From Lewinella sp. LCG006 (lineage in GTDB: Bacteria > Bacteroidota > Bacteroidia > Chitinophagales > Saprospiraceae): DNA of 64,000 nt. Shown here in pieces: positions 1 to 64,000 of this stretch (positions are counted from its first letter, which is position 1; each line of letters starts with the position of its first letter). A program made the translations under genes and the position numbers. The notes under the pieces were generated by a model. The model had not been told where the DNA came from. It did not search any database and saw only the letters and a list, made by a program, of their open reading frames with translations. The stretch lies in the NCBI RefSeq assembly GCF_040784935.1, contig NZ_CP160680.1, forward strand, positions 1,417,501 through 1,481,500, written 5' to 3'.

Positions 1-623
1 AAAAGAACTCTTTTTGAGGTGCTAATATTCACAATAAAATGACCTGGTTGATATTTAGCGTTACATAAAGCCAATTCTTCTTTAAGCCTTCGATAAAAAG
101 GAACATCAAAGGATACCGGAGGCTCATAAATCTCACGATGGTGAATCCGGCTCATAATTTCTGTAACTCTATCATCATCAATCAGTTGATTCTGGTCAGC
201 TCTTACTTCACTCTCCTCGATCACTTTTATTACCCGAAAATCTTTTGAAGCTATATTCAAGGTTTCTACCCTTAATCCTACTGATTTATCATAAAATATT
301 AACTCACTTTCTAATCGTCCTTTGATACTTACTTCTTCCTCTTTTTCAACCAGGGGGATTTTTGCCATAAACTCGCTTACAGGAAATGAAACCCATACTT
401 GCCAATTAAATATCGCTCTTGAAGTATCGTTTTTATGAAAGATTTGGATATAACCATCAAGTATTACATACGCTCCATCCAGCAAGTAACCACCATCATT
501 TTCTACTACTCTTACCTTCCATTCTTGTTCTGAAAGTTCGCTTAATATACTTGGTATTGGGCTTTTCATCCCGTGAAAAACGGGGTGTTTTTTCCCACAT
601 ACTTTGCAGTTGTATCTTTCCAT
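1..623 (-). CDS. DUF2199 domain protein, 3' end outside window
   Basis: An open minus-strand frame starts at ATG 623-621 and stays open to the left edge, giving at least 207 residues. The N-terminus reads MERYNCKVCGKKHPVFHGM: a CxxCGxxH zinc-ribbon-like start that is the hallmark of DUF2199 proteins, whose function is unknown. Further in are a hydrophilic alpha/beta body and a segment similar to the usual DUF2199 core (VWVSFPVSEF). No signal peptide or membrane segment is visible, so it is probably cytoplasmic. There is no clear Shine-Dalgarno sequence, as is usual for Bacteroidota. The family match is by motif recognition only. The C-terminus is cut by the window, so completeness cannot be judged. 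Confidence 0.7.
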   Translation of the reverse strand, partial: MERYNCKVCGKKHPVFHGMKSPIPSILSELSEQEWKVRVVENDGGYLLDGAYVILDGYIQIFHKNDTSRAIFNWQVWVSFPVSEFMAKIPLVEKEEEVSIKGRLESELIFYDKSVGLRVETLNIASKDFRVIKVIEESEVRADQNQLIDDDRVTEIMSRIHHREIYEPPVSFDVPFYRRLKEELALCNAKYQPGHFIVNISTSKRVL

Positions 624-742
624 GAAATTTTATCTAATTATGTATTTCGGTCAATGCATACCTTTCTTTTCGGTCCTACTTTACCACTGGCGTCAAATAG
701 CGCGGCACTGTCACATCAGCAAAGTCGACTTCTGCATGCTAT

Positions 743-1477
743 TTACTCCCTAAGAACAATCCTGGTAGTTGTCGAAATAAGACGAATTTCATTCGTCCAA
801 AAACTGCTTTCAATAGCATACTTTCCGTTATACAAATCACCATAGGGGTTTGCATCATATACAACAAGCTCTTTTCCTGCTTCATCCATGACCCACTTTG
901 CGCTTACGCGCTCACTGTTGAATCCAGGGAACGTTACGTCGTTCGGCACCCACCTGAATGATATTTGTTCTGTATTATCAAGTACTACTAAATCATAGTC
1001 GTATTCGGTAGCAGGTATCATTTCCGTCCCCTCAAAGTGAATGCTTTTTACCTGAAAGCGGTTAATCGCCTCATTCGCTTTTAGAAAATTATGGTCGTGT
1101 TGCAAAAACAACCACAAAAACAGCAGAACGCCTGTAAACGCGAGAAGTCCTAATAACTTGCCATAAAGAGGCACACTCCGAATTACCGGGATGACAAAAA
1201 GATACTTATCTACCTTGTTAACAAAAGAAAATCGCTGCTTTGCGGGGTCTTCTTTCTCTTTTAGCTTGTTCTCAACCAATAGCCTATCTGCATCATGATA
1301 AACCGATCTCGGCACGTTTATAATTGCTCCTGAAGTTACGAATGGATCGTAATCTTTCTCCCTCTCCAGTCGATATTCATACAGTGCTTCGTACTTAATA
1401 TTTTCTCTTTCCATCATAGCGCACGCCTTCTCAAAATCTGCTTTGATACGCGTCTCGAATAGCTTGATGTAGGGCAT
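743..1477 (-). CDS. Membrane protein with DUF2007-like N-terminus
   Basis: A 244-residue protein. Residues 1-75 resemble the DUF2007 (putative signal-transducing protein) fold: an opening ..IKLFETRIKADFEKA, a helix, then a short strand with INVPRSVYHDADRLL. This is followed by a charged linker and one strong hydrophobic segment at about residues 107-125 (LLGLLAFTGVLLFLWLFL). The C-terminal 115 residues are probably on the other side of the membrane and carry no motif I recognise. The start at 1477 lies 10 bp beyond the stop of a truncated reading frame (1488-1547). The role is unknown. DUF2007 proteins are often small regulatory or binding modules, but that is not evidence of function here. 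Confidence 0.6.
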   Translation of the reverse strand: MPYIKLFETRIKADFEKACAMMERENIKYEALYEYRLEREKDYDPFVTSGAIINVPRSVYHDADRLLVENKLKEKEDPAKQRFSFVNKVDKYLFVIPVIRSVPLYGKLLGLLAFTGVLLFLWLFLQHDHNFLKANEAINRFQVKSIHFEGTEMIPATEYDYDLVVLDNTEQISFRWVPNDVTFPGFNSERVSAKWVMDEAGKELVVYDANPYGDLYNGKYAIESSFWTNEIRLISTTTRIVLRE

Positions 1478-1487
1478 GAGTACAATT

Positions 1488-1547
1488 CTAAGTCAGAAAA
1501 TTAATTTCTTCTTGCAGGTGCTTTTCAAAAGGAATAACCTCTATCAT
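1488..1547 (-). pseudogene. 19-codon fragment of a broken gene start
   Basis: A minus-strand frame beginning at ATG 1547-1545 reads MIEVIPFEKHLQEEINFLT and then stops. Its first 14 codons are nearly identical, in DNA and protein, to the start of the second fragment at 3220-3363. It is therefore a remnant of the same gene family, possibly a GNAT acetyltransferase judging by the opening MIEIIPFEKHLQEEV. It sits just beyond the 3' end of the AbiE module. It is too short to be functional. Confidence 0.5.
1506..1547. repeat. 42-bp direct repeat, copy 1 (flanks AbiE module)
   Basis: This matches 3322-3363 at 40 of 42 positions, in the same orientation. Both copies encode the first codons of the same broken gene. 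Together they bracket the toxin-antitoxin genes at 1604-3096 and their control region. Confidence 0.8.
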
Positions 1548-1603
1548 ACTAATGATTATTCCACCCATTTTACAAAAGTACAAAACAATGAACCCAACGG
1601 ATA

Positions 1604-2461
1604 TCAACTATTCTCAAATTTAATTCCCCCTATTAAATCTTTGAAATACTCAGGGCTCCAAATATCTAAAGCATCATCATTTGGGATAAACCTAACAACA
1701 TCCTCTTTAATACTGCTAAAAGAAACTGATTCGATTTTGGCATCTAACAACTCAATAATCTGTTCATTAGAAATACTATTGCCTTGCCAGTCGCTGGTAT
1801 CTTTTGCTCTCGTTAAGAAATGATTTACATCCAAAGGAATCCCTTTTTTAATATACCATTCTAAGTCATACCAATCCCTTCCTTTGACTCTATTTGACCA
1901 CTTTCTAAATAGCAGGGCGTGCATTTTACCTGCAAATAGACTTGGTTTCGTAAAACATTTCACGTAAAAAGAAAATGGACGGAGCAATAACTTTTCTTCG
2001 GTTTTGAAACTTAACGGAGGCTGTCGATCAACTTCTATTTTTATCTTCAAAGTCTTGTTAGAACGTACCCCCGTTTCTTTGATGATGTCTTCGAGTACAA
2101 TTTCTTGCCATATTGTTTCAGCTTTCAGAAAAGTAGAATCAATAGCTGTTTGTTTTGTTTTTTTCTTTTCCTTAATACTAACCGTCAGTCCCAATGACTT
2201 AAATTCATCTAGAATGGCTTTGAAATAGGGCTCAATTGAAAAATTCAGATCAGGTTTAATTAACGAAAAGTCCAAATCTTCTGAATATCTATCCAACCCA
2301 TAAAAAATCCGGAGAGCGGTTCCTCCATAAAAAGCTACTTTCTCAAAAAAATCAGTTCTTGATAAGCCTGCTAAAGTAATTTCTTGCATTATTTCTCGTA
2401 ATGCAGCTAATATTTCTTCTTCATTTTGAGGATTATATTCCTCTATCCACTCTTTTATCAT
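1604..2461 (-). CDS. AbiEii/AbiGii-family nucleotidyltransferase toxin
   Basis: A 285-residue protein. The nucleotidyltransferase signature is clear: GGTALR at residues 46-51, followed by SEDLDF at 60-65 (the G-G...DxD pattern of AbiEii toxins). Downstream are KIEVDRQ and the conserved helix KWSNRVKGRDWYDL typical of this family. AbiEii proteins are the toxin half of type IV toxin-antitoxin systems and phage abortive-infection systems; known members transfer nucleotides, for example onto tRNA. Its start overlaps the stop of the upstream antitoxin gene by 4 bp (ATGA at 2458-2461), so the two are translationally coupled with the antitoxin first. Key residues look intact. The target in this organism cannot be told from sequence. 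Confidence 0.9.
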   Translation of the reverse strand: MIKEWIEEYNPQNEEEILAALREIMQEITLAGLSRTDFFEKVAFYGGTALRIFYGLDRYSEDLDFSLIKPDLNFSIEPYFKAILDEFKSLGLTVSIKEKKKTKQTAIDSTFLKAETIWQEIVLEDIIKETGVRSNKTLKIKIEVDRQPPLSFKTEEKLLLRPFSFYVKCFTKPSLFAGKMHALLFRKWSNRVKGRDWYDLEWYIKKGIPLDVNHFLTRAKDTSDWQGNSISNEQIIELLDAKIESVSFSSIKEDVVRFIPNDDALDIWSPEYFKDLIGGIKFENS

Positions 2462-3096
2462 AACTCTATCAGCGTTTTAACAAGCATTTTCAGACTACTT
2501 TTTTTAGGGGCATTTTCAATCCACAATTCCATAATTTCCGTATCTAATGTGCTTAATACTTCACTATCGATACGAAGATCTTCCATTAAAAATTCTTGCG
2601 TTTGTTTGATGCTCCTAAGATAAATTTTGGGGGTTAGCACAATTTTGTCACACAAAGCTTTTTCAGGTGAGGCAATTAACATTGTTTGCTTAGGGGAATA
2701 TGCTATGTTTTTTATTCCATAAGAATAATAAGGAATCTTTAATTGCTGGTAACTAAATCGTCCAACAGGAGTTTTATATAATTTTGAAGTCTTTATGGTT
2801 ACCGAACTTATTTCATAAGTTCTTTCTGGTATCATGCCCCAATAAGACAATGCGGACTCTAATGACACATAACTCGGTCCTCTAAGGTGATTCGCTATTA
2901 GAAAAGGTGCTGGTGTTAGTAAGTCCATTTCAGGTCCCGTTACATATAGCCCTCTTCTAATAGCAATAAGGGCTTTGCTTTTAATTAGCTCACTAATTTT
3001 ATCATTTGGACGCTGATAATCACTTAGTAAGTCTAAGATCAAATGTCTAGATATAGGAGTTTCTGCATATTCCTTTATTACCTTTCTAAAATCCAT
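2458..3096 (-). CDS. AbiEi-type antitoxin / transcriptional regulator
   Basis: A 212-residue protein, first gene of the pair. Residues 1-60 form a plausible winged-helix (HLILDLLSDYQ... then IRRGLYVTGPE, typical of AbiEi antitoxins). The segment FLIANHLRGPSYVSLESALSYWGMI at 85-109 is the characteristic family core, followed by SPEKALCDKI. AbiEi proteins neutralise AbiEii without a stable complex and repress their own promoter by binding inverted repeats. Two matching inverted repeats lie directly upstream (3120-3134 and 3183-3197). The ATG at 3096-3094 has no strong ribosome binding site. The stop overlaps the toxin start. Confidence in the family is high from sequence pattern and gene order. 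Confidence 0.88.
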   Translation of the reverse strand: MDFRKVIKEYAETPISRHLILDLLSDYQRPNDKISELIKSKALIAIRRGLYVTGPEMDLLTPAPFLIANHLRGPSYVSLESALSYWGMIPERTYEISSVTIKTSKLYKTPVGRFSYQQLKIPYYSYGIKNIAYSPKQTMLIASPEKALCDKIVLTPKIYLRSIKQTQEFLMEDLRIDSEVLSTLDTEIMELWIENAPKKSSLKMLVKTLIEL

Positions 3097-3111
3097 ACTG
3101 CAATTATTGAA

Positions 3112-3217
3112 TCCGATAATCGGAGAATTTCCGATTAACTAATTCAAATATAGCAATTTTGTGTCAAAAATCAATCACATAATCGGAAATTATCCGATTA
3201 TGTGATTGATTTTTGAC
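3112..3217 (-). promoter_or_regulatory. AbiE promoter with paired TCGGA-N5-TCCGA operators
   Basis: Two copies of TCGGA-N5-TCCGA sit at 3120-3134 and 3183-3197, 63 bp apart (six helical turns). Between them, on the minus strand, is TATATTTG (3152-3145), a perfect Bacteroidota -7 box, with TTG 19 nt further upstream as a -33 element. The distal operator is the centre of a perfect 25-bp inverted repeat (3163-3187 with 3193-3217, 5-nt loop). The proximal operator falls at or just after the expected start of transcription. This arrangement fits autorepression by the AbiEi-type protein. Confidence 0.7.
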
Positions 3218-3219
3218 AA

Positions 3220-3363
3220 TTACCTCCTAGATGAGTCAGGAACCCTTTTTGTTGCAACCGTATTCGGGAAAGAAATGGGTTCCTTAAATTCATTTCCAAT
3301 CTCCGTAATCAGAGAATTCACTTCTTCTTGCAGGTGCTTTTCAAAAGGAATAATTTCTATCAT
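3220..3363 (-). pseudogene. 47-codon 5' fragment, GNAT-like start
   Basis: The minus-strand frame from ATG 3363-3361 reads MIEIIPFEKHLQEEVNSL.., then a segment with FKEPISFPN, and stops after 47 residues in VPDSSRR. The opening looks like the first strand and helix of a GNAT acetyltransferase, but no acetyl-CoA-binding motif follows, so it is a truncated gene. It ends 3 bp before the 25-bp inverted repeat of the AbiE promoter, meaning the break point coincides with the AbiE module. The family call is tentative. Confidence 0.45.
3322..3363. repeat. 42-bp direct repeat, copy 2
   Basis: Partner of 1506-1547, differing at 2 of 42 positions. It covers the start codon and first 13 codons of the truncated frame at 3220-3363. 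Similarity fades beyond this on both sides. Confidence 0.8.
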
Positions 3364-3483
3364 ATTGACCCTTACTTACCCTCAAAGTTCTCTAGCGAAA
3401 GGCTTCGTTTAATATCATCAAATTTCAACCTATTACAACTCAAAGCTTAACGCCCGCATTCAAACCCTGAAAGGGTGATATTG

Positions 3484-4362
3484 TTACTCTCCCATAATCA
3501 TCGCCTCAATCCTGCTATTATCCGCCCTATTCTGTACATGCTTGGACTCCTCTAGCAGCACCGTCTCCTTCAGCGACGAAAACAACTTCCCGGCACGCCG
3601 AAGCATTTTCTCTCCAGGAAACATGATGTCCTTTTTGGCAGCGATCAAAGTAATGGGCGTTTTTATATCCTTCGCTTCGGCCTTACTGATGACCGGTACT
3701 GGCGTAAAATCCATATCGAAATGGAGGAAAACTTTAGACAGGTACTTTATCGCAAATTCATCTCTATCCGTAAATACCTCCGATAGAAATTGCTCTACAA
3801 ACTTTATCTTCTGGGTCTTCATATACCGCTTCATCGGAATGAAGATTTTAAACAAAGCCTTCAAAGGATTGCCATTTACGATGTAGGCAGGCGCGGCTAA
3901 GTACACTTCCTTGATTTTTTCTTCCTTGTTGATCAGGGTTTTCAAAATCACTAAACCACCAAAAGAAAAACCCACCAGCGTCACCTTATCTAATTCCAGT
4001 GATGCTATGATCTCATTCATCCACTTTCCGTAAGAATCATCTTTCATGCTTAGCCTTGTCTCCGCACTTTTGTTGGGCTGAGCAAGAACGTCTACCGCGA
4101 ATACCTGAAATTTTGTCGCTAACTGGGGATAAGTTTCCAAACTAATCGGAGCACAACCGTTGGAGCCATGCACAATCATCAAAGGCGGGTTCAAAGGCGA
4201 ACCAGTAACGATAATATTCGTCTTCCCGAAACTGGAATCAACCGTTTGATACTGATAATCAATATTCAATTCCCTGAGCTTCTCATCATAAAGTCGAAGG
4301 ATTTCCTCTTTCCCTTGGGTTGTCTTAAAAAGTGACGGCATATTCTTTCTTTTTCTGCTCAA
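3484..4362 (-). CDS. Alpha/beta hydrolase
   Basis: A 292-residue alpha/beta-hydrolase fold protein. The oxyanion region is MIVHGSNG at residues 62-69. The nucleophile elbow GFSFGG places Ser133. A plausible acid is Asp245 (AAKKDIMFPG), and the catalytic base is His275 (ESKHVQN). A basic, hydrophilic N-terminus (MSRKRKN) without a signal peptide suggests a cytoplasmic enzyme. A loop at 165-215 rich in basic and aromatic residues would be the lid. The substrate cannot be predicted. The gene is monocistronic: upstream lies a 155-bp palindromic element and downstream the broken gene fragment. Confidence 0.8.
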   Translation of the reverse strand: MSRKRKNMPSLFKTTQGKEEILRLYDEKLRELNIDYQYQTVDSSFGKTNIIVTGSPLNPPLMIVHGSNGCAPISLETYPQLATKFQVFAVDVLAQPNKSAETRLSMKDDSYGKWMNEIIASLELDKVTLVGFSFGGLVILKTLINKEEKIKEVYLAAPAYIVNGNPLKALFKIFIPMKRYMKTQKIKFVEQFLSEVFTDRDEFAIKYLSKVFLHFDMDFTPVPVISKAEAKDIKTPITLIAAKKDIMFPGEKMLRRAGKLFSSLKETVLLEESKHVQNRADNSRIEAMIMGE

Positions 4363-4394
4363 CTTTTGATGATAAAATTAAGCATTATCTGCTA

Positions 4395-4549
4395 AGAGCA
4401 TGTTTGGAGTGGATTACTTTTGAAAATCAATGATTTAGCGTTCTGGCTAAACTCAAAATCACGCGCTTGGCGGGTCAAGTAAGTGATTTGAGTGACGCCA
4501 GGTTGCTAAATGCTTGATTTTCGGTGTAAGCAAGCTCCAAACATGCTCT
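4395..4549. repeat. 155-bp imperfect palindromic element (MITE-like)
   Basis: Perfect 15-bp terminal inverted repeats (AGAGCATGTTTGGAG at 4395-4409, complement at 4535-4549) enclose further nested arms: GAAAATCAA near 4431 pairs with TTGATTTTC near 4514, and ATTTAGC near 4442 pairs with GCTAAAT near 4505. No reading frame is present. It occupies most of the gene-free gap 4363-4755. The rest of the gap holds only AT-rich leader sequence of the next gene. Confidence 0.75.
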
Positions 4550-4755
4550 AAACTGCACTTTCGGCATTAGTCAGTTAGGGCAAATGCATCAAAAAGAGAA
4601 AAGCCTTAAAAACAGATCAATGGATGAAACAGACCACGAAGTAGACGCAAAAGGGTAACCAACAATTAGGAATCAATTGCCAACCTCCGTTAAAAAAGAA
4701 AAATGTATTTTTAGGCACAGCAATAATTTCGCGAATCTCTCTATATTAAATTACG

Positions 4756-7700
4756 ATGATTACACGCTACTCCAAACACCTACTGCTGCTGCTATTTAGC
4801 TGCTGTTTTTTCCTCCCTTCTTTCTCTCAGAATGTAAACTTCAATTCTCAGGCGGATGTAAATGCTTTTAGTAGTGCTACTACCACCATCAATGGAAATT
4901 TAACCATAGAAACAACACTCGGTTCTTCTGACCCTATTTCGGATTTGTCTAATCTTTTGAATTTGACTTCGGTTACGGGAGATTTAATCATAGCCAACAA
5001 CGATGCCCTAACCAATCTGGATGAACTGGTGAACCTCTCTGCTATTGGGGGAGGTTTTCAAATATTCTCCAACGCTGCTTTAACCAATCTAGATGGACTA
5101 GTTAACATCTCTGCTATTGAGGGATATCTAGATATAAGAGACAACGATGCCTTAACCAATCTGGACGGACTCGCTAACCTCTCTTCTGTTGGGGAAAATT
5201 TTAAAATATACGGCAACGCTACCTTAACAAACCTGGACGGACTCGCTAACATCTCTTCTATTGGGGGGGATCTAGGCATATATGGCAACGATGTCTTAAC
5301 CAATCTGGACGGACTAGCGAACCTCTCTGTTATTGGGGGATATTTAAGCATAGCCTACAACGATGCCTTAACCAACCTGGACGGACTTGCGAATCTCTCT
5401 GCTATTGGGGGATATTTAAGCATAACCTACAACGCTGCCATAACCAATCTGAATGGACTAGCTAACATCTCTTCTATTGTGGGATATTTAAGCATATTCG
5501 ACAACGATGCCTTAACCAATCTGGACGGACTCGCTAACATCTCTGCTATTGGAGGAGGTTTTCAAATAACCCTCAACGATGCCTTAACCAATCTGGATGG
5601 ACTCGCTAACCTCTCTGTTATTGGGGGATATTTAAGCATAGCCTACAACGATGCTTTAACCAATCTGGATGGACTCGCTAGCATCTCTGCTATTGGGGGG
5701 AATATAGACATAACCAACAACGATGCCTTAACCAATCTGGATGGATTCGCTAACATCTCTGCTATTGGGGGGAATATAGACATAATCAACAACGATGCCT
5801 TAACCAATCTGGATGGATTCGCTAACATCTCTGCTATTGGGGGGAATATAGACATAACCAACAACGATGCCTTAACCAATCTGGATGGATTCGCTAACAT
5901 CTCTGCTATTGGGGGAGATTTAGGGATATTTTCTAACGATGCCTTAACCAACTGCTGTGCCATACAAATGCTACTCTCTACTCCAAATGCAATCGGAGGA
6001 ACTATTAATATTACAAATAACCCATCAGAATGCAGCTCCGCCGAGGAGATAATAGCAGCGAGCTGCACTACTATTGAGGTAGCGATAAACGTTCCTTGTA
6101 TAGGAGCAAATAACGGCTCCATTCAAGTGCAAATTACGGGAGGTGCAGCTCCTTTTACCTACAATTGGGAAGAAACAGAAGATGGCCAAACAGGAAACGG
6201 GATAAGTAACGCCCCCAATTTCATCATCGAAAACCTTGGTGCAAGCACTTATAGCCTTACCGTCACCGATGCGGCAGGAACGGAATTCATTCAAGAGAAC
6301 ATTCTTTTGACCCCCATACCCGGTTCTATCTTTGAAATCATTGAACTCACCACGACGAATAGCTCTAATGGTACTAGCAACGGCGCCATTTATTTGAGCG
6401 TCGCGGGCGGAATGCCTCCTTATGGCCTGACTTGGTCGGGGTCTGGTAATGGTACGCAAACAGATCTTGTGGAACTCCCATTTACCATCCCTACGCTTTA
6501 CACAGGGGAGTATGAAATAACGGTATCGGATGCTATTGGTAATCAGCAAACAATCAGCATTACTTTATTAGATGAAACCGTGCCTGTTTTCCCCTGCACC
6601 CAACCGCTTGATATCGTCATCCTCAATGACGTATCGGGCTCTGTGGATGCGGTAGAATACGAGGAATCCAAGCAGTTCTTTGTAGATTTTCTCAATGCGG
6701 CCAATATCGGTACGGCTCCTGATGAAAGCCGTGCCGCTATTATCGAGTGGTCCGGTACAAACCAACAGTCTATCCAAGTTCCAATGACTAGTGAAGTCTC
6801 TGTATTACAGAACTATATTAATTTTGATCGTTCATTTGATAGTGGTACAAATCCTCTTGCCGCGCTTGGTTTTGGAGAAAATTACCTGGCCAGTGTTGCA
6901 CGTCCAGATGCAGAGCGGGTTTTGATATTATCTACCGATGGAAGCGGAGGGCAAATAAGTCCCTCTTTAGTGGCCTTGGCTGACCAATACAAAGCTGCTG
7001 GCTATCATATTATCACCATTGCTTTTGATGATGCTTTTGCCAGCAACTATACCCGCGACCTTCTTCGCCAAGTCGCATCTATTGATTTGCTAGCACCAGG
7101 CGCACCAGCTTACTCCCTGTTAGATCAGAACCTCGCGGAAAACATTGTCAATCTCTACTTGTGTCCAATTGATCCAGGTAGCTCGGCTACGGTATACTTC
7201 GACCGGGATGGTGCCATTGACATCGTCGCTATCGAAGCCAATGGGGGCTGCCCTACGCCCGATAATATAACCGTGACGTTCACCATCGAAGCTTTGCAGG
7301 AATTGTCCATCCCGCCGGGTACGCCCCTTACTTTTTATTACAATAACCCTGCGCTGTTTGGCGCGACCCCCATTTTGAGCTGGATCGTTCCTTGCGCTAT
7401 TCCTGCTGGCACCAGCGAAACCTATTCCGTTACCCTGCCCGTAACGGGTGCTGCGAATATTTTTGCGATCCTAAATGACGATAATAGTCAGGGGCCTCCG
7501 ATCAGCTTTCCAATTACCGATCTGGACGAACTCGCCTGGTCTAACAATAGCAGTAACGCCCCTATCTGCACGGAGCCCTTGCCTACGCTACAGGCCCTAA
7601 AATACACGCTTACCCCCACACCTATTTGTAACAACACGGTTATTTACACGGTGGATGTATGCAACATCACCGATCTCGATGCCACGGGAGTTATCGTTAC

Positions 7701-9678
7701 GGATGATGCACCAGACGGTTTTGTGCTGCTCCATACCGTGGTAAACAACAATGGCTGCGCTACGGACAACAACAGTGCTTTTGACATTCCTGGCGGCTGT
7801 TGCGTATCGATTACCTACACTTACGATGCCACCAATGCTGTCAATGGAAACTACAACAATCAGGACGTAAACCTATCCGGTGCGATCAACCAGGTATTCC
7901 TCGATTTTGATGGTGCCACAACGGCACAGGAGGATGTACTCATTGATGGTACCATTGACTGTCCATCTACCGTAATCACCTTCACCAAAGAAGTGAATGT
8001 CACCGATATTTGCGAAGATGCTTTTGTCGTCTATACCTTCACCATTGATAATCAATTGAATGTCCCACTTCAGGGGCTGTACCTGAGCGATATTTTGCCT
8101 GACCCGGTAGAATGGGTGTTTCAACCCTACAATCTTAGTGGCCTGAGTATCAGTAACTCCACGTTTGCAGAAGGCAATGCAACTTTCATTATTGATGAAG
8201 TAGATGCCAACACGGTAGCCCGTTTTTCAATGGACGCTGCCTTAGGCGACTGGGTAGCCGATGGTGTACTGAACAATGTAGCAACTTTAGACAATGTACC
8301 CGATTTAGAAAACGGAGGTATACAGACTTTAACCTCCAATACGGTAACGACCAACATTTCGGCAGCACCGGAAATTGAAGTAAGTCAAACCTTCAACTGT
8401 AGTGATAACACCGTAAATTTATCCGCAGTATTGAATGGCCAAACGAGTACAGCCTGGTCTTGGGTTGGAACGGGTGACGGCACCTTTGATGATAACACAA
8501 CAGCTTCTACCATTTACACCCTGGGAGATGAAGACATCAACAATGGCGGGACCGTTTTATCCGTCGCAGGAAATTCTACTTGTGGTGAAACAAACCAAAC
8601 CGTACAAGTGATACTGGACACTACAGCGGTGGTTCCGGTCACCCTGGAAACCTGCCAGGGGCAGCCGATTGATTATGCCGGAACGACTTTGGCAGCAGGA
8701 GATATACAAGAATTCACTTTCCTTAATAGCATCGGTTGCGACTCCATCGTCTCTGTAACCGTCATTGCATTGCCAACAAGTACCGAAGCTTTAACGCTCG
8801 AAACTTGCCAGGGGCAGACCATTGAATATGCAGGCGTGACTTTGGGTGTGGGTGATCTACAGGATTTTACTTTTACCAATAGCAGCGGGTGCGACTCCAT
8901 CGTATCCGTAACCGTAATCGAATTACCAACAAGTACCGAAGCTTTAACGCTCGAAACTTGCCAGGGACAGACCATTGAATATGCAGGCGTGACTTTGGGT
9001 GTGGGCGATATCCAAGACTTTACTTTTACCAATAGTCTCGGGTGCGACTCCATCGTCTCCGTTAGCGTAATTGGCAGCTTGTCGTCTACGGAGGAATTGT
9101 TCTTAAATACCTGTGAGGGAAAAACAGTGGCGTACAACGGTGTGGCCTTATCTGCCGGAGATACCCGGGAATTCATCTTCCAACAAAGTAATGGCTGCGA
9201 TTCCATCGTATCCGTAACGGTAACCGGGTGGCCAAGTACCAGGGAAGAATTAGTTTTTGAAACTTGCCCAGGGCAGACCATCGCCTACAACGGGATCAAC
9301 CTCTCCATTGGGGAGCAACGAACTTTTACTTTTGCAAACAGCTATGGCTGTGACTCGCTCATCACCGTTGTGGTGAACAGTAAAGAGCTCACTGAAACAG
9401 CATTTGTCCCAAATATTTTCAGCCCCAACAATGATGGCATCAATGATTGCTTTGAGGTTTACACCAAAGCTGGTGTAGTTGCCCAAAATTATAAAATGCA
9501 GATCTTTGACCGCTGGGGAGGTCTCGTCTTTAGTTCTACCGATCCCAACATCTGCTGGGATGGCGATGTGAGAGGCAAGCCCGCCGCTATGGGCGTTTAT
9601 GTTTGGATGTTAGAAATGGAAACACAAGCTTGCGCAGAACTGGAAGTACTAAAAGGGGATGTTACTTTGATGCGGTGA
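4756..9678 (+). CDS. T9SS type B surface protein with LRR-like repeats and vWA domain
   Basis: A 1640-residue secreted protein. A signal peptide (residues 1-25, ending SFSQ) is followed by 13 tandem 24-residue leucine-rich units of the form LTNLDGLANLSxIGG.L.I..NDA at about 85-396. Next are a SprB-like repeat (NGSIQVQITGGAAPFTYNW), a second similar unit, and a vWA domain at about 615-800 with an intact MIDAS start DVSGSVD. Two DUF11-like beta domains follow at about 940-1200, then five CxGQTIxYxG...NGCDSIVSVTV repeats of about 50 residues at 1290-1540. The last 85 residues are a gliding-motility/T9SS type B sorting domain (IFSPNNDGINDCFEVY...FDRWGGLVF). It is therefore exported by the Sec pathway and then T9SS, and attached at or released from the cell surface. 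Adhesion is the likely role, by inference from the architecture. No neighbouring PorP/SprF-like partner gene is seen. Confidence 0.9.
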   Translation: MITRYSKHLLLLLFSCCFFLPSFSQNVNFNSQADVNAFSSATTTINGNLTIETTLGSSDPISDLSNLLNLTSVTGDLIIANNDALTNLDELVNLSAIGGGFQIFSNAALTNLDGLVNISAIEGYLDIRDNDALTNLDGLANLSSVGENFKIYGNATLTNLDGLANISSIGGDLGIYGNDVLTNLDGLANLSVIGGYLSIAYNDALTNLDGLANLSAIGGYLSITYNAAITNLNGLANISSIVGYLSIFDNDALTNLDGLANISAIGGGFQITLNDALTNLDGLANLSVIGGYLSIAYNDALTNLDGLASISAIGGNIDITNNDALTNLDGFANISAIGGNIDIINNDALTNLDGFANISAIGGNIDITNNDALTNLDGFANISAIGGDLGIFSNDALTNCCAIQMLLSTPNAIGGTINITNNPSECSSAEEIIAASCTTIEVAINVPCIGANNGSIQVQITGGAAPFTYNWEETEDGQTGNGISNAPNFIIENLGASTYSLTVTDAAGTEFIQENILLTPIPGSIFEIIELTTTNSSNGTSNGAIYLSVAGGMPPYGLTWSGSGNGTQTDLVELPFTIPTLYTGEYEITVSDAIGNQQTISITLLDETVPVFPCTQPLDIVILNDVSGSVDAVEYEESKQFFVDFLNAANIGTAPDESRAAIIEWSGTNQQSIQVPMTSEVSVLQNYINFDRSFDSGTNPLAALGFGENYLASVARPDAERVLILSTDGSGGQISPSLVALADQYKAAGYHIITIAFDDAFASNYTRDLLRQVASIDLLAPGAPAYSLLDQNLAENIVNLYLCPIDPGSSATVYFDRDGAIDIVAIEANGGCPTPDNITVTFTIEALQELSIPPGTPLTFYYNNPALFGATPILSWIVPCAIPAGTSETYSVTLPVTGAANIFAILNDDNSQGPPISFPITDLDELAWSNNSSNAPICTEPLPTLQALKYTLTPTPICNNTVIYTVDVCNITDLDATGVIVTDDAPDGFVLLHTVVNNNGCATDNNSAFDIPGGCCVSITYTYDATNAVNGNYNNQDVNLSGAINQVFLDFDGATTAQEDVLIDGTIDCPSTVITFTKEVNVTDICEDAFVVYTFTIDNQLNVPLQGLYLSDILPDPVEWVFQPYNLSGLSISNSTFAEGNATFIIDEVDANTVARFSMDAALGDWVADGVLNNVATLDNVPDLENGGIQTLTSNTVTTNISAAPEIEVSQTFNCSDNTVNLSAVLNGQTSTAWSWVGTGDGTFDDNTTASTIYTLGDEDINNGGTVLSVAGNSTCGETNQTVQVILDTTAVVPVTLETCQGQPIDYAGTTLAAGDIQEFTFLNSIGCDSIVSVTVIALPTSTEALTLETCQGQTIEYAGVTLGVGDLQDFTFTNSSGCDSIVSVTVIELPTSTEALTLETCQGQTIEYAGVTLGVGDIQDFTFTNSLGCDSIVSVSVIGSLSSTEELFLNTCEGKTVAYNGVALSAGDTREFIFQQSNGCDSIVSVTVTGWPSTREELVFETCPGQTIAYNGINLSIGEQRTFTFANSYGCDSLITVVVNSKELTETAFVPNIFSPNNDGINDCFEVYTKAGVVAQNYKMQIFDRWGGLVFSSTDPNICWDGDVRGKPAAMGVYVWMLEMETQACAELEVLKGDVTLMR
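5008..5943 (+). repeat. 13 tandem 72-bp units (24-aa LRR-like repeat)
   Basis: In-frame repeats of 72 bp, each encoding LTNLDG(L/F)ANxSxIGGxxxIxxNDA. Units 10-13 are almost identical in DNA, which points to recent local duplication; the outer units are more diverged. Confidence 0.9.
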
Positions 9679-9767
9679 TAAGGGAGGTAGGAGCATAGGA
9701 GCGAAGGCAAGAAAAGAAGCCCGCAGAGCCGAGAAAATAGCGGCATCATTTTTTCACACCACGGGTG

Positions 9768-9971
9768 CTAATGCATAATTTCATCGACTATACTATCATC
9801 TACATCTTCCCAAGAACCACTTAGGAATTCCAACAGTGCATGTTTATCATCTTTGGGATGCTTGAATGACCTATTTACATTTTCAGAAAGTCGAGCCAAC
9901 AACTCAAGCTTGGCCTCCAAGTCAAGAAGGTCAAACATCCTTATATACTTATTCAATACTATTTCACTCAT
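9768..9971 (-). CDS. Small hypothetical protein, antitoxin-like
   Basis: A 67-residue acidic protein. It starts MSEIVLNKYIRMFDLLDLEAKLELLARL, a helix pattern like RelB/VapB-type antitoxins of Bacteroidota, and ends FLSGSWEDVDDSIVDEIMH, resembling the C-terminal toxin-binding tail in which a tryptophan sits before an acidic stretch. Such antitoxins normally overlap a PIN or RelE toxin gene. None follows: the 89 bp between this stop and the next gene are non-coding. It is either an orphan antitoxin or a misjudged hypothetical. No Shine-Dalgarno sequence is seen. Confidence 0.5.
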   Translation of the reverse strand: MSEIVLNKYIRMFDLLDLEAKLELLARLSENVNRSFKHPKDDKHALLEFLSGSWEDVDDSIVDEIMH

Positions 9972-10090
9972 TTCTCATGCTTTATTTCCCAAGCTCCTAC
10001 TGAAAACAAAGATATAACTCATTAGGTTTCATGTCAATATCCCTATGTACTTACTAGTCTAGAGGACCATCAACTCGCTGTAACTCCCCC

Positions 10091-11509
10091 CTACCCCACA
10101 ATCCCCAAAGGCACCGTCTCCTTCCAGTTACCACGCGTGAAATCCGGGAACGCCTGCGGCATGCCATCTTGCGCTACCGATAGCTCGCTCAGTGGCGCCA
10201 CCGCACTCCAGAAACAGCCTTCGTAGACATTCTGGTCCAGCGGCAATCCTTTTTGCAGGCACTCTACGATGCGGTACATCATCATGCCGTCCATGCCGCC
10301 GTGGCCGCTGTCTTTGGTGGCTTGGTTGAGGCGCTTGTACAGCGGGTGATCGTATTTTTCGTACAGCATTTCCAACTGCTCGCCTTGTGCCCAGCGGTGG
10401 TGGTTGTCGGTCAGGCCTTCCACACCACCCTCCAGGGCTACCCTCGTAGGGAATCCGGCCAAGGTGCCTTTCGTTCCCTGAATCAGGTTGTGGCGCGAGT
10501 AGGGCCGCGGACTCGTTTCATCCCACTGCACCATCACGGTGCGGCCCAGCTCGGTCTTGATGATAGTGGTATTCAGGTCGCCGCCCTGGTAGTTCAGCTG
10601 GTTCCACTTGTGGTCAGCCGGGTAGTTTTTGGCGGCGTAAGCCTGCCTGCCCAAGGCCGGCGTCGAGAAGGACACCAGCCGCTTGAAGTTGTCTTCCTGC
10701 CGCGCCAGGTTCATGTACTGCGCCACTGGCCCCAGCCCGTGCGTGGGGTACAGGTTGCCGTTGCGCTTGGCGTAGTGCAGTGTCCGCCACGAGCCGGTGC
10801 CGCGTTCCTGCTCCTCCATCTGCCAGCGTAGTTCGTGGATGTAGGCCGCTTCCGCGTGCAATAACTCTCCCACTACGCCTTGGCGACACATATTCAGAAA
10901 CATCAGCTCATCCCGACTGTAGTTCACGTTTTCCATCATCATGCAGTGCTTGCGCGTGCGTTCCGAGGTATCCACTATCGCCCACATCTCCTCCAAGGTA
11001 ACTGCTATGGGCACCTCCACAAACGCATGCGCACCCTGGTTCATGGCCGCTATAGCCATTGGGGCGTGGTTGTTCCAATTCGTGGCAATAAACACCACAT
11101 CGGGCTTCACTTCTTCCAGCATCACTCGCCAGCGTTCTTCGTCGCCGTGGTAACCGGCCACCGCTTTATGACGCTCACCAGCACCGATCTCATTGGCCAC
11201 CTTCTGCCATTTCTGCACATTGTCTTCGTATAAATCACTGATGGCCACCACTTCCGTCCCTTCCAGTGAAGCAAAAAACTGAAGATGATCTCCACCACGA
11301 GCCCCCACCCCAATAAACGCCGCCCTGATCATCGGCAAAGGTTCCGCCGCATAGCCGCCCATGTATTGAGCTTCCGTAAGGCGTTCTGTTATCCTTCCCG
11401 TACTCCCCTCCAATTGGGTACCAGCCGCTATCGCCGCCGTAGAAAGGGCTATTTTTTCTAAAAATTTTCTTCTTTGCATGATGTTTGATTTTATGTTCGT
11501 TTCACTCAC
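10091..11509 (-). CDS. GH109 family glycosidase (Gfo/Idh/MocA fold), Tat-exported
   Basis: A 472-residue protein. Residues 11-40 are a twin-arginine signal (MQRRKFLEKIALSTAAIAAG); ATG 11479 is an equally good start to ATG 11509. A Rossmann domain follows with GVGARGGDHL at about 67-76 for NAD binding, then AISDLYEDN and the Gfo/Idh/MocA core (VFIATNWNNH, HAFVEVPIA). Motifs typical of GH109 are present: NLYPTHGLGPVAQYMN, GGDLNTTIIKTELGRTVM and DETSPRPYSRHN. GH109 enzymes cleave alpha-N-acetylgalactosamine by an NAD-dependent oxidation-elimination mechanism. The likely site is periplasmic, with a role in glycan or mucin-type substrate breakdown. No polysaccharide utilisation genes adjoin it. 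The substrate is inferred from the family only. Confidence 0.88.
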   Translation of the reverse strand: MSETNIKSNIMQRRKFLEKIALSTAAIAAGTQLEGSTGRITERLTEAQYMGGYAAEPLPMIRAAFIGVGARGGDHLQFFASLEGTEVVAISDLYEDNVQKWQKVANEIGAGERHKAVAGYHGDEERWRVMLEEVKPDVVFIATNWNNHAPMAIAAMNQGAHAFVEVPIAVTLEEMWAIVDTSERTRKHCMMMENVNYSRDELMFLNMCRQGVVGELLHAEAAYIHELRWQMEEQERGTGSWRTLHYAKRNGNLYPTHGLGPVAQYMNLARQEDNFKRLVSFSTPALGRQAYAAKNYPADHKWNQLNYQGGDLNTTIIKTELGRTVMVQWDETSPRPYSRHNLIQGTKGTLAGFPTRVALEGGVEGLTDNHHRWAQGEQLEMLYEKYDHPLYKRLNQATKDSGHGGMDGMMMYRIVECLQKGLPLDQNVYEGCFWSAVAPLSELSVAQDGMPQAFPDFTRGNWKETVPLGIVG

Positions 11510-11544
11510 GGAGGTGTTCGTCCCGATTCTCGTGACTCACGGGG

Positions 11545-11921
11545 GTGCTCTCCCGACTAAAGGTCGGGATCGCGGGGGTATTCGTCCCGATTCTCGTGAC
11601 TCATGGAGGTGCTCGTTCCTCGCGGTTATGCTCGCTGCGCTCGCGGCTTTTTTATCTATAGATAAGACCTCCCCTTTCCTCGACGGTTGGCTTAGCTAGT
11701 GGGTAAACCCCTAAGTCCTTGACGACCCAAGACTTGTCCTTTCACGCTGTGCTTTCAGAAGAAACCCGCAGCCAAAATTACGGCATCTCAACCGACTAGA
11801 CTTCACTATTTTGTAGAGAATGTTGCTAATACCAACCTACAAAAAACCGCGAGCGCAGCGAGCACTTCCCGTGAGCGTTAGCGAACACAACCGTGATCCC
11901 GACCTTTCGTCGGGAGAACAC
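11545..11921. repeat. 377-bp nested inverted-repeat region
   Basis: The gene-free gap 11510-11925 carries nested inverted repeats. Outer arms of 31 nt (11545-11575 and 11891-11921, about 28 matches) each contain the hairpin TCCCGAC...GTCGGGA. Inner arms (11630-11653 and 11841-11863) share GCTCGCTGCGCTCGCGG followed by a T-run. In addition a 33-bp direct repeat lies at 11518-11550 and 11582-11614 with two differences. The GC-rich arms with T/A runs could end transcription of the M4 peptidase gene, which reads leftwards into this gap. Confidence 0.7.
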
Positions 11922-11925
11922 TCTT

Positions 11926-14769
11926 CTACCCTTTCACCACCAGCTTACGCTCCTCCCCCTGCGCGGTCTTTGCCACCAGCAGATAAACACCAGCCGGTAA
12001 ATTTTCAAGGTTTAAGATAAGCGTTTGTCCCGAAATCACCTGCTCAAAAGTAGTCGGCAGCATCGCCACCTTTCCATCCAGTTGATACAAGGCTACTTCT
12101 ACCATCGCGGCATTCTGCGCCAACCAACGAACCTGCGCCTCTCGTTTTACCGGATTAGGATACAACTCAAACAAGGTTGTTGCGCCGCCAGTCAGGCGAA
12201 AAGTACGCAAGGCAGAAAGGCTTTCACTACCATCCACATCTATCTGCCGCAAACGGTAGTAATAGGATGGCCCCGGTACCACCGTTTTGTCTTCATACTG
12301 GTAAGTTTTCGGCGCATCACTATTGCCCGTTCCAGGCACCCAGCCTACGGCCACGAAGCCTGTATTGAGCTCACTGGATCGTTCTACCCTGAAGCCCGCA
12401 TTGTTGCTTTCCTCACTCACCGTCCACTCCAGCAAAGCTGACTTTTGCTGTTCTTTTACAGTAAAGTTTTGCCATACTACGGGCAGAATAATCGTTTGGC
12501 AAACACCCACGCTCACATTATCCAGGTACCAACCATCGTTGCCATTGCAGCCATCGGTACCCAGTCGCCAACGCAGGCGTAGATCATCTCCGGGCAAGGT
12601 ACCCAAGGCTATTTGCGAAGTTCCCCAACTGCCAAATACCGAGCCTCCATCCGTCCCTGTAAAGGCCGCTTTTCCTGCCAAAGGGTTGTCATTTCCAGCA
12701 CTAGCCGAGCGTAGATTGGCATTGTAGGCGTTAAAAACAAAAGCGCCACTGGTCACATCCTGCCAACTGCCACCATTGATCTGGTACTGCACTATACCGC
12801 CATCCCAGGTGCTCTCCGTGGCCACGTAATGATCAAAAGTAAGGTAGAGCGTGGTCGTATAATTGGCCGGTACACTGATCAGCGGACTCTCCAGGTCAAT
12901 GGTGCCGTTTTCGAGATCAGCACCACAATCCCCATTTACCGGATCAGCTCCAAACAGTCCTTGCCCAGTACGACCGTCGGGTAAGGTGTTGTTGATTTCC
13001 CAATTTCGGCTATCCCAGCTACCCGGATTCGTTGGATTCTCCGTAGCCGTCCAATCCGCAAAACCACTTTCAAAATCATCGAAGAAAAGCTGCTGAAAAT
13101 TATCCATCGGACAGAGCGCAGGAGTTGTAGGATCGAGCAGGGGCACAAAGCCACAATCTGGTTCCGCACGCATGGCCACCGCGGCAATGGCATTGGTCAC
13201 CGCCGCACAATCGCCCGCAGTAATCATCTCGCCCGACAGCCCTGGATTGGTCGCACTAAAACCCAGTGCAGGCAAGTTATCTCCCAGCAAATCGGCACAA
13301 GCAGCTTCCAAAGCATCCGCCAATACCGCAAAATCACTGGTCCGCGTCAGGTACACCGACTGGGCCTGCCAAAAAATATGCGCAGCCTTGGTAAAACCGA
13401 TGGGTGCCACGGTGACGCTGTTGTAACTGCCACCATCCACCAGCAAAGCATAGGCATGGTTGGGGATACCGGAGTTGGTGTGTACCCCTCCTCCATCGCC
13501 ACTAGAGCACCAGTAGTTAGCGGCGTCAACCGAATTAGGATCGCCATTACAGCTCGGCAGCCACATATCGCGCAGGGCACTGCCCCGGCCTTCTCCCATT
13601 TGCCAGCGAAGGCCACTAACACAACTGGTACGCAGTGTCTCTTCGCCGGCGTCAACGTCATAGTTGTTGAGCAAATCAATGGTTTCTCCCCAAATATCCG
13701 AGAAGGCTTCGTTCATGGCTCCTGGTTGCCAGGCGTAGACCAGGTTGCTGGTATATTCAGTGTAGGCATGCGCCCATTCGTGCCCGACAATATCATCGTA
13801 GCCAAAGCCGGTACAAAAATTGGTACTTGTTCCGTTCCAAGTGGCATTAGGACAGTTGACATTGGTGGCATTCACCACCGTTTTCATGGTTGCCCCACTA
13901 CCGTCGTAGGAGTCAAAGCCAAAAGCGTGGGAAAACAAATAGTAGGTCTGCTCACTCACATCTACCAGCGTATTGGCTTCGGTGCCAGAGGGCGGAGGAT
14001 CACCTTCCGTCCAGATGGGGCTACCATTGGTATTTCCTGAATACAATTCCCGGTTCAGTGCGCTGCAATTGGCGGCAAACCGCTCTACGGGGTTGCCTAG
14101 CAGGGCGTCAATGTACACATAGTGCCGATCGCCCGTTTCGCTATTGCCGAGCAGTATTTCATAAGCCAGATGGCTTTCCCCTTTCACGCCTTGGGCCAAG
14201 CCCCTATAGAATACCATCAAGATGGGTGCTGCTAGCTGTTCGTAAGTGGTATGCTCCTCTTTTTGTAAAAACACCTTTGCCAGGTGGCTCGCCCACGGAG
14301 CGGAAAGAATCGCCTGTGCAGGTAAATTTCGGCAAGGAACCACCACCCCGGAAATGCTTTTCAGTTGCGTAAAGCGATTGAAATGAAAGCGGAGTTCCCC
14401 ATCAAACACGGGCAGGCCTCGATGCTGTTGGCGAAAAGAGAGATGCGTATTCCCCCCCAGGTCCGTTTTCGAATATTCAAAAATCAGTTCATTGGTAGGA
14501 TCTTCCAATCCCCATAAACCCTTGAATTGACGTAAAAAATCTGCGGCCTTTTCTTCGGCAGTCGTTCCTGCCAAAGGCAAAAGTCCAGCAGCAGGGAATT
14601 TCACAAAGCGTACCAAACCCGTTCCAGGATGGAAAGATAAAGTAGCGCCGTATTGGTTTTGTAAAACCTCCTGCAAGGCATCTTTACGCGTATTTTGGGC
14701 ATATATCGTTTGCCGTAAGGAAAAGAATAACAGAGGTAAAAAGAAAAGAATGGTTGTCGTTTTTTTCAT
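11926..14769 (-). CDS. M4 (thermolysin-like) metalloprotease with T9SS type A tail
   Basis: A 947-residue secreted protease. A signal peptide (residues 1-24, ..QTIYAQ) is followed by an FTP/PepSY-type propeptide to about 220. The M4 catalytic domain has the zinc motif HEWAH within GHEWAHAYTE at about 327, the third ligand Glu in NEAFSD about 22 residues later, and the distal His region VHTNSGIPNHAYALL at about 430. A MAM/jelly-roll-like beta domain (DDFESGFADWTA...) covers about 565-750, then a short fibronectin-like domain, and a type A sorting domain at the end (FELYPNPVKREAQV...LPAGVYLLVAK). It is exported by Sec and then T9SS. Its role is extracellular protein breakdown. All catalytic residues that I can identify are present. 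Confidence 0.93.
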   Translation of the reverse strand: MKKTTTILFFLPLLFFSLRQTIYAQNTRKDALQEVLQNQYGATLSFHPGTGLVRFVKFPAAGLLPLAGTTAEEKAADFLRQFKGLWGLEDPTNELIFEYSKTDLGGNTHLSFRQQHRGLPVFDGELRFHFNRFTQLKSISGVVVPCRNLPAQAILSAPWASHLAKVFLQKEEHTTYEQLAAPILMVFYRGLAQGVKGESHLAYEILLGNSETGDRHYVYIDALLGNPVERFAANCSALNRELYSGNTNGSPIWTEGDPPPSGTEANTLVDVSEQTYYLFSHAFGFDSYDGSGATMKTVVNATNVNCPNATWNGTSTNFCTGFGYDDIVGHEWAHAYTEYTSNLVYAWQPGAMNEAFSDIWGETIDLLNNYDVDAGEETLRTSCVSGLRWQMGEGRGSALRDMWLPSCNGDPNSVDAANYWCSSGDGGGVHTNSGIPNHAYALLVDGGSYNSVTVAPIGFTKAAHIFWQAQSVYLTRTSDFAVLADALEAACADLLGDNLPALGFSATNPGLSGEMITAGDCAAVTNAIAAVAMRAEPDCGFVPLLDPTTPALCPMDNFQQLFFDDFESGFADWTATENPTNPGSWDSRNWEINNTLPDGRTGQGLFGADPVNGDCGADLENGTIDLESPLISVPANYTTTLYLTFDHYVATESTWDGGIVQYQINGGSWQDVTSGAFVFNAYNANLRSASAGNDNPLAGKAAFTGTDGGSVFGSWGTSQIALGTLPGDDLRLRWRLGTDGCNGNDGWYLDNVSVGVCQTIILPVVWQNFTVKEQQKSALLEWTVSEESNNAGFRVERSSELNTGFVAVGWVPGTGNSDAPKTYQYEDKTVVPGPSYYYRLRQIDVDGSESLSALRTFRLTGGATTLFELYPNPVKREAQVRWLAQNAAMVEVALYQLDGKVAMLPTTFEQVISGQTLILNLENLPAGVYLLVAKTAQGEERKLVVKG

Positions 14770-14875
14770 GTCTCAAATAGTTGCTAAACCCAAGGGGGAA
14801 TTATTAAAAGAAAGGTCTTAACTGGACTTTCAGCAAAAGTTCAGATTAAAGCTACGAAAAGCGTCTTAGTAGTTT

Positions 14876-15133
14876 GACGGAAATAAATCTATTTTCTTTT
14901 TCTGAAGATTTACCTTTTTGCGCACGTCTAGTCCAAGTATTCCAAGTCTTAGTAAATTGACGGAAATAACTGCTTCCATTTTTTCTAAGGATTCGCTAAA
15001 ATTGTCACGCAAGCTCCTTTTAGTCGCTTGCTTAGAAAATTTTAGCGAATCAAAAATGGAAGCAGTTATTTTTATCCCGTCACTTAGCACAAAAAGCGAA
15101 ATCAAAAGAAAATAAATTTATTTTTTCCCCGTC
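14876..15133. repeat. 258-bp palindromic element
   Basis: Outer arms begin GACGG and share AAATAAATyTATTTTC (14876-14900 with 15110-15133). Inner arms AATAACTGCTTCCATTTTT (from 14965) and its complement (ending 15072), plus GATTCGCTAAAATT and its complement, continue the palindrome towards a loop near 15010-15030. The left half also repeats the phrase CTTAGTAxxTTGACGGAAATAA twice. It fills most of the gap 14770-15200 and has no coding capacity. It could form a very long hairpin in RNA or cruciform DNA. Confidence 0.75.
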
Positions 15134-15200
15134 CCTTAAGAATATCATAAGTACCGCCAAGAACGCGTTAACTAGCGGACAATTCAATTCCTCTCCACCA

Positions 15201-16403
15201 ATGGACAAGACCTTTTATTTTACAAGCCTGAACCAGCGTCTTCGCGCCCAGAACAGAGCCATTCCGACCCTGTTGATCGACCTGGATCGACTCGACCACA
15301 ATATTGCACTTGTCCAGCAACAGCTTAAGGAGGGAGCCGATCTACGGCTGGTGGTCAAATCGCTGCCTTCGCCCGATTTACTGCATTATGTGATGGAGCG
15401 GACAGGCTGCCAAAAGTTGATGGTTTTTCACCAGCCCTTCCTGAGTGATTTGGCTCAGCACCTGAAGGACAACGTGGATATCCTCTTGGGAAAACCCATG
15501 CCCGTGCGCACGGTGCGTTACTTTTACCAACATTTTGCTAAAAATCCTGACACCCACTTTGATCCTTATCGGCAAGTGCAATGGCTCGCCGACACGCCCA
15601 AGCGTTTGCAGGAATACGCATTGCTGGCCGCTGAAACGGGAAAAAAACTACGCATCAATCTGGAAATTGACACCGGGTTACACCGGGGCGGATTTGCCAC
15701 GCCTTCTGGCCTCAGAGCGGCCCTCCAAATCATCAATCAGCAGCAACATTCGTTGGTACTGAGTGGGCTGATGGGCTACGATCCGCAAGTCGTCAAACTA
15801 CCTCGTTGGCTAAGCTCTCCCGCGAAAGCGCTAGCGAAAGCCAACCAAATTTACCGGGAATTTATTCAGATCATCAGGGAAGAATTCCCCGCGCTGTGGC
15901 GAGAAGACCTGACCTTCAACGGTGCAGGGAGCCCCACCTTTGGTTTGCACCAAAACAGCGATTCTCCCTTGAATGATGTGGCGATAGGTTCTGCTTTCGT
16001 TAAACCAACTACTTTTGACATCCCAACATTGGCCGATTTCCAGCCTGCTTGCTGGATCGCTACGCCCGTACTGAAAAAAATGCGAGGAACCAAGCTGCCG
16101 GGCATCGGACAACTCCCCCACTGGATGAGTGCTGCGTTCCTGTTTCTGGGCGAATCCTACTTCATCTACGGCGGCTACTGGAAGGCCGATTATTGCTACC
16201 CTCCGGATCTGCGCATCAACCCCCTATTTGGTGCCTCGACCAATCAGAGTATGCTCAATGCCTCGGGGCAGCATACGTTGGAAGTGGATGACTTTGTGTT
16301 TCTGCGCCCCTGGCAAAGTGAGTTTGTCTTCCTCCAATTTGGCCGCATCCTGACGGTACGGAATGGAGAGGTGAGTGGGGAGTGGCGGTTGTTGCGGCAG
16401 TGA
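15201..16403 (+). CDS. Fold-type III PLP enzyme, DSD1/D-threonine aldolase-like
   Basis: A 400-residue protein with an alanine-racemase-type TIM barrel. IPTLLIDLDRLDHNI at 21-35 is the barrel entry, VVKSLPS carries the likely PLP lysine Lys53, and EIDTGLHRGGF at about 155-165 and GLMGYD line the pocket. The C-terminal beta domain ends HTLEVDDFVFLRPWQSEFVFLQF, like the D-serine dehydratase/D-threonine aldolase family, but the usual H-x-C zinc-ligand pair near that end is not visible (SEF stands there). It may therefore lack the metal-dependent aldolase or dehydratase chemistry. The exact substrate is unknown; amino-alcohol or D-amino-acid metabolism is a family-level guess. Confidence 0.75.
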   Translation: MDKTFYFTSLNQRLRAQNRAIPTLLIDLDRLDHNIALVQQQLKEGADLRLVVKSLPSPDLLHYVMERTGCQKLMVFHQPFLSDLAQHLKDNVDILLGKPMPVRTVRYFYQHFAKNPDTHFDPYRQVQWLADTPKRLQEYALLAAETGKKLRINLEIDTGLHRGGFATPSGLRAALQIINQQQHSLVLSGLMGYDPQVVKLPRWLSSPAKALAKANQIYREFIQIIREEFPALWREDLTFNGAGSPTFGLHQNSDSPLNDVAIGSAFVKPTTFDIPTLADFQPACWIATPVLKKMRGTKLPGIGQLPHWMSAAFLFLGESYFIYGGYWKADYCYPPDLRINPLFGASTNQSMLNASGQHTLEVDDFVFLRPWQSEFVFLQFGRILTVRNGEVSGEWRLLRQ

Positions 16404-16440
16404 GTCATTAAAACACCAGCTCAATCAATTCAGCCCCAAT

Positions 16441-16465
16441 CGTATGATCGCACTGGTACGATCAG
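16441..16465. repeat. 25-bp direct repeat, copy 1
   Basis: Identical at all 25 positions to 17320-17344. The core TGATCG...CGATCA can form a 6-bp stem with an 8-nt loop. The two copies flank the lipoprotein hydrolase gene. Confidence 0.85.
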
Positions 16466-16466
16466 C

Positions 16467-17282
16467 CTAAGAACCCATCAAAAACCGCAGCACCGCTTCT
16501 GAAAAATCAGCTTGTTTATAAGTATTGTTATGGTCTCCTTGCACGATCACCAACTGGCTATTGGGCAAATATTGTTGCAACTCCTCAGGAGAGCCGTTGT
16601 CCTGGTCCTCGTCGCCACAGATGATAAGGGTCTCCACCTGGATATTTCTGAGTTCTTCCGGCGAAGTGACCGGCTGGTAATCCTGAAGCAACCCCAGTAC
16701 TTTGATGTCGGCGTTGATGGATCTCGCATAATTGACCGCACCTTCCGTCATGGGTGTCAGGGCAGCTCTCCCGCTAAAAGCATCCGCAAAGGCAATTCGC
16801 CTATCCCAATCAGGGTTAGTAAAATCAAACCCCATGCCGCCTATTACTGCTTTTGAAATCCGCGTTTCTTGCGTGAGTAATTTTGCTAAAACGATTGCAC
16901 CTCGGGAATAACCAATGGCAATATATTTTTTCAAGCGAAGATGATCCGCCAAGGCGATGAGGTCCTTTATTTCTGCATTGTCTTTATAAGCTTCGCTCTC
17001 TTGTGGTCGGTCAGAAAGTCCGTTCCCCCTCAAGTCGGGTACAATAACCCGGTAACCAGCTGCTAGTAATTGCTCCTTCAAAACAGTTTTATTCCACGAG
17101 CTTCCGTTGGAAATAAATCCGTGGATCAGGATGACTGGTACTCCTTTCCCTTCGTCGGTAAATGCGATCTTGGTCTTATCAAACGACAAAAAGGAAGGCG
17201 CTGAGTTAGCTACTTTGGACGTATGGCACTGCATCAGTCCAAGTAAGAAAAACGTGTAGAGGATCAATTTACTTAAAGGCAT
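16467..17282 (-). CDS. Alpha/beta hydrolase lipoprotein
   Basis: A 271-residue protein with a lipoprotein signal: hydrophobic residues 3-15 and a lipobox-like LGLMQC with Cys19. The mature enzyme has the alpha/beta-hydrolase motifs LIHGF (oxyanion hole, 52-56), GYSRGA with nucleophile Ser126, Asp224 or Asp226 in ICGDEDQDNG, and His251 in QGDHNNTY. DLRGNGLSDRP is the usual strand-4 loop of this superfamily. It probably acts in the periplasm, anchored to a membrane. The substrate is unknown. The gene lies between two identical 25-bp hairpin repeats, the first of them 1 bp past its stop codon. Confidence 0.82.
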   Translation of the reverse strand: MPLSKLILYTFFLLGLMQCHTSKVANSAPSFLSFDKTKIAFTDEGKGVPVILIHGFISNGSSWNKTVLKEQLLAAGYRVIVPDLRGNGLSDRPQESEAYKDNAEIKDLIALADHLRLKKYIAIGYSRGAIVLAKLLTQETRISKAVIGGMGFDFTNPDWDRRIAFADAFSGRAALTPMTEGAVNYARSINADIKVLGLLQDYQPVTSPEELRNIQVETLIICGDEDQDNGSPEELQQYLPNSQLVIVQGDHNNTYKQADFSEAVLRFLMGS

Positions 17283-17319
17283 GCTTTTTTGTTTTTAATG
17301 ATTTTGAGTTCAACCCAAC

Positions 17320-17344
17320 CGTATGATCGCACTGGTACGATCAG
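17320..17344. repeat. 25-bp direct repeat, copy 2
   Basis: Identical to 16441-16465. It lies 37 bp upstream of the hydrolase start on the coding (minus) strand, so it would overlap that gene's promoter or leader. Confidence 0.85.
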
Positions 17345-17394
17345 TAAAACTAGGAACGAGATTGGTCCCATCAGCTTTGTCCAGCACCCTATTT

Positions 17395-18069
17395 TTATTG
17401 TTTTTTCATTCGATTTGACAAATAGCCATTCTTTTGTAGGGCTTCCTCTCCTTCTACTTCATTTAATGCTCCATTCTTCAGCAAATAATTACGATCGGAT
17501 ATGTTCAATATATCTTGGTAGTAGTGATCAATCACCAATATGCCCTTTGTTTTCTTCAACTTCATCAGTAAGGCTTTTATCAAATCTTTGTAATTCGGAT
17601 CAATCATTGAAAAGGGTTCATCTAGCATCATAAATGGATGATCCAGATGTGAAAGCAATACAATTTCCAGGTACTTTTTTTGACCTTCTGACAACTCACC
17701 ATATTTCAACTTATCAAAACTGGAAATTCCTGGCGCATAAAACACTTTATCCAATGTCTCCTCATCTTTGTAGTACATTGGTATGATATTTCTAACGCTC
17801 ATCTGGTTAGGTAAGAAACGATCCTGTGGTAAATAAGCGACTACTTTATCTCTGATGACTTTTTTTGCTGGCACTCTTCTGCCATCTATTTTAATCACTA
17901 ATGAATCAGCTCCTAACACGCCGAACATCATCTTTAGCAATGTTGACTTGCCGCTCCCGTTTCTACCAAATAACCCTACTATCTCTCCAATTTCTATTTC
18001 TAAGGACAAATCTTTGAATAGTAATCTTCTTCCATAGGATTTTGACGCTTCTGCAATTTGCAATTTCAT
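17395..18069 (-). CDS. ABC transporter ATP-binding protein
   Basis: A 224-residue ATPase subunit: Walker A GRNGSGKS at 35-42, Q-loop around YLPQDRF at 79-85, signature LSEGQ at 126-130, Walker B FMMLDE at 146-151 and switch His in VIDHYYQDI. Its start codon follows the stop of the upstream 94-residue membrane protein with no gap, so the two are co-translated. The signature is LSEGQKKYLEI rather than LSGGQ. The partner is far smaller than a normal permease, so this is probably one of the compact Bacteroidota ABC modules of unknown cargo. Confidence 0.88.
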   Translation of the reverse strand: MKLQIAEASKSYGRRLLFKDLSLEIEIGEIVGLFGRNGSGKSTLLKMMFGVLGADSLVIKIDGRRVPAKKVIRDKVVAYLPQDRFLPNQMSVRNIIPMYYKDEETLDKVFYAPGISSFDKLKYGELSEGQKKYLEIVLLSHLDHPFMMLDEPFSMIDPNYKDLIKALLMKLKKTKGILVIDHYYQDILNISDRNYLLKNGALNEVEGEEALQKNGYLSNRMKKQ

Positions 18070-18354
18070 CTATAACAAATTGATAATCAATATATACACT
18101 CCTTCTCCAACTATCATTACAACTAAGTTAAAACTCCAAACGCTGGTGATCAACATTCTCTTGGAGTAGCCATAGTTATAATAAAAGTAATATTCTTCTT
18201 TCTTAAAATATTCATACCCTATGAAACCCACTAGTGTGCCGAGCGTTCCAAAAATAATAATCGACCAAAATAGGCCTGCATATAATGCTATCAAGAATGA
18301 CAAAGCTAGATTGTAAACTGTTGAATCCAAGTAATATTTGTAGATGATATTCAA
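18070..18354 (-). CDS. Small membrane protein, ABC partner
   Basis: A 94-residue protein with about three hydrophobic segments: 16-30, 30-45 (WSIIIFGTLGTLVGFIGYEYF) and 70-92 (SVWSFNLVVMIVGEGVYILII). The middle is rich in Tyr and Lys (KKEEYYFYYNYGYSKR). It directly precedes the ATPase gene with stop and start adjacent. I see no other permease candidate nearby, so it is likely the membrane half or an accessory of that ATPase. This is inference from position. Confidence 0.65.
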   Translation of the reverse strand: MNIIYKYYLDSTVYNLALSFLIALYAGLFWSIIIFGTLGTLVGFIGYEYFKKEEYYFYYNYGYSKRMLITSVWSFNLVVMIVGEGVYILIINLL

Positions 18355-18375
18355 AATATGTGCTTGATTGCTTTC

Positions 18376-21300
18376 TTAATCATTATCCAGCTTCACTAAT
18401 TCCTGCAACTCCTCATTCGAGTACTCTCCGATCCATTTCTCACCCGTGGAGACCGTCAGATTAGCGAGTTCTTTTTTGCCTTGCAAGAGCATATTGATCT
18501 TCTCCTCAAAAGTATGCTCGGTGATGAAACGATGCACCATCACGTTGCGCTTTTGGCCAATGCGGTAGGCACGATCGGTGGCCTGGGCTTCTACGGCAGG
18601 ATTCCACCAGAGGTCGTAGTGAATGACGTTGCTGGCCGCGGTGAGGTTGAGGCCCGTACCGCCAGCTTTCAGTGATAGGATCATGATACGGGTAGCGCGA
18701 TCATTTTGGAAGCGATCGACCATTTCGTCACGCCCTTGGCGGGAAACGCCCCCGTGGAGGAAAGGAATGGTTAAGCCAAATTCTGCTTCCAGCATGGTGA
18801 CCAGCAGGTTGCCCATTTCCTGGTATTGCGTGAAGATGAGCGTCTTCTCTCCGCTCTGCTGAATTTCGTGAAGCAGGTTAAACAGCATCTGCATTTTGCC
18901 GGAATCCGCTGGCGACAAATCGCCTTTCTTTAAAAACTGTTGCGGATGGTTACATACCTGTTTGAGGGCGGTAATTAGTTTCAAAACCAGCCCCTTTCGC
19001 TCAATACCGTCCGTCTTTTTGATGGTTTCCATGGTAGTATCCACCACATTTTTGTAGAGGGCAGTCTGTACCGGACTGAGCTGACAAAACTGGTCTATCT
19101 CTACTTTTTCGGGCAAGTCTTTGATGATGGAGCGATCCGATTTCAGTCGCCTCAGAATGAAAGGTTCCGTGACTTTACGAAACTTTTCCAACTTCTCGCG
19201 ATCGCGTTCAATTTCGATGGGTTTGGCGTATTCTTCCTTGAAGTTTTTCAGGCTATCCAGGTAGCCTTTGTTCGAGAAATCGAAAATACTCCAGTATTCG
19301 CTCAGGCGGTTTTCTACCGGCGTGCCGCTCATCGCAATCTTCACGGGTGCTGGTATTTTTTTGATGGCCTTGGTCTGGGACGTTCCCGGATTTTTGATGT
19401 TCTGCGCTTCGTCGATGACCAGGATCAGCCATTTTTTCTTTTGCAAAACGGCGGTTTCACTGCGCGCGACACCGTAAGTCGTGATGAGTACATCTGCCTG
19501 TTCCAGCGCGTCCATACTGCGATGGCTGCCGTGGTAAACATGGGTCACCAACGCGGGCGAAAAGCGGGCAATTTCCTTTTCCCAGTTGGTCAGCAGCGTG
19601 GTGGGTACGATGATCAGGGCCTTTTGTTTGTCCAATTCACCATCCTCTTTTAACCGCAACAAAACGGCGATCACTTGCAGGGTTTTCCCCAAGCCCATGT
19701 CATCCGCAATGAGGCTCCCAAAACCGATGCGGGTATTCTTGTACATCCATTTGTAACCACTGAGTTGGTAAGGGCGCAGCTGGGCCTGCAAGCCTTTGGG
19801 AAGGTCCACCTCGTCGCCTTTCAACAGGCGTTTCATCAGATGATGGGTTTTAGCATCCAGGGCCACTTTAGCGCCTTCGTAATCTTCCGCAAGGGCGATT
19901 TGCAACAGCTGTCTGCTGTCCAATACTGGAGGATTTTCCAGTTTATTGATCAAGGATTTGATCTCGTTTTCATCAAAAAAAACGTACTGGTCATTGAGCT
20001 TGACGATACCCGACAACTGCTTAACCAGTTTTTTAAATTCCGCTATCGTAATCTGCTGGTCGCCCAGGGCGATGCGCCACTGGAAAGACAACATTTCCTC
20101 TATGTTCAGCAAAGTACTTTTGGACACCACACCTGATTCCTCTTCCGAGCTAATCAGCATCGACATCTGAGGCCGAAACAGCTTGCGCAGCGCCTTGGGC
20201 AACAATACCTTGATGCCAAATAGGCGGATGGTAGGCAATACCTTAAAGAGCACCTCCACAAAAGCTTCTGCGTCAAAAAACAGGGCCTCTTTCCCGTGAT
20301 TAGCAACCAGCCTATTGATCTGCGGAAAATAGTCGGCCAGCATGGCCAGGTCGCGCAGTACCTCCATCCGCAGACCCTGGTATTGCTTTTGGGCCAGCAC
20401 TTTCGCCAATGGGATCGGCGCACTCAGGCGCTCCGTTTGCTTTTGTACGGCGATGTTCACCAAAAAGCCCTCCCCTTCTTCCTCATCAATCTGGATGACG
20501 GGCACAAAGTCTTTCTCTACCAGAAAAAACTTGTTCAGCCAAAGCTGGATAGCCACCGGGTACTCCCGGTCTTCGTAAGAGGAGAAAGCCAACACCGCCC
20601 CGTTGAAAAAAAGATGCCCCATTTCGTGTTCCGCAAAACGGCGCTCCAACCCGTGGCCTTCCTTCACCAGCGCACCGATGAAAAAAGCGAGCAGGGCCTG
20701 CGTATTATCGGCAGCGGTAGGTTCGAAAATCGCTTTTCCCTTACGGTAAAACAAAAGCTCCTGATCAACGATGGAACGCACCCCGGAGAGGAGACTTTGC
20801 ACCACCGGATTGAGCAAAGCCGGCAGCCAGCGAATTTGGTAGTGCTCGGTGTCTGCGATCCGCAACAGCTGCGGCACGTAGGCCGATTGCTGCACCAGCT
20901 TGTGCGCAAATTGGTACAATAAAACGACACTCTTCAAGGCCGGAGAGCAATTGGGTAAGGCACTGACAGGCACCTGCCTCAGCCACGCTAACAGGGCCGA
21001 CTGCTCATCAAACACCAGAATAGTTTCGCCCTGGTTATCGCCCATGGTGGCGGTCAGAAACTCACGCGCTTCGCCCAACAAAATCTCAATGTGCTCTACC
21101 CTGTCCATCAAGACAATGGCTTCATCGGTAGCTTCCGCCAAGGTACTGCTGGTGTTTTTCGCCACCGCGGTATAAGCCATTTTCAGCAGCTCCTTGAAAT
21201 CCCCCCTCGGGTAAAAGACCGGATTTTCTGAAAGGATGGTGAGCAGATCTTCTTTGAGGTCCGGGATGCTCGAAAAGTCCAGCTGCTCGTACACTTCATC

Positions 21301-21903
21301 GTCCCATTCCGAAGGGTGGTAGTCCGTATTAAAAGGCTGTTCGAGCGCCGTAGTCGACAGGATGGCAATTTCCTGCTGCCCTTCGGCGGTATACCCCATT
21401 TGAGCAAGCTCCTGGAAGAGGTCAAAGTTATGCAGCTGAAAAACCAGGAAAGGATTCTTGTCGATTTCGTTGGCAATGAGGTACAGCACAGCAGCCATGT
21501 GCTTACAGGGCACAGCCCAGTCGGGGCAGGAGCAGCTCCCTTCCAGATCTTCCCAGGTGGCCGGAAAGAGGTCGATGTTTTTCTGATCGCAAAGCGTCTT
21601 CAATTCCGGCGGCAACACCCGATTGAGCAGCCGGGAAAGATGGAGCGGATTTTCTGTCACCAAGCCAACGAGTGCTTGTTTTTCTTTGGTAGTAAAAGCC
21701 GGAACGGTGTACGCCACCTTGTACGGACGCGGGCGCGAGCCCTGCACATTGGCCGTTATCTTGTTGCCTTTGATGACGATGTCCTGGGCCAGCCCTTTGT
21801 TGGCATAAGTGCGCCCACGCGGCAAGCGGTTGGAGTAATCGATATCGGCCAGCGCATTGAGCCATTGCTGGCCCCACCAGGTATTTCCGTAGGTTTTTCT
21901 CAC
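18376..21903 (-). CDS. SWIM zinc finger SNF2-family helicase
   Basis: A 1175-residue protein. An N-terminal SWIM domain has CSCPDWAVPCKH at about 128-139 (CxC...CxH zinc ligands). A long helical middle region follows, then a SNF2/RapA-type ATPase: DDMGLGKTLQ (motif I, about 737), a DEAQ box with VIDEAQNIKNPG (about 825), SGTPVENR (motif III), FTQYQEMGNLL (motif IV), and the C-terminal motifs SLKAGGTGLNLTAA and RAYRIGQKRNV. Such enzymes translocate on duplex DNA and remodel protein-DNA complexes. Bacterial SWIM-SNF2 proteins are widespread but poorly characterised. It ends 21 bp before the small ABC operon on the same strand. The start at 21903 gives the usual family N-terminus (TYGNTWWGQQWLNAL). 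Confidence 0.92.
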   Translation of the reverse strand: MRKTYGNTWWGQQWLNALADIDYSNRLPRGRTYANKGLAQDIVIKGNKITANVQGSRPRPYKVAYTVPAFTTKEKQALVGLVTENPLHLSRLLNRVLPPELKTLCDQKNIDLFPATWEDLEGSCSCPDWAVPCKHMAAVLYLIANEIDKNPFLVFQLHNFDLFQELAQMGYTAEGQQEIAILSTTALEQPFNTDYHPSEWDDEVYEQLDFSSIPDLKEDLLTILSENPVFYPRGDFKELLKMAYTAVAKNTSSTLAEATDEAIVLMDRVEHIEILLGEAREFLTATMGDNQGETILVFDEQSALLAWLRQVPVSALPNCSPALKSVVLLYQFAHKLVQQSAYVPQLLRIADTEHYQIRWLPALLNPVVQSLLSGVRSIVDQELLFYRKGKAIFEPTAADNTQALLAFFIGALVKEGHGLERRFAEHEMGHLFFNGAVLAFSSYEDREYPVAIQLWLNKFFLVEKDFVPVIQIDEEEGEGFLVNIAVQKQTERLSAPIPLAKVLAQKQYQGLRMEVLRDLAMLADYFPQINRLVANHGKEALFFDAEAFVEVLFKVLPTIRLFGIKVLLPKALRKLFRPQMSMLISSEEESGVVSKSTLLNIEEMLSFQWRIALGDQQITIAEFKKLVKQLSGIVKLNDQYVFFDENEIKSLINKLENPPVLDSRQLLQIALAEDYEGAKVALDAKTHHLMKRLLKGDEVDLPKGLQAQLRPYQLSGYKWMYKNTRIGFGSLIADDMGLGKTLQVIAVLLRLKEDGELDKQKALIIVPTTLLTNWEKEIARFSPALVTHVYHGSHRSMDALEQADVLITTYGVARSETAVLQKKKWLILVIDEAQNIKNPGTSQTKAIKKIPAPVKIAMSGTPVENRLSEYWSIFDFSNKGYLDSLKNFKEEYAKPIEIERDREKLEKFRKVTEPFILRRLKSDRSIIKDLPEKVEIDQFCQLSPVQTALYKNVVDTTMETIKKTDGIERKGLVLKLITALKQVCNHPQQFLKKGDLSPADSGKMQMLFNLLHEIQQSGEKTLIFTQYQEMGNLLVTMLEAEFGLTIPFLHGGVSRQGRDEMVDRFQNDRATRIMILSLKAGGTGLNLTAASNVIHYDLWWNPAVEAQATDRAYRIGQKRNVMVHRFITEHTFEEKINMLLQGKKELANLTVSTGEKWIGEYSNEELQELVKLDND

Positions 21904-21921
21904 TTTTCGCTAGATCGGGGT

Positions 21922-22281
21922 TTAGATCAATACCAACACCATCCCCACCAAAGCCGGAATGGTCTGCACGTAGAGAATCTGCTTGGCGGCCGTCATAGCT
22001 CCATAGATGCCCGCAATGGCAACACAAGCCAGAAAAAACAAGGCGACGTTCGACTGCCACAATTCATCCTTAATCAATAGAGACCAGATCAGCCCAGCAG
22101 CCAGGAAACCATTGTACAAACCCTGATTGGCAGCCATCACCTTGGTTTGCGGAAAGAGCTCTTTAGGAAACTGGCTAAAAACTTTGCGCCCCTTGGTCTC
22201 CCAGGCAAACATCTCGAAGTAAAGGATGTAGAGGTGAAACAAGGCAATGAGGGCGATGAGGATGGTGGAGGGTATGGACAT
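21922..22281 (-). CDS. DUF1304 membrane protein
   Basis: A 119-residue protein with four transmembrane segments. It opens with the DUF1304 pattern HLYILYFEMFAWETKGRKVF and has NQGLYNGFLAAGLIW in the middle, both typical of this family of unknown function. It is placed 18 bp upstream of the SNF2 helicase gene on the same strand, so they may share a transcript, though no functional link is known. Confidence 0.85.
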   Translation of the reverse strand: MSIPSTILIALIALFHLYILYFEMFAWETKGRKVFSQFPKELFPQTKVMAANQGLYNGFLAAGLIWSLLIKDELWQSNVALFFLACVAIAGIYGAMTAAKQILYVQTIPALVGMVLVLI

Positions 22282-22659
22282 AAGGTATATTGAACTTTAG
22301 TAAAACATCTCTAAGCTGTACTTTAGGCAAAAGCCCGTAAAACCCGCCTGCACAGCGGACAGGAGATGCGGGCTGCTTCGCGCCCTAGAGGTAAAGAGTA
22401 GAGGGATAGCAGACCAATAAGCATTAATTCCCAACTTCGATTAAAAAAGCCAATGTTGGAAAATTTTTAAGTCATTTCTACTAGCGTCGTTAAAGTCTCT
22501 CTACGCTATACTCAAAGAGGCGATTGCATCGCCACTCATCCCTTTACAATTTTAGGCATTTTGCCGAAAGTCCAGCCAAGTTAAAACATTCACTCGGTTT
22601 TTTCTCCAAAACCAACCAATTTATTGGTAACTTTGCCAGCTACCCATTGTTAAAGTTTC
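22282..22659. other. Gene-free divergent promoter region
   Basis: This 378-bp gap separates divergent genes. It holds a G/C-rich imperfect hairpin near 22337-22370 (CCCGC...GCGGG) and a phrase matching 14821-14838 on the opposite strand (CTGGACTTTCGGCAAAA, one mismatch), followed by the recG promoter. I see no RNA gene or reading frame here. Confidence 0.5.
22628..22635 (+). promoter_or_regulatory. Putative recG -7 box TAACTTTG
   Basis: An exact match to the Bacteroidota TAnnTTTG -7 consensus, ending 24 bp before the recG start codon. No good TTTG -33 element is present at the usual distance, so this is a moderate call. The implied leader is very short. Confidence 0.4.
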
Positions 22660-24780
22660 ATGCAACCCGGTAAAAGTCCACTGCTACAGCAATCCATTGA
22701 GTACCTGAAGGGCGTAGGCCCTGCCCGGGGGGAGTTGCTGCGCAAAGAGTTGGCAATTCATACGCTGGGTGATCTGCTCTTTCAATTTCCTTTTCGCTAC
22801 GTCGACAAAACGCAATTTCACCGCATCGGGGAGCTCATGCCTGATAGTGGTACCGTGCAGCTAAAGGGTATCTTGAGGCGACTCACCACGGTGGGTGAAG
22901 GCCGCAAGAGCCGGCTACAAGGGGTGCTCCGGGATGAAAGTGGCAAAATCGACCTCATCTGGTTCAAGGGCGTCCACTGGTTACAGAAAAACCTAGTGGT
23001 GGGTAAGGAGTATATCATCTACGGCAAAGTCACCGATTTTCGGGGCACCCTCAATATGTCGCACCCGGAGATGGAAGCCGCTGATGCGGGCAATGCCGAA
23101 GAGGCCGTCTCCTTTGCACCCGTCTATCCCAGTACCGAAAAGCTCAATACCAAGGGCGTAGACAGTAAGGTACGCAGCCGGATCATGCAGGCCTTGTTTG
23201 AAAAACTTAGTCCGGCGGATGTACCGGAGATTTTGCCAGATTATGTGGTCAAAAAACTGCGCTTGCTTTCTCGCTTTGAGGCCCTCAGAGCCATCCACTT
23301 CCCGACCAATGCCGAAGAGCTCAAAGCCGCACGTAACCGCCTGAAGTTTGAAGAACTTTTCCTCTTGCAGCTGCGGCTGATTCAGCTCAAAAAGCGAAGG
23401 AAAGGAGCCGTAAAAGGGTACGCCTTCACGACGATCGGCGATTATTTCAATACTTTTTACAAAGAAAAACTGCCCTTCGAGCTAACGGGAGCCCAAAAGC
23501 GTGTGCTCCGGGAAATTCGCCAGGACATGGGCCGCCCCATCCAGATGAACCGCCTCCTGCAAGGAGATGTGGGTAGTGGTAAAACCATGGTGGGATTGAT
23601 GAGTATGCTCATGGCCATCGACAATGGTTACCAAGCCTGTATGCTAGCCCCAACGGAAATTCTGGCCCAACAGCACTATGACGGCATTCGGGAATACGTA
23701 GAAGGCCTGGGCCTCAAAATCGGCTACCTCACTGGCAGCATTCGTGGCAAAAAACGCAAAGTACTCCTGGAAGAACTCGCCGCCGGAGACATCCACATAC
23801 TGGTCGGCACACACGCTATTTTAGAACCCCCGGTCATCTTCAAAAATCTGGGCCTCTCCATCACCGATGAGCAGCACCGTTTCGGCGTCAAGCAAAGGGC
23901 AAAACTTTGGAACAAGAACACGCCCTACCCGCCCCACGTGCTGGTGATGACGGCCACCCCCATCCCCCGTACCCTGGCCATGACCCTCTACGGCGACCTC
24001 GATGTCTCGGTCATTGATGAACTGCCTCCAGGACGTAAACCCGTTACGACGGAACACAAAAACGAGTACCAACGCCGCCGTGTCATCGGCTTCATGAAAG
24101 AACAAATCGCGCTGGGCCGACAGGTTTACGTGGTCTATCCCCTGATCGAAGAAAACGAGAAACTGGACCTCCAGGCCCTGGAAGCAGGCTACGAGCAGCT
24201 ATTGCTCGACTTTCCCATGCCGGAGTTTCAGATCAGTGTCGTACACGGCCGGATGAAATCCGAAGAGAAGGACTTTGAAATGCAACGCTTTAAGGAAGGC
24301 ATCACCCAAATCATGGTGGCCACTACCGTGATTGAAGTAGGTGTGAACGTACCCAATGCCAGCGTGATGGTCATTGAAAACACCGAGCGCTTTGGGCTTT
24401 CGCAGCTACATCAGCTAAGAGGTCGCGTCGGGCGCGGAGCCGATCAATCCTACTGCATCCTCATGTCCAGCTTCAAACTCAGCAAAGAGGGCAAAGAACG
24501 CATCGCCACCATGGTACGTACTAACAATGGCTTCGAAATTGCCGAAGCCGATCTCAAACTCCGTGGCCCCGGCAACATCGAAGGCACCCAACAAAGTGGT
24601 ATCCTCAACCTCCGCATCGCCGACCTCGCCCAAGACGGCCGCATCCTACAAACCGCCCGTGAAATTGCCCACCGCATCCTCGATGACGACCCTAAATTGG
24701 AGAAGGAGCACCACCGTCCGCTCGGCATTCACCTGGAACAGCATTACAAGCATTTGAAGGGGTGGGCGAGGATATCTTAA
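22660..24780 (+). CDS. recG: ATP-dependent DNA helicase RecG
   Basis: A 706-residue protein, full length for RecG. An N-terminal wedge/OB domain (YLKGVGPARGELL, FPFRYVDKT) binds branched DNA. The helicase core has GDVGSGKT (motif I, about 302-309), DEQHRFGV (DExH box, about 402), MTATPIPRTLAM (motif III) and ATTVIEVGVNVPNA, with QLRGRVGRG (motif VI). RecG drives fork regression and branch migration in replication repair. The start is supported by the TAACTTTG box 24 bp upstream and by the normal N-terminal length. Immediately downstream are degenerate short repeats into which an IS256-type element has inserted. Confidence 0.97.
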   Translation: MQPGKSPLLQQSIEYLKGVGPARGELLRKELAIHTLGDLLFQFPFRYVDKTQFHRIGELMPDSGTVQLKGILRRLTTVGEGRKSRLQGVLRDESGKIDLIWFKGVHWLQKNLVVGKEYIIYGKVTDFRGTLNMSHPEMEAADAGNAEEAVSFAPVYPSTEKLNTKGVDSKVRSRIMQALFEKLSPADVPEILPDYVVKKLRLLSRFEALRAIHFPTNAEELKAARNRLKFEELFLLQLRLIQLKKRRKGAVKGYAFTTIGDYFNTFYKEKLPFELTGAQKRVLREIRQDMGRPIQMNRLLQGDVGSGKTMVGLMSMLMAIDNGYQACMLAPTEILAQQHYDGIREYVEGLGLKIGYLTGSIRGKKRKVLLEELAAGDIHILVGTHAILEPPVIFKNLGLSITDEQHRFGVKQRAKLWNKNTPYPPHVLVMTATPIPRTLAMTLYGDLDVSVIDELPPGRKPVTTEHKNEYQRRRVIGFMKEQIALGRQVYVVYPLIEENEKLDLQALEAGYEQLLLDFPMPEFQISVVHGRMKSEEKDFEMQRFKEGITQIMVATTVIEVGVNVPNASVMVIENTERFGLSQLHQLRGRVGRGADQSYCILMSSFKLSKEGKERIATMVRTNNGFEIAEADLKLRGPGNIEGTQQSGILNLRIADLAQDGRILQTAREIAHRILDDDPKLEKEHHRPLGIHLEQHYKHLKGWARIS

Positions 24781-24787
24781 GGAGGAA

Positions 24788-24917
24788 GGGTGTAAGGGTT
24801 GGAAAAGTGTAAGGGTGTAAGGGTTTTTACAAACAACCATCAACTATTCTCCAAGTCGGAAATCGGAAGTGGGAAGTCGGAAGTGGGGCCCGATCGCGAT
24901 CGGGAGGAAGTCGGAAA
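24788..24917. repeat. Degenerate GTGTAAGGGT and AAGTCGGAAGTGGG repeats
   Basis: Just downstream of recG are several tandem variants of GTGTAAGGGT (24790-24822), then variants of AAGTCGGAAGTGGG (24853-24917), interrupted by the 16-bp perfect palindrome CCCGATCGCGATCGGG at 24889-24904. The same two families recur at 31705-31755, 36348-36376, 38668-38738, 38789-38915 and 40393-40730. Confidence 0.7.
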
Positions 24918-24919
24918 TA

Positions 24920-26249
24920 GGGAGTATCCATTGAACTGTGTCTGCGTCAAAAGTAGACACATTTAATTATGTCAAAGAAAACCAAAAAAGAAGAGACTCT
25001 GTCGGATTTCGATTTTGAGTCATATCGCCAGCAAGTTATTGCGGGCCTAATTCAAGGTAAGGGATTAACAGGAGAAGACGGTCTTCTCAAGCCTTTGATT
25101 GCTAACTTTTTGGAAGGAGCTTTAGCGGCAGAACTAGAAGACCACATCCAAGGGGAAAAAGCCCAAGGTTTAACCAATAAGCGCAATGGGCAGCTATCTA
25201 AGGAAGTTCGCTCCGAGGCTGGCCCTGTTGAGATTCACTACAGCCGTGATCGTAACGGTAGTTTCGAGCCCTTGACGGTCAAGAAGCGGCAATATGAACT
25301 AGGCTTAGGTTTTGACAACCAGATTCTGGAGCTGTACTCAATGAGTAACTCAATCAGTGACATTCGGTTGCACTTAGAGCGTATGTACGGGGCTCAGATG
25401 AGCGACAGTCGTATTTCGTCTGTAATCAACAGCACTTGGGAGCGAGTAGAAGCTTGGCGAAACAGTCCCTTACCTGCGCTGTTGGTAGTGATGTTCATTG
25501 ATGCGATCTATTTGGATGTACGTCGTGATGGACAGGTCAGCCGTATTGCCCTTTATGTTGTATACGGGATTACGGTGGAAGGAAAACGCGAGATCATTGC
25601 TTTGATTCCTGGTCAAGGAGCCGAAAGTGCTACAGAGTGGGCACGTTGTTTACAGCAGCTTAAAAATCGCGGTCTAGAGGATGTCCTCTACATATGCAGC
25701 GATGGTTTGACAGGTTTACGTGAAGTGATCGCCGAGACTTTTCCTTTAGCTAATATCCAGCGTTGTGTGGTTCACAAAATTCGCAATACCTTTAAGTTAC
25801 TGGACGAAAAGGATAGCCGTCAGGTTTTACGTCAGCTTAAGGAAGTTTACAACGCTGTCAACGAGGCCGAAGCCCGCAGGAAATTGGAAGATTTCCAGGT
25901 TTTCTGGCAAGGCAAATACGATCTGGTTGTAGACTTGTGGCTCAAAGATTGGGATGATTTAATGAGATGTATGCAATTGAGTCCGACGCTGAAAAAGTTG
26001 ATTTACACGACCAATGCCATCGAAAACCTCAACCGGGAAATTCGCCGGGTGACTAAGGCCAAAGGCGCATGGGTCAGCGAACGAGCTTTGCTTATTCAGT
26101 TGTTCTTAGCACTGGAACGTAAAAAAAACAGCTGGAATAAATCAGTAAGAACATGGAGTGCTATTCGACGTGAATTAACGCTAGCACATGGGGATCGATT
26201 TACCAAACATATTTCCTAAAGTTGCAGACACAGTTCAATGGACACTCCC
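24920..26249 (+). mobile_element. IS256-family insertion sequence, 1330 bp
   Basis: Terminal inverted repeats of 26 bp (24920-24945 and 26224-26249) differ at one position and share CCATTGAACTGTGTCTGC. A 6-bp direct repeat GAAATA flanks the element exactly (24914-24919 and 26250-26255); this is shorter than the 8-9 bp usual for IS256, so the ends could be off by a few bases. One intact transposase gene lies inside. It interrupts the intergenic repeat tract downstream of recG and probably did no harm to genes. Confidence 0.85.
24969..26219 (+). CDS. IS256-family (mutator-type) transposase
   Basis: A 416-residue full-length transposase. DDE residues fit FIDAIYLDV (first Asp, about 179), CSDGLTGLREV (second Asp, about 243) and the family signature TTNAIENLNREIRR with its Glu at about 355. 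The region GLENQ..ELYSMSNSISDIRLHLERMYG near 118-145 is the usual mutase-type DNA-binding segment. The stop codon is 4 bp before the right inverted repeat. The frame is uninterrupted and all key residues are present, so the element may still be active. Confidence 0.95.
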   Translation: MSKKTKKEETLSDFDFESYRQQVIAGLIQGKGLTGEDGLLKPLIANFLEGALAAELEDHIQGEKAQGLTNKRNGQLSKEVRSEAGPVEIHYSRDRNGSFEPLTVKKRQYELGLGFDNQILELYSMSNSISDIRLHLERMYGAQMSDSRISSVINSTWERVEAWRNSPLPALLVVMFIDAIYLDVRRDGQVSRIALYVVYGITVEGKREIIALIPGQGAESATEWARCLQQLKNRGLEDVLYICSDGLTGLREVIAETFPLANIQRCVVHKIRNTFKLLDEKDSRQVLRQLKEVYNAVNEAEARRKLEDFQVFWQGKYDLVVDLWLKDWDDLMRCMQLSPTLKKLIYTTNAIENLNREIRRVTKAKGAWVSERALLIQLFLALERKKNSWNKSVRTWSAIRRELTLAHGDRFTKHIS

Positions 26250-26306
26250 GAAATATCCCAACGGGTTATCTCGCACAAATCTACTCCGCTCTTCGCACCA
26301 AAAACG

Positions 26307-26717
26307 CTAATCGAAGGCTATTGTTGATTTATGTGGTGTGTCAAGATCAAATTTCACCAAAACAGAATCACCGACTTGCAACTGATAGAGCTTCATTCGC
26401 TCTTTCATGGTATATCTCAGCTTATCCAGGTATACCTGCTTATTCTCTTCCTCGCCATCCACTACATAAGAATATTTCACATCATATCCTTTAACGCCTA
26501 ATTTACCACCGCCCTCTGACTCATATATTTTCTCAACCTTTCTTATCTGGGTCACTACCCCAATCGTTTCTCCCTTCAGTTTTATAGTAGACGCATAACG
26601 TAGCACTCTTGGCAAGATCCTATACCCACCAACTACTACGACTAAGAGGGCGATAACTTTAATTATGCCTTTGATATCATCACCATAAAGTAAAAACCAC
26701 TGATGAATTTTCTTCAA
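26307..26717 (-). CDS. DUF3592-like single-pass membrane protein
   Basis: A 136-residue protein. One membrane segment at about 18-34 (IKVIALLVVVVGGYRILP) is followed by a soluble beta-rich domain with the pattern ETIGVVTQIRKVEK...VKYSYVVDGEEENKQVY...YQLQVGDSVLVKFD, as in DUF3592 proteins (SH3-like barrel, function unknown). It is the last gene of a possible minus-strand group with the DUF3024 gene. Its 3' end lies 52 bp from the IS256-type element. Confidence 0.55.
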   Translation of the reverse strand: MKKIHQWFLLYGDDIKGIIKVIALLVVVVGGYRILPRVLRYASTIKLKGETIGVVTQIRKVEKIYESEGGGKLGVKGYDVKYSYVVDGEEENKQVYLDKLRYTMKERMKLYQLQVGDSVLVKFDLDTPHKSTIAFD

Positions 26718-26762
26718 TTTATTATTTAGCGTTTTTAATGTGCTTGATCTGAATCTAATGAT

Positions 26763-26873
26763 TTATCTAAATTCTCGTATCCACACTTCCATAGGTAACG
26801 TATCTCCTATTGCTTCTCCCGTGATACACCCTCTAAATCTATTTTCATTTGTTACTTTTATCCCCAGAAGCAT
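26763..26873 (-). pseudogene. 36-codon frame overlapping the DUF3024 end
   Basis: A minus-strand frame from ATG 26873-26871 encodes MLLGIKVTNENRFRG.. and ends in LPMEVWIREFR. It overlaps the last 16 bp of the DUF3024 gene in another frame. It reads like the tail of a real protein, so it is either a tiny gene or the remainder of a truncated one. A one-base change in the GGGG run near 26864-26867 would fuse it to the DUF3024 frame, but that protein already ends where its family ends. Confidence 0.3.
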
Positions 26874-27205
26874 CCATGAGTATCGGCATCTATGACTTCT
26901 AACACCTCTGACAGGGAGGTCATTTCTCCTGCTGGTTCATAAAAATCCCACTTCAGATTCCCTCTCATCCAATATAATCGCCACACTGACCTTGATTTGA
27001 CATACCTGGCTTTCGCTACAGGTATTTCCATCTTTATTGAATTGTCCATCCAGTTTGGACGTATTTCAAATACTTCGAACGCTTGTCCTTCTTTTCGATA
27101 TCCAATATCAAGCTGATCTCTAATTTCTAATGGTGGCCTCTTATTCTCAATATATCTTTCCAACAGCTTGGTATCGAAATCAATTATTTTCTCTTGATCT
27201 TTCAT
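26858..27205 (-). CDS. DUF3024 family protein
   Basis: A 115-residue protein matching the DUF3024 pattern: ENKRPPLEIRDQLDIGYRKE near the start, FEIRPNW in the middle, VWRLYWMRGNLKWDFYEP, and the family's typical ending DADTHGCFWG. Function is unknown. It has no signal peptide. The family ending supports the annotated stop as genuine, although a further frame continues beyond it. Confidence 0.75.
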   Translation of the reverse strand: MKDQEKIIDFDTKLLERYIENKRPPLEIRDQLDIGYRKEGQAFEVFEIRPNWMDNSIKMEIPVAKARYVKSRSVWRLYWMRGNLKWDFYEPAGEMTSLSEVLEVIDADTHGCFWG

Positions 27206-27488
27206 GGTAGCATTATTGATAACCCAAATTTGGTTTGGTGAAGATAGCGCTTACTTCGTATTCCGCACCTCGCACCAAAAAGGTGTATGCGTTGGAAAGG
27301 TGTAAGCGTCAAAACGTTGGTCATTCCCGCACTCCGCACTCCGCACGCAGCACTCCGCACAATTACACCCATTCGTATAAATACATTCATGCATTTACAC
27401 AAATCTCAAGTGCTCTGTTCGGCGTTGGCTTTGCCTACGTCGGAGTGTACCCAAAATTCCGTTTTGCGCAAGGGTTACCCTCCCTCCA

Positions 27489-29585
27489 TCACTCCAGCAC
27501 CTTCCCCGCTAAGTCACATACCGTGTATTCTCCTTGCGTATCACTGGCAATAATCACCCCACGCTCCAGATAGGCATTCTCGTAAACAGCAGGCAGTATG
27601 ATCGTCCCATCGCGGCGACCAATACCCCATCGTCCGTTTTTATAAATGCGGAATAATCCCAAGGCTGCATATTCTACGCGCTGGTATTCGCCGCCAAAAA
27701 GAAGTTCGCCGTTGGCGTCGAGATATTGTTTTTGATTTTCGTATTCAAAGGCGATCAGGCCCAGATCGGGATGAAAAAATAAGTTATCGAAAATTGGAGG
27801 AATGACCACTTCTGCCTTATCGCTGATCACCCCTTTTCGGTCGTGATCATTGAACATCACGTACTGGCCTTCGCCAAAAGACCAACTGTGCAAAGACCAG
27901 TTTTCTGTAGCAGGTATCTCCCGTCCATCAGGCAACTGAAAAACCCGTTCACCATTAGCTTTGCGCAGGTACAAGAAGTTGTCATCAAGCACAATTTCCT
28001 GGTGCTGACCAGTACCTTTATACAGTAGATGGCCCTCGCAATCAACGACCTCATCTATGTTGACCGTCTTCCCATCGACGATGGCTTTGCGTTTGATGGT
28101 AAAGGTTTTTCCACCGACATTCTTCAGGATAAACCCGGCAGGTTCATTCAGCAACGGTTCATCCTTGGCGTTGATCAACATGTGACCGGCGATATTTAGT
28201 GCACGATAAACGGTATCGGCACCACAGTTGCCAATGGGTGATCTCTTCCAATACCCCAGTGCATCAAGTGGAGTGACTTCTCCAGAATTGATATTCAACA
28301 ACTCCCCGTATTTAACCTGCCCCTCTTGCCACAGTACTTTCAGGTGCTCGCCGTCTGGCTCCAACCCAAAATAAATATAGCGGCGATGCGGGATTGGTTC
28401 TTCGCCCGTCAGACTCACCAACCCAAACTCCTGGTAACTTTGCGTCAGCTGTAGGTATTTTCCAGCGTATAGCTTTTGTTCCAGCAAATTGTAGCGGGCA
28501 GGCACCGTCCATTCTCCCGCTTCGTTGATGACGCCCGAGAGGATGCGTTGCGTAATATCCGGGTCGTAATCTTCCACGTAGCCTACCACAAAATGCCCTG
28601 TTGGCAGGTAGGCAGCTACATCGGCGAAAGCCATTTTACTAATCAGTTGGCCCGCTGGGTTAATAATGTAGTTCAACAAGGGATCGCTTTCGCTAGACAC
28701 CGACAAATAGCCTCGTTCCGCATCCAGGAGTTTTACCTTTAGCTTATCTCCACAAAAAACGCTTTTACCTTCTTGTAAATCTATCAGGTATTGTTCGTCC
28801 ACAATCACATAGCGGTCTCCGAAGAAATTCAAGCCATAGTAGCTGTTCTGGAAATAGGTCTTTTGCCCGTTGCGGACGTTGAACCAATAGTACTTTTCGT
28901 CCTCGTAGCGGACTTTCAGAAAAGGAGTGCCTTTCTGAAGCGGGGTAATGCCCAACTGCACCGGAGGGATCAGTTCCTGCCCTTTAACATCAAGCAAACC
29001 ATATCCTTTTGGAGTCATCACAATGAAGGCATCTTGTTGCAGCGGCTGAATGTGCAGATAACCTTTCGGCAAATAAGCCTTGCCGTTTTCGGAATAGTAA
29101 TTGCATTGTCCTCCTTCGTAACCTACAAAACCCTTGTTTTCTGGACCTGCAATAATGGCATCAAAGCGAGGTTTGATGAGTTGCTTGCCGCTACTTTTGC
29201 GCAAGCCCCATTTGCCGTTTCCGAGAAATAAGACGAGGTCATCCCGCCATTCCAAATGCCCTTCCAAAAAGTCTTTGGCCTTACCCGTCTGCGTTCCTAC
29301 ATAAGCCTTCAACAAGGCTATCGCTTCGCTTGTCGAAGGGTAAGTTTTCGGGGCCATCGCTGCTACTTGCTCTTCGTTTATCCATTCCTCCGGAACTTCT
29401 TCGTAAGGCCATTCCTCTTCTTGCACCAGGTTTTGTTCTTCTGCTAGTGAGCACCCATTAGGGTCGAGGCCCAAAACTTCAAAAATGGTCGCCTGGGCAG
29501 GAAGTTCCTTTGCTAAAAGAAGAAAAACGGCCAACAAGGGCAGTTGTAGCCCCCACAAAAAAGTAAACAGGATAAACTTTCTCAT
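27489..29585 (-). CDS. Secreted WG-repeat protein
   Basis: A 698-residue protein with a signal peptide (residues 1-31, ..LLLAKELPAQA). WG-type repeats are spread along it: NGKWGLRKSSGKQLIKPRFDAI (about 121), KGYGLLDVKGQELIPP, QEFGLVSLTGEEPIPHRRY, KGVISDKAEVVIPPIFDNL and NGRWGIGRRDGTIILPAVYE near the end. WG repeats are beta-propeller-like units of unknown function common in Bacteroidota. No T9SS tail or catalytic motif is seen. It is transcribed divergently from another WG-like secreted protein at 29728. The 283-bp space beyond its start-distal end (27206-27488) holds short GCACTCCGC repeats only. Confidence 0.75.
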   Translation of the reverse strand: MRKFILFTFLWGLQLPLLAVFLLLAKELPAQATIFEVLGLDPNGCSLAEEQNLVQEEEWPYEEVPEEWINEEQVAAMAPKTYPSTSEAIALLKAYVGTQTGKAKDFLEGHLEWRDDLVLFLGNGKWGLRKSSGKQLIKPRFDAIIAGPENKGFVGYEGGQCNYYSENGKAYLPKGYLHIQPLQQDAFIVMTPKGYGLLDVKGQELIPPVQLGITPLQKGTPFLKVRYEDEKYYWFNVRNGQKTYFQNSYYGLNFFGDRYVIVDEQYLIDLQEGKSVFCGDKLKVKLLDAERGYLSVSSESDPLLNYIINPAGQLISKMAFADVAAYLPTGHFVVGYVEDYDPDITQRILSGVINEAGEWTVPARYNLLEQKLYAGKYLQLTQSYQEFGLVSLTGEEPIPHRRYIYFGLEPDGEHLKVLWQEGQVKYGELLNINSGEVTPLDALGYWKRSPIGNCGADTVYRALNIAGHMLINAKDEPLLNEPAGFILKNVGGKTFTIKRKAIVDGKTVNIDEVVDCEGHLLYKGTGQHQEIVLDDNFLYLRKANGERVFQLPDGREIPATENWSLHSWSFGEGQYVMFNDHDRKGVISDKAEVVIPPIFDNLFFHPDLGLIAFEYENQKQYLDANGELLFGGEYQRVEYAALGLFRIYKNGRWGIGRRDGTIILPAVYENAYLERGVIIASDTQGEYTVCDLAGKVLE

Positions 29586-29639
29586 CTTTGTCTTGAATAG
29601 TTTGATGTAAACGTCCTTGCTCTATTGTATTAAGCTCCA

Positions 29640-29665
29640 AAAAGTGAGCAAAATTGCTCACTTTT
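29640..29665. promoter_or_regulatory. Perfect 10-bp hairpin between divergent WG-repeat genes
   Basis: AAAAGTGAGC and its exact complement GCTCACTTTT enclose a 6-nt loop, midway between the two divergent starts (29585 and 29728). It could be an operator shared by both genes or a hairpin in a leader RNA. The sequence alone does not decide. Confidence 0.45.
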
Positions 29666-29727
29666 CCTAACAGAAGCGCAATAGACCCTTGACAACCTTA
29701 TCATTTCTCCTTTAGACGCTCAGTAAT

Positions 29728-31716
29728 ATGTTACGTTGTTTATGTATGTTTTTACCTTTTTTTGTAACGCTCCTCAGCTTTCACAATGCTATTGCCCAAT
29801 CCGTTTTCAGCTTGCAGCGCCCCCAAGGCAGCCTGATCAATGCACCAACCAAAGGGGATGTAGCATTTTTTTATGAAACCACCCACCCGATTAAAGACCA
29901 AATGGGGGAATGGAATTTCCTACTCAAAGAAAGAGAACGCGCCAGCGTCAACCTCCTCAACGAAGCAGGCGACTACCAGGAAATCATTCTCTATACAGAA
30001 GACGATGATGTCTTTTCCCACCTCCAATTCAGTTATACTGAAAACGGACAACTACAGCACATTGAAGAAAAAAACCAGCTTTATGGTACAGTGACCTTAC
30101 TCAATTACACCTTCGATCGAAGAGGACGGGCCAGCTCCATCCGTTGCACTTTAAATGGTGCACCTCTCAACGAGATGGTTTTCATTCCAAAAGGGCGTTC
30201 CCGGCTCTCCGAAAAACTCGTCGCTCGCCAGCATAACCTTCAGATTTTCTCCGAATACCAGGATGGCCTCCCTCTGCAACGAGAAGTATTCGACACCAAT
30301 AATGCACTTATTTCAAAAGAAATTTATACTTACAACAAACAGGGGCTCGTCAGTAAAACGGAAAGCTCCTTTACTGCTGTCAACAAAGGCAATAGTCAGT
30401 CCACTTTTACCTACCGCTACGACGACCGTGGCAATTGGGTCAATATGCTGGAGCATAACCACGCCACCGGCACCTTTACCCTGGTGACACGTACCATCGT
30501 TTATCGCGATCAGCTCCCGCTACGACAAGAACAGCCAGTTGGGCTTTGGAACTGCCCAATCGACAACCTGGTATTGGAGGTCTATGAAGACGGCTCTTTT
30601 GATTTGATAGATGGTCAGAAAAGAGAAGTCTTACACGGCAAGTGGAGCAACTTGGGCTGGGGGCGATTCCTGTTCAATGTTCGCTATCAAGATCATTTTG
30701 GTAGCCGACGGCCCTTTCGTTCCAACCAAGGGATGACGATGGAATTGCGCGAAGGGCGGCTTATGCTCTACGATAAAGACCATCATTTCGACTTCCTCGC
30801 AGAGGAAATAAGACCAACTCCGGAGATCATCAGGACGGCACAGGCACACGCCATTTGGGAGGCCGGCTTATGGGAAAGTCCGGGAAAACGCAGGGAGGAT
30901 GCGATCCCTTCTGATATCAAGGCTGCTTTTGATAATGCTTACCCTGTGGCTCCCAACAAATTTCGCGTCTGCCTCGATAGTCTCTGCGGCATCATCAACG
31001 AAATGGGTGCCGTACTTTTACCCTTTGCTTATGAGTACATTACTCCGGTCGGACAGGATCTTTACCTGATCAATAAAGAAAACAAAGCTGGTTTGATCGA
31101 CCAATTCGGAGGAGAAATACTCCCTGCTATCTATGATCGTATTTGGTGGGAGCCTAAAATCGGGTCTACTGTTTTTGGTACCCGTAAAGATGGCAAGCGA
31201 TACTACCATGACTTAAAAAAAGGCGACTTTTTACCTTATGAAAAAGACGACATCATGTCATTTAATGACGACCGCATGGTGGTCAGAGAAGGTAGATACT
31301 GGGTATTGACTGATCGAGATTTTAACCCCATCACCAAGAAAGATGCTTATTATGTGATCAAATGTCTCAGTGCCGACCGCTATCTTGCTTCCAACCTAAG
31401 GAGACAATACTGGATACTGGACGCCGATGGCAACCGAATCTCTGCAATCCTCGACTACCGCAATATCAGGAAGACCATCTTTGGCTACCTGGAGGCCGAA
31501 ACGTACGACAGTAATTTATACGCACTCCTTGATCATGATGGTAAACAACTCACACCTCCTCTTTATGAGCGACTCACCTTTTGTAGCGACGAAAAGGAAC
31601 AGGCAGCACTCTTCTACGAACTTCGCAACCACAATGCCATCGCAAAATACCGCAAACCCAACGGCGAAGAAGGCTTTTTGACGGGCTTGGGAGAGGAGGT
31701 GCAAAGTCGGAAGTGA
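29728..31716 (+). CDS. Secreted protein with YD-like and WG-like repeats
   Basis: A 662-residue protein with a signal peptide (residues 1-24, ..SFHNAIAQ). Residues 90-260 have YD/RHS-like strands (LNYTFDRRGRASSIRC, YTYNKQGLVSKTES, TYRYDDRGNWVNML). The C-terminal half has WG-like units (LCGIINEMGAVLLPFAYEYI, KAGLIDQFGGEILPAIYDRI, LYALLDHDGKQLTPPLYERL). No enzyme motif or sorting tail was found. It is divergent from the other WG-repeat gene, and the two probably share regulation. A strong terminator hairpin follows about 180 bp downstream. Function is unknown. Confidence 0.7.
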   Translation: MLRCLCMFLPFFVTLLSFHNAIAQSVFSLQRPQGSLINAPTKGDVAFFYETTHPIKDQMGEWNFLLKERERASVNLLNEAGDYQEIILYTEDDDVFSHLQFSYTENGQLQHIEEKNQLYGTVTLLNYTFDRRGRASSIRCTLNGAPLNEMVFIPKGRSRLSEKLVARQHNLQIFSEYQDGLPLQREVFDTNNALISKEIYTYNKQGLVSKTESSFTAVNKGNSQSTFTYRYDDRGNWVNMLEHNHATGTFTLVTRTIVYRDQLPLRQEQPVGLWNCPIDNLVLEVYEDGSFDLIDGQKREVLHGKWSNLGWGRFLFNVRYQDHFGSRRPFRSNQGMTMELREGRLMLYDKDHHFDFLAEEIRPTPEIIRTAQAHAIWEAGLWESPGKRREDAIPSDIKAAFDNAYPVAPNKFRVCLDSLCGIINEMGAVLLPFAYEYITPVGQDLYLINKENKAGLIDQFGGEILPAIYDRIWWEPKIGSTVFGTRKDGKRYYHDLKKGDFLPYEKDDIMSFNDDRMVVREGRYWVLTDRDFNPITKKDAYYVIKCLSADRYLASNLRRQYWILDADGNRISAILDYRNIRKTIFGYLEAETYDSNLYALLDHDGKQLTPPLYERLTFCSDEKEQAALFYELRNHNAIAKYRKPNGEEGFLTGLGEEVQSRK

Positions 31717-31893
31717 TTCGAAGTCGGAAAGCAGAAGTCGGAAAGCGGAAGGAAAGGGCATGCGTAGGCCTAAAACGAAAGACCTGTCATCTGCTTGAAA
31801 TGAATACGGAGAGTGTCATAAAACCAAAGTCTTCTCTTTTTGAACTTCTGATGGTTTATAGTCTGTTGCGGTAAGCAGGACAAGAAATATAGT

Positions 31894-31952
31894 TTCATTG
31901 CTCCTTAGGGTCGGGTTTGAAACCCGACTCTAGGGAGCAATGAAGCTTTTTT
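31894..31952 (+). terminator. Strong rho-independent terminator
   Basis: An 11-bp outer stem (TTCATTGCTCC at 31894-31904 with its complement at 31934-31944) continues into an inner GTCGGGTTT/AAACCCGAC stem. It is followed by GCTTTTTTT on the plus strand. It would end transcripts from the WG/YD gene. The opposite strand lacks a good T-run, so it is directional. Confidence 0.8.
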
Positions 31953-32019
31953 TAGGGTGCATTGTGCCTGGCCCATCTTGGATAAAATGCCCCGAGCACC
32001 TAACTCCTTCTCGCTTCTC

Positions 32020-32550
32020 CTACTCCAACGCAGCCCACAGCCGATCTTTTTCCGAAAGCTGGTACGGGACATCAAGTTCTGGCCAGATCACTCCGATGGC
32101 GGGATCATTGTAGAGGAGGCCACCTTCGGCTTCTTTATTATAGAGGTTATCGCACTTGTAACTGAACACGGCCGTTTCACTAGTGACCAGATAACCGTGC
32201 CCAAAACCGCGAGGCACCAGCAACTGGCGTTTGTTGGCTGCAGACAAATACACCCCATACCACTGCAGGTAAGTAGGTGATCCCTCGCGTAAGTCCACCA
32301 CTACATCGAAAACTTCGCCTTGCGTAACTCTCACCAGCTTGGCCTGGGCAGCTGCACCTCGCTGGAAGTGCAGGCCACGGAGTACGCCTTTAGACGACTT
32401 GGCTTCATTGTCTTGTATAAAGGTATAATCGAGGCCGTGCTGGGCAAAAGTTGCCTGGTTGTAGCTTTCAAAAAAATAGCCGCGCTCATCTTCCCACACT
32501 TGGGGCTCAAAAACGAAAAGATCGGCAATCGGCGTCTCCAAAAAAGGCAT
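32020..32550 (-). CDS. rfbC: dTDP-4-dehydrorhamnose 3,5-epimerase (RmlC)
   Basis: A 176-residue cupin-fold epimerase, normal length for RmlC. VLRGLHFQRG carries the catalytic His61, KLVRVTQGEVFDVVVDLR is the core strand pair, GFGHGYLV follows, and FSYKCDNLYNKEAEGG contributes the proton-donor Tyr131. It catalyses the third step of dTDP-L-rhamnose synthesis for surface glycans. Its usual partners rmlA, rmlB and rmlD are not in this window, so it stands alone. Upstream lies the palindrome with the IS1182-type element. Confidence 0.95.
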   Translation of the reverse strand: MPFLETPIADLFVFEPQVWEDERGYFFESYNQATFAQHGLDYTFIQDNEAKSSKGVLRGLHFQRGAAAQAKLVRVTQGEVFDVVVDLREGSPTYLQWYGVYLSAANKRQLLVPRGFGHGYLVTSETAVFSYKCDNLYNKEAEGGLLYNDPAIGVIWPELDVPYQLSEKDRLWAALE

Positions 32551-32689
32551 AGTGTTCGTTTTATTCGATCCAAAGATAGACCGATCTTAAAATAATTTGG
32601 GCTTTTGTCCAAACTCCTTTGATCGGTCTATCCCGACTGAAGTGCTTGGGCTGCGCCCATAGCAGTTTGTTGTCGGGATATACGCAATA

Positions 32690-32771
32690 GACTTGTTCGG
32701 CCGGGAACATTTGGGGGCTGACTTGCTCTCTTCCGCTCCCACTTCGCAACCAAAGTGGTCACGTAGCTAAG
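32690..32771. repeat. Left arm of a palindromic element split by an IS
   Basis: This sequence is imperfectly complementary to 34369-34455 on the other side of the IS1182-type element. Shared parts include AGACTTGTTCG, CCGGG, GGGGGCT and CAAAGTGG..AC.TAGC. Without the insertion the two arms would make one palindrome of about 165 bp. Confidence 0.6.
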
Positions 32772-34368
32772 CAGGGTGACCGGGAATAGGATTAGTTTAA
32801 GGCATAGAAAAATGTTATCATGTGTAACTATGGCGAAATTTAAGAATTATGAAATCGGGTCTGATCACTCAGTGATGATTGATTTAAGCCAACATCTTCC
32901 TTCCGAGCACCTAAGCAAGCAGATGGAGAGGATAATATCCAGCTTAGATACAAGTGCCATTGAGGCAACATATAGTGGTCTTGGACAAAATGCTTTGCAT
33001 CCTAAATTACTGCTCAGTATCATTTTTTATGGATATGCCGTAGGCATTCGGAGCGGTCGGAAGTTAGCCAAAGCCTGTGAGGAAAACCTTGGCTTCATTT
33101 ATTTGAGTAAAAACTATGGTCCTCAAAAGAGTTGCATCAATGATTTTCGTAGAGATAACTATCTGCATTTTGGAGATCTTTTCGTCCAAGTACTAAAAAA
33201 GTGTCAGGAATTTGGTTTGGGGGATGCCACTTTTAGTATTGTGGATGGTAGCAAAGAGGAATCCAATAGCTCCAAGGGTCGGACAAAAACGGCAGCACAA
33301 TATGAAAAATGGCAACAGGTACTCTTGGATGATATTGCCTCATTAGAAAAAGAGCCTTCTGATGAGGGATCTCAAAAAAAAAATAGTAGCGAACAAACGC
33401 CTGTACAAAAAAATCAGTGATGCCATTGAGGTCATGAAAACCGATGAGTCCAAAAAGACGATGAACTTAACCGATCCGGATGCCCCGATCATGAAAGGTA
33501 AAAAAGGAAACTTTGATACGAATTATAATATCCAGGTAGCCTGTAGTGAAGATCAAATTATCTCCTATAATAATGTGGTCTTAGATGGCAATGATAAAGC
33601 ACAACTGATCCCTGCTCTTCAAGGCATTCAAGCCAACACTGGTCAACAGGTCCAGGTTGTCCTAGCCGATGCTGACTTTGGCACTTTCGACAGTTTTGAA
33701 TACATGGACACCAACAACATCTGTGGATACGTCCCTTACCGAGACATGAATGCCACTTTTGAAAATCAACCTTTTAATAGTGTTCATTTTGACTATGACG
33801 ATCAACGAGATGTATACACTTGCCCGGCTAAGCACACCCTATCGTTCAAAAGCATTAAAATAGACCGGACTCGTAATAAAGAATATCGCCAATATCGCAC
33901 GACGGCGTGTAAAAACTGCCCTTTCAAAGATGAATGTACTCCTAAGAGGTCTCCTTATCGTACGATCTTAAGAGAAGTAAGACAAGCATTAAGAGACCAA
34001 ATGAAGCAGCGATTAAATATCCCAGAAGGCAAAAAGATGTATAACCGACGACTACACCCCATTGAAGCCATTTTTGGCCATTTGAAATACAATCTGGGAT
34101 ATACTCGGTTTTTACTCCGGGGCCTGGAAAAAGTAAAAGCGGAATTTACGTTGATGTGCTTGGCCAATAACTTACGTAAATTGGCCAAGTACCTCCTTTT
34201 TCCATCAATTTGGACAGTAAAGGCCATATTTTGGCTTCTCAAGGCACAAAACATCTTGTTTAACCCGATTTTTCAAAGAACTTGGCCGGAACCAATGGAT
34301 CAATTCGCAGGAGTTACACTTGCTTATTTATCCTCATGTATTCCCAAATCCTATTCCCGGTCACCCTG
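32772..34368 (+). mobile_element. IS1182-family insertion sequence, 1597 bp
   Basis: Perfect 22-bp terminal inverted repeats (32772-32793 and 34347-34368; CAGGGTGACCGGGAATAGGA core) are flanked by a 4-bp target duplication TAAG (32768-32771 and 34369-34372). The transposase is split into two frames at a run of ten A (33374-33383). The insertion lies at the centre of an imperfect palindrome. Confidence 0.85.
32830..33420 (+). CDS. IS1182-type transposase, N-terminal part
   Basis: The N-terminal part carries the DUF772-like domain (HPKLLLSIIFYGYAVGIRSGRKLAKACEE.., FIYLSKNYGPQKSCINDFRRDN) and runs to a stop at 33418-33420. The start at ATG 32830 (MAKFKNYEIG) gives the family N-terminus. Earlier starts at 32776 or 32812 would place coding sequence inside the inverted repeat. 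After the A10 run the frame leaves the transposase sequence (NSSEQTPVQKNQ, then stop), while the catalytic part continues in the +1 frame. It is thus half of a frameshifted or slippage-dependent gene. Confidence 0.85.
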   Translation: MAKFKNYEIGSDHSVMIDLSQHLPSEHLSKQMERIISSLDTSAIEATYSGLGQNALHPKLLLSIIFYGYAVGIRSGRKLAKACEENLGFIYLSKNYGPQKSCINDFRRDNYLHFGDLFVQVLKKCQEFGLGDATFSIVDGSKEESNSSKGRTKTAAQYEKWQQVLLDDIASLEKEPSDEGSQKKNSSEQTPVQKNQ

Positions 34369-34507
34369 TAAGGCTATGTTCCCACTTTGTTCGCTTGCGG
34401 GAACAAAAGATAGCGGCGTCTTCCTACCAAAGCCCCCCGGACGAACAAGTCTAATTTTAAGAAAACATTATTATGGCTTGTGCAATATGTTGCCGCTCTG
34501 CATCTAG
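33362..34507 (+). CDS. IS1182-type transposase, C-terminal DDE part
   Basis: The catalytic half: NFDTNYNIQVACSEDQIIS (with the family's Y-N-x-Q), VLADADFGTFDSFEYM with the DDE aspartate, a zinc-like CPAKH...CKNCPFKDEC segment, and the C-terminal GKKMYNRRLHPIEAIFGHLKYNLG with the Glu. The natural protein is probably a fusion of the preceding frame with this one (..SDEGSQ-KKK-IVANKRLY..). The annotated start at 33362 is only a frame marker. There is no stop before the right inverted repeat, so the frame reads 139 bp into host DNA and ends at 34507. Confidence 0.85.
   Translation: MRDLKKKIVANKRLYKKISDAIEVMKTDESKKTMNLTDPDAPIMKGKKGNFDTNYNIQVACSEDQIISYNNVVLDGNDKAQLIPALQGIQANTGQQVQVVLADADFGTFDSFEYMDTNNICGYVPYRDMNATFENQPFNSVHFDYDDQRDVYTCPAKHTLSFKSIKIDRTRNKEYRQYRTTACKNCPFKDECTPKRSPYRTILREVRQALRDQMKQRLNIPEGKKMYNRRLHPIEAIFGHLKYNLGYTRFLLRGLEKVKAEFTLMCLANNLRKLAKYLLFPSIWTVKAIFWLLKAQNILFNPIFQRTWPEPMDQFAGVTLAYLSSCIPKSYSRSPCKAMFPLCSLAGTKDSGVFLPKPPGRTSLILRKHYYGLCNMLPLCI
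34369..34455. repeat. Right arm of the IS-split palindrome
   Basis: Complementary counterpart of 32690-32771 (see that entry). Its GTTCCC..GGGAAC-type segment also forms a small hairpin of its own near 34379-34405. Confidence 0.6.
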
Positions 34508-34530
34508 CAACCGGACTCAAAAAAAAACCT

Positions 34531-36339
34531 ATGAAAACCTGGTTAATCTCACTATTTACCATTTGCCTTTTCGCTATCTCCAGCGAAACAGATTATACTT
34601 TTAAAGGAACCGTTACTGCCGCTGATAGCGGTGAAGTACTCATCGGAGCCTCCATTCTCATCAAAGGCACCTCACGAGGTACGGTCACGGATATTGATGG
34701 CAGCTTTTCTTTAACAGGAACAGACTCCTGCCATACGCTGGTGATCTCGTATACCGGATTTGAAACCACCGAAGTGGAAGCCTGTTATGATCTCCCCATC
34801 CAAGTAGGTTTAAAAGCAGGAGCGGCTTTAGACGAAGTGGTAGTAATAGGTTCCGGTATTCGACAAAAAAGAGAATCAAGGGGTAGAGCTGATCGCAAAC
34901 TATCGGCAGAATATGCTGGCGCACCAGCATCAATGATGGCTTCTACTCCTGCATCGCCGCGTTACGCGCCTTCTCCCGAACCTACGAGTGGCGACAACTA
35001 CGCCACCATCACCGAAAACGATTTTATCCCTACCGCCACGGAAAATATCTCCACCTTTGCGATTGACGTGGATGCAGCCAGCTACAGTAATGTACGACGT
35101 TTCATCAACGAAGGCCAACTGCCTCCCGCCGATGCCGTCCGCAGCGAAGAAATGATCAACTACTTCCAATACAACTATCCTCCGCCCGTTGATGGCAAGC
35201 ATCCCTTTACGGTAAGCACCGAGCTGGCCAGCTGCCCCTGGAATGATGAAAGTCAACTTCTGCTGGTAGGTATGCGCGCCATGGAGATTGCCAAAGACGA
35301 CCTGCCTGCCGCCAACTTTGTGTTCCTGCTGGATGTATCCGGAAGCATGGATCGCCCGGATGCACTACCGCTGTTGGTAGAGAGCATGAAAATACTGACG
35401 GACAATCTTCGCCCTGATGATAGGGTGGCCATTGTGGTCTACGCAGGTGCCTCCGGCCTCGTACTGGAATCTACACCTGGCGATAATAAAACCAAGATCA
35501 AGGAGGCCCTTACACAACTAAGAGCCGGGGGCTCCACTGCCGGAGCTGCAGGTATTCAACAAGCCTATCAGGTAGCGCGAGAAAACTTTATCGAAGGTGG
35601 CAACAACCGGGTGATTCTGGCTACCGACGGCGACTTCAATGTAGGAATCAGTGACAACGGCAGCTTAGAAACCTTGATTGAGAAAGAACGCGAAAGCGGC
35701 ATCTTCCTCTCTGTACTCGGCTTTGGTCGTGGTAACTTGCAGGACGACAAGATGCAGCTCCTCGCCGACAAAGGCAATGGCAACCACGCCTACATCGACC
35801 AACTGAGTGAAGCCCGAAAAGTGCTGGTCAATGAATTTGGCGGCACCCTCTTCACCGTCGCCAAAGATGTGAAAATACAAGTAGAGTTCAACCCCACTTA
35901 CGTAGCCGCTTACCGCCTGATCGGCTACGAAAACCGCTTGATGGCCAACGAAGATTTCCGCAACGACGCCAAAGACGCCGGTGAACTGGGTGCCGGACAC
36001 ACCATCACCGCCCTTTATGAAATCACCCCCAGCATGACCGCCGGAGCCACCGATGCCGCCGCTATTGTGCGGTTGCGCTACAAACAACCTAACGCCAACA
36101 AAGCCTCGGAGCTGGCTTATAACGTAGATGCCCGTAGCAGTAGTTTCGGCCAAAGCAGCGGTAATCTGCGCTGGGCAGCCAGCGTAGCAGAATTTGCGAT
36201 GCTGCTGCGCGATAGCAAGCACAAAGGCACCGCCAACTACGACCATTGCGAACAGATGGCCCGCCAGTCGGCCGGTCGCGACCCATTTGGCTACCGCAAA
36301 GAGATGATTGGGTTGATTGGTAAGGCGAAATCCTTATAG
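34531..36339 (+). CDS. CarboxypepD-reg plus vWA (YfbK-type) protein
   Basis: A protein of about 602 residues from ATG 34531 (MKTWLISLFTICLF, a signal peptide); a start at 34480 would lie in repeat DNA and is less likely. A carboxypeptidase-regulatory-like domain (TFKGTVTAADSGEVLIGASILIKGT..) ends with the DEVVVIGSG box seen before TonB plugs. Then follow the YfbK N-terminal region (FAIDVDAASYSNVRRFINEGQ), a vWA domain with an intact MIDAS (DVSGSMD at about 268, later DGDFN) and the DUF3520 C-terminal domain (YRLIGYENRLMANEDF). Proteins of this type are exported and bind metal-dependent partners. It is followed at 145 bp by a second CarboxypepD-reg/vWA gene, suggesting a functional pair. Confidence 0.88.
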   Translation: MKTWLISLFTICLFAISSETDYTFKGTVTAADSGEVLIGASILIKGTSRGTVTDIDGSFSLTGTDSCHTLVISYTGFETTEVEACYDLPIQVGLKAGAALDEVVVIGSGIRQKRESRGRADRKLSAEYAGAPASMMASTPASPRYAPSPEPTSGDNYATITENDFIPTATENISTFAIDVDAASYSNVRRFINEGQLPPADAVRSEEMINYFQYNYPPPVDGKHPFTVSTELASCPWNDESQLLLVGMRAMEIAKDDLPAANFVFLLDVSGSMDRPDALPLLVESMKILTDNLRPDDRVAIVVYAGASGLVLESTPGDNKTKIKEALTQLRAGGSTAGAAGIQQAYQVARENFIEGGNNRVILATDGDFNVGISDNGSLETLIEKERESGIFLSVLGFGRGNLQDDKMQLLADKGNGNHAYIDQLSEARKVLVNEFGGTLFTVAKDVKIQVEFNPTYVAAYRLIGYENRLMANEDFRNDAKDAGELGAGHTITALYEITPSMTAGATDAAAIVRLRYKQPNANKASELAYNVDARSSSFGQSSGNLRWAASVAEFAMLLRDSKHKGTANYDHCEQMARQSAGRDPFGYRKEMIGLIGKAKSL

Positions 36340-36347
36340 GGTTGAAA

Positions 36348-36376
36348 AAGTGTAAGGGTGTAAAAGTGTAAGGGTT
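36348..36376. repeat. GTGTAAGGGT-type degenerate repeat
   Basis: Three imperfect copies lie 9 bp after the stop of the vWA gene, as seen downstream of recG, the second vWA gene and the MscS gene. A separate small palindrome GGGCTTAAGCCC occurs at about 36444-36455 upstream of the next gene. Confidence 0.6.
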
Positions 36377-36483
36377 GGGTATCCACTAGCCGTGTCGTCG
36401 GGATGCTACAACATTAAACAATACCTATAATCATTTAACGTCCGGGCTTAAGCCCAGACTACAAAAATTAAATCCAAAACGAT

Positions 36484-38667
36484 ATGAAAACGAATATTAT
36501 CCTTTTAGTATTTCTATTGACTTGCAGCCTGAGCTGGAGTGCTTTTTCGGCTCGTAAAGTCAACGACATTAGCGGATGTGTCGTCAATGAAGCGGGGCAA
36601 GCCATGCTTTATGTTGATGTAAAAGATGAAAGTGGCAAAGTGCTGACGCAGACGGATGTCAATGGTTGTTTTGTGCTTGCAGGAGAAGCTCTTGTTGGTG
36701 CCTTGACCTTGTATTTCCCGGGTTACGATGTGCTTACTATTGATGCAGCATCGGCCAAAGCGATGACCTACACTTTGCCAATCATCAAACATTTGCCTGC
36801 TGTTTATACGCCAACGGGCAACACCCTATACCCCACAGAAAGCCGTGGTGAATACGAGATAACGGGCCACGTACAGGACGAAAGCAAAGAGGCCCTGATC
36901 GGAGCCACGGTACTGGTGGTAGGCACGACGATGGGTACGGTCGTTGATGTTGATGGCAACTTTAAACTGATGGCCCCAGCACCTTGTGTTGACCTCACCA
37001 TTTACTATACCGGTTTTGAAACGCTGGAAGTAAAAAACGCCTGCGAAAAGAAAAAAAATACTTTTACGCTGAAAGCAGGCGTGAGACTTGACGAAGTGGT
37101 AGTAACAGGATTGAGTGCTCGCAGGGCTGACAAAAAAATGTTGAGCATTAGTTCTTACGCTGAAGCCGAAGCACCTATGACACCTCCTTCGCATTCAGCG
37201 CCACCCCCGCCACCGCCATCAGCGGTATTTGAAGAAGGACCTGCTTTACGGTCGGAATCTTACACCACTGACGCCATGTTCTCGACTACACTCGCTACAT
37301 CAATGGAGGACAGTGGTGGCACTAAAGATATAGTAGCCAAAGGCATTGACCTCCCATCGGCAGGCCAACTGACCGCCGGAGAAATCAATGACTTCAGCAA
37401 GTGGGACATGTGGGCCGACATCAGCAAGGAAGACCTGGGACAGTACCGCAGCCAGTGGCAGCAATTTGCCGACCACCGCTACACCCTACAACTGACTACC
37501 CCAAGCGGAGCGGCCGTAGTAAACGCAATCGCTACCTTAGAAGATGGCCAAGGCAACGCCCTCTGGCAAGCACGCACCGATGCTCAAGGGCGGGCCGAAT
37601 TGTGGGCCCACTACTTTCGGGATGTTGACAACCCAGCCAATGAACTGACCATATTGATCAACTACGAGGGGCAGAAAAAGCGCATTGCCAAGGCCAAGCC
37701 TTTTAATGAAGGTATCAATTTTGAGACCATCCGCACGGATTGTCGCGAAGAGGCCATGGTAGACATTGCCTTTGTGGTAGATGCCACCGGATCAATGGGA
37801 GATGAAATCAGCTACCTCCAAGCCGAATTGCTGGATGTAATTCGTCGGGTACGGGAAGGCTTACCAGGAGTTGACTTACAACTGGGCAGCGTTTTCTACC
37901 GCGACCAAGGAGAGGAATACCTGACGCGCGTGCAGGCCTTCACTAAGGAGTCAAAAACTGCGGTATCTTTTGTAGAACAACAGCAGGCCCAAGGCGGCGG
38001 CGATTATCCTGAGGCCGTAGAAGCCGCTTTAGAAAGTGCATTGGATTCGCTACAATGGCGTGATGCAGCCAGTACACGTTTGTTGTTCCTGGTATTGGAC
38101 GCCCCACCCCACCAAGAAGAAGAAAATATCAAGCGGATGCAGGTGGCCATCACCAAGGCAGCTCAGCGGGGTATTCAGATCATTCCGGTAAGCTGTAGCG
38201 GAGTGGATAAGAATACCGAGTTCCTCCTCCGTAGCATGGCGCTGGCGACCAATGGCACCTATACCTTCATTACCGACCACAGTGGTATTGGCAACAGCCA
38301 TATCGAACCCTCTACCGATAGCTACGAAGTAGAATACCTCAATGATGTACTGGCTCGCCTGAGTATTGATCGCAGCAAGTTGAGTACCTGTGAGACCCCA
38401 ATAGCAGAAACCACTATTGACGAACCCGCCGACCGCGGATGGACCTACTACCCCAACCCGACCAGCGGACCGATCAGTCTGAACTTCACGGATACCCCTG
38501 GCACCCTCTACTTGGCGGATGCACAAGGGAAACTCTTGCTCCAGCAAAATGCACAGGACCAGTTTGACATGGATTTGGGCCGTTATCCTGCCGGCACCTA
38601 CTGGCTCCGCCACGAAGCCCAAGACGGCACCTGGACCCAGGGGCAGGTGTTGTTGTTGAGGAGATAA
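36484..38667 (+). CDS. CarboxypepD-reg x2 plus vWA, T9SS type A protein
   Basis: A 727-residue protein with a signal peptide (residues 1-23). Two carboxypeptidase-regulatory-like domains follow (about 28-98 and 119-195). The second is close to that of the preceding protein (ALIGATVLVVGTTMGTVVDVDGNF, LDEVVVTG). After a Pro-rich linker (PPPPPPSA) and a beta domain comes a vWA domain at about 422-620 with MIDAS DATGSMGDE. A type A sorting domain closes the protein (YYPNPTSGPISLNF...YPAGTYWLR). Unlike its neighbour, it is therefore a T9SS cargo. The two probably arose from a shared ancestor and may act together at the cell surface (inference). Confidence 0.85.
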   Translation: MKTNIILLVFLLTCSLSWSAFSARKVNDISGCVVNEAGQAMLYVDVKDESGKVLTQTDVNGCFVLAGEALVGALTLYFPGYDVLTIDAASAKAMTYTLPIIKHLPAVYTPTGNTLYPTESRGEYEITGHVQDESKEALIGATVLVVGTTMGTVVDVDGNFKLMAPAPCVDLTIYYTGFETLEVKNACEKKKNTFTLKAGVRLDEVVVTGLSARRADKKMLSISSYAEAEAPMTPPSHSAPPPPPPSAVFEEGPALRSESYTTDAMFSTTLATSMEDSGGTKDIVAKGIDLPSAGQLTAGEINDFSKWDMWADISKEDLGQYRSQWQQFADHRYTLQLTTPSGAAVVNAIATLEDGQGNALWQARTDAQGRAELWAHYFRDVDNPANELTILINYEGQKKRIAKAKPFNEGINFETIRTDCREEAMVDIAFVVDATGSMGDEISYLQAELLDVIRRVREGLPGVDLQLGSVFYRDQGEEYLTRVQAFTKESKTAVSFVEQQQAQGGGDYPEAVEAALESALDSLQWRDAASTRLLFLVLDAPPHQEEENIKRMQVAITKAAQRGIQIIPVSCSGVDKNTEFLLRSMALATNGTYTFITDHSGIGNSHIEPSTDSYEVEYLNDVLARLSIDRSKLSTCETPIAETTIDEPADRGWTYYPNPTSGPISLNFTDTPGTLYLADAQGKLLLQQNAQDQFDMDLGRYPAGTYWLRHEAQDGTWTQGQVLLLRR

Positions 38668-38915
38668 AGTGTGTAAGGGTTGGAAAAGTGTAAGGGTTTT
38701 CAAAGTCGGAAATCGGAGGTGGGAAGTCGGAAGTATCTGTATTTAGCTAGTAGGAAAATTTCCCCTCTTTAATCTACGTGTACCTCGTTACTTCCCACTT
38801 CCGACTTTGGTGCAGGGATCGGTCAGTCATGCAGCTACTAGGGTCAATCAACGCTTACACCCTTACACCTACCCAACTTTTACACCGTATTACACCCACC
38901 CAACTTTTACACTTT
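38668..38915. repeat. Facing repeat tracts between convergent genes
   Basis: GTGTAAGGGT and AAGTCGGAAGTGGG variants run forward at 38668-38738. Their complements (CTTCCCACTTCCGACTT at 38789-38807, then ACACCCTTACACC-type copies from 38855) follow, ending inside the recX 3' end. The two tracts can pair into a long hairpin between the convergent vWA and recX genes, so a terminator role is possible. Confidence 0.6.
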
Positions 38916-39386
38916 TGACCTCATCTCCCTAAGTATCTCCCATATCAAAGGAAATTCATATCCGCGGCCATTGGCGTAGACGGCAGCTTTCTGGTGGGCA
39001 GTAAAATCATCATACTTACGCGTATAGTCTGATATTTTTTTCTCTAGGATGGCACGCAGACAAGCCATGTATTCTTCCTCCTCTATTTCTTCTAATCCTT
39101 TTTTAGTGCAATAAGCCGATATTTTGCGCATTTTAAGCTCTTGCTTAATGCGGATGCGGCCCCATTTCTTGAGGCGAAATTTACCACGTACGTAGGAACG
39201 TGCGAAGCGTTCTTCATCCAGGAAACGTTCAACAATCAGCTCGGCCATTACCTCTTCCAGGGTATCGCCATAGACCCCCAACTCAATCAATTTACTGCGT
39301 ACCTCCGAGTGGCAACGATCCTGATAAGCGCAAAATCGTTGAAGTTTTCTTAAGGCTTGGGCCTTGGTGAGGTACTTTTTCTGCAT
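38907..39386 (-). CDS. recX: RecX family regulatory protein
   Basis: A 159-residue helical protein. The RecX three-helix repeats are recognisable: ALRKLQRFCAYQDRCHSEVRSKL, then VERFLDEERFARSYVRGKFRLKKWGRIRIKQEL (the family core), and a C-terminal repeat with YEFPLIWEIL. RecX binds RecA filaments and limits recombination. recA is not adjacent here. The upstream region is shared with the divergent MscS gene and contains the 10-bp palindrome GGAACGTTCC. Confidence 0.9.
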   Translation of the reverse strand: MQKKYLTKAQALRKLQRFCAYQDRCHSEVRSKLIELGVYGDTLEEVMAELIVERFLDEERFARSYVRGKFRLKKWGRIRIKQELKMRKISAYCTKKGLEEIEEEEYMACLRAILEKKISDYTRKYDDFTAHQKAAVYANGRGYEFPLIWEILREMRSKV

Positions 39387-39399
39387 AAAGTTTTGCTAT

Positions 39400-39433
39400 T
39401 TTGGAGGAACGTTCCGTTACTTGTTTATTTTTG
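39400..39433 (+). promoter_or_regulatory. Putative mscS promoter with GGAACGTTCC palindrome
   Basis: TTTG at 39400-39403 and TATTTTTG at 39426-39433 match the Bacteroidota -33/-7 pattern with 22-nt spacing. The perfect palindrome GGAACGTTCC at 39406-39415 lies between the boxes, where a repressor would block. The leader to the start codon would be about 145 nt. Confidence 0.4.
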
Positions 39434-39582
39434 TACGTCATTATCCCGACGAGACATTCATCCCATCTGATACAATAAACACTGTTGATTAGTTCTGTGC
39501 TATCGTTTGCTCCTATGCTGCTTTGCAGCTGCCAAGAATGTATTCCATTAATACCCATTAATTATAAAAATCGAGAACGATT

Positions 39583-40392
39583 ATGGACTTTTTTGACTTA
39601 GATAAATTATCAGAACTTATTACCGCTTATGCTCCTAAAGTGGTAGGTGCGCTACTTACACTGATCATTGGTTTCTGGATAGTAGGCCGAGTTATCCGTG
39701 CCGTTGAGAAAAGCATGGAGAAGCGGAAGATGGATGAAACCATCCGTCCATTCCTTACCTCTTTGATCAGTGTGGGGCTCAAAGTAATGATTTTATTGGC
39801 TGCTGCCAGCATGTTTGGCATTGAGATCACCTCTTTTGTGGCGATTTTTGGTGCTATGGCTTTTGCCGTTGGTTTGGCACTACAAGGCAGCTTGGGGCAT
39901 TTTGCCAGTGGTGTACTACTACTCACCTTCCGTCCTTACAAAGTAGGCGACCTGGTGACCATCGGTGGTGGCCAAACGGGCACGGTCGTAGGCATTCAGA
40001 TTTTCAACACTGTATTAGCCACCCTTGACAACAAGCGTATCATTGTCCCCAACGGTGTCGTAACCAGCAATGTCATCACCAACATCTCTGGCCAGGGAAC
40101 CATTGGTGTAGAACTCACCTTCGGTATCGGCTACGGCGACAGCATCGACAAAGCCCGCGAGATTATCCTCCGCGTTGGCAAAGAATGCCCCTGGATTCTT
40201 GATGAACCCAAACAGGGAGTCGTCGTCGGCGAACTCGGCGACAGCTCGGTCAATCTCAACACTCGCCCCTTCTGTAAAAGTGAACACTACTGGGATACTT
40301 TCTTCTACATGCAAGAAAACGTGAAAAAAGGCTTTGATGCTGGTGGTGTAAGCATTCCGTTTCCGCAGATGGATGTGCATATGGATAAGTAA
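39583..40392 (+). CDS. Small-conductance mechanosensitive channel (MscS family)
   Basis: A 269-residue protein, close to the length of E. coli MscS. TM1 lies at 20-40, TM2 at about 63-83, and the pore helix TM3 is FAVGLALQGSLGHFASGVLLL. The beta domain starts FRPYKVGDLVTIGGGQTGTVVGIQIFNTVL and continues with NKRIIVPNGVV, the MscS signature. It releases solutes on hypo-osmotic shock from the inner membrane. The C-terminal domain ends normally (VSIPFPQMDVHM). It is a single-gene unit. Confidence 0.95.
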   Translation: MDFFDLDKLSELITAYAPKVVGALLTLIIGFWIVGRVIRAVEKSMEKRKMDETIRPFLTSLISVGLKVMILLAAASMFGIEITSFVAIFGAMAFAVGLALQGSLGHFASGVLLLTFRPYKVGDLVTIGGGQTGTVVGIQIFNTVLATLDNKRIIVPNGVVTSNVITNISGQGTIGVELTFGIGYGDSIDKAREIILRVGKECPWILDEPKQGVVVGELGDSSVNLNTRPFCKSEHYWDTFFYMQENVKKGFDAGGVSIPFPQMDVHMDK

Positions 40393-40730
40393 AGTCGGAA
40401 GTGGGAAGTAAGCTGGTGCTAAAGGCATGGCTATACTAAAAGTGTAAGGGTGTAAAGGTTAGGTGACCAAATGGAGGGAATCACCTAAATCTCGCACCAA
40501 AAATCGGAAGTCGGAAGTGGGAAGTCGGAAGTATTTTCGCCCCCTTTAGCTAAAAGGTGTATGCCGAAGGCCCCGTAGGGATCACTATGTGGCATGGCTA
40601 TGCCAAAGGTAGGGTGCCCAAATCAACCATCTCAAAATCGGAAGTATTTGAAGACAGTTAGTGATTTAGGTATGCCCTACCTATTCGTGTCGCGCTACTT
40701 CCGACTTCCCACTTCCCACCTCCGATTTTG
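40393..40730. repeat. Facing AAGTCGGAAGTGGG / GTGTAAGGGT tracts
   Basis: Forward copies follow the MscS stop (40394-40411, 40438-40461, 40502-40531) and complementary copies appear at 40697-40730, so the gap can fold into a long imperfect hairpin. Between them lie short phrases GGCATGGCTAT repeated at 40426 and 40592. No gene is seen in 40393-40780. Confidence 0.6.
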
Positions 40731-40780
40731 AAAATTACGACTTCCTCTGAGGAACTTTTTTACGTTTCTAAGCATTTTTC

Positions 40781-40812
40781 TTTGCGCAAAGACGCGGGTA
40801 TCCGTATCTTTG
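40781..40812 (+). promoter_or_regulatory. tRNA promoter (TTTG-N20-TATCTTTG)
   Basis: TTTG at 40781-40784 and TATCTTTG at 40805-40812 are both exact matches to the Bacteroidota consensus with 20-nt spacing. The tRNA 5' end follows 17 bp downstream. This shows the split tRNA has a good promoter of its own. Confidence 0.65.
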
Positions 40813-40865
40813 GCGCGCTTAACAGCAAGGGCCTATAGCTCAGTTGGTTAGAGCACCGGACTCAT

Positions 40866-41555
40866 CAAAGGAGAGTTTCAATAATCATGAAGAAGTTTTG
40901 TGTAGTATGCGAGGTCCCTTTATCGGGTCAAAAAAAGATGTATTGCGGGAATACTTGCAAACAAAAGCATCATTACCATCGTGTAAAAGCACAAACTAAC
41001 ACTTACCATTCCCAAACGATTCGAGCTATTTCAAGGAAACTTGAGTTGATTGAGCTTTTAGGTGGAAAGTGTAATTCATGCGGCTACTCAAAAAATATTG
41101 CCGCTCTTCAATTTCATCATCTTGATCCAGAGGTTAAAGCTTTTAAACTAGGGCATAGGATGTTATCAAACAGAAGTTGGGAAGCAATATTGGAAGAGGT
41201 TGAAAAATGTATTCTCTTATGTGCAAACTGCCATGCAGAAGAACATAATCCAGAATATGCTTTAAATGCCGTCAAAAAGACGCTCCGCGGTGCCTCTCGT
41301 CGGAAACGGCGAGATGAGCAGGGGGTTAACTCAGGGAAACCTAAACCGTAATATTTACGATACGGCAATCCTGAGCCAAGCCTGGAGAAGATCATCCCAA
41401 TCTTGATTGGGAAGTACCCAGGAAGGTGCAGAGACTAGAAGGTGAGGAGATCAACCAATAAGCCTTCCTCGAACGCCCCCCGCCTAAGTTCCAAAATTTA
41501 TTTTGGAATAGGGCGATGATATAGTCCTACCCCATGGCGAAAGCTGCGGAAGGTG
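40866..41555 (+). ncRNA. Group I intron, 690 nt, in the tRNA anticodon loop
   Basis: Exon 1 ends in U and the intron ends in G (41555), as group I splicing needs. Core pairings can be written: P4 CTCAGG (41330-41335) with CCTGAG (41370-41375); P5 CCGTA (41346-41350) with TACGG (41361-41365); P6-region CCTGG (41381-41385) with CCAGG (41418-41422); P7 GACTA (41433-41437, in GTGCAGAGACTAGA) with TAGTC (41522-41526, in GATATAGTCC). The P/Q phrases AACTCAGGGAAACCTAAA and CAATCCTGAGCCAAG are classical. P1 may form between the exon end ACUCAU and GAGAGU (40871-40876), with a U-G pair at the splice site and one A-A mismatch. The intron encodes an HNH protein at 40887-41351. The subclass was not determined. 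Confidence 0.9.
40887..41351 (+). CDS. HNH homing endonuclease inside the intron
   Basis: A 154-residue protein. An N-terminal zinc finger (Cys5, Cys8, Cys20, Cys24) is followed by a helix, then the HNH part: CNSCG with Cys62/Cys65, LQFHHLDP with His77/His78, and LLCANCHAEEH with Cys112, Cys115, His116 and His120. This is the arrangement of free-standing and intron-encoded HNH nucleases. The likely role is to cut intronless tRNA genes so that the intron is copied in (homing). The last ~20 codons (RGASRRKRR...) overlap RNA needed for the intron core, so the true folded domain ends near residue 130. A purine-rich AAAGGAGAG lies 11-12 bp upstream of the start. Confidence 0.88.
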   Translation: MKKFCVVCEVPLSGQKKMYCGNTCKQKHHYHRVKAQTNTYHSQTIRAISRKLELIELLGGKCNSCGYSKNIAALQFHHLDPEVKAFKLGHRMLSNRSWEAILEEVEKCILLCANCHAEEHNPEYALNAVKKTLRGASRRKRRDEQGVNSGKPKP

Positions 41556-41597
41556 AATCCGTAGGTCGTAGGTTCAAGCCCTACTGGGCCCACTCTC

Positions 41598-41634
41598 AGA
41601 AAGCCGTAATTGCTTATAGCAATTGCGGCTTTCT
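41598..41634 (+). terminator. Hairpin after the tRNA
   Basis: AGAAAGCCG (41598-41606) pairs with CGGCTTTCT (41626-41634) and the stem continues through AATTGC/GCAATT. It lies 6 bp after the tRNA end and probably ends its transcript, although the T-run is weak (TTTCTATTT). It overlaps the extended TTG start of the next gene, which argues for the downstream ATG. Confidence 0.65.
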
Positions 41635-41651
41635 ATTTCCAAAAACTCCTC

Positions 41652-42551
41652 ATGCACCCTATCTTCTTTTTACTCATCGCGACTATCCTCTGGGGACTCA
41701 ACTTCCACCTGGCGAAGGTTATGCTTGCCCAGGTCAACTTTGTGGAAGCAGGCTTTTGGCGTTATCTTTTTGGGGTTGGTTTTCTCGTTATTCTTCAATG
41801 GAGAAATAAAGAAGCATGGCCAGGGCGGGCATTCCGCCAAGGCCCCAAGGGTGTATTACTGGTGGGATTGATTGGCTTATTTGCTTTTAATCTTCTGTTT
41901 TTTCTGGGCTTACAATTCACAACCGCACTGAATGCGGCCCTCATCGTCAGCTTAAACCCCGTGCTGACCATGCTTTTTGCCCGTTGGCTCTTGGGGCAGC
42001 CCATTAACAACGGCCAAAAACTGGGCATGTTCGTCGCCGTGATGGGCGTATTGTTTCTCCTAAGTAAAGGGCAAGTAGCTAACCTGCTCACCCTGGCCTG
42101 GTCCAAGGGAGACTTGCTGATCATCGGTGCCAATATCGTCTTTTCGCTACAAAATATTTGGGTAAGAAAATACGGCAGTGCCTTCCCCAATATCTCCTTT
42201 ACCCTGGCAACCAATGCCCTGTGCTTACTAGGCTTTATCCTCTTACTACCCTTTGTTGGCGAACCGGGTATTCAAGGAGGGGATCTCCAATTTTGGTTGG
42301 CCGTATTTGGCATCGGGATCTTGGGTACAGGACTAGCTTATCTACTCTGGAATGAAGGCATCAAGCGCCGAGGCGCCCACGAAGCTGGCTTATTTATGAA
42401 TGTCGTACCACTAGCTGCTGCGCTCTTTGCCGTCTTTTTTGGCGAGCACCTCCACCTCTATCATTTGACCAGTGGCGGCATCATTATGATGGGGGTATTG
42501 TACTTCCAGCGGGCAGGGAAAAAGAATAGCTCAAAGAAATTGAATTTGTAA
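41652..42551 (+). CDS. EamA/DMT family transporter
   Basis: About 299 residues from ATG 41652; the longer frame from TTG 41610 would start inside the tRNA terminator. Ten hydrophobic segments and two EamA repeats are recognisable: the first with LIATILWGLNFHLAKVML and ALNAALIVSLNPVLTMLFARW, the second with NIVFSLQNIWVRKYG and LFMNVVPLAAALFAVFFGE. These drug/metabolite transporters export small molecules such as amino acids. Cargo is unknown. It is a single-gene unit followed by a terminator at 42707-42745. Confidence 0.88.
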   Translation: MHPIFFLLIATILWGLNFHLAKVMLAQVNFVEAGFWRYLFGVGFLVILQWRNKEAWPGRAFRQGPKGVLLVGLIGLFAFNLLFFLGLQFTTALNAALIVSLNPVLTMLFARWLLGQPINNGQKLGMFVAVMGVLFLLSKGQVANLLTLAWSKGDLLIIGANIVFSLQNIWVRKYGSAFPNISFTLATNALCLLGFILLLPFVGEPGIQGGDLQFWLAVFGIGILGTGLAYLLWNEGIKRRGAHEAGLFMNVVPLAAALFAVFFGEHLHLYHLTSGGIIMMGVLYFQRAGKKNSSKKLNL

Positions 42552-42706
42552 ATTTAATGTGATGTTATAATGTAAGCAAAATTCCGTTTTGCCCTAGGAC
42601 GCCAGTATTTTACAGTAATCATCTCCTTGGTCATATTGATCACAATGTAACTACCTGCGTAATCAACACCTACTACGATCAGGATATAACCACCCACAAA
42701 AACAAA

Positions 42707-42745
42707 ACCGGCCACCTCCCGAAGGAAGTGAGCCGGTCTCTTTTT
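42707..42745 (+). terminator. Terminator downstream of the EamA gene
   Basis: A stem ACCGGC (42707-42712) with GCCGGT (42732-42737), extended by CACxTCC/GGAxGTG, is followed by CTCTTTTT. It is a typical rho-independent form on the plus strand, with an A-run on the other side, so it may act in both directions. The rest of 42552-42966 carries no gene. Confidence 0.7.
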
Positions 42746-42817
42746 ACAGTCGTTTCTTTGGGTGAGATTTAGCTTTGTGTAGTCTCAAGGGTGATCATTC
42801 ACCAGCTAAATTTCATG

Positions 42818-42897
42818 GTACTTGGTACGGGGTACTTAGTACTTGGTATTTTCAAACCCAAGGGGAATCAAATACCGAGTACCGAGTACTTTGTACC
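42818..42897. repeat. GGTACTTGGTACT repeats in a palindrome
   Basis: Copies of GTACTTGGTA-type sequence run forward at 42818-42851 and in complement at 42870-42897 (AAATACCGAGTACCGAGTAC). They form an imperfect hairpin around a 19-nt centre, similar in design to the AAGTCGGAAGTGGG tracts elsewhere in the window. Confidence 0.55.
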
Positions 42898-42903
42898 TAA
42901 TAC

Positions 42904-42960
42904 GGTGAGGCTTGCCTTTCTGAATATCCTACTAGGATACACTCTCAGGCAAGCCTCGCC
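42904..42960 (-). terminator. Hairpin after the giant surface-protein gene
   Basis: GGTGAGGCTTGCCT (42904-42917) pairs with AGGCAAGCCTCGCC (42947-42960), and an inner TATCCTA/TAGGATA stem continues it. It starts 7 bp past the stop codon of the giant minus-strand gene. A T-run is lacking, so termination is probable but unproven. Confidence 0.6.
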
Positions 42961-42966
42961 CCTATC

Positions 42967-45900
42967 TTAATTCTTCGTTACCATCATTTTGCTGGTCAAC
43001 TGGTGGTCGCCGTAGGTGAGTTTGTAGAAGTAGAGGCCGTCGCTGAGGCGGCTTACATTCACACGAACTTCGTTACGTCCTTCCATAAAGTTGTCCTTCA
43101 AGTTGAACACGCGGCTACCGCGGGCATCGAAGACTTCAATCGTTGCGCTACCCAGTTCTGGCAAGTAGAACGGAATCACCGTCTGCGTATTCGCCGGGTT
43201 AGGATAGTTCTGTAGTAACTGAGGCAGATTATTGATCATCGAATCATCGTATCCACCATCAATGGTGCTGCCGTCTCCACCGCCTGGGTTCACGTTGTCA
43301 CAACCTACGATCGTGATCACTTGGTGGAACTCCGTCATCGACACGTTGCCAGCGGCATCAATGGCCAGGAAGCGACGAGTAATGGTACCGTTGCCAGCGG
43401 CATCCAAGTCAAGCACAGGAGCTTGCTCTTCGGCTGCGGCAGAACAGTTGTCAATTACTTCAGGCTCACCAAACAGGGTGCTGAGCTGTGCCGTATTCGT
43501 TGGATCGAAGTTGGCAGGCAGATCGTCACACTCTGCGAGTACGTCCGTCAGGCCGGTACAGTATGGTAGGGTCTTATCTTCTACCAGTACATCCAACCAA
43601 CAGATATTGTAGTTACCGTTCACGTCCGTTACACGCATTTCTACGGTGACGTAAGTGCTGGCGTCACAACAGGTGAATTGTACGTATGGTCCCCATGCAC
43701 TGTACAGTGGTTCATCGAGGTCTTCACAAGTTTCCTGATCGCGAGCGATCACACGGCGTAGCTCGATACTGGCAATGGCACAGTTGTCGTAGCTTCCGGC
43801 ATCCACACTTTGTGTGTACAGGCGAGCAAGTCCCCAACCACCCAGCTGAACATTCAGGGCGCCGTTACAGATCGCAACAGGCTCGTCGATGTCCGCTACG
43901 CGGATGATACAGTCGCGGGTTCCGGTTACGCCACAGTCATCCGTTACAGTGTAGCGTAGGAAGTAATCTCCCAGGCTCACGTTTTCGAAGACTAGCGGTT
44001 GCCCAGCAGCGATGGTTTGCAGTACGGTTCCGAACTGGTTCACCAGTGCTACCGTGAAGGTAATGTCGCCATCACCACAGGCACCACTCACTACTGGAGG
44101 CGTCACTACTACCGTAGAAGTACATTCGAACGGATCGGTGCGGTACAGCATGATGTCTTCACCCAGGATGGGGCAGAAGTGATTGCTGGTTGGGCATTCT
44201 ACCGTCAGGTTGCCATCAGAACATGGTTCCGGAGCAAGTACCAACATCAGGTGAGAACAGTCGCTATTGTCGCAATCCGTCACTTCGAAGATCACATTGC
44301 CTCCGCTGATCGGGAATGGTCCTACTACGAATGGTTCGCCGTAAGTTCCGGTAAAGGTCTGGCCACCGATCACGTAAGTGAAGCAGCCTCCGACACCTAT
44401 GCCATCCGTAGTGATCACTGCGGTGAAGGTGTCATCGGTTCCGTCTAGCGGCGTACCGTTGTCGTTACATACAGAAGGTTCGGCTACACAAGCAATCGCA
44501 CATGGCTCACCACCACAATCTGGTGCGGTAAACGTCAGGGTAGTCACACAATCGCTGTTTTCCAGATCCTGGAAGTTGATCGTGATCACCGTTCCGGCAG
44601 CAGCCGTATAAGTACGTGTTACCGGCGTATTGTAGAAGCCGTTGAAGACGCCGCCCTGGTTATCGGTTGCAAACCAACCTACACCGTTGTTGGTGCCCGT
44701 CAACTGGAAGCTTACCGTAAACTCATCACCATTGTCGGTACAAGTCGGGCCACTTAGCAGTTGAGCGTTGATCGCACATACTGGCGTTGAACAAGGATCT
44801 ACTGGATCAAGTACCACACCAGCGGCACAGTCAGCCAAACAAGCATCGCGGAATACCAGGCCATGGCTTGCACCATCCGCAGGTACCGTAATCGTACTTC
44901 CAGCGTCACCGTAAGTTCCCGTGTACACCAGTACACCGTCCAGTAACACTTGGTAGTTCGCACAACCTTCCTGCGTTGTTGGTGCAGTAAAGCTGAGGCT
45001 GTAGAAGTCATCCGTGCTATCATCCGCCGTGCCGTTGTCGTTACAGCTGCCTACCTGCGTAATGGTACCAGGCTCCAGCGTACATTCAACGAAACAAGGA
45101 GGCACAGGTGCTAATACTACGCTTCTGGCACAGTTGGCCGAACAGGCATCGCGGAAGGTGATCGTATGGCTAGCGTTATCTGCTGGCACCAAGATCGTAC
45201 TTCCTCCATCTCCCGTCGTTCCGGTGTAGACAAGTGCACCATCCAATAGGATCTGGTATTCTCCACAACCATTCGTAATGACTGGTGAGGTGAAGGTCAC
45301 AGGATATTGGAAGATGTTTTCGTTCTCCACACAAGAGCCCAGGGTGAGTGTACCTGGCTGAATGTTACAAGGCTCAGGTTCACCACAGAAGCCAGCATCA
45401 ATGGTCAGGTCTACAGAGCTCGACATCAACATGAAGGTCGTTGTCATTCCGTTGTTACCTGCATCACTGTCGATGCCATCGTTGCCGCCCTGGTTGGCAG
45501 GTGCGTAGTCGTAGCCTGCAGGCTCAGAGAAGGTCACCTTGTAGTTGAATCCTGCAGGCAGGTTCGTGAACAGGTAAGCACCGTTCTCATCCGTCACGGT
45601 AGTTGCCGTTACGGGGTTGCCGTTCATATCGGTTCCGGTAATGGTAACGATTACACCGGCCAGGCCGAGTTCGCCGTTGTCCTGAATACCGTCACAGTCT
45701 GCATCGATCCAGACGAAGTTTCCTACTACCGCCTGGCCGTTGTTACGGATCAGTACACTACACGTTGGATCTTCTGAATCCGCGATGGTTGCTGCAAAGT
45801 CCGAGTTGGCATCGATACCCGGGATGGTTACCGTTTGGCCGTAAGGATACGTCTGGTTCATGCCCATCATGTTGGTGATCGTCCAGAAGCCGCTGTTCGC

Positions 45901-48900
45901 GCCACTGTTGGTCGCCGTGATGACGAGGTCGTAAGTATCATCCGTATGGTCTAGTGGTGTACCGTTGTCATTGTAGACGAAGGTTACACTAGTCGCAATC
46001 TCACATGGCAGTTCACTACAAGGACCAACCGCAGGTAGCGTAGTGCTCGCAGCACAAGTTGGATCAGTAGCATCGCGCCAGGTTAGGGTGTGCGTCTGGC
46101 CATCGGCAGGTACGTTGATCGTACCACCTGTACCATAGTTGTTCGTCGCAACAACTGCACCATCCAGCAATAGCTGGTATTGCGTACCTACAGGGTTGCT
46201 CACGTTTGGAGCACTGTAAGTAAGGGTGTAGAAGTCGTCGGCACCCGTATTGTCCGTATTGTTATCGTTACATGGTCCTTGCGTGAACGTACCTACCAGC
46301 ATGCTACAATCAGGTGTAGAACATGGTTGTACCGCTGGAAGCGTTGCACTGGCAGCACAGGTTGCATCGGTAGCATCACGCCAGGTCAGAATGTGAATCT
46401 GTCCGTCTGATGGTACATTGATTGTTCCACCCGTACCGTAGTTGTTCGTCGCAACAACTGCACCATCCAGCAATAGCTGGTATTGCGTACCTACAGGGTT
46501 GCTCACGTTTGGAGCACTGTAAGTAAGGGTGTAGAAGTCATCAGCAGTGGTATCTCCTGTTCCATTATCGTTACATGGTCCTTGCTGGAAGGTACCAACA
46601 ACCATGCTACATGGATCAGGATCAGAACACTCCGTAGGAGGAATCACCTGGATCGTCGTACGACAAGTGATGTACGTATTGTCAACGATGTTGATCGTAC
46701 GTGGTCCTTCGCTGATCAGGTAGGGCCCTAAGACCACCGGTGCACCGTAGGCACCTCCTGGCAGGAAGTTACCGTTGCCCAGTGAAATACGCCAGCCCGT
46801 GTTGGAGAAGTTTCCAAGAGGTTGTACGCTCACTGTTACGTAGTAAACATCGTCGTCAGGATTTGCAGTACCAAGGTTATCACACACGGGTGCTTGCTGG
46901 GTAGCCGTCAGTAGACAGCCATCAGAACAAGTTCCTGGTGCTTGCAGCATAATGGTCGCTTGACAGTCGTCGGTTACCCGATCCATGATCGTAAGTGAGT
47001 GGTTGCCCGCTGAGATCGGATAAGGTCCGAATTCGTGAAGACCATAGTAGCCGGTGTTGTCACCTTCTGGACGACCTTCGTCATCCGTGATCCAACCCTG
47101 GAAGGAAGCGTTGTCGCCAGTGATGTTCACCCATGCGTAGAACACATCGTCGCTAGGATCCCAGTCGGTACCGTTCGGATCACAAGTGATGTACTCCACA
47201 TCAAGGTTGATGCTACATTCCTGTGAACATGACTCGTCTGGAACATTCAGTACCAGCGTACCTTGACCACAGCTAGGATTCTCCACATCAGTTACCGTCA
47301 GGATGATGCTGGTTCCTCCGTATAACGTGTAGCTGTAAGGGCCAAAGTCTACGAAGGTGTTCGGAGAGAATCCGTAGTTACCGAAGTAAACGTTGCCGTA
47401 CTGGTCTTCTGCACGCCATCCTTGGCTACCGACGTTCACACCGTTCACATTGACTGTGAAGATGAAGGCGTCGTCATCAGCAGTATTGGTTTCACCACCG
47501 ATACATTCCACCGTCTGTGGCTCTGTAACCGTGATGATACAATCATCAGAACAAGTGGCCTCTGGTGTGGTCGTAGAGATGAAGGTGCTACAAGCGCCAT
47601 CTTCACTATCGGTGATGGTGATGATAATTTGATCACCTTCACTACCAGAGATGCTGTAAGGTCCGAAGACAAAGTCTACACCGTAAGCACCCGTCCATGT
47701 GTTACCACGGCTGTCGGTTGCGGTCCAGCTACCAGAAGCGTTCAGGCCAGTTACCTGAGCGATCACTTCAAAGAAGTCATCATTCGGGTTGGTTGGCGTG
47801 CCGTTGTCCTGACAGCTTGTCGGAGCAAACTCTACGGTCAACATACATGGAGGCATGACGCCTGCATCGTCACCGTCATCTTCATCGTTCGGATCTTGCG
47901 TACCGTCAGGGTCTTCGCTACCGATTCCGTTACCCGGATTCGTATCAGCGCCGTTGCCTGGCGTAGAGTCGCTATCGTACTGGTCAGCGGCAGCGATTTC
48001 TGCTACGTTCACGTAGTCAACGCCTGCACCTGGTGCCTGTACCGTAGCGGTGAAGCTTACAGACTGCTGTTGGCCAACCGCGAGGTTGATACCCGTCCAA
48101 GTAATTACGTTGCCGTTAACTGAGCCACCACTTGTGATGTTGCCGATGTTGCTGTATCCGTTAGGAACGACATCTTCCACTTCAACGTTGGTTGCATTCT
48201 GAGGACCGTCGTTGGTTACCGTGATGGTGAAGGTTACTACATCACCCACGTCAGGTGTGTCGTTGTTCACCGTTTTGATGAGGGAGAGGTCGGCCGTTGG
48301 CACATCACCACACACATCATCCACCAAGTCAGGGTTACCGTCGTTGTTCAGATCAAGCTCAGCGCGGTTGTACAAGCCTTGTCCAGGCTCGCTACCGTTG
48401 CCACCACTTGGGTCTGCACAAGCTGTATATACATTGTCGCCGCCATCGGTAGAGCCTGCGCTCAGGTCGAGTTCCGCAACAAAGTCAATCGTATAAGTAT
48501 GGGTTGCTCCCGCAGCAATGCTCTGGTTTGTGGCCAAAGTCAATGGTGTAGGATCACCAGTAAAGCTTCCGGAAATAGCAGGACCACCTTGCTGGATCAG
48601 GAATCCACCACCCAGGATGATGACATCATCATCGAAGGCTGGAACATCCACTAATCCGTAAGTACCGGTTGCACCACCGTTGTTGGTCACAACAATCTGG
48701 TAGCTCACCCCGAAGGTACCGTCACCGTTATCGGTTACACCCAGCAGGCCTTTATCCAGGGTGATATTGGGCAAGTCGCCACAAGCATCATCCTCAAGAT
48801 CGAAGTCGCCGTCGCCGTCAACATCGAGTTGAGCCAGGTTGTACAAGCCTTCACCAGGGTTGATACCGCCGTTATCGCCAGACTCACCACAAGCAGTGTA

Positions 48901-51900
48901 CACATTGTCACCACCGTCGTTGTCATTGGCATCACCGCTCAAGTCGAGGGTAACGTTGAAGCTCAGGTTGTAAACATGGGTAGCACCAGCTGCAATTGCT
49001 TCGTTGGTTGCCAGTGTATTCACACCGTCAATCAAGCTACCGTTGTTCTGGCCGCTGAACGAACCACTGTTGATGGTGATATCATCATCGAAGCCAGGCG
49101 TATCCGTCAGGGTGTAGTTACCTGTTGCACCACCATCGTTGGCCACCGTTACGGTATAGGTTACCGTGTAAGTACCGTTCGCGTTGATGGTTGTCGTACC
49201 GAAGTTTTTCACGATGGTGAGGTTCGGCAGATCACCACAGGCATCATCTTCCAAGTCAGGCGTACCGTCGTTGTTGATGTCCAACTGAGCCAGGTTGTAC
49301 AATCCTTCACCAGGGTTGCTGCCAGGACCGGTGCCAGACTCACCACAAGCAGTGTACACATTGTCACCACCGTCAGTAGAGTTTGCAGACAGGTCGAGGC
49401 TTACGTTGAAGCTCAGGTTGTAAACATGGGTAGCACCAGCGGCAATGGCTTCGTTGGTTGCCAGTGTGTTCACACCGTCGATCAAGCTACCACTGTTCTG
49501 GCCGCTGAAGGAACCACTGTTGATGGTTACATCATCGTCGAAGCCTGGGGTATCCGTAAGCGTGTAGCTACCTGTTGCACCACCGTTGTTGGCCACCGTT
49601 ACCGTATAAGTTACGGTGTAGGTGCCGTCGCCGTTGGCGGTTGTTGATCCAAAGTCTTTGACCATGGTCAAGTTTGGCAGATCACCACAGGCATCATCTT
49701 GCAGATCGGTATCACCGTCACCATCTGTATCCGCTTGTGCCAGGTTGTACAAGCCATTGCCAGGGGTACCGTTGCCGTTAGGGCCACCAGTTCCACAAGC
49801 ATTGTAAACATCATCACCACCATCGTTCAAGGTACCGGTAAGATCCAGTACTACATCGAAGCCAAGGGTGTAAATGTGCGTATTTCCAGCAGTAAGCGTC
49901 TTCGTACCAAAGTCAATAGGCACAGGAGGTGCTCCCTGGAATGCAGGGCCATTGCCGATGCCACCATTAACGTCTACGAAGGTGTAGTCCCAAGCCGTAA
50001 TCGTCACATCGTCTTCAAACAATGGAGAATCCGTCAAGGTGTATTGGCCATCAGCACCACCGTTGTTCACCATCGTAATGGTGTAAACTACGCGGTAGCT
50101 GCCGTCAGGCTGAATTTCTGTAGAAACCAGCTCCTTCACCAGGGTGATGTTTGGCAAGTCGCCACAAGCATCATCCTCTACATCGAAGTCGCCGTCGCCG
50201 TCAACATCCAGTTGAGCCAGGTTGTACAGGCCTTCACCAGGGTTGCTGCCAGGGCCGTTGCCAGCTTCGCTACAAGCGGTGTACTCATTGTCACCACCGT
50301 CGTTATCGTTGGCATCACCACTCAAGTCAAGGGTTACGTTGAAGCTCAGGTTGTACGTGTGCGTTCCTCCGGCAGCAATTGCTTCGTCGGTTGCCAGCGT
50401 ATTGGCACCTGCGCTCAGTGTACCACTGTTCTGACCCGTGAACGAGCCACTGTTAATCGTAATATCATCATCGAATCCAGGCGTATCCTGCAGGCTGTAT
50501 TCGCCTTCAGCACCACCCGTATTCGTTACAATTACATTGTATAGTACGGTGTAAGTACCATCACCGTTAGGCGTAGCAGACACGAAGTCTTTCACCATAT
50601 CGATGTTGGGTAGATCACCACATGCATCATCCTCGATATCAGGCGTACCATCATTGTTGGTATCCAACTGAGCGAGGTTGTATAGTCCCTGACCCGGTGT
50701 GCTACCAGGACCGTTACCCACTACGCCACAAGGGGTGTACTCATTGTCACCACCATCCGTAGAGTTAGCAGAAAGGTCACGGCTTACGTTCACCGTAATG
50801 GTGTAGATGTCGGTACCAAAGGTCGTAATGAACTGATCATCAGCCAGGGTCCAAGGACCGCTACCGGCCAAGGCTCCACCAGCGTTACCAGCCGCAGTGG
50901 TGGTGTAGCTAGCGCTGGTGATCGTAATGTCATCATCAAACCCAGGAACATCGTTCAGGTCGTAAGTCGTCGCACCACCCGTATTGGTTACCGTTACCTG
51001 GTAGGTTACTACAAACTGCTCATTACCTAGTGATGTTACCGAAACAAGGTCTTTCACCATGTCCAGTTCAGGATCGCGAACGATACCTGCATCCAGGTCT
51101 TCGTAGTTATCACCGTAGTCCAGAGTTACTGTTTCCGTCATGCCGTTCATGGCAGGATCAGCGTCAGAATCCGTTGCTTCGTTACCACCTGCGTTCAGGT
51201 CCGTGAAGGTAAAGCCAGTAGGTAGTACAAATGCTACGGAGTAGGTGCCAGGCGTTAGTTCAGTGAATAGGTACTCACCGTTTGGTCCGGTTTCCTGCGT
51301 GTCGATGATATTACCATCTTCGTCTTTCAGGTTCACCGTTACTCCTTCTACACCAGGCTCACCATCGTCCTGGATGCCATCAGCGTCGTAATCTTCCCAT
51401 ACGAAGTCACCGATAGAAGCACACAAGTTCTGGTTCACCGTGACTGTCCATTCGTCGTTGTTTGACGCATTGCCGATAAAGAACTCATCACCGGTTACTG
51501 GGTCAACGTACCAGATTTCAGCCATATCCTGGGCGAAGTTGGTCGTTGTTTCAAAGTACGTCAGTGCATAGTTCCAAACGAATTCCTGATCAGATGCACC
51601 ATCGTTGTTGTTATCGATGAAGTCAACAAAGCTGTTGCCATCAGGATCACTGTTTGCATCGAAGTACTGATCATAAGGAACCAGGTCATCAGGCAGGTTA
51701 GAATCCTCCACGCTCATGTAGCGTAGTTGAATTCCTTCCGTACCACCGAGGATACGCATGGTCAGTGAGAAGTTTACTTCTTCACCAGCACAGATTTCCT
51801 CACGGTCACCTTCTTTATCGATGTTGATAAAGACACCCGTGTAGTTAGATGGATCCGTATCGTCTACTTCATCACCCGTTGGGTCACCATTCACATCAAC

Positions 51901-54900
51901 AGGCTGTGCCGTTACGGTAGCATTGTTGGTATAGCGTCCGCGTATTGCGGTACCTGTCAGGGTCAAGGTTTCAGAAGCACCGGCAGCAAGGAATGGAATG
52001 GTTCCAACCAAGCCTTCCTGGTCATCCACTACTTCCACATTCGTCAGATCAAGGGTACCGGTGTTGGTTACCACGTACGTCCAGGTTACGGTTGGCGCAA
52101 CATTGGGTACGATGATGAACACACCAGGTGCGGTATCAGCGTCCTGTCCGTTGGTTGCCTTCTCAATATCCACAGAAGCTGTCTGACTAACAGGTATTAC
52201 TTCGTCATCCTGATCGTCTTCGCTCGGTACATCATTGTTTGGCGTAGAGTCGGTGTCATCACCATCATCTTCGGTGATTTCCGCCTCATTCGTCAGGCTG
52301 AAGCCTTGGAAGTCAGCAGCGATCGTGTACGTCACTTCGAAGCTCACACTTGCACCTTGGGCCAAGCTTGCGATTACGAAGGTGCCGTCTCCGTTGTTGG
52401 TTACTCCCGCAGGTACGTTGGCACCAGCGAAAGTGAAGCCAGCTTCTGGGCGATCCGTTACTTCTACGTTGCTAGCGTTCAAGCTACCTTCGTTCGTAAC
52501 CGTGATCGTGAACGTCACGTCGTCTCCTTGGGCGAATGGTCCTGCACTTAGCAGGTCTTTCGTCAAGGCGAGATCATACGTCTGCTGGATCTGGATCGTC
52601 TCATCGTCCTGGTCGTCTTCGCTCGGTACGTCGTTGTCTGGCGTAGAGTCGGTGTCATCACCATCATCTTCGGTGATTTCCGCTTCGTTCGTCAGGCTCG
52701 TACCCTGGAAGGTTGCGCCAATGGTGTACGTCACTTCGAAGCTTACGCTTGCGCCTTGGGCCAAGCTTGCGATTACGAAGGTGCCGTCGTTGTTATCGGT
52801 TACTCCCGCAGGTACGTTGGCACCAGCGAAAGTGAAGCCAGCTTCTGGGCGATCCGTTACTTCTACGTTGCTAGCGTTCAAGCTACCTTCGTTCGTAACT
52901 GTGATCGTGAACGTTACATCGTCTCCCTGGGCGAATGGTCCTGCACTTAGCAGGTCTTTCGTCAAGGCGAGATCGTACGTCTGCTCGATCTGGATCGTCT
53001 CATCGTCCTGGTCGTCTTCGCTTGGTACGTCGTTGTCTGGCGTAGAGTCGGTGTCATCACCATTATCGGTGGTGATTTCCGCTTCGTTGCTCAGGCTCGT
53101 ACCCTGGAAGGTTGCGCCAATGGTGTACGTCACTTCGAAGCTCACGCTTGCACCTTGGGCCAAGCTTGCGATTACGAAGGTGCCGTCGTTGTTATTGGTT
53201 ACTCCCGCAGGTACGTTGGCACCAGCGAAAGTGAAGCCAGTTTCTGGGCGATCCGTTACCTCTACGTTGCTAGCATTCAAGCTACCTTCGTTCGTAACTG
53301 TGATTGTGAACGTCACATCGTCTCCCTGGGCGAATGGTCCTGCACTTAGCAGGTCTTTCGTCAAGGCGAGATCGTACGTCTGCTCGATCTGGATCGTCTC
53401 ATCGTCCTGGTCGTCTTCGCTCGGTACGTCGTTGTCTGGCGTGGAGTCGGTGTCATCACCATCATCTTCGGTGATTTCCGCTTCGTTGCTCAGGCTCGTA
53501 CCCTGGAAGGTTGCGCCAATGGTGTACGTCACTTCGAAGCTCACGCTTGCGCCTTGGGCCAAGCTTGCGATTACGAAGGTGCCGTCGTTGTTATCGGTTA
53601 CTCCCGCAGGTACGTTGGCACCAGCGAAAGTGAAGCCAGCTTCTGGGCGATCCGTTACTGCTACGTTGCTAGCGTTCAAGCTACCTTCGTTCGTAACTGT
53701 GATCGTGAACGTCACGTCGTCTCCCTGTGTGAATGGTCCCGCACTTAGCAGGTCTTTCGTCAAGGCTAGGTCGTATGTCTGCTCGATCTGGATCGTCTCA
53801 TCGTCCTGGTCGTCTTCGCTTGGTACGTCATTGTCTGGCGTAGAGTCGGTGTCATCACCATCATCTTCGGTGATTTCCGCCTCGTTGCTCAGGCTCGTAC
53901 CCTGGAAGGTTGCGCCAATGGTGTACGTCACTTCGAAGCTCACACTTGCACCTTGGGCCAAGCTTGCGATTACGAAGGTGCCGTCTCCGTTGTTGGTTAC
54001 TCCTGCAGGTACGTTGGCACCAGCGAAAGTGAAGCCAGCTTCTGGGCGATCCGTTACTTCTACGTTGCTAGCGTTCAAGCTACCTTCGTTCGTAACTGTG
54101 ATCGTGAACGTCACGTCGTCTCCTTGGGCGAATGGTCCTGCACTGAGCAGGTCTTTCGTCAAGGCGAGATCATACGTCTGCTCGATCTGGATCGTCTCAT
54201 CGTCCTGGTCGTCTTCGCTCGGTACGTCGTTGTCTGGCGTAGAGTCGGTGTCATCACCATCATCTTCGGTGATTTCCGCTTCGTTGCTCAGGCTTGTACC
54301 CTGGAAGGTTGCGCCAATGGTGTACGTCACTTCGAAGCTCACACTTGCGCCTTGGGCCAAGCTTGCGATTACGAAAGTGCCGTCGTTGTTGTTGGTTACT
54401 CCCGCAGGTACGTTGGCACCAGCGAAGGTGAAGCCAGCTTCTGGGCGATCCGTTACTTCTACGTTGCTAGCGTTCAAGCTACCTTCGTTCGTAACCGTGA
54501 TCGTGAACGTTACATCGTCTCCCTGTGCGAATGGTCCTGCACTTAGCAGGTCTTTCGTCAAGGCGAGATCGTATGTCTGCTCGATCTGGATCGTCTCATC
54601 GTCCTGGTCGTCTTCGCTTGGTACGTCGTTGTCTGGCGTGGAGTCGGTGTCATCACCATCATCTTCGGTGATTTCCGCTTCGTTCGTCAGGCTCGTACCC
54701 TGGAAGGTTGCGCCAATGGTGTACGTCACTTCGAAGCTTACGCTTGCTCCTTGGGCCAAGCTTGCGATTACGAAGGTGCCGTCGTTGTTATCGGTTACTC
54801 CCGCAGGTACGTTGGCACCAGCGAAAGTGAAGCCAGCTTCTGGGCGATCCGTTACTTCTACGTTGCTAGCGTTCAAGCTACCTTCGTTCGTAACTGTGAT

Positions 54901-57900
54901 CGTGAACGTTACATCGTCTCCCTGGGCGAATGGTCCTGCACTTAGCAGGTCTTTCGTCAAGGCTAGGTCGTATGTCTGCTCGATCTGGATCGTCTCATCG
55001 TCCTGGTCGTCTTCGCTCGGTACGTCGTTGTCTGGCGTAGAGTCGGTGTCATCACCATCATCTTCGGTGATTTCCGCCTCGTTGCTCAGGCTCGTACCCT
55101 GGAAGGTTGCGCCAATGGTGTACGTCACTTCGAAGCTCACACTTGCACCTTGGGCCAAGCTTGCGATTACGAAGGTGCCGTCTCCGTTGTTGGTTACTCC
55201 TGCAGGTACGTTGGCACCAGCGAAAGTGAAGCCAGCTTCTGGGCGATCCGTTACTTCTACGTTGCTAGCGTTCAAGCTACCTTCGTTCGTAACTGTGATC
55301 GTGAACGTCACGTCGTCTCCTTGGGCGAATGGTCCTGCACTGAGCAGGTCTTTCGTCAAGGCGAGATCATACGTCTGCTCGATCTGGATCGTCTCATCGT
55401 CCTGGTCGTCTTCGCTCGGTACGTCGTTGTCTGGCGTAGAGTCGGTGTCATCACCATCATCTTCGGTGATTTCCGCTTCGTTGCTCAGGCTCGTACCCTG
55501 GAAGGTTGCGCCAATGGTGTACGTCACTTCGAAGCTCACGCTTGCTCCTTGGGCCAAGCTTGCGATTACGAAGGTGCCGTCGTTGTTATCGGTTACTCCC
55601 GCAGGTACGTTGGCACCAGCGAAAGTGAAGCCAGCTTCTGGGCGATCCGTTACTTCTACATTACTAGCGTTCAAGCTACCTTCGTTCGTAACTGTGATCG
55701 TGAACGTCACGTCGTCTCCCTGGGCGAATGGTCCTGCACTGAGCAGGTCTTTCGTCAAGGCGAGATCGTACGTCTGTTCGATCTGGATCGTCTCATCGTC
55801 CTGGTCGTCTTCGCTTGGTACGTCGTTGTCTGGCGTAGAGTCGGTGTCATCACCATCATCTTCGGTGATTTCCGCTTCGTTGCTCAGGCTTGTGCCTTGG
55901 AAGGTTGCGCCAATGGTGTACGTCACTTCGAAGCTTACGCTTGCGCCTTGAAGCAGGTTCGCGATTACGAAGGTACCGTCACCGTTGTTGGTTACACCAG
56001 CAGGTACGTTCGCACCAGCGAAAGTGAAGCCAGCTTCTGGGCGATCCGTTACTGCTACGTTGCTAGCGTTCAAGCTACCTTCGTTCGTAACTGTGATCGT
56101 GAACGTTACATCGTCTCCCTGGGCGAATGGTCCTGCACTTAGCAGGTCTTTCGTCAAGGCGAGGTCGTACGTCTGATTTACTTCAATTTCCTCATCATCC
56201 TGATCATCTTCGTTCGGGTCCTCGTTGTCTGGCGTAGAGTCGGTGTCATCACCATTATCGGTGGTGATTTCTGCTACGTTGCGCAAGCTCGTACCCTGGA
56301 AGGTTGCATTGATGGTCGTTTTAACCACAAAGGTTACCGTCTCATCAACATCCAGGCTAGGAATAGTATAAGTACCGTCGCCGTTATCAACTACAGCTGT
56401 GCCATTGGCATCAAAACCTGTAATCGTTAAGCCAGCAGGTACACGGTCTGTAACAATTACGTTGGTTGCCAATTGGCTGCCTTCGTTTGTTACTGTAATA
56501 TTAAAGTCAACTGGACTGTTCTGGGCGTATGGGCCAGGGGTACCATCATTGATATCCTTGGTCAAAGCCAGATCGTAGGTCGTAAGACCAGCATCCAGAT
56601 CTTCGTTGTTATCACCTGATTCGAGGGTAACAGTTTCGGTCATACCGTCCATGGCAGGATCAGCATCTGAATCCAACGCTTCGTTACCACCTGCGTTCAG
56701 GTCAGCAAACTCGTAGCCAGTAGGAAGTACAAACTGTACGCTGTACTCTCCTGGTGTTAAGCCAGTGAAGGAGTAAGCACCAGTGCCATCGGTCGTTGTC
56801 ATGTCGATGATGTTGCCATCAGCGTCTTTCAAGTTAACCGTTACACCTTCCACTCCTGGTTCACCAGCATCCTGGATACCATTACCATTAAGGTCTTCGA
56901 AGACGAAGTCACCAAGTGAAGCCAATTGGTAGTAACCAGCATCGTTGGTATCATCATTCTCACCGCTCGTCAGGGTAATTGTACCGGTCTGACCAGTGGC
57001 CTCGTTGGCATCACTGTCTAGCGTATCGTCGCCACCTTCGTTCGCTGGGCTTGCTTCGAAGCCAGCAGGGGCAGTGAACTTAACGATATAATCGCCAGGC
57101 GTAAGGTTGGTGAACTCGTAGAAGCCTACGCCGTTCGTCGTCGTCTGGTCCAGCATGTTGCCATCACCATCCAACAACATCACCGTTACGCCTTCGATGC
57201 CAGGCTCGCCAGCATCCTGGATACCGTCAGCATCCAGGTCTTCCCATACGAAGTCACCTAAAGAAGCATCGCCGTAGAAACCAGCGTCGTTCGTAGGATC
57301 GTTCTCGCCGCTAACCAGGTTGATGATGCCGGTTTGACCGGTGGTCTCATCTGCATCACTGTCTAGCGAGTCATCACCACCTTCGTTCGCAGGACTAGCA
57401 TTCAAGCCGGCAGGGGCAGTAAACTTAACGATGTAATCGCCAGGCGTAAGGCCGGTGAACTCGTAGAAGCCTACGCCGTTCGTCGTCGTTTGATCCAGCA
57501 TGTTACCATCGCCATCCAACAACATTACCGTTACCCCTTCGATGCCTTCTTCACCAGCATCCTGGATACCGTCTGCGTCAACGTCTAACCAGACGAAGTC
57601 GCCTAAAGAAGCAGGCTGGTAAAGACCTCCATCCAGGTCTTCGTTATTATCGCCAGACTCCAACACTACGCTCTCCGTCATACCATCCATGGCAGGATCG
57701 GCATCTGAGTCCGTAGCTTCGTTGCCTGTCGCATTCAAATTCGTGTATTCGTAACCAGTAGGCAAGACAAACTGTACGCTGTACTCGCCTGGTGTCAAGC
57801 CAGTGAATTCGTAGGCACCAGTGCCATCGGTCGTCGTCATGTCGATGATGTTGCCATCAGCGTCTTTCAGGTTAACCGTTACACCTTCTACACCGGGCTC

Positions 57901-60900
57901 GCCAGCATCTTGCTCGCCGTCACCATCGGTATCTTCCCATACAAAATCACCCAAGCTTGCAGGCTGGTAGAAACCAGCGTCGTTCGTATTGTCAATTTCT
58001 CCCGTTGAGAGGTTGATAATACCCGTCTGACCGGTGGCCTCGTTAGCGTCACTGTCCAGTGCATCGTCGCCACCTTCATTGGCAGGGCTTGCTTCGAAGC
58101 CAGCAGGGGCAGTGAACTTAACGATGTAATCGCCAGGGGTAAGATCAGTAAACTCGTAGAAGCCTACGCCGTTCGTCGTCGTCTGGTCCAGCATGTTGCC
58201 ATCGCCATCCAACAACATCACCGTTACTCCTTCGATACCAGGCTCGCCAGCATCCTGGATGCCGTCGGCGTCCAGGTCTTCCCATACGAAGTTGCCTAGA
58301 GCAGCATCGCCGTAGAAACCAGCGTCGTTCGTAGGATCGTTCTCGCCGCTAACCAGGTTGATGATGCCCGTCTGACCGGTCATCTCGTCAGCATCACTAT
58401 CCAGTGCATCGTCGCCACCTTGGTTGGCAGGGCTTGCGTTCAAGTCGGCAGGGGCAGTGAACTTAACGATGTAATCGCCAGGCGTAAGACCGGTGAACTC
58501 GTAGAAGCCTACGCCGTTCGTCGTCGTCTGGTCCAGCATATTGCCATCACCATCCAATAACATCACCGTTACGCCCTCGATGCCTTCTTCACCAGCATCC
58601 TGGATACCGTCAGCATCGGCGTCTAACCAGACGAAGTCGCCTAGGCTAGCAGGCTGGTAAAGACCTCCATCTAGGTCTTCGTTATTATCGCCAGACTCCA
58701 ACACTACACTCTCCGTCATACCATCCATGGCAGGATCGGCATCTGAGTCCGTAGCTTCGTTGCCTGTCGCATTCAAATTCGTGTATTCGTAACCCGCAGG
58801 TAGTACAAACTGTACGCTGTACTCGCCTGGTGTCAAGCCAGTGAACTCGTAGGCACCAGTGCCATCGGTCGTCGTCATGTCGATGATGTTGCCATCAGCG
58901 TCTTTCAGGTTAACCGTTACACCTTCTACACCGGGCTCGCCAGCATCTTGCTCGCCGTCACCGTCGGTGTCTTCCCATACGAAATCGCCCAAGCTCGCAG
59001 GCTGGTAGAACGCTGCATCGTTGGTGTCGTCGTTCTCTCCGCTCGTCAGGGTAATTGTACCCGTCTGACCAGTGGTCTCATCTGCATCACTGTCCAGGGT
59101 ATCGTCGCCACCTTCATTGGCAGGGCTTGCTTCGAAGCCGGCAGGTGCAGTGAACTTAACGATGTAATCGCCAGGCGTAAGACCTGTGAACTCGTAGAAG
59201 CCTACGCCGTTCGTCGTCGTCTGGTCCAGCATGTTGCCATCGCCATCCAACAACATCACTGTTACGCCTTCGATGCCAGGCTCGCCTGCATCTTGGATAC
59301 CGTCTGCATCAAGGTCTTCCCATACGAAATCACCCAAGCTTGCAGGCTGGTAGAAACCAGCGTCGTTCGTATTGTCAATTTCTCCCGTTGAGAGGTTGAT
59401 TACACCCGTCTGACCAGTGGCTTCGTTAGCGTCACTGTCCAGGGTATCGTCGCCACCTTGGTTGGCAGGGCTTGCTTCAAAGCCAGCAGGTGCAGTGAAC
59501 TTAACGATGTAATCGCCAGGCGTAAGGTTGGTGAACTCGTAGAAGCCTACGCCGTTCGTCGTCGTCTGGTCTAGCATGTTGCCATCGCCATCCAACAACA
59601 TTACCGTTACGCCTTCGATGCCAGGCTCGCCTGCATCTTGGATACCATCAGCGTCCAGGTCTTCCCATACGAAGTTGCCTAAAGCAGCATCGCCGTAGAA
59701 ACCAGCGTCGTTCGTAGGATCGTTCTCGCCGCTAACCAGGTTGATGATGCCGGTTTGGCCGGTGGTCTCATCTGCATCACTATCCAGTGCATCGTCGCCA
59801 CCTTGGTTGGCAGGGCTTGCGTTCAAGCCGGCAGGGGCAGTGAACTTAACGATGTAATCGCCAGGCGTAAGACCGGTGAACTCGTAGAAGCCTTCGCCGT
59901 TCGTCGTCGTCTGGTCCAGCATATTGCCATCACCATCCAATAACATTACCGTTACCCCTTCGATGCCTTCTTCACCAGCATCCTGGATACCGTCTGCATC
60001 TGCATCTAACCAGACGAAGTCGCCTAGGCTAGCAGGCTGGTAAAGACCTCCATCCAGGTCTTCGTTATTATCGCCAGACGCCAACACTACACTCTCCGTC
60101 ATACCATCCATGGCAGGATCGGCATCTGAGTCCGTAGCTTCGTTGCCTGTCGCATTCAAATTCGTGTATTCGTAACCCGCAGGTAGTACAAACTGTACGC
60201 TGTACTCGCCTGGTGTCAAGCCAGTGAACTCGTAGGCACCAGTGCCATCGGTCGTCGTCATGTCGATGATGTTGCCATCAGCGTCTTTCAGGTTAACCGT
60301 TACACCTTCTACACCGGGCTCGCCAGCATCTTGCTCGCCGTCACCATCGGTGTCTTCCCATACGAAATCGCCCAAGCTTGCAGGCTGGTAGAACGCTGCA
60401 TCGTTGGTGTCATCGTTCTCTCCGCTCGTCAGGGTAATGGTACCCGTCTGACCAGTGGTCTCATCTGCATCACTGTCCAGGGTATCGTCACCACCTTCAT
60501 TGGCAGGACTTGCTTCGAAGCCGGCAGGTGCGGTGAACTTAACGATGTAATCGCCAGGTGTAAGACCGGTGAACTCGTAGAAGCCAACGCCGTTCGTCGT
60601 CGTCTGGTCCAGCATGTTGCCATCGCCATCCAACAACATCACTGTTACCCCTTCGATGCCAGGCTCGCCAGCATCTTGGATACCGTCGGCATCAAGGTCT
60701 TCCCATACGAAATCACCCAAGCTTGCAGGCTGGTAGAAACCAGCGTCGTTCGTATTGTCAATTTCTCCCGTTGAGAGGTTGACTACACCCGTCTGACCAG
60801 TGGCCTCGTTGGCGTCACTGTCCAGTGTATCGTCGCCACCTTCATTAGCAGGGCTTGCTTCGAAGCCGGCAGGAGCAGTGAACTTAACGATGTAATCGCC

Positions 60901-63900
60901 AGGTGTAAGGTTGGTGAACTCGTAGAAGCCTACGCCGTTCGTCGTCGTCTGGTCTAGCATGTTGCCATCGCCATCCAACAACATCACCGTTACGCCTTCG
61001 ATGCCAGGCTCGCCAGCATCTTGGATACCGTCGGCATCAAGGTCTTCCCATACGAAGTTGCCTAGAGCAGCATCGCCGTAGAAACCAGCGTCGTTCGTAG
61101 GATCGTTCTCGCCGCTAACCAGGTTGATGATGCCGGTTTGACCGGTGGTCTCATCTGCATCACTGTCTAGCGTGTCATCACCACCTTCATTCGCAGGGCT
61201 TGCGTTCAAGCCGGCAGGTGCAGTGAACTTAACGATGTAATCGCCAGGCGTAAGGCCGGTGAACTCGTAGAAGCCTACGCCGTTCGTCGTCGTTTGGTCT
61301 AGCATATTGCCATCACCATCCAATAACATCACCGTTACGCCCTCGATGCCTTCTTCACCAGCATCCTGGATACCGTCTGCATCTGCGTCTAACCAGACGA
61401 AGTCGCCTAGGCTAGCAGGCTGGTAGAAACCAGCATCATTGGTATTATCATATTCACCAGCAGCCAGGTTAATGGTACCTGTTTGGCCAGTGGTTTCATT
61501 GGCGTCACTATCAAGCGCATCATCACCGCCTTCGTTTGCAGGACTTGCTTCGAAGCCAGCAGGAGCAGTGAACTTAACGATGTAATCGCCAGGAATTAAT
61601 TCAAGGAATTGGTAGAAACCTACGCCGTTCGTCGTTGTCTGGTCCAGCATATTGCCATCACCATCTAACAACATTACCGTTACTCCTTCGATGCCGGGCT
61701 CGCCAGCATCTTGGATACCGTCGGCATCAAGATCTTCCCAAACAAAGTCGCCCAAGCCAGCACATAAATCCTGGTTAACCGTAACGGTTACCGCGTCCAT
61801 GTTCATGGCGTTGCCTACCAAAAATTCATCACCAGTAACAGGATCAACGTACCAAACTTCTGCCATGTCTTCGGCTTCGTTGGTGGTTGTTTCCAAGTAA
61901 GACAGTGTATAGTTCCAAACGAATTCTTCGTCAGATTCACCGTCATTATTGTTATCAATGAAATCAACAAAGCCGTTGCCATTCAGGTCGCTCGCTGCGT
62001 CGAAGAAGGCATCATACGGCATCAAATCGTTCGGAAGGTTAGAATCCGTTACGCTGATATTGCGCAACTGAATACCATCAATACCGCCAAGGATACGTAG
62101 TGTGAGGCTGAAGTTTACTTCTTCGCCAGCACAAATCTCATCGCGATCTGCTTCCTTGTCAATGTTGATAAATACGCCGGTGTAATTCGACGGATCATTG
62201 TCCGTGACATTAGGATCACCGTTTGGATTACCGTTTTCATCAACAGGGGTACCTACTACATCGGCAATATTGGTGTAGCGTCCACGCATTGCAGAACCCG
62301 TGCGGGTAAAGGTTTGAGATGCACCAGCGGCAAGGAACGGAATCGTTCCGATAAAGCCTTCCTGGTCATCATTCACCTGAACGTTCACCAGGTCAAGGGT
62401 GCCGGTATTGGTTACCACGTAAGTCCAGGTTACCGTTGGCGGAGTGTTAGGTACAAGGATAATTGCTCCAGGAGCATTATCTGCATCTTGTCCGTTGGTA
62501 GCTTTCTCAATATCGATAGAAGCCGTTTGGCTAACAGGAACTTCTTCGTCGTCCTGATCATCTTCACCAGGAACTTCGTTATCTGGTGTAGAATCGGTAT
62601 CATCACCATTATCCACCGTGATCTCAGCAACATTCACCAAGGAGGTACCTTGGAAGTTGTTGTCAATCGTAGTCTTCACAATGAAAGTTACCGTCTGGCC
62701 AATCGCCAGGGAAGGAATGGTATAGGTACCGTTGCCGTTGTTGATTACGGAAGTGCCGTTGGCATCAAAACCAGTAATCGTCAGACCAGCAGGAACGCGA
62801 TCCGTTACAACTACATTGGCAGCAGCCTGGCTTCCTTCGTTGGTTACGGTAATATTGAAATCAACGGGGCTGTTCTGAGCGTAAGGCCCAGGCGTACCGC
62901 TATTGATGTCCTTGTTCAAGGCCAGGTCGTAAGTGGTCAGACCAGCATCAAGATCAGGATAGTTATCACCAGACATGAGGCTTACGACTTCCGTCATACC
63001 GTTCATGGCAGGATTGGCATCAGAATCAAGCGCTTCGTTTCCGCCTTGGTTGGCGGTCGTGAATTGGTAACCTGTAGGCAATACAAACTGTACGCTGTAA
63101 TCGCCTGGCTCCAGGTCGGTAAATTCGTAGAAACCAACACCATTGGTCGTGGTATTATCGATGATGTTACCATCAGCATCTTTCAGATTAACGGTAACGC
63201 CTTCAACAGCAGGTTCGCCAGCATCCTGGATACCGTTGCCATTGAGATCTTCCCAAACGAAATCACCGAGAGAAGCACAAGCTACTTCGTTGATAGTAAC
63301 CGTAGCAGTACTGTTTGGTCCGGTACAACCTTTGCTATCCGTTACCGTCACTGTGTACACACCAGGTGCGAGACCAGTAATCATTGCTGTCGCTCCGCCA
63401 TTGCTCCAAGCATAGGAGTAAGGAGGAGTACCGCCGCTAGCCGTAGCTGTAGCAGTTCCATTGTTTTGATCACAATTAGGATCAGTACCCACTGCTGTCA
63501 CAGCAGGATTAGGATTAACTACTACCTCTACAATATCAGAAGACTGACAATCATTGTCATCAACTACGGTTACTGTATAAGTTGTTGTTGCGGTTGGTGA
63601 AACAGTAATGGAAGCACCGGTGAGGTTACCAGGCATCCAAACAATGTTGAATGGTTGGGTACCATTGGTCACCGTAGCCGTAAGGGTTACGCTTTCGCCA
63701 AAACAGATTTCATCGTCGTTGCCAGCATCTACGGTTGGGCCGCCGATGTTGTCGATGGTTACACTACCTATACCGAAACAGCCTTTGCTGTCGGTGGCAG
63801 TAACCGTGTAAACACCTGGGGCAAGGCCAGTGATCGCTGCACCGCTTGCACCGTTGCTCCAAGCGTAGGTGTAAGCAGCCGTTCCGCCTGTGGCAGTAGC

Positions 63901-64000
63901 TGTTGCGGTACCATTGTTGTCGCCACAAGTAGCATCAACTCCTACTACGTCTACCGTAGGATTAGGATTGACGATTACTCGTACCACATCTGTAGCCGTA
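42967..64000 (-). CDS. Giant T9SS type A surface protein, 5' end outside window
   Basis: More than 7006 residues; the frame is still open at the right edge, so the Met at 63987 is not the start and the signal peptide is outside. Counting from that Met, the order is as follows. SprB-like repeats (AYTYAWSNGASGAAITGLAPG) come first, then an SdrD-B-like domain, a DUF11 domain and a spacer. Next are 15 SdrD-B-like domains (about 735-2362; SLGDFVWEDLDADGIQDAGE with Asp-rich, probably Ca-binding loops), a DUF11 unit, and ten nearly identical 133-residue DUF11 units (about 2605-3935). A further SdrD-B-like domain and about seven DUF11-like units follow. Cys-rich modules (SCQDNGTPTNPNDDFF type), one more SdrD-B-like domain and a HYR-like region precede the type A sorting domain (LLQNYPNPANTQTVIPFYLP...LSDGLYFYKL). 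It is probably an adhesin or stalk-like matrix protein (inference). Confidence 0.92.
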   Translation of the reverse strand, partial: TATDVVRVIVNPNPTVDVVGVDATCGDNNGTATATATGGTAAYTYAWSNGASGAAITGLAPGVYTVTATDSKGCFGIGSVTIDNIGGPTVDAGNDDEICFGESVTLTATVTNGTQPFNIVWMPGNLTGASITVSPTATTTYTVTVVDDNDCQSSDIVEVVVNPNPAVTAVGTDPNCDQNNGTATATASGGTPPYSYAWSNGGATAMITGLAPGVYTVTVTDSKGCTGPNSTATVTINEVACASLGDFVWEDLNGNGIQDAGEPAVEGVTVNLKDADGNIIDNTTTNGVGFYEFTDLEPGDYSVQFVLPTGYQFTTANQGGNEALDSDANPAMNGMTEVVSLMSGDNYPDLDAGLTTYDLALNKDINSGTPGPYAQNSPVDFNITVTNEGSQAAANVVVTDRVPAGLTITGFDANGTSVINNGNGTYTIPSLAIGQTVTFIVKTTIDNNFQGTSLVNVAEITVDNGDDTDSTPDNEVPGEDDQDDEEVPVSQTASIDIEKATNGQDADNAPGAIILVPNTPPTVTWTYVVTNTGTLDLVNVQVNDDQEGFIGTIPFLAAGASQTFTRTGSAMRGRYTNIADVVGTPVDENGNPNGDPNVTDNDPSNYTGVFINIDKEADRDEICAGEEVNFSLTLRILGGIDGIQLRNISVTDSNLPNDLMPYDAFFDAASDLNGNGFVDFIDNNNDGESDEEFVWNYTLSYLETTTNEAEDMAEVWYVDPVTGDEFLVGNAMNMDAVTVTVNQDLCAGLGDFVWEDLDADGIQDAGEPGIEGVTVMLLDGDGNMLDQTTTNGVGFYQFLELIPGDYIVKFTAPAGFEASPANEGGDDALDSDANETTGQTGTINLAAGEYDNTNDAGFYQPASLGDFVWLDADADGIQDAGEEGIEGVTVMLLDGDGNMLDQTTTNGVGFYEFTGLTPGDYIVKFTAPAGLNASPANEGGDDTLDSDADETTGQTGIINLVSGENDPTNDAGFYGDAALGNFVWEDLDADGIQDAGEPGIEGVTVMLLDGDGNMLDQTTTNGVGFYEFTNLTPGDYIVKFTAPAGFEASPANEGGDDTLDSDANEATGQTGVVNLSTGEIDNTNDAGFYQPASLGDFVWEDLDADGIQDAGEPGIEGVTVMLLDGDGNMLDQTTTNGVGFYEFTGLTPGDYIVKFTAPAGFEASPANEGGDDTLDSDADETTGQTGTITLTSGENDDTNDAAFYQPASLGDFVWEDTDGDGEQDAGEPGVEGVTVNLKDADGNIIDMTTTDGTGAYEFTGLTPGEYSVQFVLPAGYEYTNLNATGNEATDSDADPAMDGMTESVVLASGDNNEDLDGGLYQPASLGDFVWLDADADGIQDAGEEGIEGVTVMLLDGDGNMLDQTTTNGEGFYEFTGLTPGDYIVKFTAPAGLNASPANQGGDDALDSDADETTGQTGIINLVSGENDPTNDAGFYGDAALGNFVWEDLDADGIQDAGEPGIEGVTVMLLDGDGNMLDQTTTNGVGFYEFTNLTPGDYIVKFTAPAGFEASPANQGGDDTLDSDANEATGQTGVINLSTGEIDNTNDAGFYQPASLGDFVWEDLDADGIQDAGEPGIEGVTVMLLDGDGNMLDQTTTNGVGFYEFTGLTPGDYIVKFTAPAGFEASPANEGGDDTLDSDADETTGQTGTITLTSGENDDTNDAAFYQPASLGDFVWEDTDGDGEQDAGEPGVEGVTVNLKDADGNIIDMTTTDGTGAYEFTGLTPGEYSVQFVLPAGYEYTNLNATGNEATDSDADPAMDGMTESVVLESGDNNEDLDGGLYQPASLGDFVWLDADADGIQDAGEEGIEGVTVMLLDGDGNMLDQTTTNGVGFYEFTGLTPGDYIVKFTAPADLNASPANQGGDDALDSDADEMTGQTGIINLVSGENDPTNDAGFYGDAALGNFVWEDLDADGIQDAGEPGIEGVTVMLLDGDGNMLDQTTTNGVGFYEFTDLTPGDYIVKFTAPAGFEASPANEGGDDALDSDANEATGQTGIINLSTGEIDNTNDAGFYQPASLGDFVWEDTDGDGEQDAGEPGVEGVTVNLKDADGNIIDMTTTDGTGAYEFTGLTPGEYSVQFVLPTGYEYTNLNATGNEATDSDADPAMDGMTESVVLESGDNNEDLDGGLYQPASLGDFVWLDVDADGIQDAGEEGIEGVTVMLLDGDGNMLDQTTTNGVGFYEFTGLTPGDYIVKFTAPAGLNASPANEGGDDSLDSDADETTGQTGIINLVSGENDPTNDAGFYGDASLGDFVWEDLDADGIQDAGEPGIEGVTVMLLDGDGNMLDQTTTNGVGFYEFTNLTPGDYIVKFTAPAGFEASPANEGGDDTLDSDANEATGQTGTITLTSGENDDTNDAGYYQLASLGDFVFEDLNGNGIQDAGEPGVEGVTVNLKDADGNIIDMTTTDGTGAYSFTGLTPGEYSVQFVLPTGYEFADLNAGGNEALDSDADPAMDGMTETVTLESGDNNEDLDAGLTTYDLALTKDINDGTPGPYAQNSPVDFNITVTNEGSQLATNVIVTDRVPAGLTITGFDANGTAVVDNGDGTYTIPSLDVDETVTFVVKTTINATFQGTSLRNVAEITTDNGDDTDSTPDNEDPNEDDQDDEEIEVNQTYDLALTKDLLSAGPFAQGDDVTFTITVTNEGSLNASNVAVTDRPEAGFTFAGANVPAGVTNNGDGTFVIANLLQGASVSFEVTYTIGATFQGTSLSNEAEITEDDGDDTDSTPDNDVPSEDDQDDETIQIEQTYDLALTKDLLSAGPFAQGDDVTFTITVTNEGSLNASNVEVTDRPEAGFTFAGANVPAGVTDNNDGTFVIASLAQGASVSFEVTYTIGATFQGTSLSNEAEITEDDGDDTDSTPDNDVPSEDDQDDETIQIEQTYDLALTKDLLSAGPFAQGDDVTFTITVTNEGSLNASNVEVTDRPEAGFTFAGANVPAGVTNNGDGTFVIASLAQGASVSFEVTYTIGATFQGTSLSNEAEITEDDGDDTDSTPDNDVPSEDDQDDETIQIEQTYDLALTKDLLSAGPFAQGDDVTFTITVTNEGSLNASNVEVTDRPEAGFTFAGANVPAGVTDNNDGTFVIASLAQGASVSFEVTYTIGATFQGTSLTNEAEITEDDGDDTDSTPDNDVPSEDDQDDETIQIEQTYDLALTKDLLSAGPFAQGDDVTFTITVTNEGSLNASNVEVTDRPEAGFTFAGANVPAGVTNNNDGTFVIASLAQGASVSFEVTYTIGATFQGTSLSNEAEITEDDGDDTDSTPDNDVPSEDDQDDETIQIEQTYDLALTKDLLSAGPFAQGDDVTFTITVTNEGSLNASNVEVTDRPEAGFTFAGANVPAGVTNNGDGTFVIASLAQGASVSFEVTYTIGATFQGTSLSNEAEITEDDGDDTDSTPDNDVPSEDDQDDETIQIEQTYDLALTKDLLSAGPFTQGDDVTFTITVTNEGSLNASNVAVTDRPEAGFTFAGANVPAGVTDNNDGTFVIASLAQGASVSFEVTYTIGATFQGTSLSNEAEITEDDGDDTDSTPDNDVPSEDDQDDETIQIEQTYDLALTKDLLSAGPFAQGDDVTFTITVTNEGSLNASNVEVTDRPETGFTFAGANVPAGVTNNNDGTFVIASLAQGASVSFEVTYTIGATFQGTSLSNEAEITTDNGDDTDSTPDNDVPSEDDQDDETIQIEQTYDLALTKDLLSAGPFAQGDDVTFTITVTNEGSLNASNVEVTDRPEAGFTFAGANVPAGVTDNNDGTFVIASLAQGASVSFEVTYTIGATFQGTSLTNEAEITEDDGDDTDSTPDNDVPSEDDQDDETIQIQQTYDLALTKDLLSAGPFAQGDDVTFTITVTNEGSLNASNVEVTDRPEAGFTFAGANVPAGVTNNGDGTFVIASLAQGASVSFEVTYTIAADFQGFSLTNEAEITEDDGDDTDSTPNNDVPSEDDQDDEVIPVSQTASVDIEKATNGQDADTAPGVFIIVPNVAPTVTWTYVVTNTGTLDLTNVEVVDDQEGLVGTIPFLAAGASETLTLTGTAIRGRYTNNATVTAQPVDVNGDPTGDEVDDTDPSNYTGVFINIDKEGDREEICAGEEVNFSLTMRILGGTEGIQLRYMSVEDSNLPDDLVPYDQYFDANSDPDGNSFVDFIDNNNDGASDQEFVWNYALTYFETTTNFAQDMAEIWYVDPVTGDEFFIGNASNNDEWTVTVNQNLCASIGDFVWEDYDADGIQDDGEPGVEGVTVNLKDEDGNIIDTQETGPNGEYLFTELTPGTYSVAFVLPTGFTFTDLNAGGNEATDSDADPAMNGMTETVTLDYGDNYEDLDAGIVRDPELDMVKDLVSVTSLGNEQFVVTYQVTVTNTGGATTYDLNDVPGFDDDITITSASYTTTAAGNAGGALAGSGPWTLADDQFITTFGTDIYTITVNVSRDLSANSTDGGDNEYTPCGVVGNGPGSTPGQGLYNLAQLDTNNDGTPDIEDDACGDLPNIDMVKDFVSATPNGDGTYTVLYNVIVTNTGGAEGEYSLQDTPGFDDDITINSGSFTGQNSGTLSAGANTLATDEAIAAGGTHTYNLSFNVTLDLSGDANDNDGGDNEYTACSEAGNGPGSNPGEGLYNLAQLDVDGDGDFDVEDDACGDLPNITLVKELVSTEIQPDGSYRVVYTITMVNNGGADGQYTLTDSPLFEDDVTITAWDYTFVDVNGGIGNGPAFQGAPPVPIDFGTKTLTAGNTHIYTLGFDVVLDLTGTLNDGGDDVYNACGTGGPNGNGTPGNGLYNLAQADTDGDGDTDLQDDACGDLPNLTMVKDFGSTTANGDGTYTVTYTVTVANNGGATGSYTLTDTPGFDDDVTINSGSFSGQNSGSLIDGVNTLATNEAIAAGATHVYNLSFNVSLDLSANSTDGGDNVYTACGESGTGPGSNPGEGLYNLAQLDINNDGTPDLEDDACGDLPNLTIVKNFGTTTINANGTYTVTYTVTVANDGGATGNYTLTDTPGFDDDITINSGSFSGQNNGSLIDGVNTLATNEAIAAGATHVYNLSFNVTLDLSGDANDNDGGDNVYTACGESGDNGGINPGEGLYNLAQLDVDGDGDFDLEDDACGDLPNITLDKGLLGVTDNGDGTFGVSYQIVVTNNGGATGTYGLVDVPAFDDDVIILGGGFLIQQGGPAISGSFTGDPTPLTLATNQSIAAGATHTYTIDFVAELDLSAGSTDGGDNVYTACADPSGGNGSEPGQGLYNRAELDLNNDGNPDLVDDVCGDVPTADLSLIKTVNNDTPDVGDVVTFTITVTNDGPQNATNVEVEDVVPNGYSNIGNITSGGSVNGNVITWTGINLAVGQQQSVSFTATVQAPGAGVDYVNVAEIAAADQYDSDSTPGNGADTNPGNGIGSEDPDGTQDPNDEDDGDDAGVMPPCMLTVEFAPTSCQDNGTPTNPNDDFFEVIAQVTGLNASGSWTATDSRGNTWTGAYGVDFVFGPYSISGSEGDQIIITITDSEDGACSTFISTTTPEATCSDDCIITVTEPQTVECIGGETNTADDDAFIFTVNVNGVNVGSQGWRAEDQYGNVYFGNYGFSPNTFVDFGPYSYTLYGGTSIILTVTDVENPSCGQGTLVLNVPDESCSQECSINLDVEYITCDPNGTDWDPSDDVFYAWVNITGDNASFQGWITDDEGRPEGDNTGYYGLHEFGPYPISAGNHSLTIMDRVTDDCQATIMLQAPGTCSDGCLLTATQQAPVCDNLGTANPDDDVYYVTVSVQPLGNFSNTGWRISLGNGNFLPGGAYGAPVVLGPYLISEGPRTINIVDNTYITCRTTIQVIPPTECSDPDPCSMVVGTFQQGPCNDNGTGDTTADDFYTLTYSAPNVSNPVGTQYQLLLDGAVVATNNYGTGGTINVPSDGQIHILTWRDATDATCAASATLPAVQPCSTPDCSMLVGTFTQGPCNDNNTDNTGADDFYTLTYSAPNVSNPVGTQYQLLLDGAVVATNNYGTGGTINVPADGQTHTLTWRDATDPTCAASTTLPAVGPCSELPCEIATSVTFVYNDNGTPLDHTDDTYDLVITATNSGANSGFWTITNMMGMNQTYPYGQTVTIPGIDANSDFAATIADSEDPTCSVLIRNNGQAVVGNFVWIDADCDGIQDNGELGLAGVIVTITGTDMNGNPVTATTVTDENGAYLFTNLPAGFNYKVTFSEPAGYDYAPANQGGNDGIDSDAGNNGMTTTFMLMSSSVDLTIDAGFCGEPEPCNIQPGTLTLGSCVENENIFQYPVTFTSPVITNGCGEYQILLDGALVYTGTTGDGGSTILVPADNASHTITFRDACSANCARSVVLAPVPPCFVECTLEPGTITQVGSCNDNGTADDSTDDFYSLSFTAPTTQEGCANYQVLLDGVLVYTGTYGDAGSTITVPADGASHGLVFRDACLADCAAGVVLDPVDPCSTPVCAINAQLLSGPTCTDNGDEFTVSFQLTGTNNGVGWFATDNQGGVFNGFYNTPVTRTYTAAAGTVITINFQDLENSDCVTTLTFTAPDCGGEPCAIACVAEPSVCNDNGTPLDGTDDTFTAVITTDGIGVGGCFTYVIGGQTFTGTYGEPFVVGPFPISGGNVIFEVTDCDNSDCSHLMLVLAPEPCSDGNLTVECPTSNHFCPILGEDIMLYRTDPFECTSTVVVTPPVVSGACGDGDITFTVALVNQFGTVLQTIAAGQPLVFENVSLGDYFLRYTVTDDCGVTGTRDCIIRVADIDEPVAICNGALNVQLGGWGLARLYTQSVDAGSYDNCAIASIELRRVIARDQETCEDLDEPLYSAWGPYVQFTCCDASTYVTVEMRVTDVNGNYNICWLDVLVEDKTLPYCTGLTDVLAECDDLPANFDPTNTAQLSTLFGEPEVIDNCSAAAEEQAPVLDLDAAGNGTITRRFLAIDAAGNVSMTEFHQVITIVGCDNVNPGGGDGSTIDGGYDDSMINNLPQLLQNYPNPANTQTVIPFYLPELGSATIEVFDARGSRVFNLKDNFMEGRNEVRVNVSRLSDGLYFYKLTYGDHQLTSKMMVTKN
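52183..56172 (-). repeat. Ten tandem 399-bp units (133-aa DUF11 repeat)
   Basis: An exact 399-bp period repeated ten times, in frame. Each unit runs from TYDLALTKDLLSAGPFAQGD to VPSEDDQDDETIQIEQ. Differences between units are few: N-N-G-D, D-N-N-D or N-N-N-D before GTFVIA, SLSNEA or SLTNEA, and single changes such as FTQ in unit 7 and PETGF in unit 8. The first and last units are the most diverged. The unit junctions carry the acidic linker. Confidence 0.92.
56900..61780 (-). repeat. SdrD-B-like domain array with a 3-4 domain super-repeat
   Basis: Fifteen SdrD-B-like domains of about 115 residues. Four types recur in order: WLDADADG, GNFVWEDLDADG, GDFVWEDLDADG and WEDTDGDGEQ. The order is repeated as 4 + 4 + 3 domains. 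The WEDTDGDGEQ-type domains lie near 57920, 58960 and 60350, i.e. spacings of about 1040 and 1390 bp, showing that one copy lost a domain. Confidence 0.85.

Follow-up and report, generated by a model that had tools for sequence, protein, structure and literature searches.

A bacterial tRNA gene that is broken immediately after its anticodon, with a nuclease gene in the gap, raises the question of whether such a gene can still serve its host and what the insert does there. In the 64,000-nt stretch of DNA analysed here (the window), positions 40829-41592 of the forward strand, on which every feature of the interrupted gene lies, hold two tRNA halves (40829-40865 and 41556-41592) separated by 690 nt; when joined, they form a 74-nt tRNA with the anticodon loop CUCAUAA. 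ARAGORN run without introns detected no tRNA gene in the 64-kb window, and with introns allowed it returned the split tRNA and a 690-nt intron, with the junction slid by 2 nt and the label Gln(CUG). The joined exons were searched against 148 genomes (the host's own and those of relatives), and intact orthologues, which include the sequence GACTCATAATC, were found in two congeners (G002 and G003), where 72/74 bases are identical to the joined exons and the flanks align with genes upstream of the window tRNA, making the locus syntenic. The congener tRNAs, whose anticodon is CAU, align to the window as two blocks, the first ending at 40865 and the second restarting at 41556; therefore the anticodon is CAU, the junction lies between nucleotides 36 and 37 and the intron occupies 40866-41555. 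The 5' exon (40829-40865, nucleotides 1-36) ends with the anticodon, and the 3' exon (41556-41592, nucleotides 37-73) does not encode CCA. A tRNA(CAU) split between nucleotides 36 and 37 had been proposed in a first-pass annotation, together with a search for intronless orthologous genes, and the two syntenic congeners bear the proposal out.

The insert has the sequence of a group I intron. Rfam model RF00028 matches 41275-41549 with 65 bits (gathering threshold 50, E 3.2e-14) over model positions 1-253 of 253 and is the sole Rfam match at gathering threshold across the window. This match, which answers the Rfam check proposed earlier, and the exact absence of the 690 nt from the two congeners confirm the intron class first read by eye. 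Nineteen tRNA-Ile introns were collected, comprising that of the window, three from relatives and 15 from genome contigs, with L046 and L073 identical. All 19 share the exon end CAU, a final G (omega-G, 41555 in the window) and, for P7, AGAGACTA and ATAGTCC, which hold the strands GACUA (41433-41437) and UAGUC (41522-41526); both strands are invariant in 19/19 introns and so give no covariation support. A P1 made of ACUC with GAGAG near the 5' end of the intron was dropped in favour of the GUG that precedes the core, which in the relatives is able to pair with CAU. In the window, the P1 exon strand CAU (40863-40865) can pair with the internal guide sequence GUG (41290-41292), which sets U36 (U40865) opposite G41290; the 5' exon ends in CAT in 19/19 Ile introns and GGTG stands at the guide in 16/16 of those tabulated. 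As a correction to the earlier annotation, by this pairing the loop of P1 is taken up by the nuclease ORF, which also extends into the core. An 8-bp P2 hairpin with a GAAA loop, read by eye and from the alignment, lies at 41295-41314. The Azoarcus intron also has a CAU exon end and a GUG guide, and the window intron may resemble it (candidate subgroup IC3).

P1 appears to be extended by a 5' strand GGAG (40870-40873) and a 3' strand CUCC (41283-41286), both assigned by a helix test over 16 introns (the set without L071, L073 and L076) and both subject to the same limits. The best helix averaged 7.5 bp, whereas 1000 shuffles, which overstate independence as the introns are related, gave 3.9 bp on average and at most 5.06; the paired sequences vary from intron to intron. 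Only 4 bp, equal to the shuffled mean, are formed in 4/16 introns including that of the window; arm pairing exceeds the shuffled value at p < 0.05 in five of the ten HNH introns (p 0.116 for the window), and in 5/10, the window again included, the 5' arm pairs better with another stretch of the ORF. The loop of the P1 helix measures 4-22 nt in ORF-less introns, 98 nt in L072 and 386-427 nt, with the gene, in HNH introns. The GGAG strand could double as a Shine-Dalgarno-like sequence for the ORF. The sequences show the boundaries, the core, the guide pairing and the position of the ORF, as they do the selection on the ORF in relatives and the three states found within one genus; splicing, cutting and homing are what we infer from them.

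The split gene is most likely a tRNA-Ile2(CAU) gene and, again most likely, the only one in the genome. Alongside the CAU anticodon the genome encodes TilS (180 bits), the enzyme that makes lysidine on tRNA-Ile2, and the pairs C4-G69 and C5-G68 are presumably TilS signals in the tRNA. The gene is distinct from the two other CAT tRNA genes of the genome, which were judged from their sequences to be those of initiator Met (L013) and of elongator Met (L029). The genome yielded 38 tRNA matches with 150/275 candidates scored, and the best own-genome match to the joined exons is a tRNA-Asn (6/19 candidates scored). An intact second tRNA(CAU) of the same type, which the first-pass annotation had named as the mark of a dead copy, was sought in the own genome and not found among these scored candidates. 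A 16S rRNA gene gave no match in the single-contig genome, and this, together with the fractions scored, means that parts of the genome sequence may be masked or missed. Since no intact Ile2 copy was found and TilS is encoded, splicing is probably essential for the host.

Two other readings of the gene were weighed. An identity as tRNA-Gln(CUG), the label that ARAGORN gives once introns are allowed, has almost no probability: it needs a junction 2 nt upstream that breaks the U/omega-G rule, and the intronless orthologues carry CAU. Rather more can be said for a dead copy, as the terminal anticodon-stem pair (C27, U43) is mismatched and the AUA codon is rare (14 of the 400 Ile codons counted in five reading frames of the window), but we regard this too as very improbable. 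The mismatch is shared with the ORF-less sister intron locus L046, and the position reads U27, C43 in one intronless congener and A27, U43 in the other; a mismatch that also occurs in an intronless gene is no sign of decay. Furthermore, the checked core elements are intact, TilS is present and the own genome revealed no other Ile2 gene among the candidates scored.

An HNH endonuclease ORF within the insert had been recognised in the first-pass annotation, and the match of the 154-aa product (40887-41351) to HNH family PHROG 2255 (E 4e-25; PHROG 3106, E 5e-24) supports that assignment. The score to Pfam HNH is 18.8 bits against a gathering cut-off of 21.4, which is a curator's threshold and not an enzyme property. 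HH, N, H and cysteine residues are invariant in 10/10 intron-encoded proteins. A PDB search gave no sequence relative of the protein. Foldseek listed 30 matches at E up to 10, of which not one reached 0.001; HNH-type nucleases are among them, but without significance (best E 0.22). The ORF lies in the P1 loop and its last ~20 codons run through P2-P5; residues 137-154 have an AlphaFold pLDDT under 50, and the frame meets an early stop in the core region in 6/10 intron-borne ORFs (L062, L063, L065, L066, L068 and L069). The C-terminal tail is taken as a by-product of ribozyme sequence. The ORF has a GC content of 37.4% versus 48.6% for the window, at about the 6th percentile of window stretches. 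In four Hymenobacter pairs and one Runella pair (5/7 possible within-genus pairs) dN/dS is 0.06-0.13, values by which the ORF is under selection in these relatives; in both pairs computed with the window ORF dS is saturated, and third codon positions are the most divergent.

Comparison with relatives places the window intron among several allelic states. The four genomes of one genus that were searched present three of them: an empty site (G002 and G003), an ORF-less 303-nt intron (G001, locus L046) and the HNH intron of the window. The ORF-less intron of G001 is syntenic and has the identical insertion site, and it is identical to L073 from an uncultured Lewinella record, so that the host can be called Lewinella-like. 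The mobility claimed in the first-pass annotation thus finds its support in comparison alone, through the three states in one genus. An HNH search of genome contigs gave 17 loci. In nine of these (L061-L069) the same site is occupied by an intron whose P1 loop holds the complete ORF; the nine belong to Emticicia, two Runella, four Hymenobacter, a Saprospiraceae and a Bacteroidia record. The remainder comprise a Peregrinibacteria record (L070) with an antisense HNH gene inside an intron at 33/34 of a tRNA(CAU), as read from its sequence; an intact free-standing HNH gene beside an ORF-less Ile intron (L071); a truncated HNH gene standing free about 100 nt downstream of the tRNA gene (L072); three loci matched through the core-encoded tail only (L073-L075); and two matched only in short stretches (L076 and L077). 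ORF-less introns occupy the same site in L040, L042, L046, L074 and L075. Among 395 sampled genomes of the phylum the HNH gene was detected in two, the host's own and one with a partial match to profile positions 41-121, and a search for relatives on plasmids gave no match. Near the intron start, 7/10 HNH introns (L062-L066, L068 and L069) carry GTTCTTTGA, which is absent from the window; it resembles, we presume, a boxA antitermination signal, and it also occurs in each of the viral loci L117-L121.

In IMG/VR, relatives of the nuclease are encoded in 318 stretches, and the best 80 of the 318 were kept, near-duplicates included (e.g. L119/L120 and L143-L145). These viral relatives lie mostly beside tRNA genes: ARAGORN found a tRNA gene in 74 of the best 80 loci, at most 300 nt from the HNH match in 63/80 and at most 100 nt in 56/80. 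A tRNA-density control used 25 of the 80 records, from which near-duplicates had been removed by hand once the distances were known, and counted all tRNAs of a record: 19/25 lay at most 300 nt away, where 6.0 would be expected as an upper bound, and 16/25 at most 100 nt away, where the bound is 3.5. The five closest viral loci among the best 80 are 60-68% identical to the window protein and have a tRNA(CAT) gene within 83 nt, L119 and L120 being alike and a tRNA-Arg gene lying closer still in L118. Phage records gave 363 matches, all below 60% identity. A scan with Rfam of 20 of the 80 viral loci revealed group I introns in two, with the HNH gene antisense inside one (L128) and just outside the other (L170). 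L128 (1517-2414) is a viral-database contig in which a group I intron (59.4 bits) containing an antisense HNH relative interrupts, at 33/34, a tRNA read as CAU, the layout of L070; apart from HNH, the ORFs tested on it matched no PHROG family, and the contig is therefore only putatively viral. L170 (1627-1918 and 1962-2522) is on a 153-kb viral contig with 26 tRNA matches, where a tRNA read as Lys(UUU) is split by a group I intron (84.8 bits) and the HNH relative lies just downstream. A 2014 review states that the introns of phages known at that time were confined to protein genes (PMC3984707).

By sequence comparison, the insert is a real and probably active mobile group I intron, and the fuller reading that we favour, and hold to be very likely, is of an intron in the apparently sole tRNA-Ile2(CAU) gene that removes itself and whose P1-loop HNH protein cuts or nicks intronless alleles, leading to homing. 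The pre-tRNA would be transcribed and fold into P1-P9, the guide GUG (41290-41292) would hold the exon end CAU, guanosine would attack after U36, the exons would be joined at omega-G 41555 and TilS would modify the joined tRNA, the chemical steps being modelled on the group I family. In intronless tRNA-Ile2 alleles the HNH product would make a cut or nick close to the anticodon, and repair of the cut allele would copy the intron in. The ORF crosses P1, the guide and P2-P5, so an unspliced RNA that is being translated should be unable to fold as a ribozyme, and vice versa. In T4 introns the nuclease start site is hidden in RNA structure (PMC2988022), a role that the GGAG strand of the extended P1 could fill here.

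A ribozyme that works and is needed by the host could nevertheless carry the HNH gene as a passenger that has ceased to promote homing here or has another place of action. In L040, L042, L046, L074 and L075 the site is still occupied by ORF-less introns, so the ORF is not needed for intron persistence; HNH genes also occur outside the intron, truncated in L072 and intact in L071; and the tail is not conserved, as the early stops in 6/10 intron-borne ORFs attest. We nonetheless consider a passenger unlikely, given that the catalytic residues are invariant in 10/10 intron-borne proteins, that dN/dS is low in the relatives and that the window ORF is intact. Among seven cores compared, that of the window is closest to the ORF-less sister (84.6%), and in the core tree, from which L073 was left out as identical to L046, it is sister to this ORF-less core of the same genus (support 98/94), so that the HNH gene was gained or lost between the two. 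The window HNH may have been captured separately from a phage-type nuclease and not co-inherited with the other intron-borne HNHs, a somewhat doubtful account that can call on the ORF-less sister, on the leader without GTTCTTTGA and on one HNH tree in which the window groups with viral rows L117-L119 and L121 (90/87). This grouping is lost when core-encoded tails are trimmed and three distant viral rows dropped, and a single clade of the intron-borne HNHs is not rejected, either with all ten (p-AU 0.254) or with nine, without L067 (p-AU 0.23); independent capture was accordingly not accepted as established. On a broader scheme, to which we give slightly less belief than doubt, a tRNA-specialised HNH lineage would alternate between free-standing genes in phage tRNA arrays and genes embedded in bacterial tRNA introns. 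It would have invaded the introns of tRNA(CAU) genes on more than one occasion, in sense orientation within the P1 loop at 36/37 (Bacteroidota) and in antisense orientation at 33/34 (the Peregrinibacteria record and the viral contig), and the window would represent a recent capture into a previously ORF-less intron.

To our knowledge, the tRNA-Ile introns of Acidovorax, Burkholderia and Azoarcus are small and lack an ORF. As in the window, group I introns interrupt tRNA-Ile2 in Acidovorax and Burkholderia (PMC8450103) and pre-tRNA-Ile in Azoarcus (PMC3984707), but the window intron differs in the HNH gene in its P1 loop and in its Bacteroidota host. Putative group I introns have also been reported in tRNA-Arg and tRNA-Leu genes of Thiomargarita and Beggiatoa (PMC4853749). 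The 655-nt tRNA-fMet intron of Synechocystis, which encodes the PD-(D/E)XK homing endonuclease I-Ssp6803I (PMC1995217), is comparable to the window intron in lying in a tRNA gene, in size and in encoding a homing endonuclease (putative in the window), although the tRNA is another and the nuclease family, PD-(D/E)XK versus HNH, is unrelated. SegB of phage T4, a homing endonuclease located between tRNA genes (PMC2988022), offers a further parallel as a nuclease gene among tRNA genes, one that drives its own inheritance, but it is a free-standing GIY-YIG enzyme of a phage, whereas the window gene is HNH, inside an intron and on a chromosome. The phage HNH endonucleases of PHROG 2255 and 3106 belong by profile to the same protein family as the window product, but the viral relatives lie mostly beside tRNA genes and inside a group I intron in only 1/20 viral loci scanned. 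In the portions of the literature available, a 2007 compilation contains no HNH in a tRNA intron (PMC1995217), the main text of the 2014 review lacks the words HNH and Bacteroidetes (PMC3984707), and a study of crAss-like phages describes introns in phage protein genes and none in tRNA genes (PMC7886860). The initial view that such an intron had not been described therefore holds in part. Among the matches listed, represented by title and start of abstract and including few subscription papers, no report of an HNH-bearing tRNA intron or of a Bacteroidota tRNA group I intron was found; it does not hold for introns in tRNA-Ile2 (PMC8450103), for interrupted tRNA-Arg and tRNA-Leu genes (PMC4853749) or for a nuclease-bearing fMet intron (PMC1995217).

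The locus thus places a putative HNH homing gene inside an intron of a bacterial tRNA gene that is apparently single-copy and presumably essential, so that a failure to splice would be expected to kill the host. The empty, ORF-less and nuclease-bearing alleles in one genus make the cycle of intron gain and loss directly testable, and the link to phage tRNA arrays suggests a source of tRNA-intron nucleases. Such genes can be missed or mislabelled by tRNA finders, as seen with ARAGORN, which reported none without introns and Gln with them, and the authors of tRNAscan-SE state that tRNA genes carrying insertions of this kind are outside what their program was designed to find (PMC8450103).

Several other introns and features were met alongside. 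By exon reading, 29 loci (L032-L060, with three further places left out) comprise 12 in tRNA-fMet (33/34), eight in tRNA-Leu, three in tRNA-Ile2, one in tRNA-Arg, four at tmRNA and one unassigned. The fMet introns L038 and L045 of relatives encode PD-(D/E)XK nucleases (Pfam PDDEXK_5, E 1e-45 and 2.5e-48), and the L045 protein matches PDB 2ost (1.2e-57), which we take to be I-Ssp6803I. The tRNA-Leu introns L057 and L060, also from relatives, encode a different HNH type (Pfam HNH_3, with HNH just below its cut-off). Group I matches overlap the ends of tmRNA matches in four relatives (L032 1197-1836, L033 1501-2077, L034 817-1382 and L035 1501-2064), so ssrA may be intron-split in these; a tmRNA intron has been reported in Clostridium botulinum (PMC1995217). 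Elsewhere in the own genome (G000), unusual tRNA genes for Ile(GAT), Lys(TTT) and Phe(GAA) lie clustered at C1:1267502-1267745; the Lys and Phe genes differ from other copies (L003 and L004), and the cluster possibly derives from a mobile element. Downstream of the split tRNA gene, 42967-63987 of the window encodes, on the reverse strand, a 7006-aa ORF that contains numerous repeated stretches and ends in a sorting-type tail at its C terminus.
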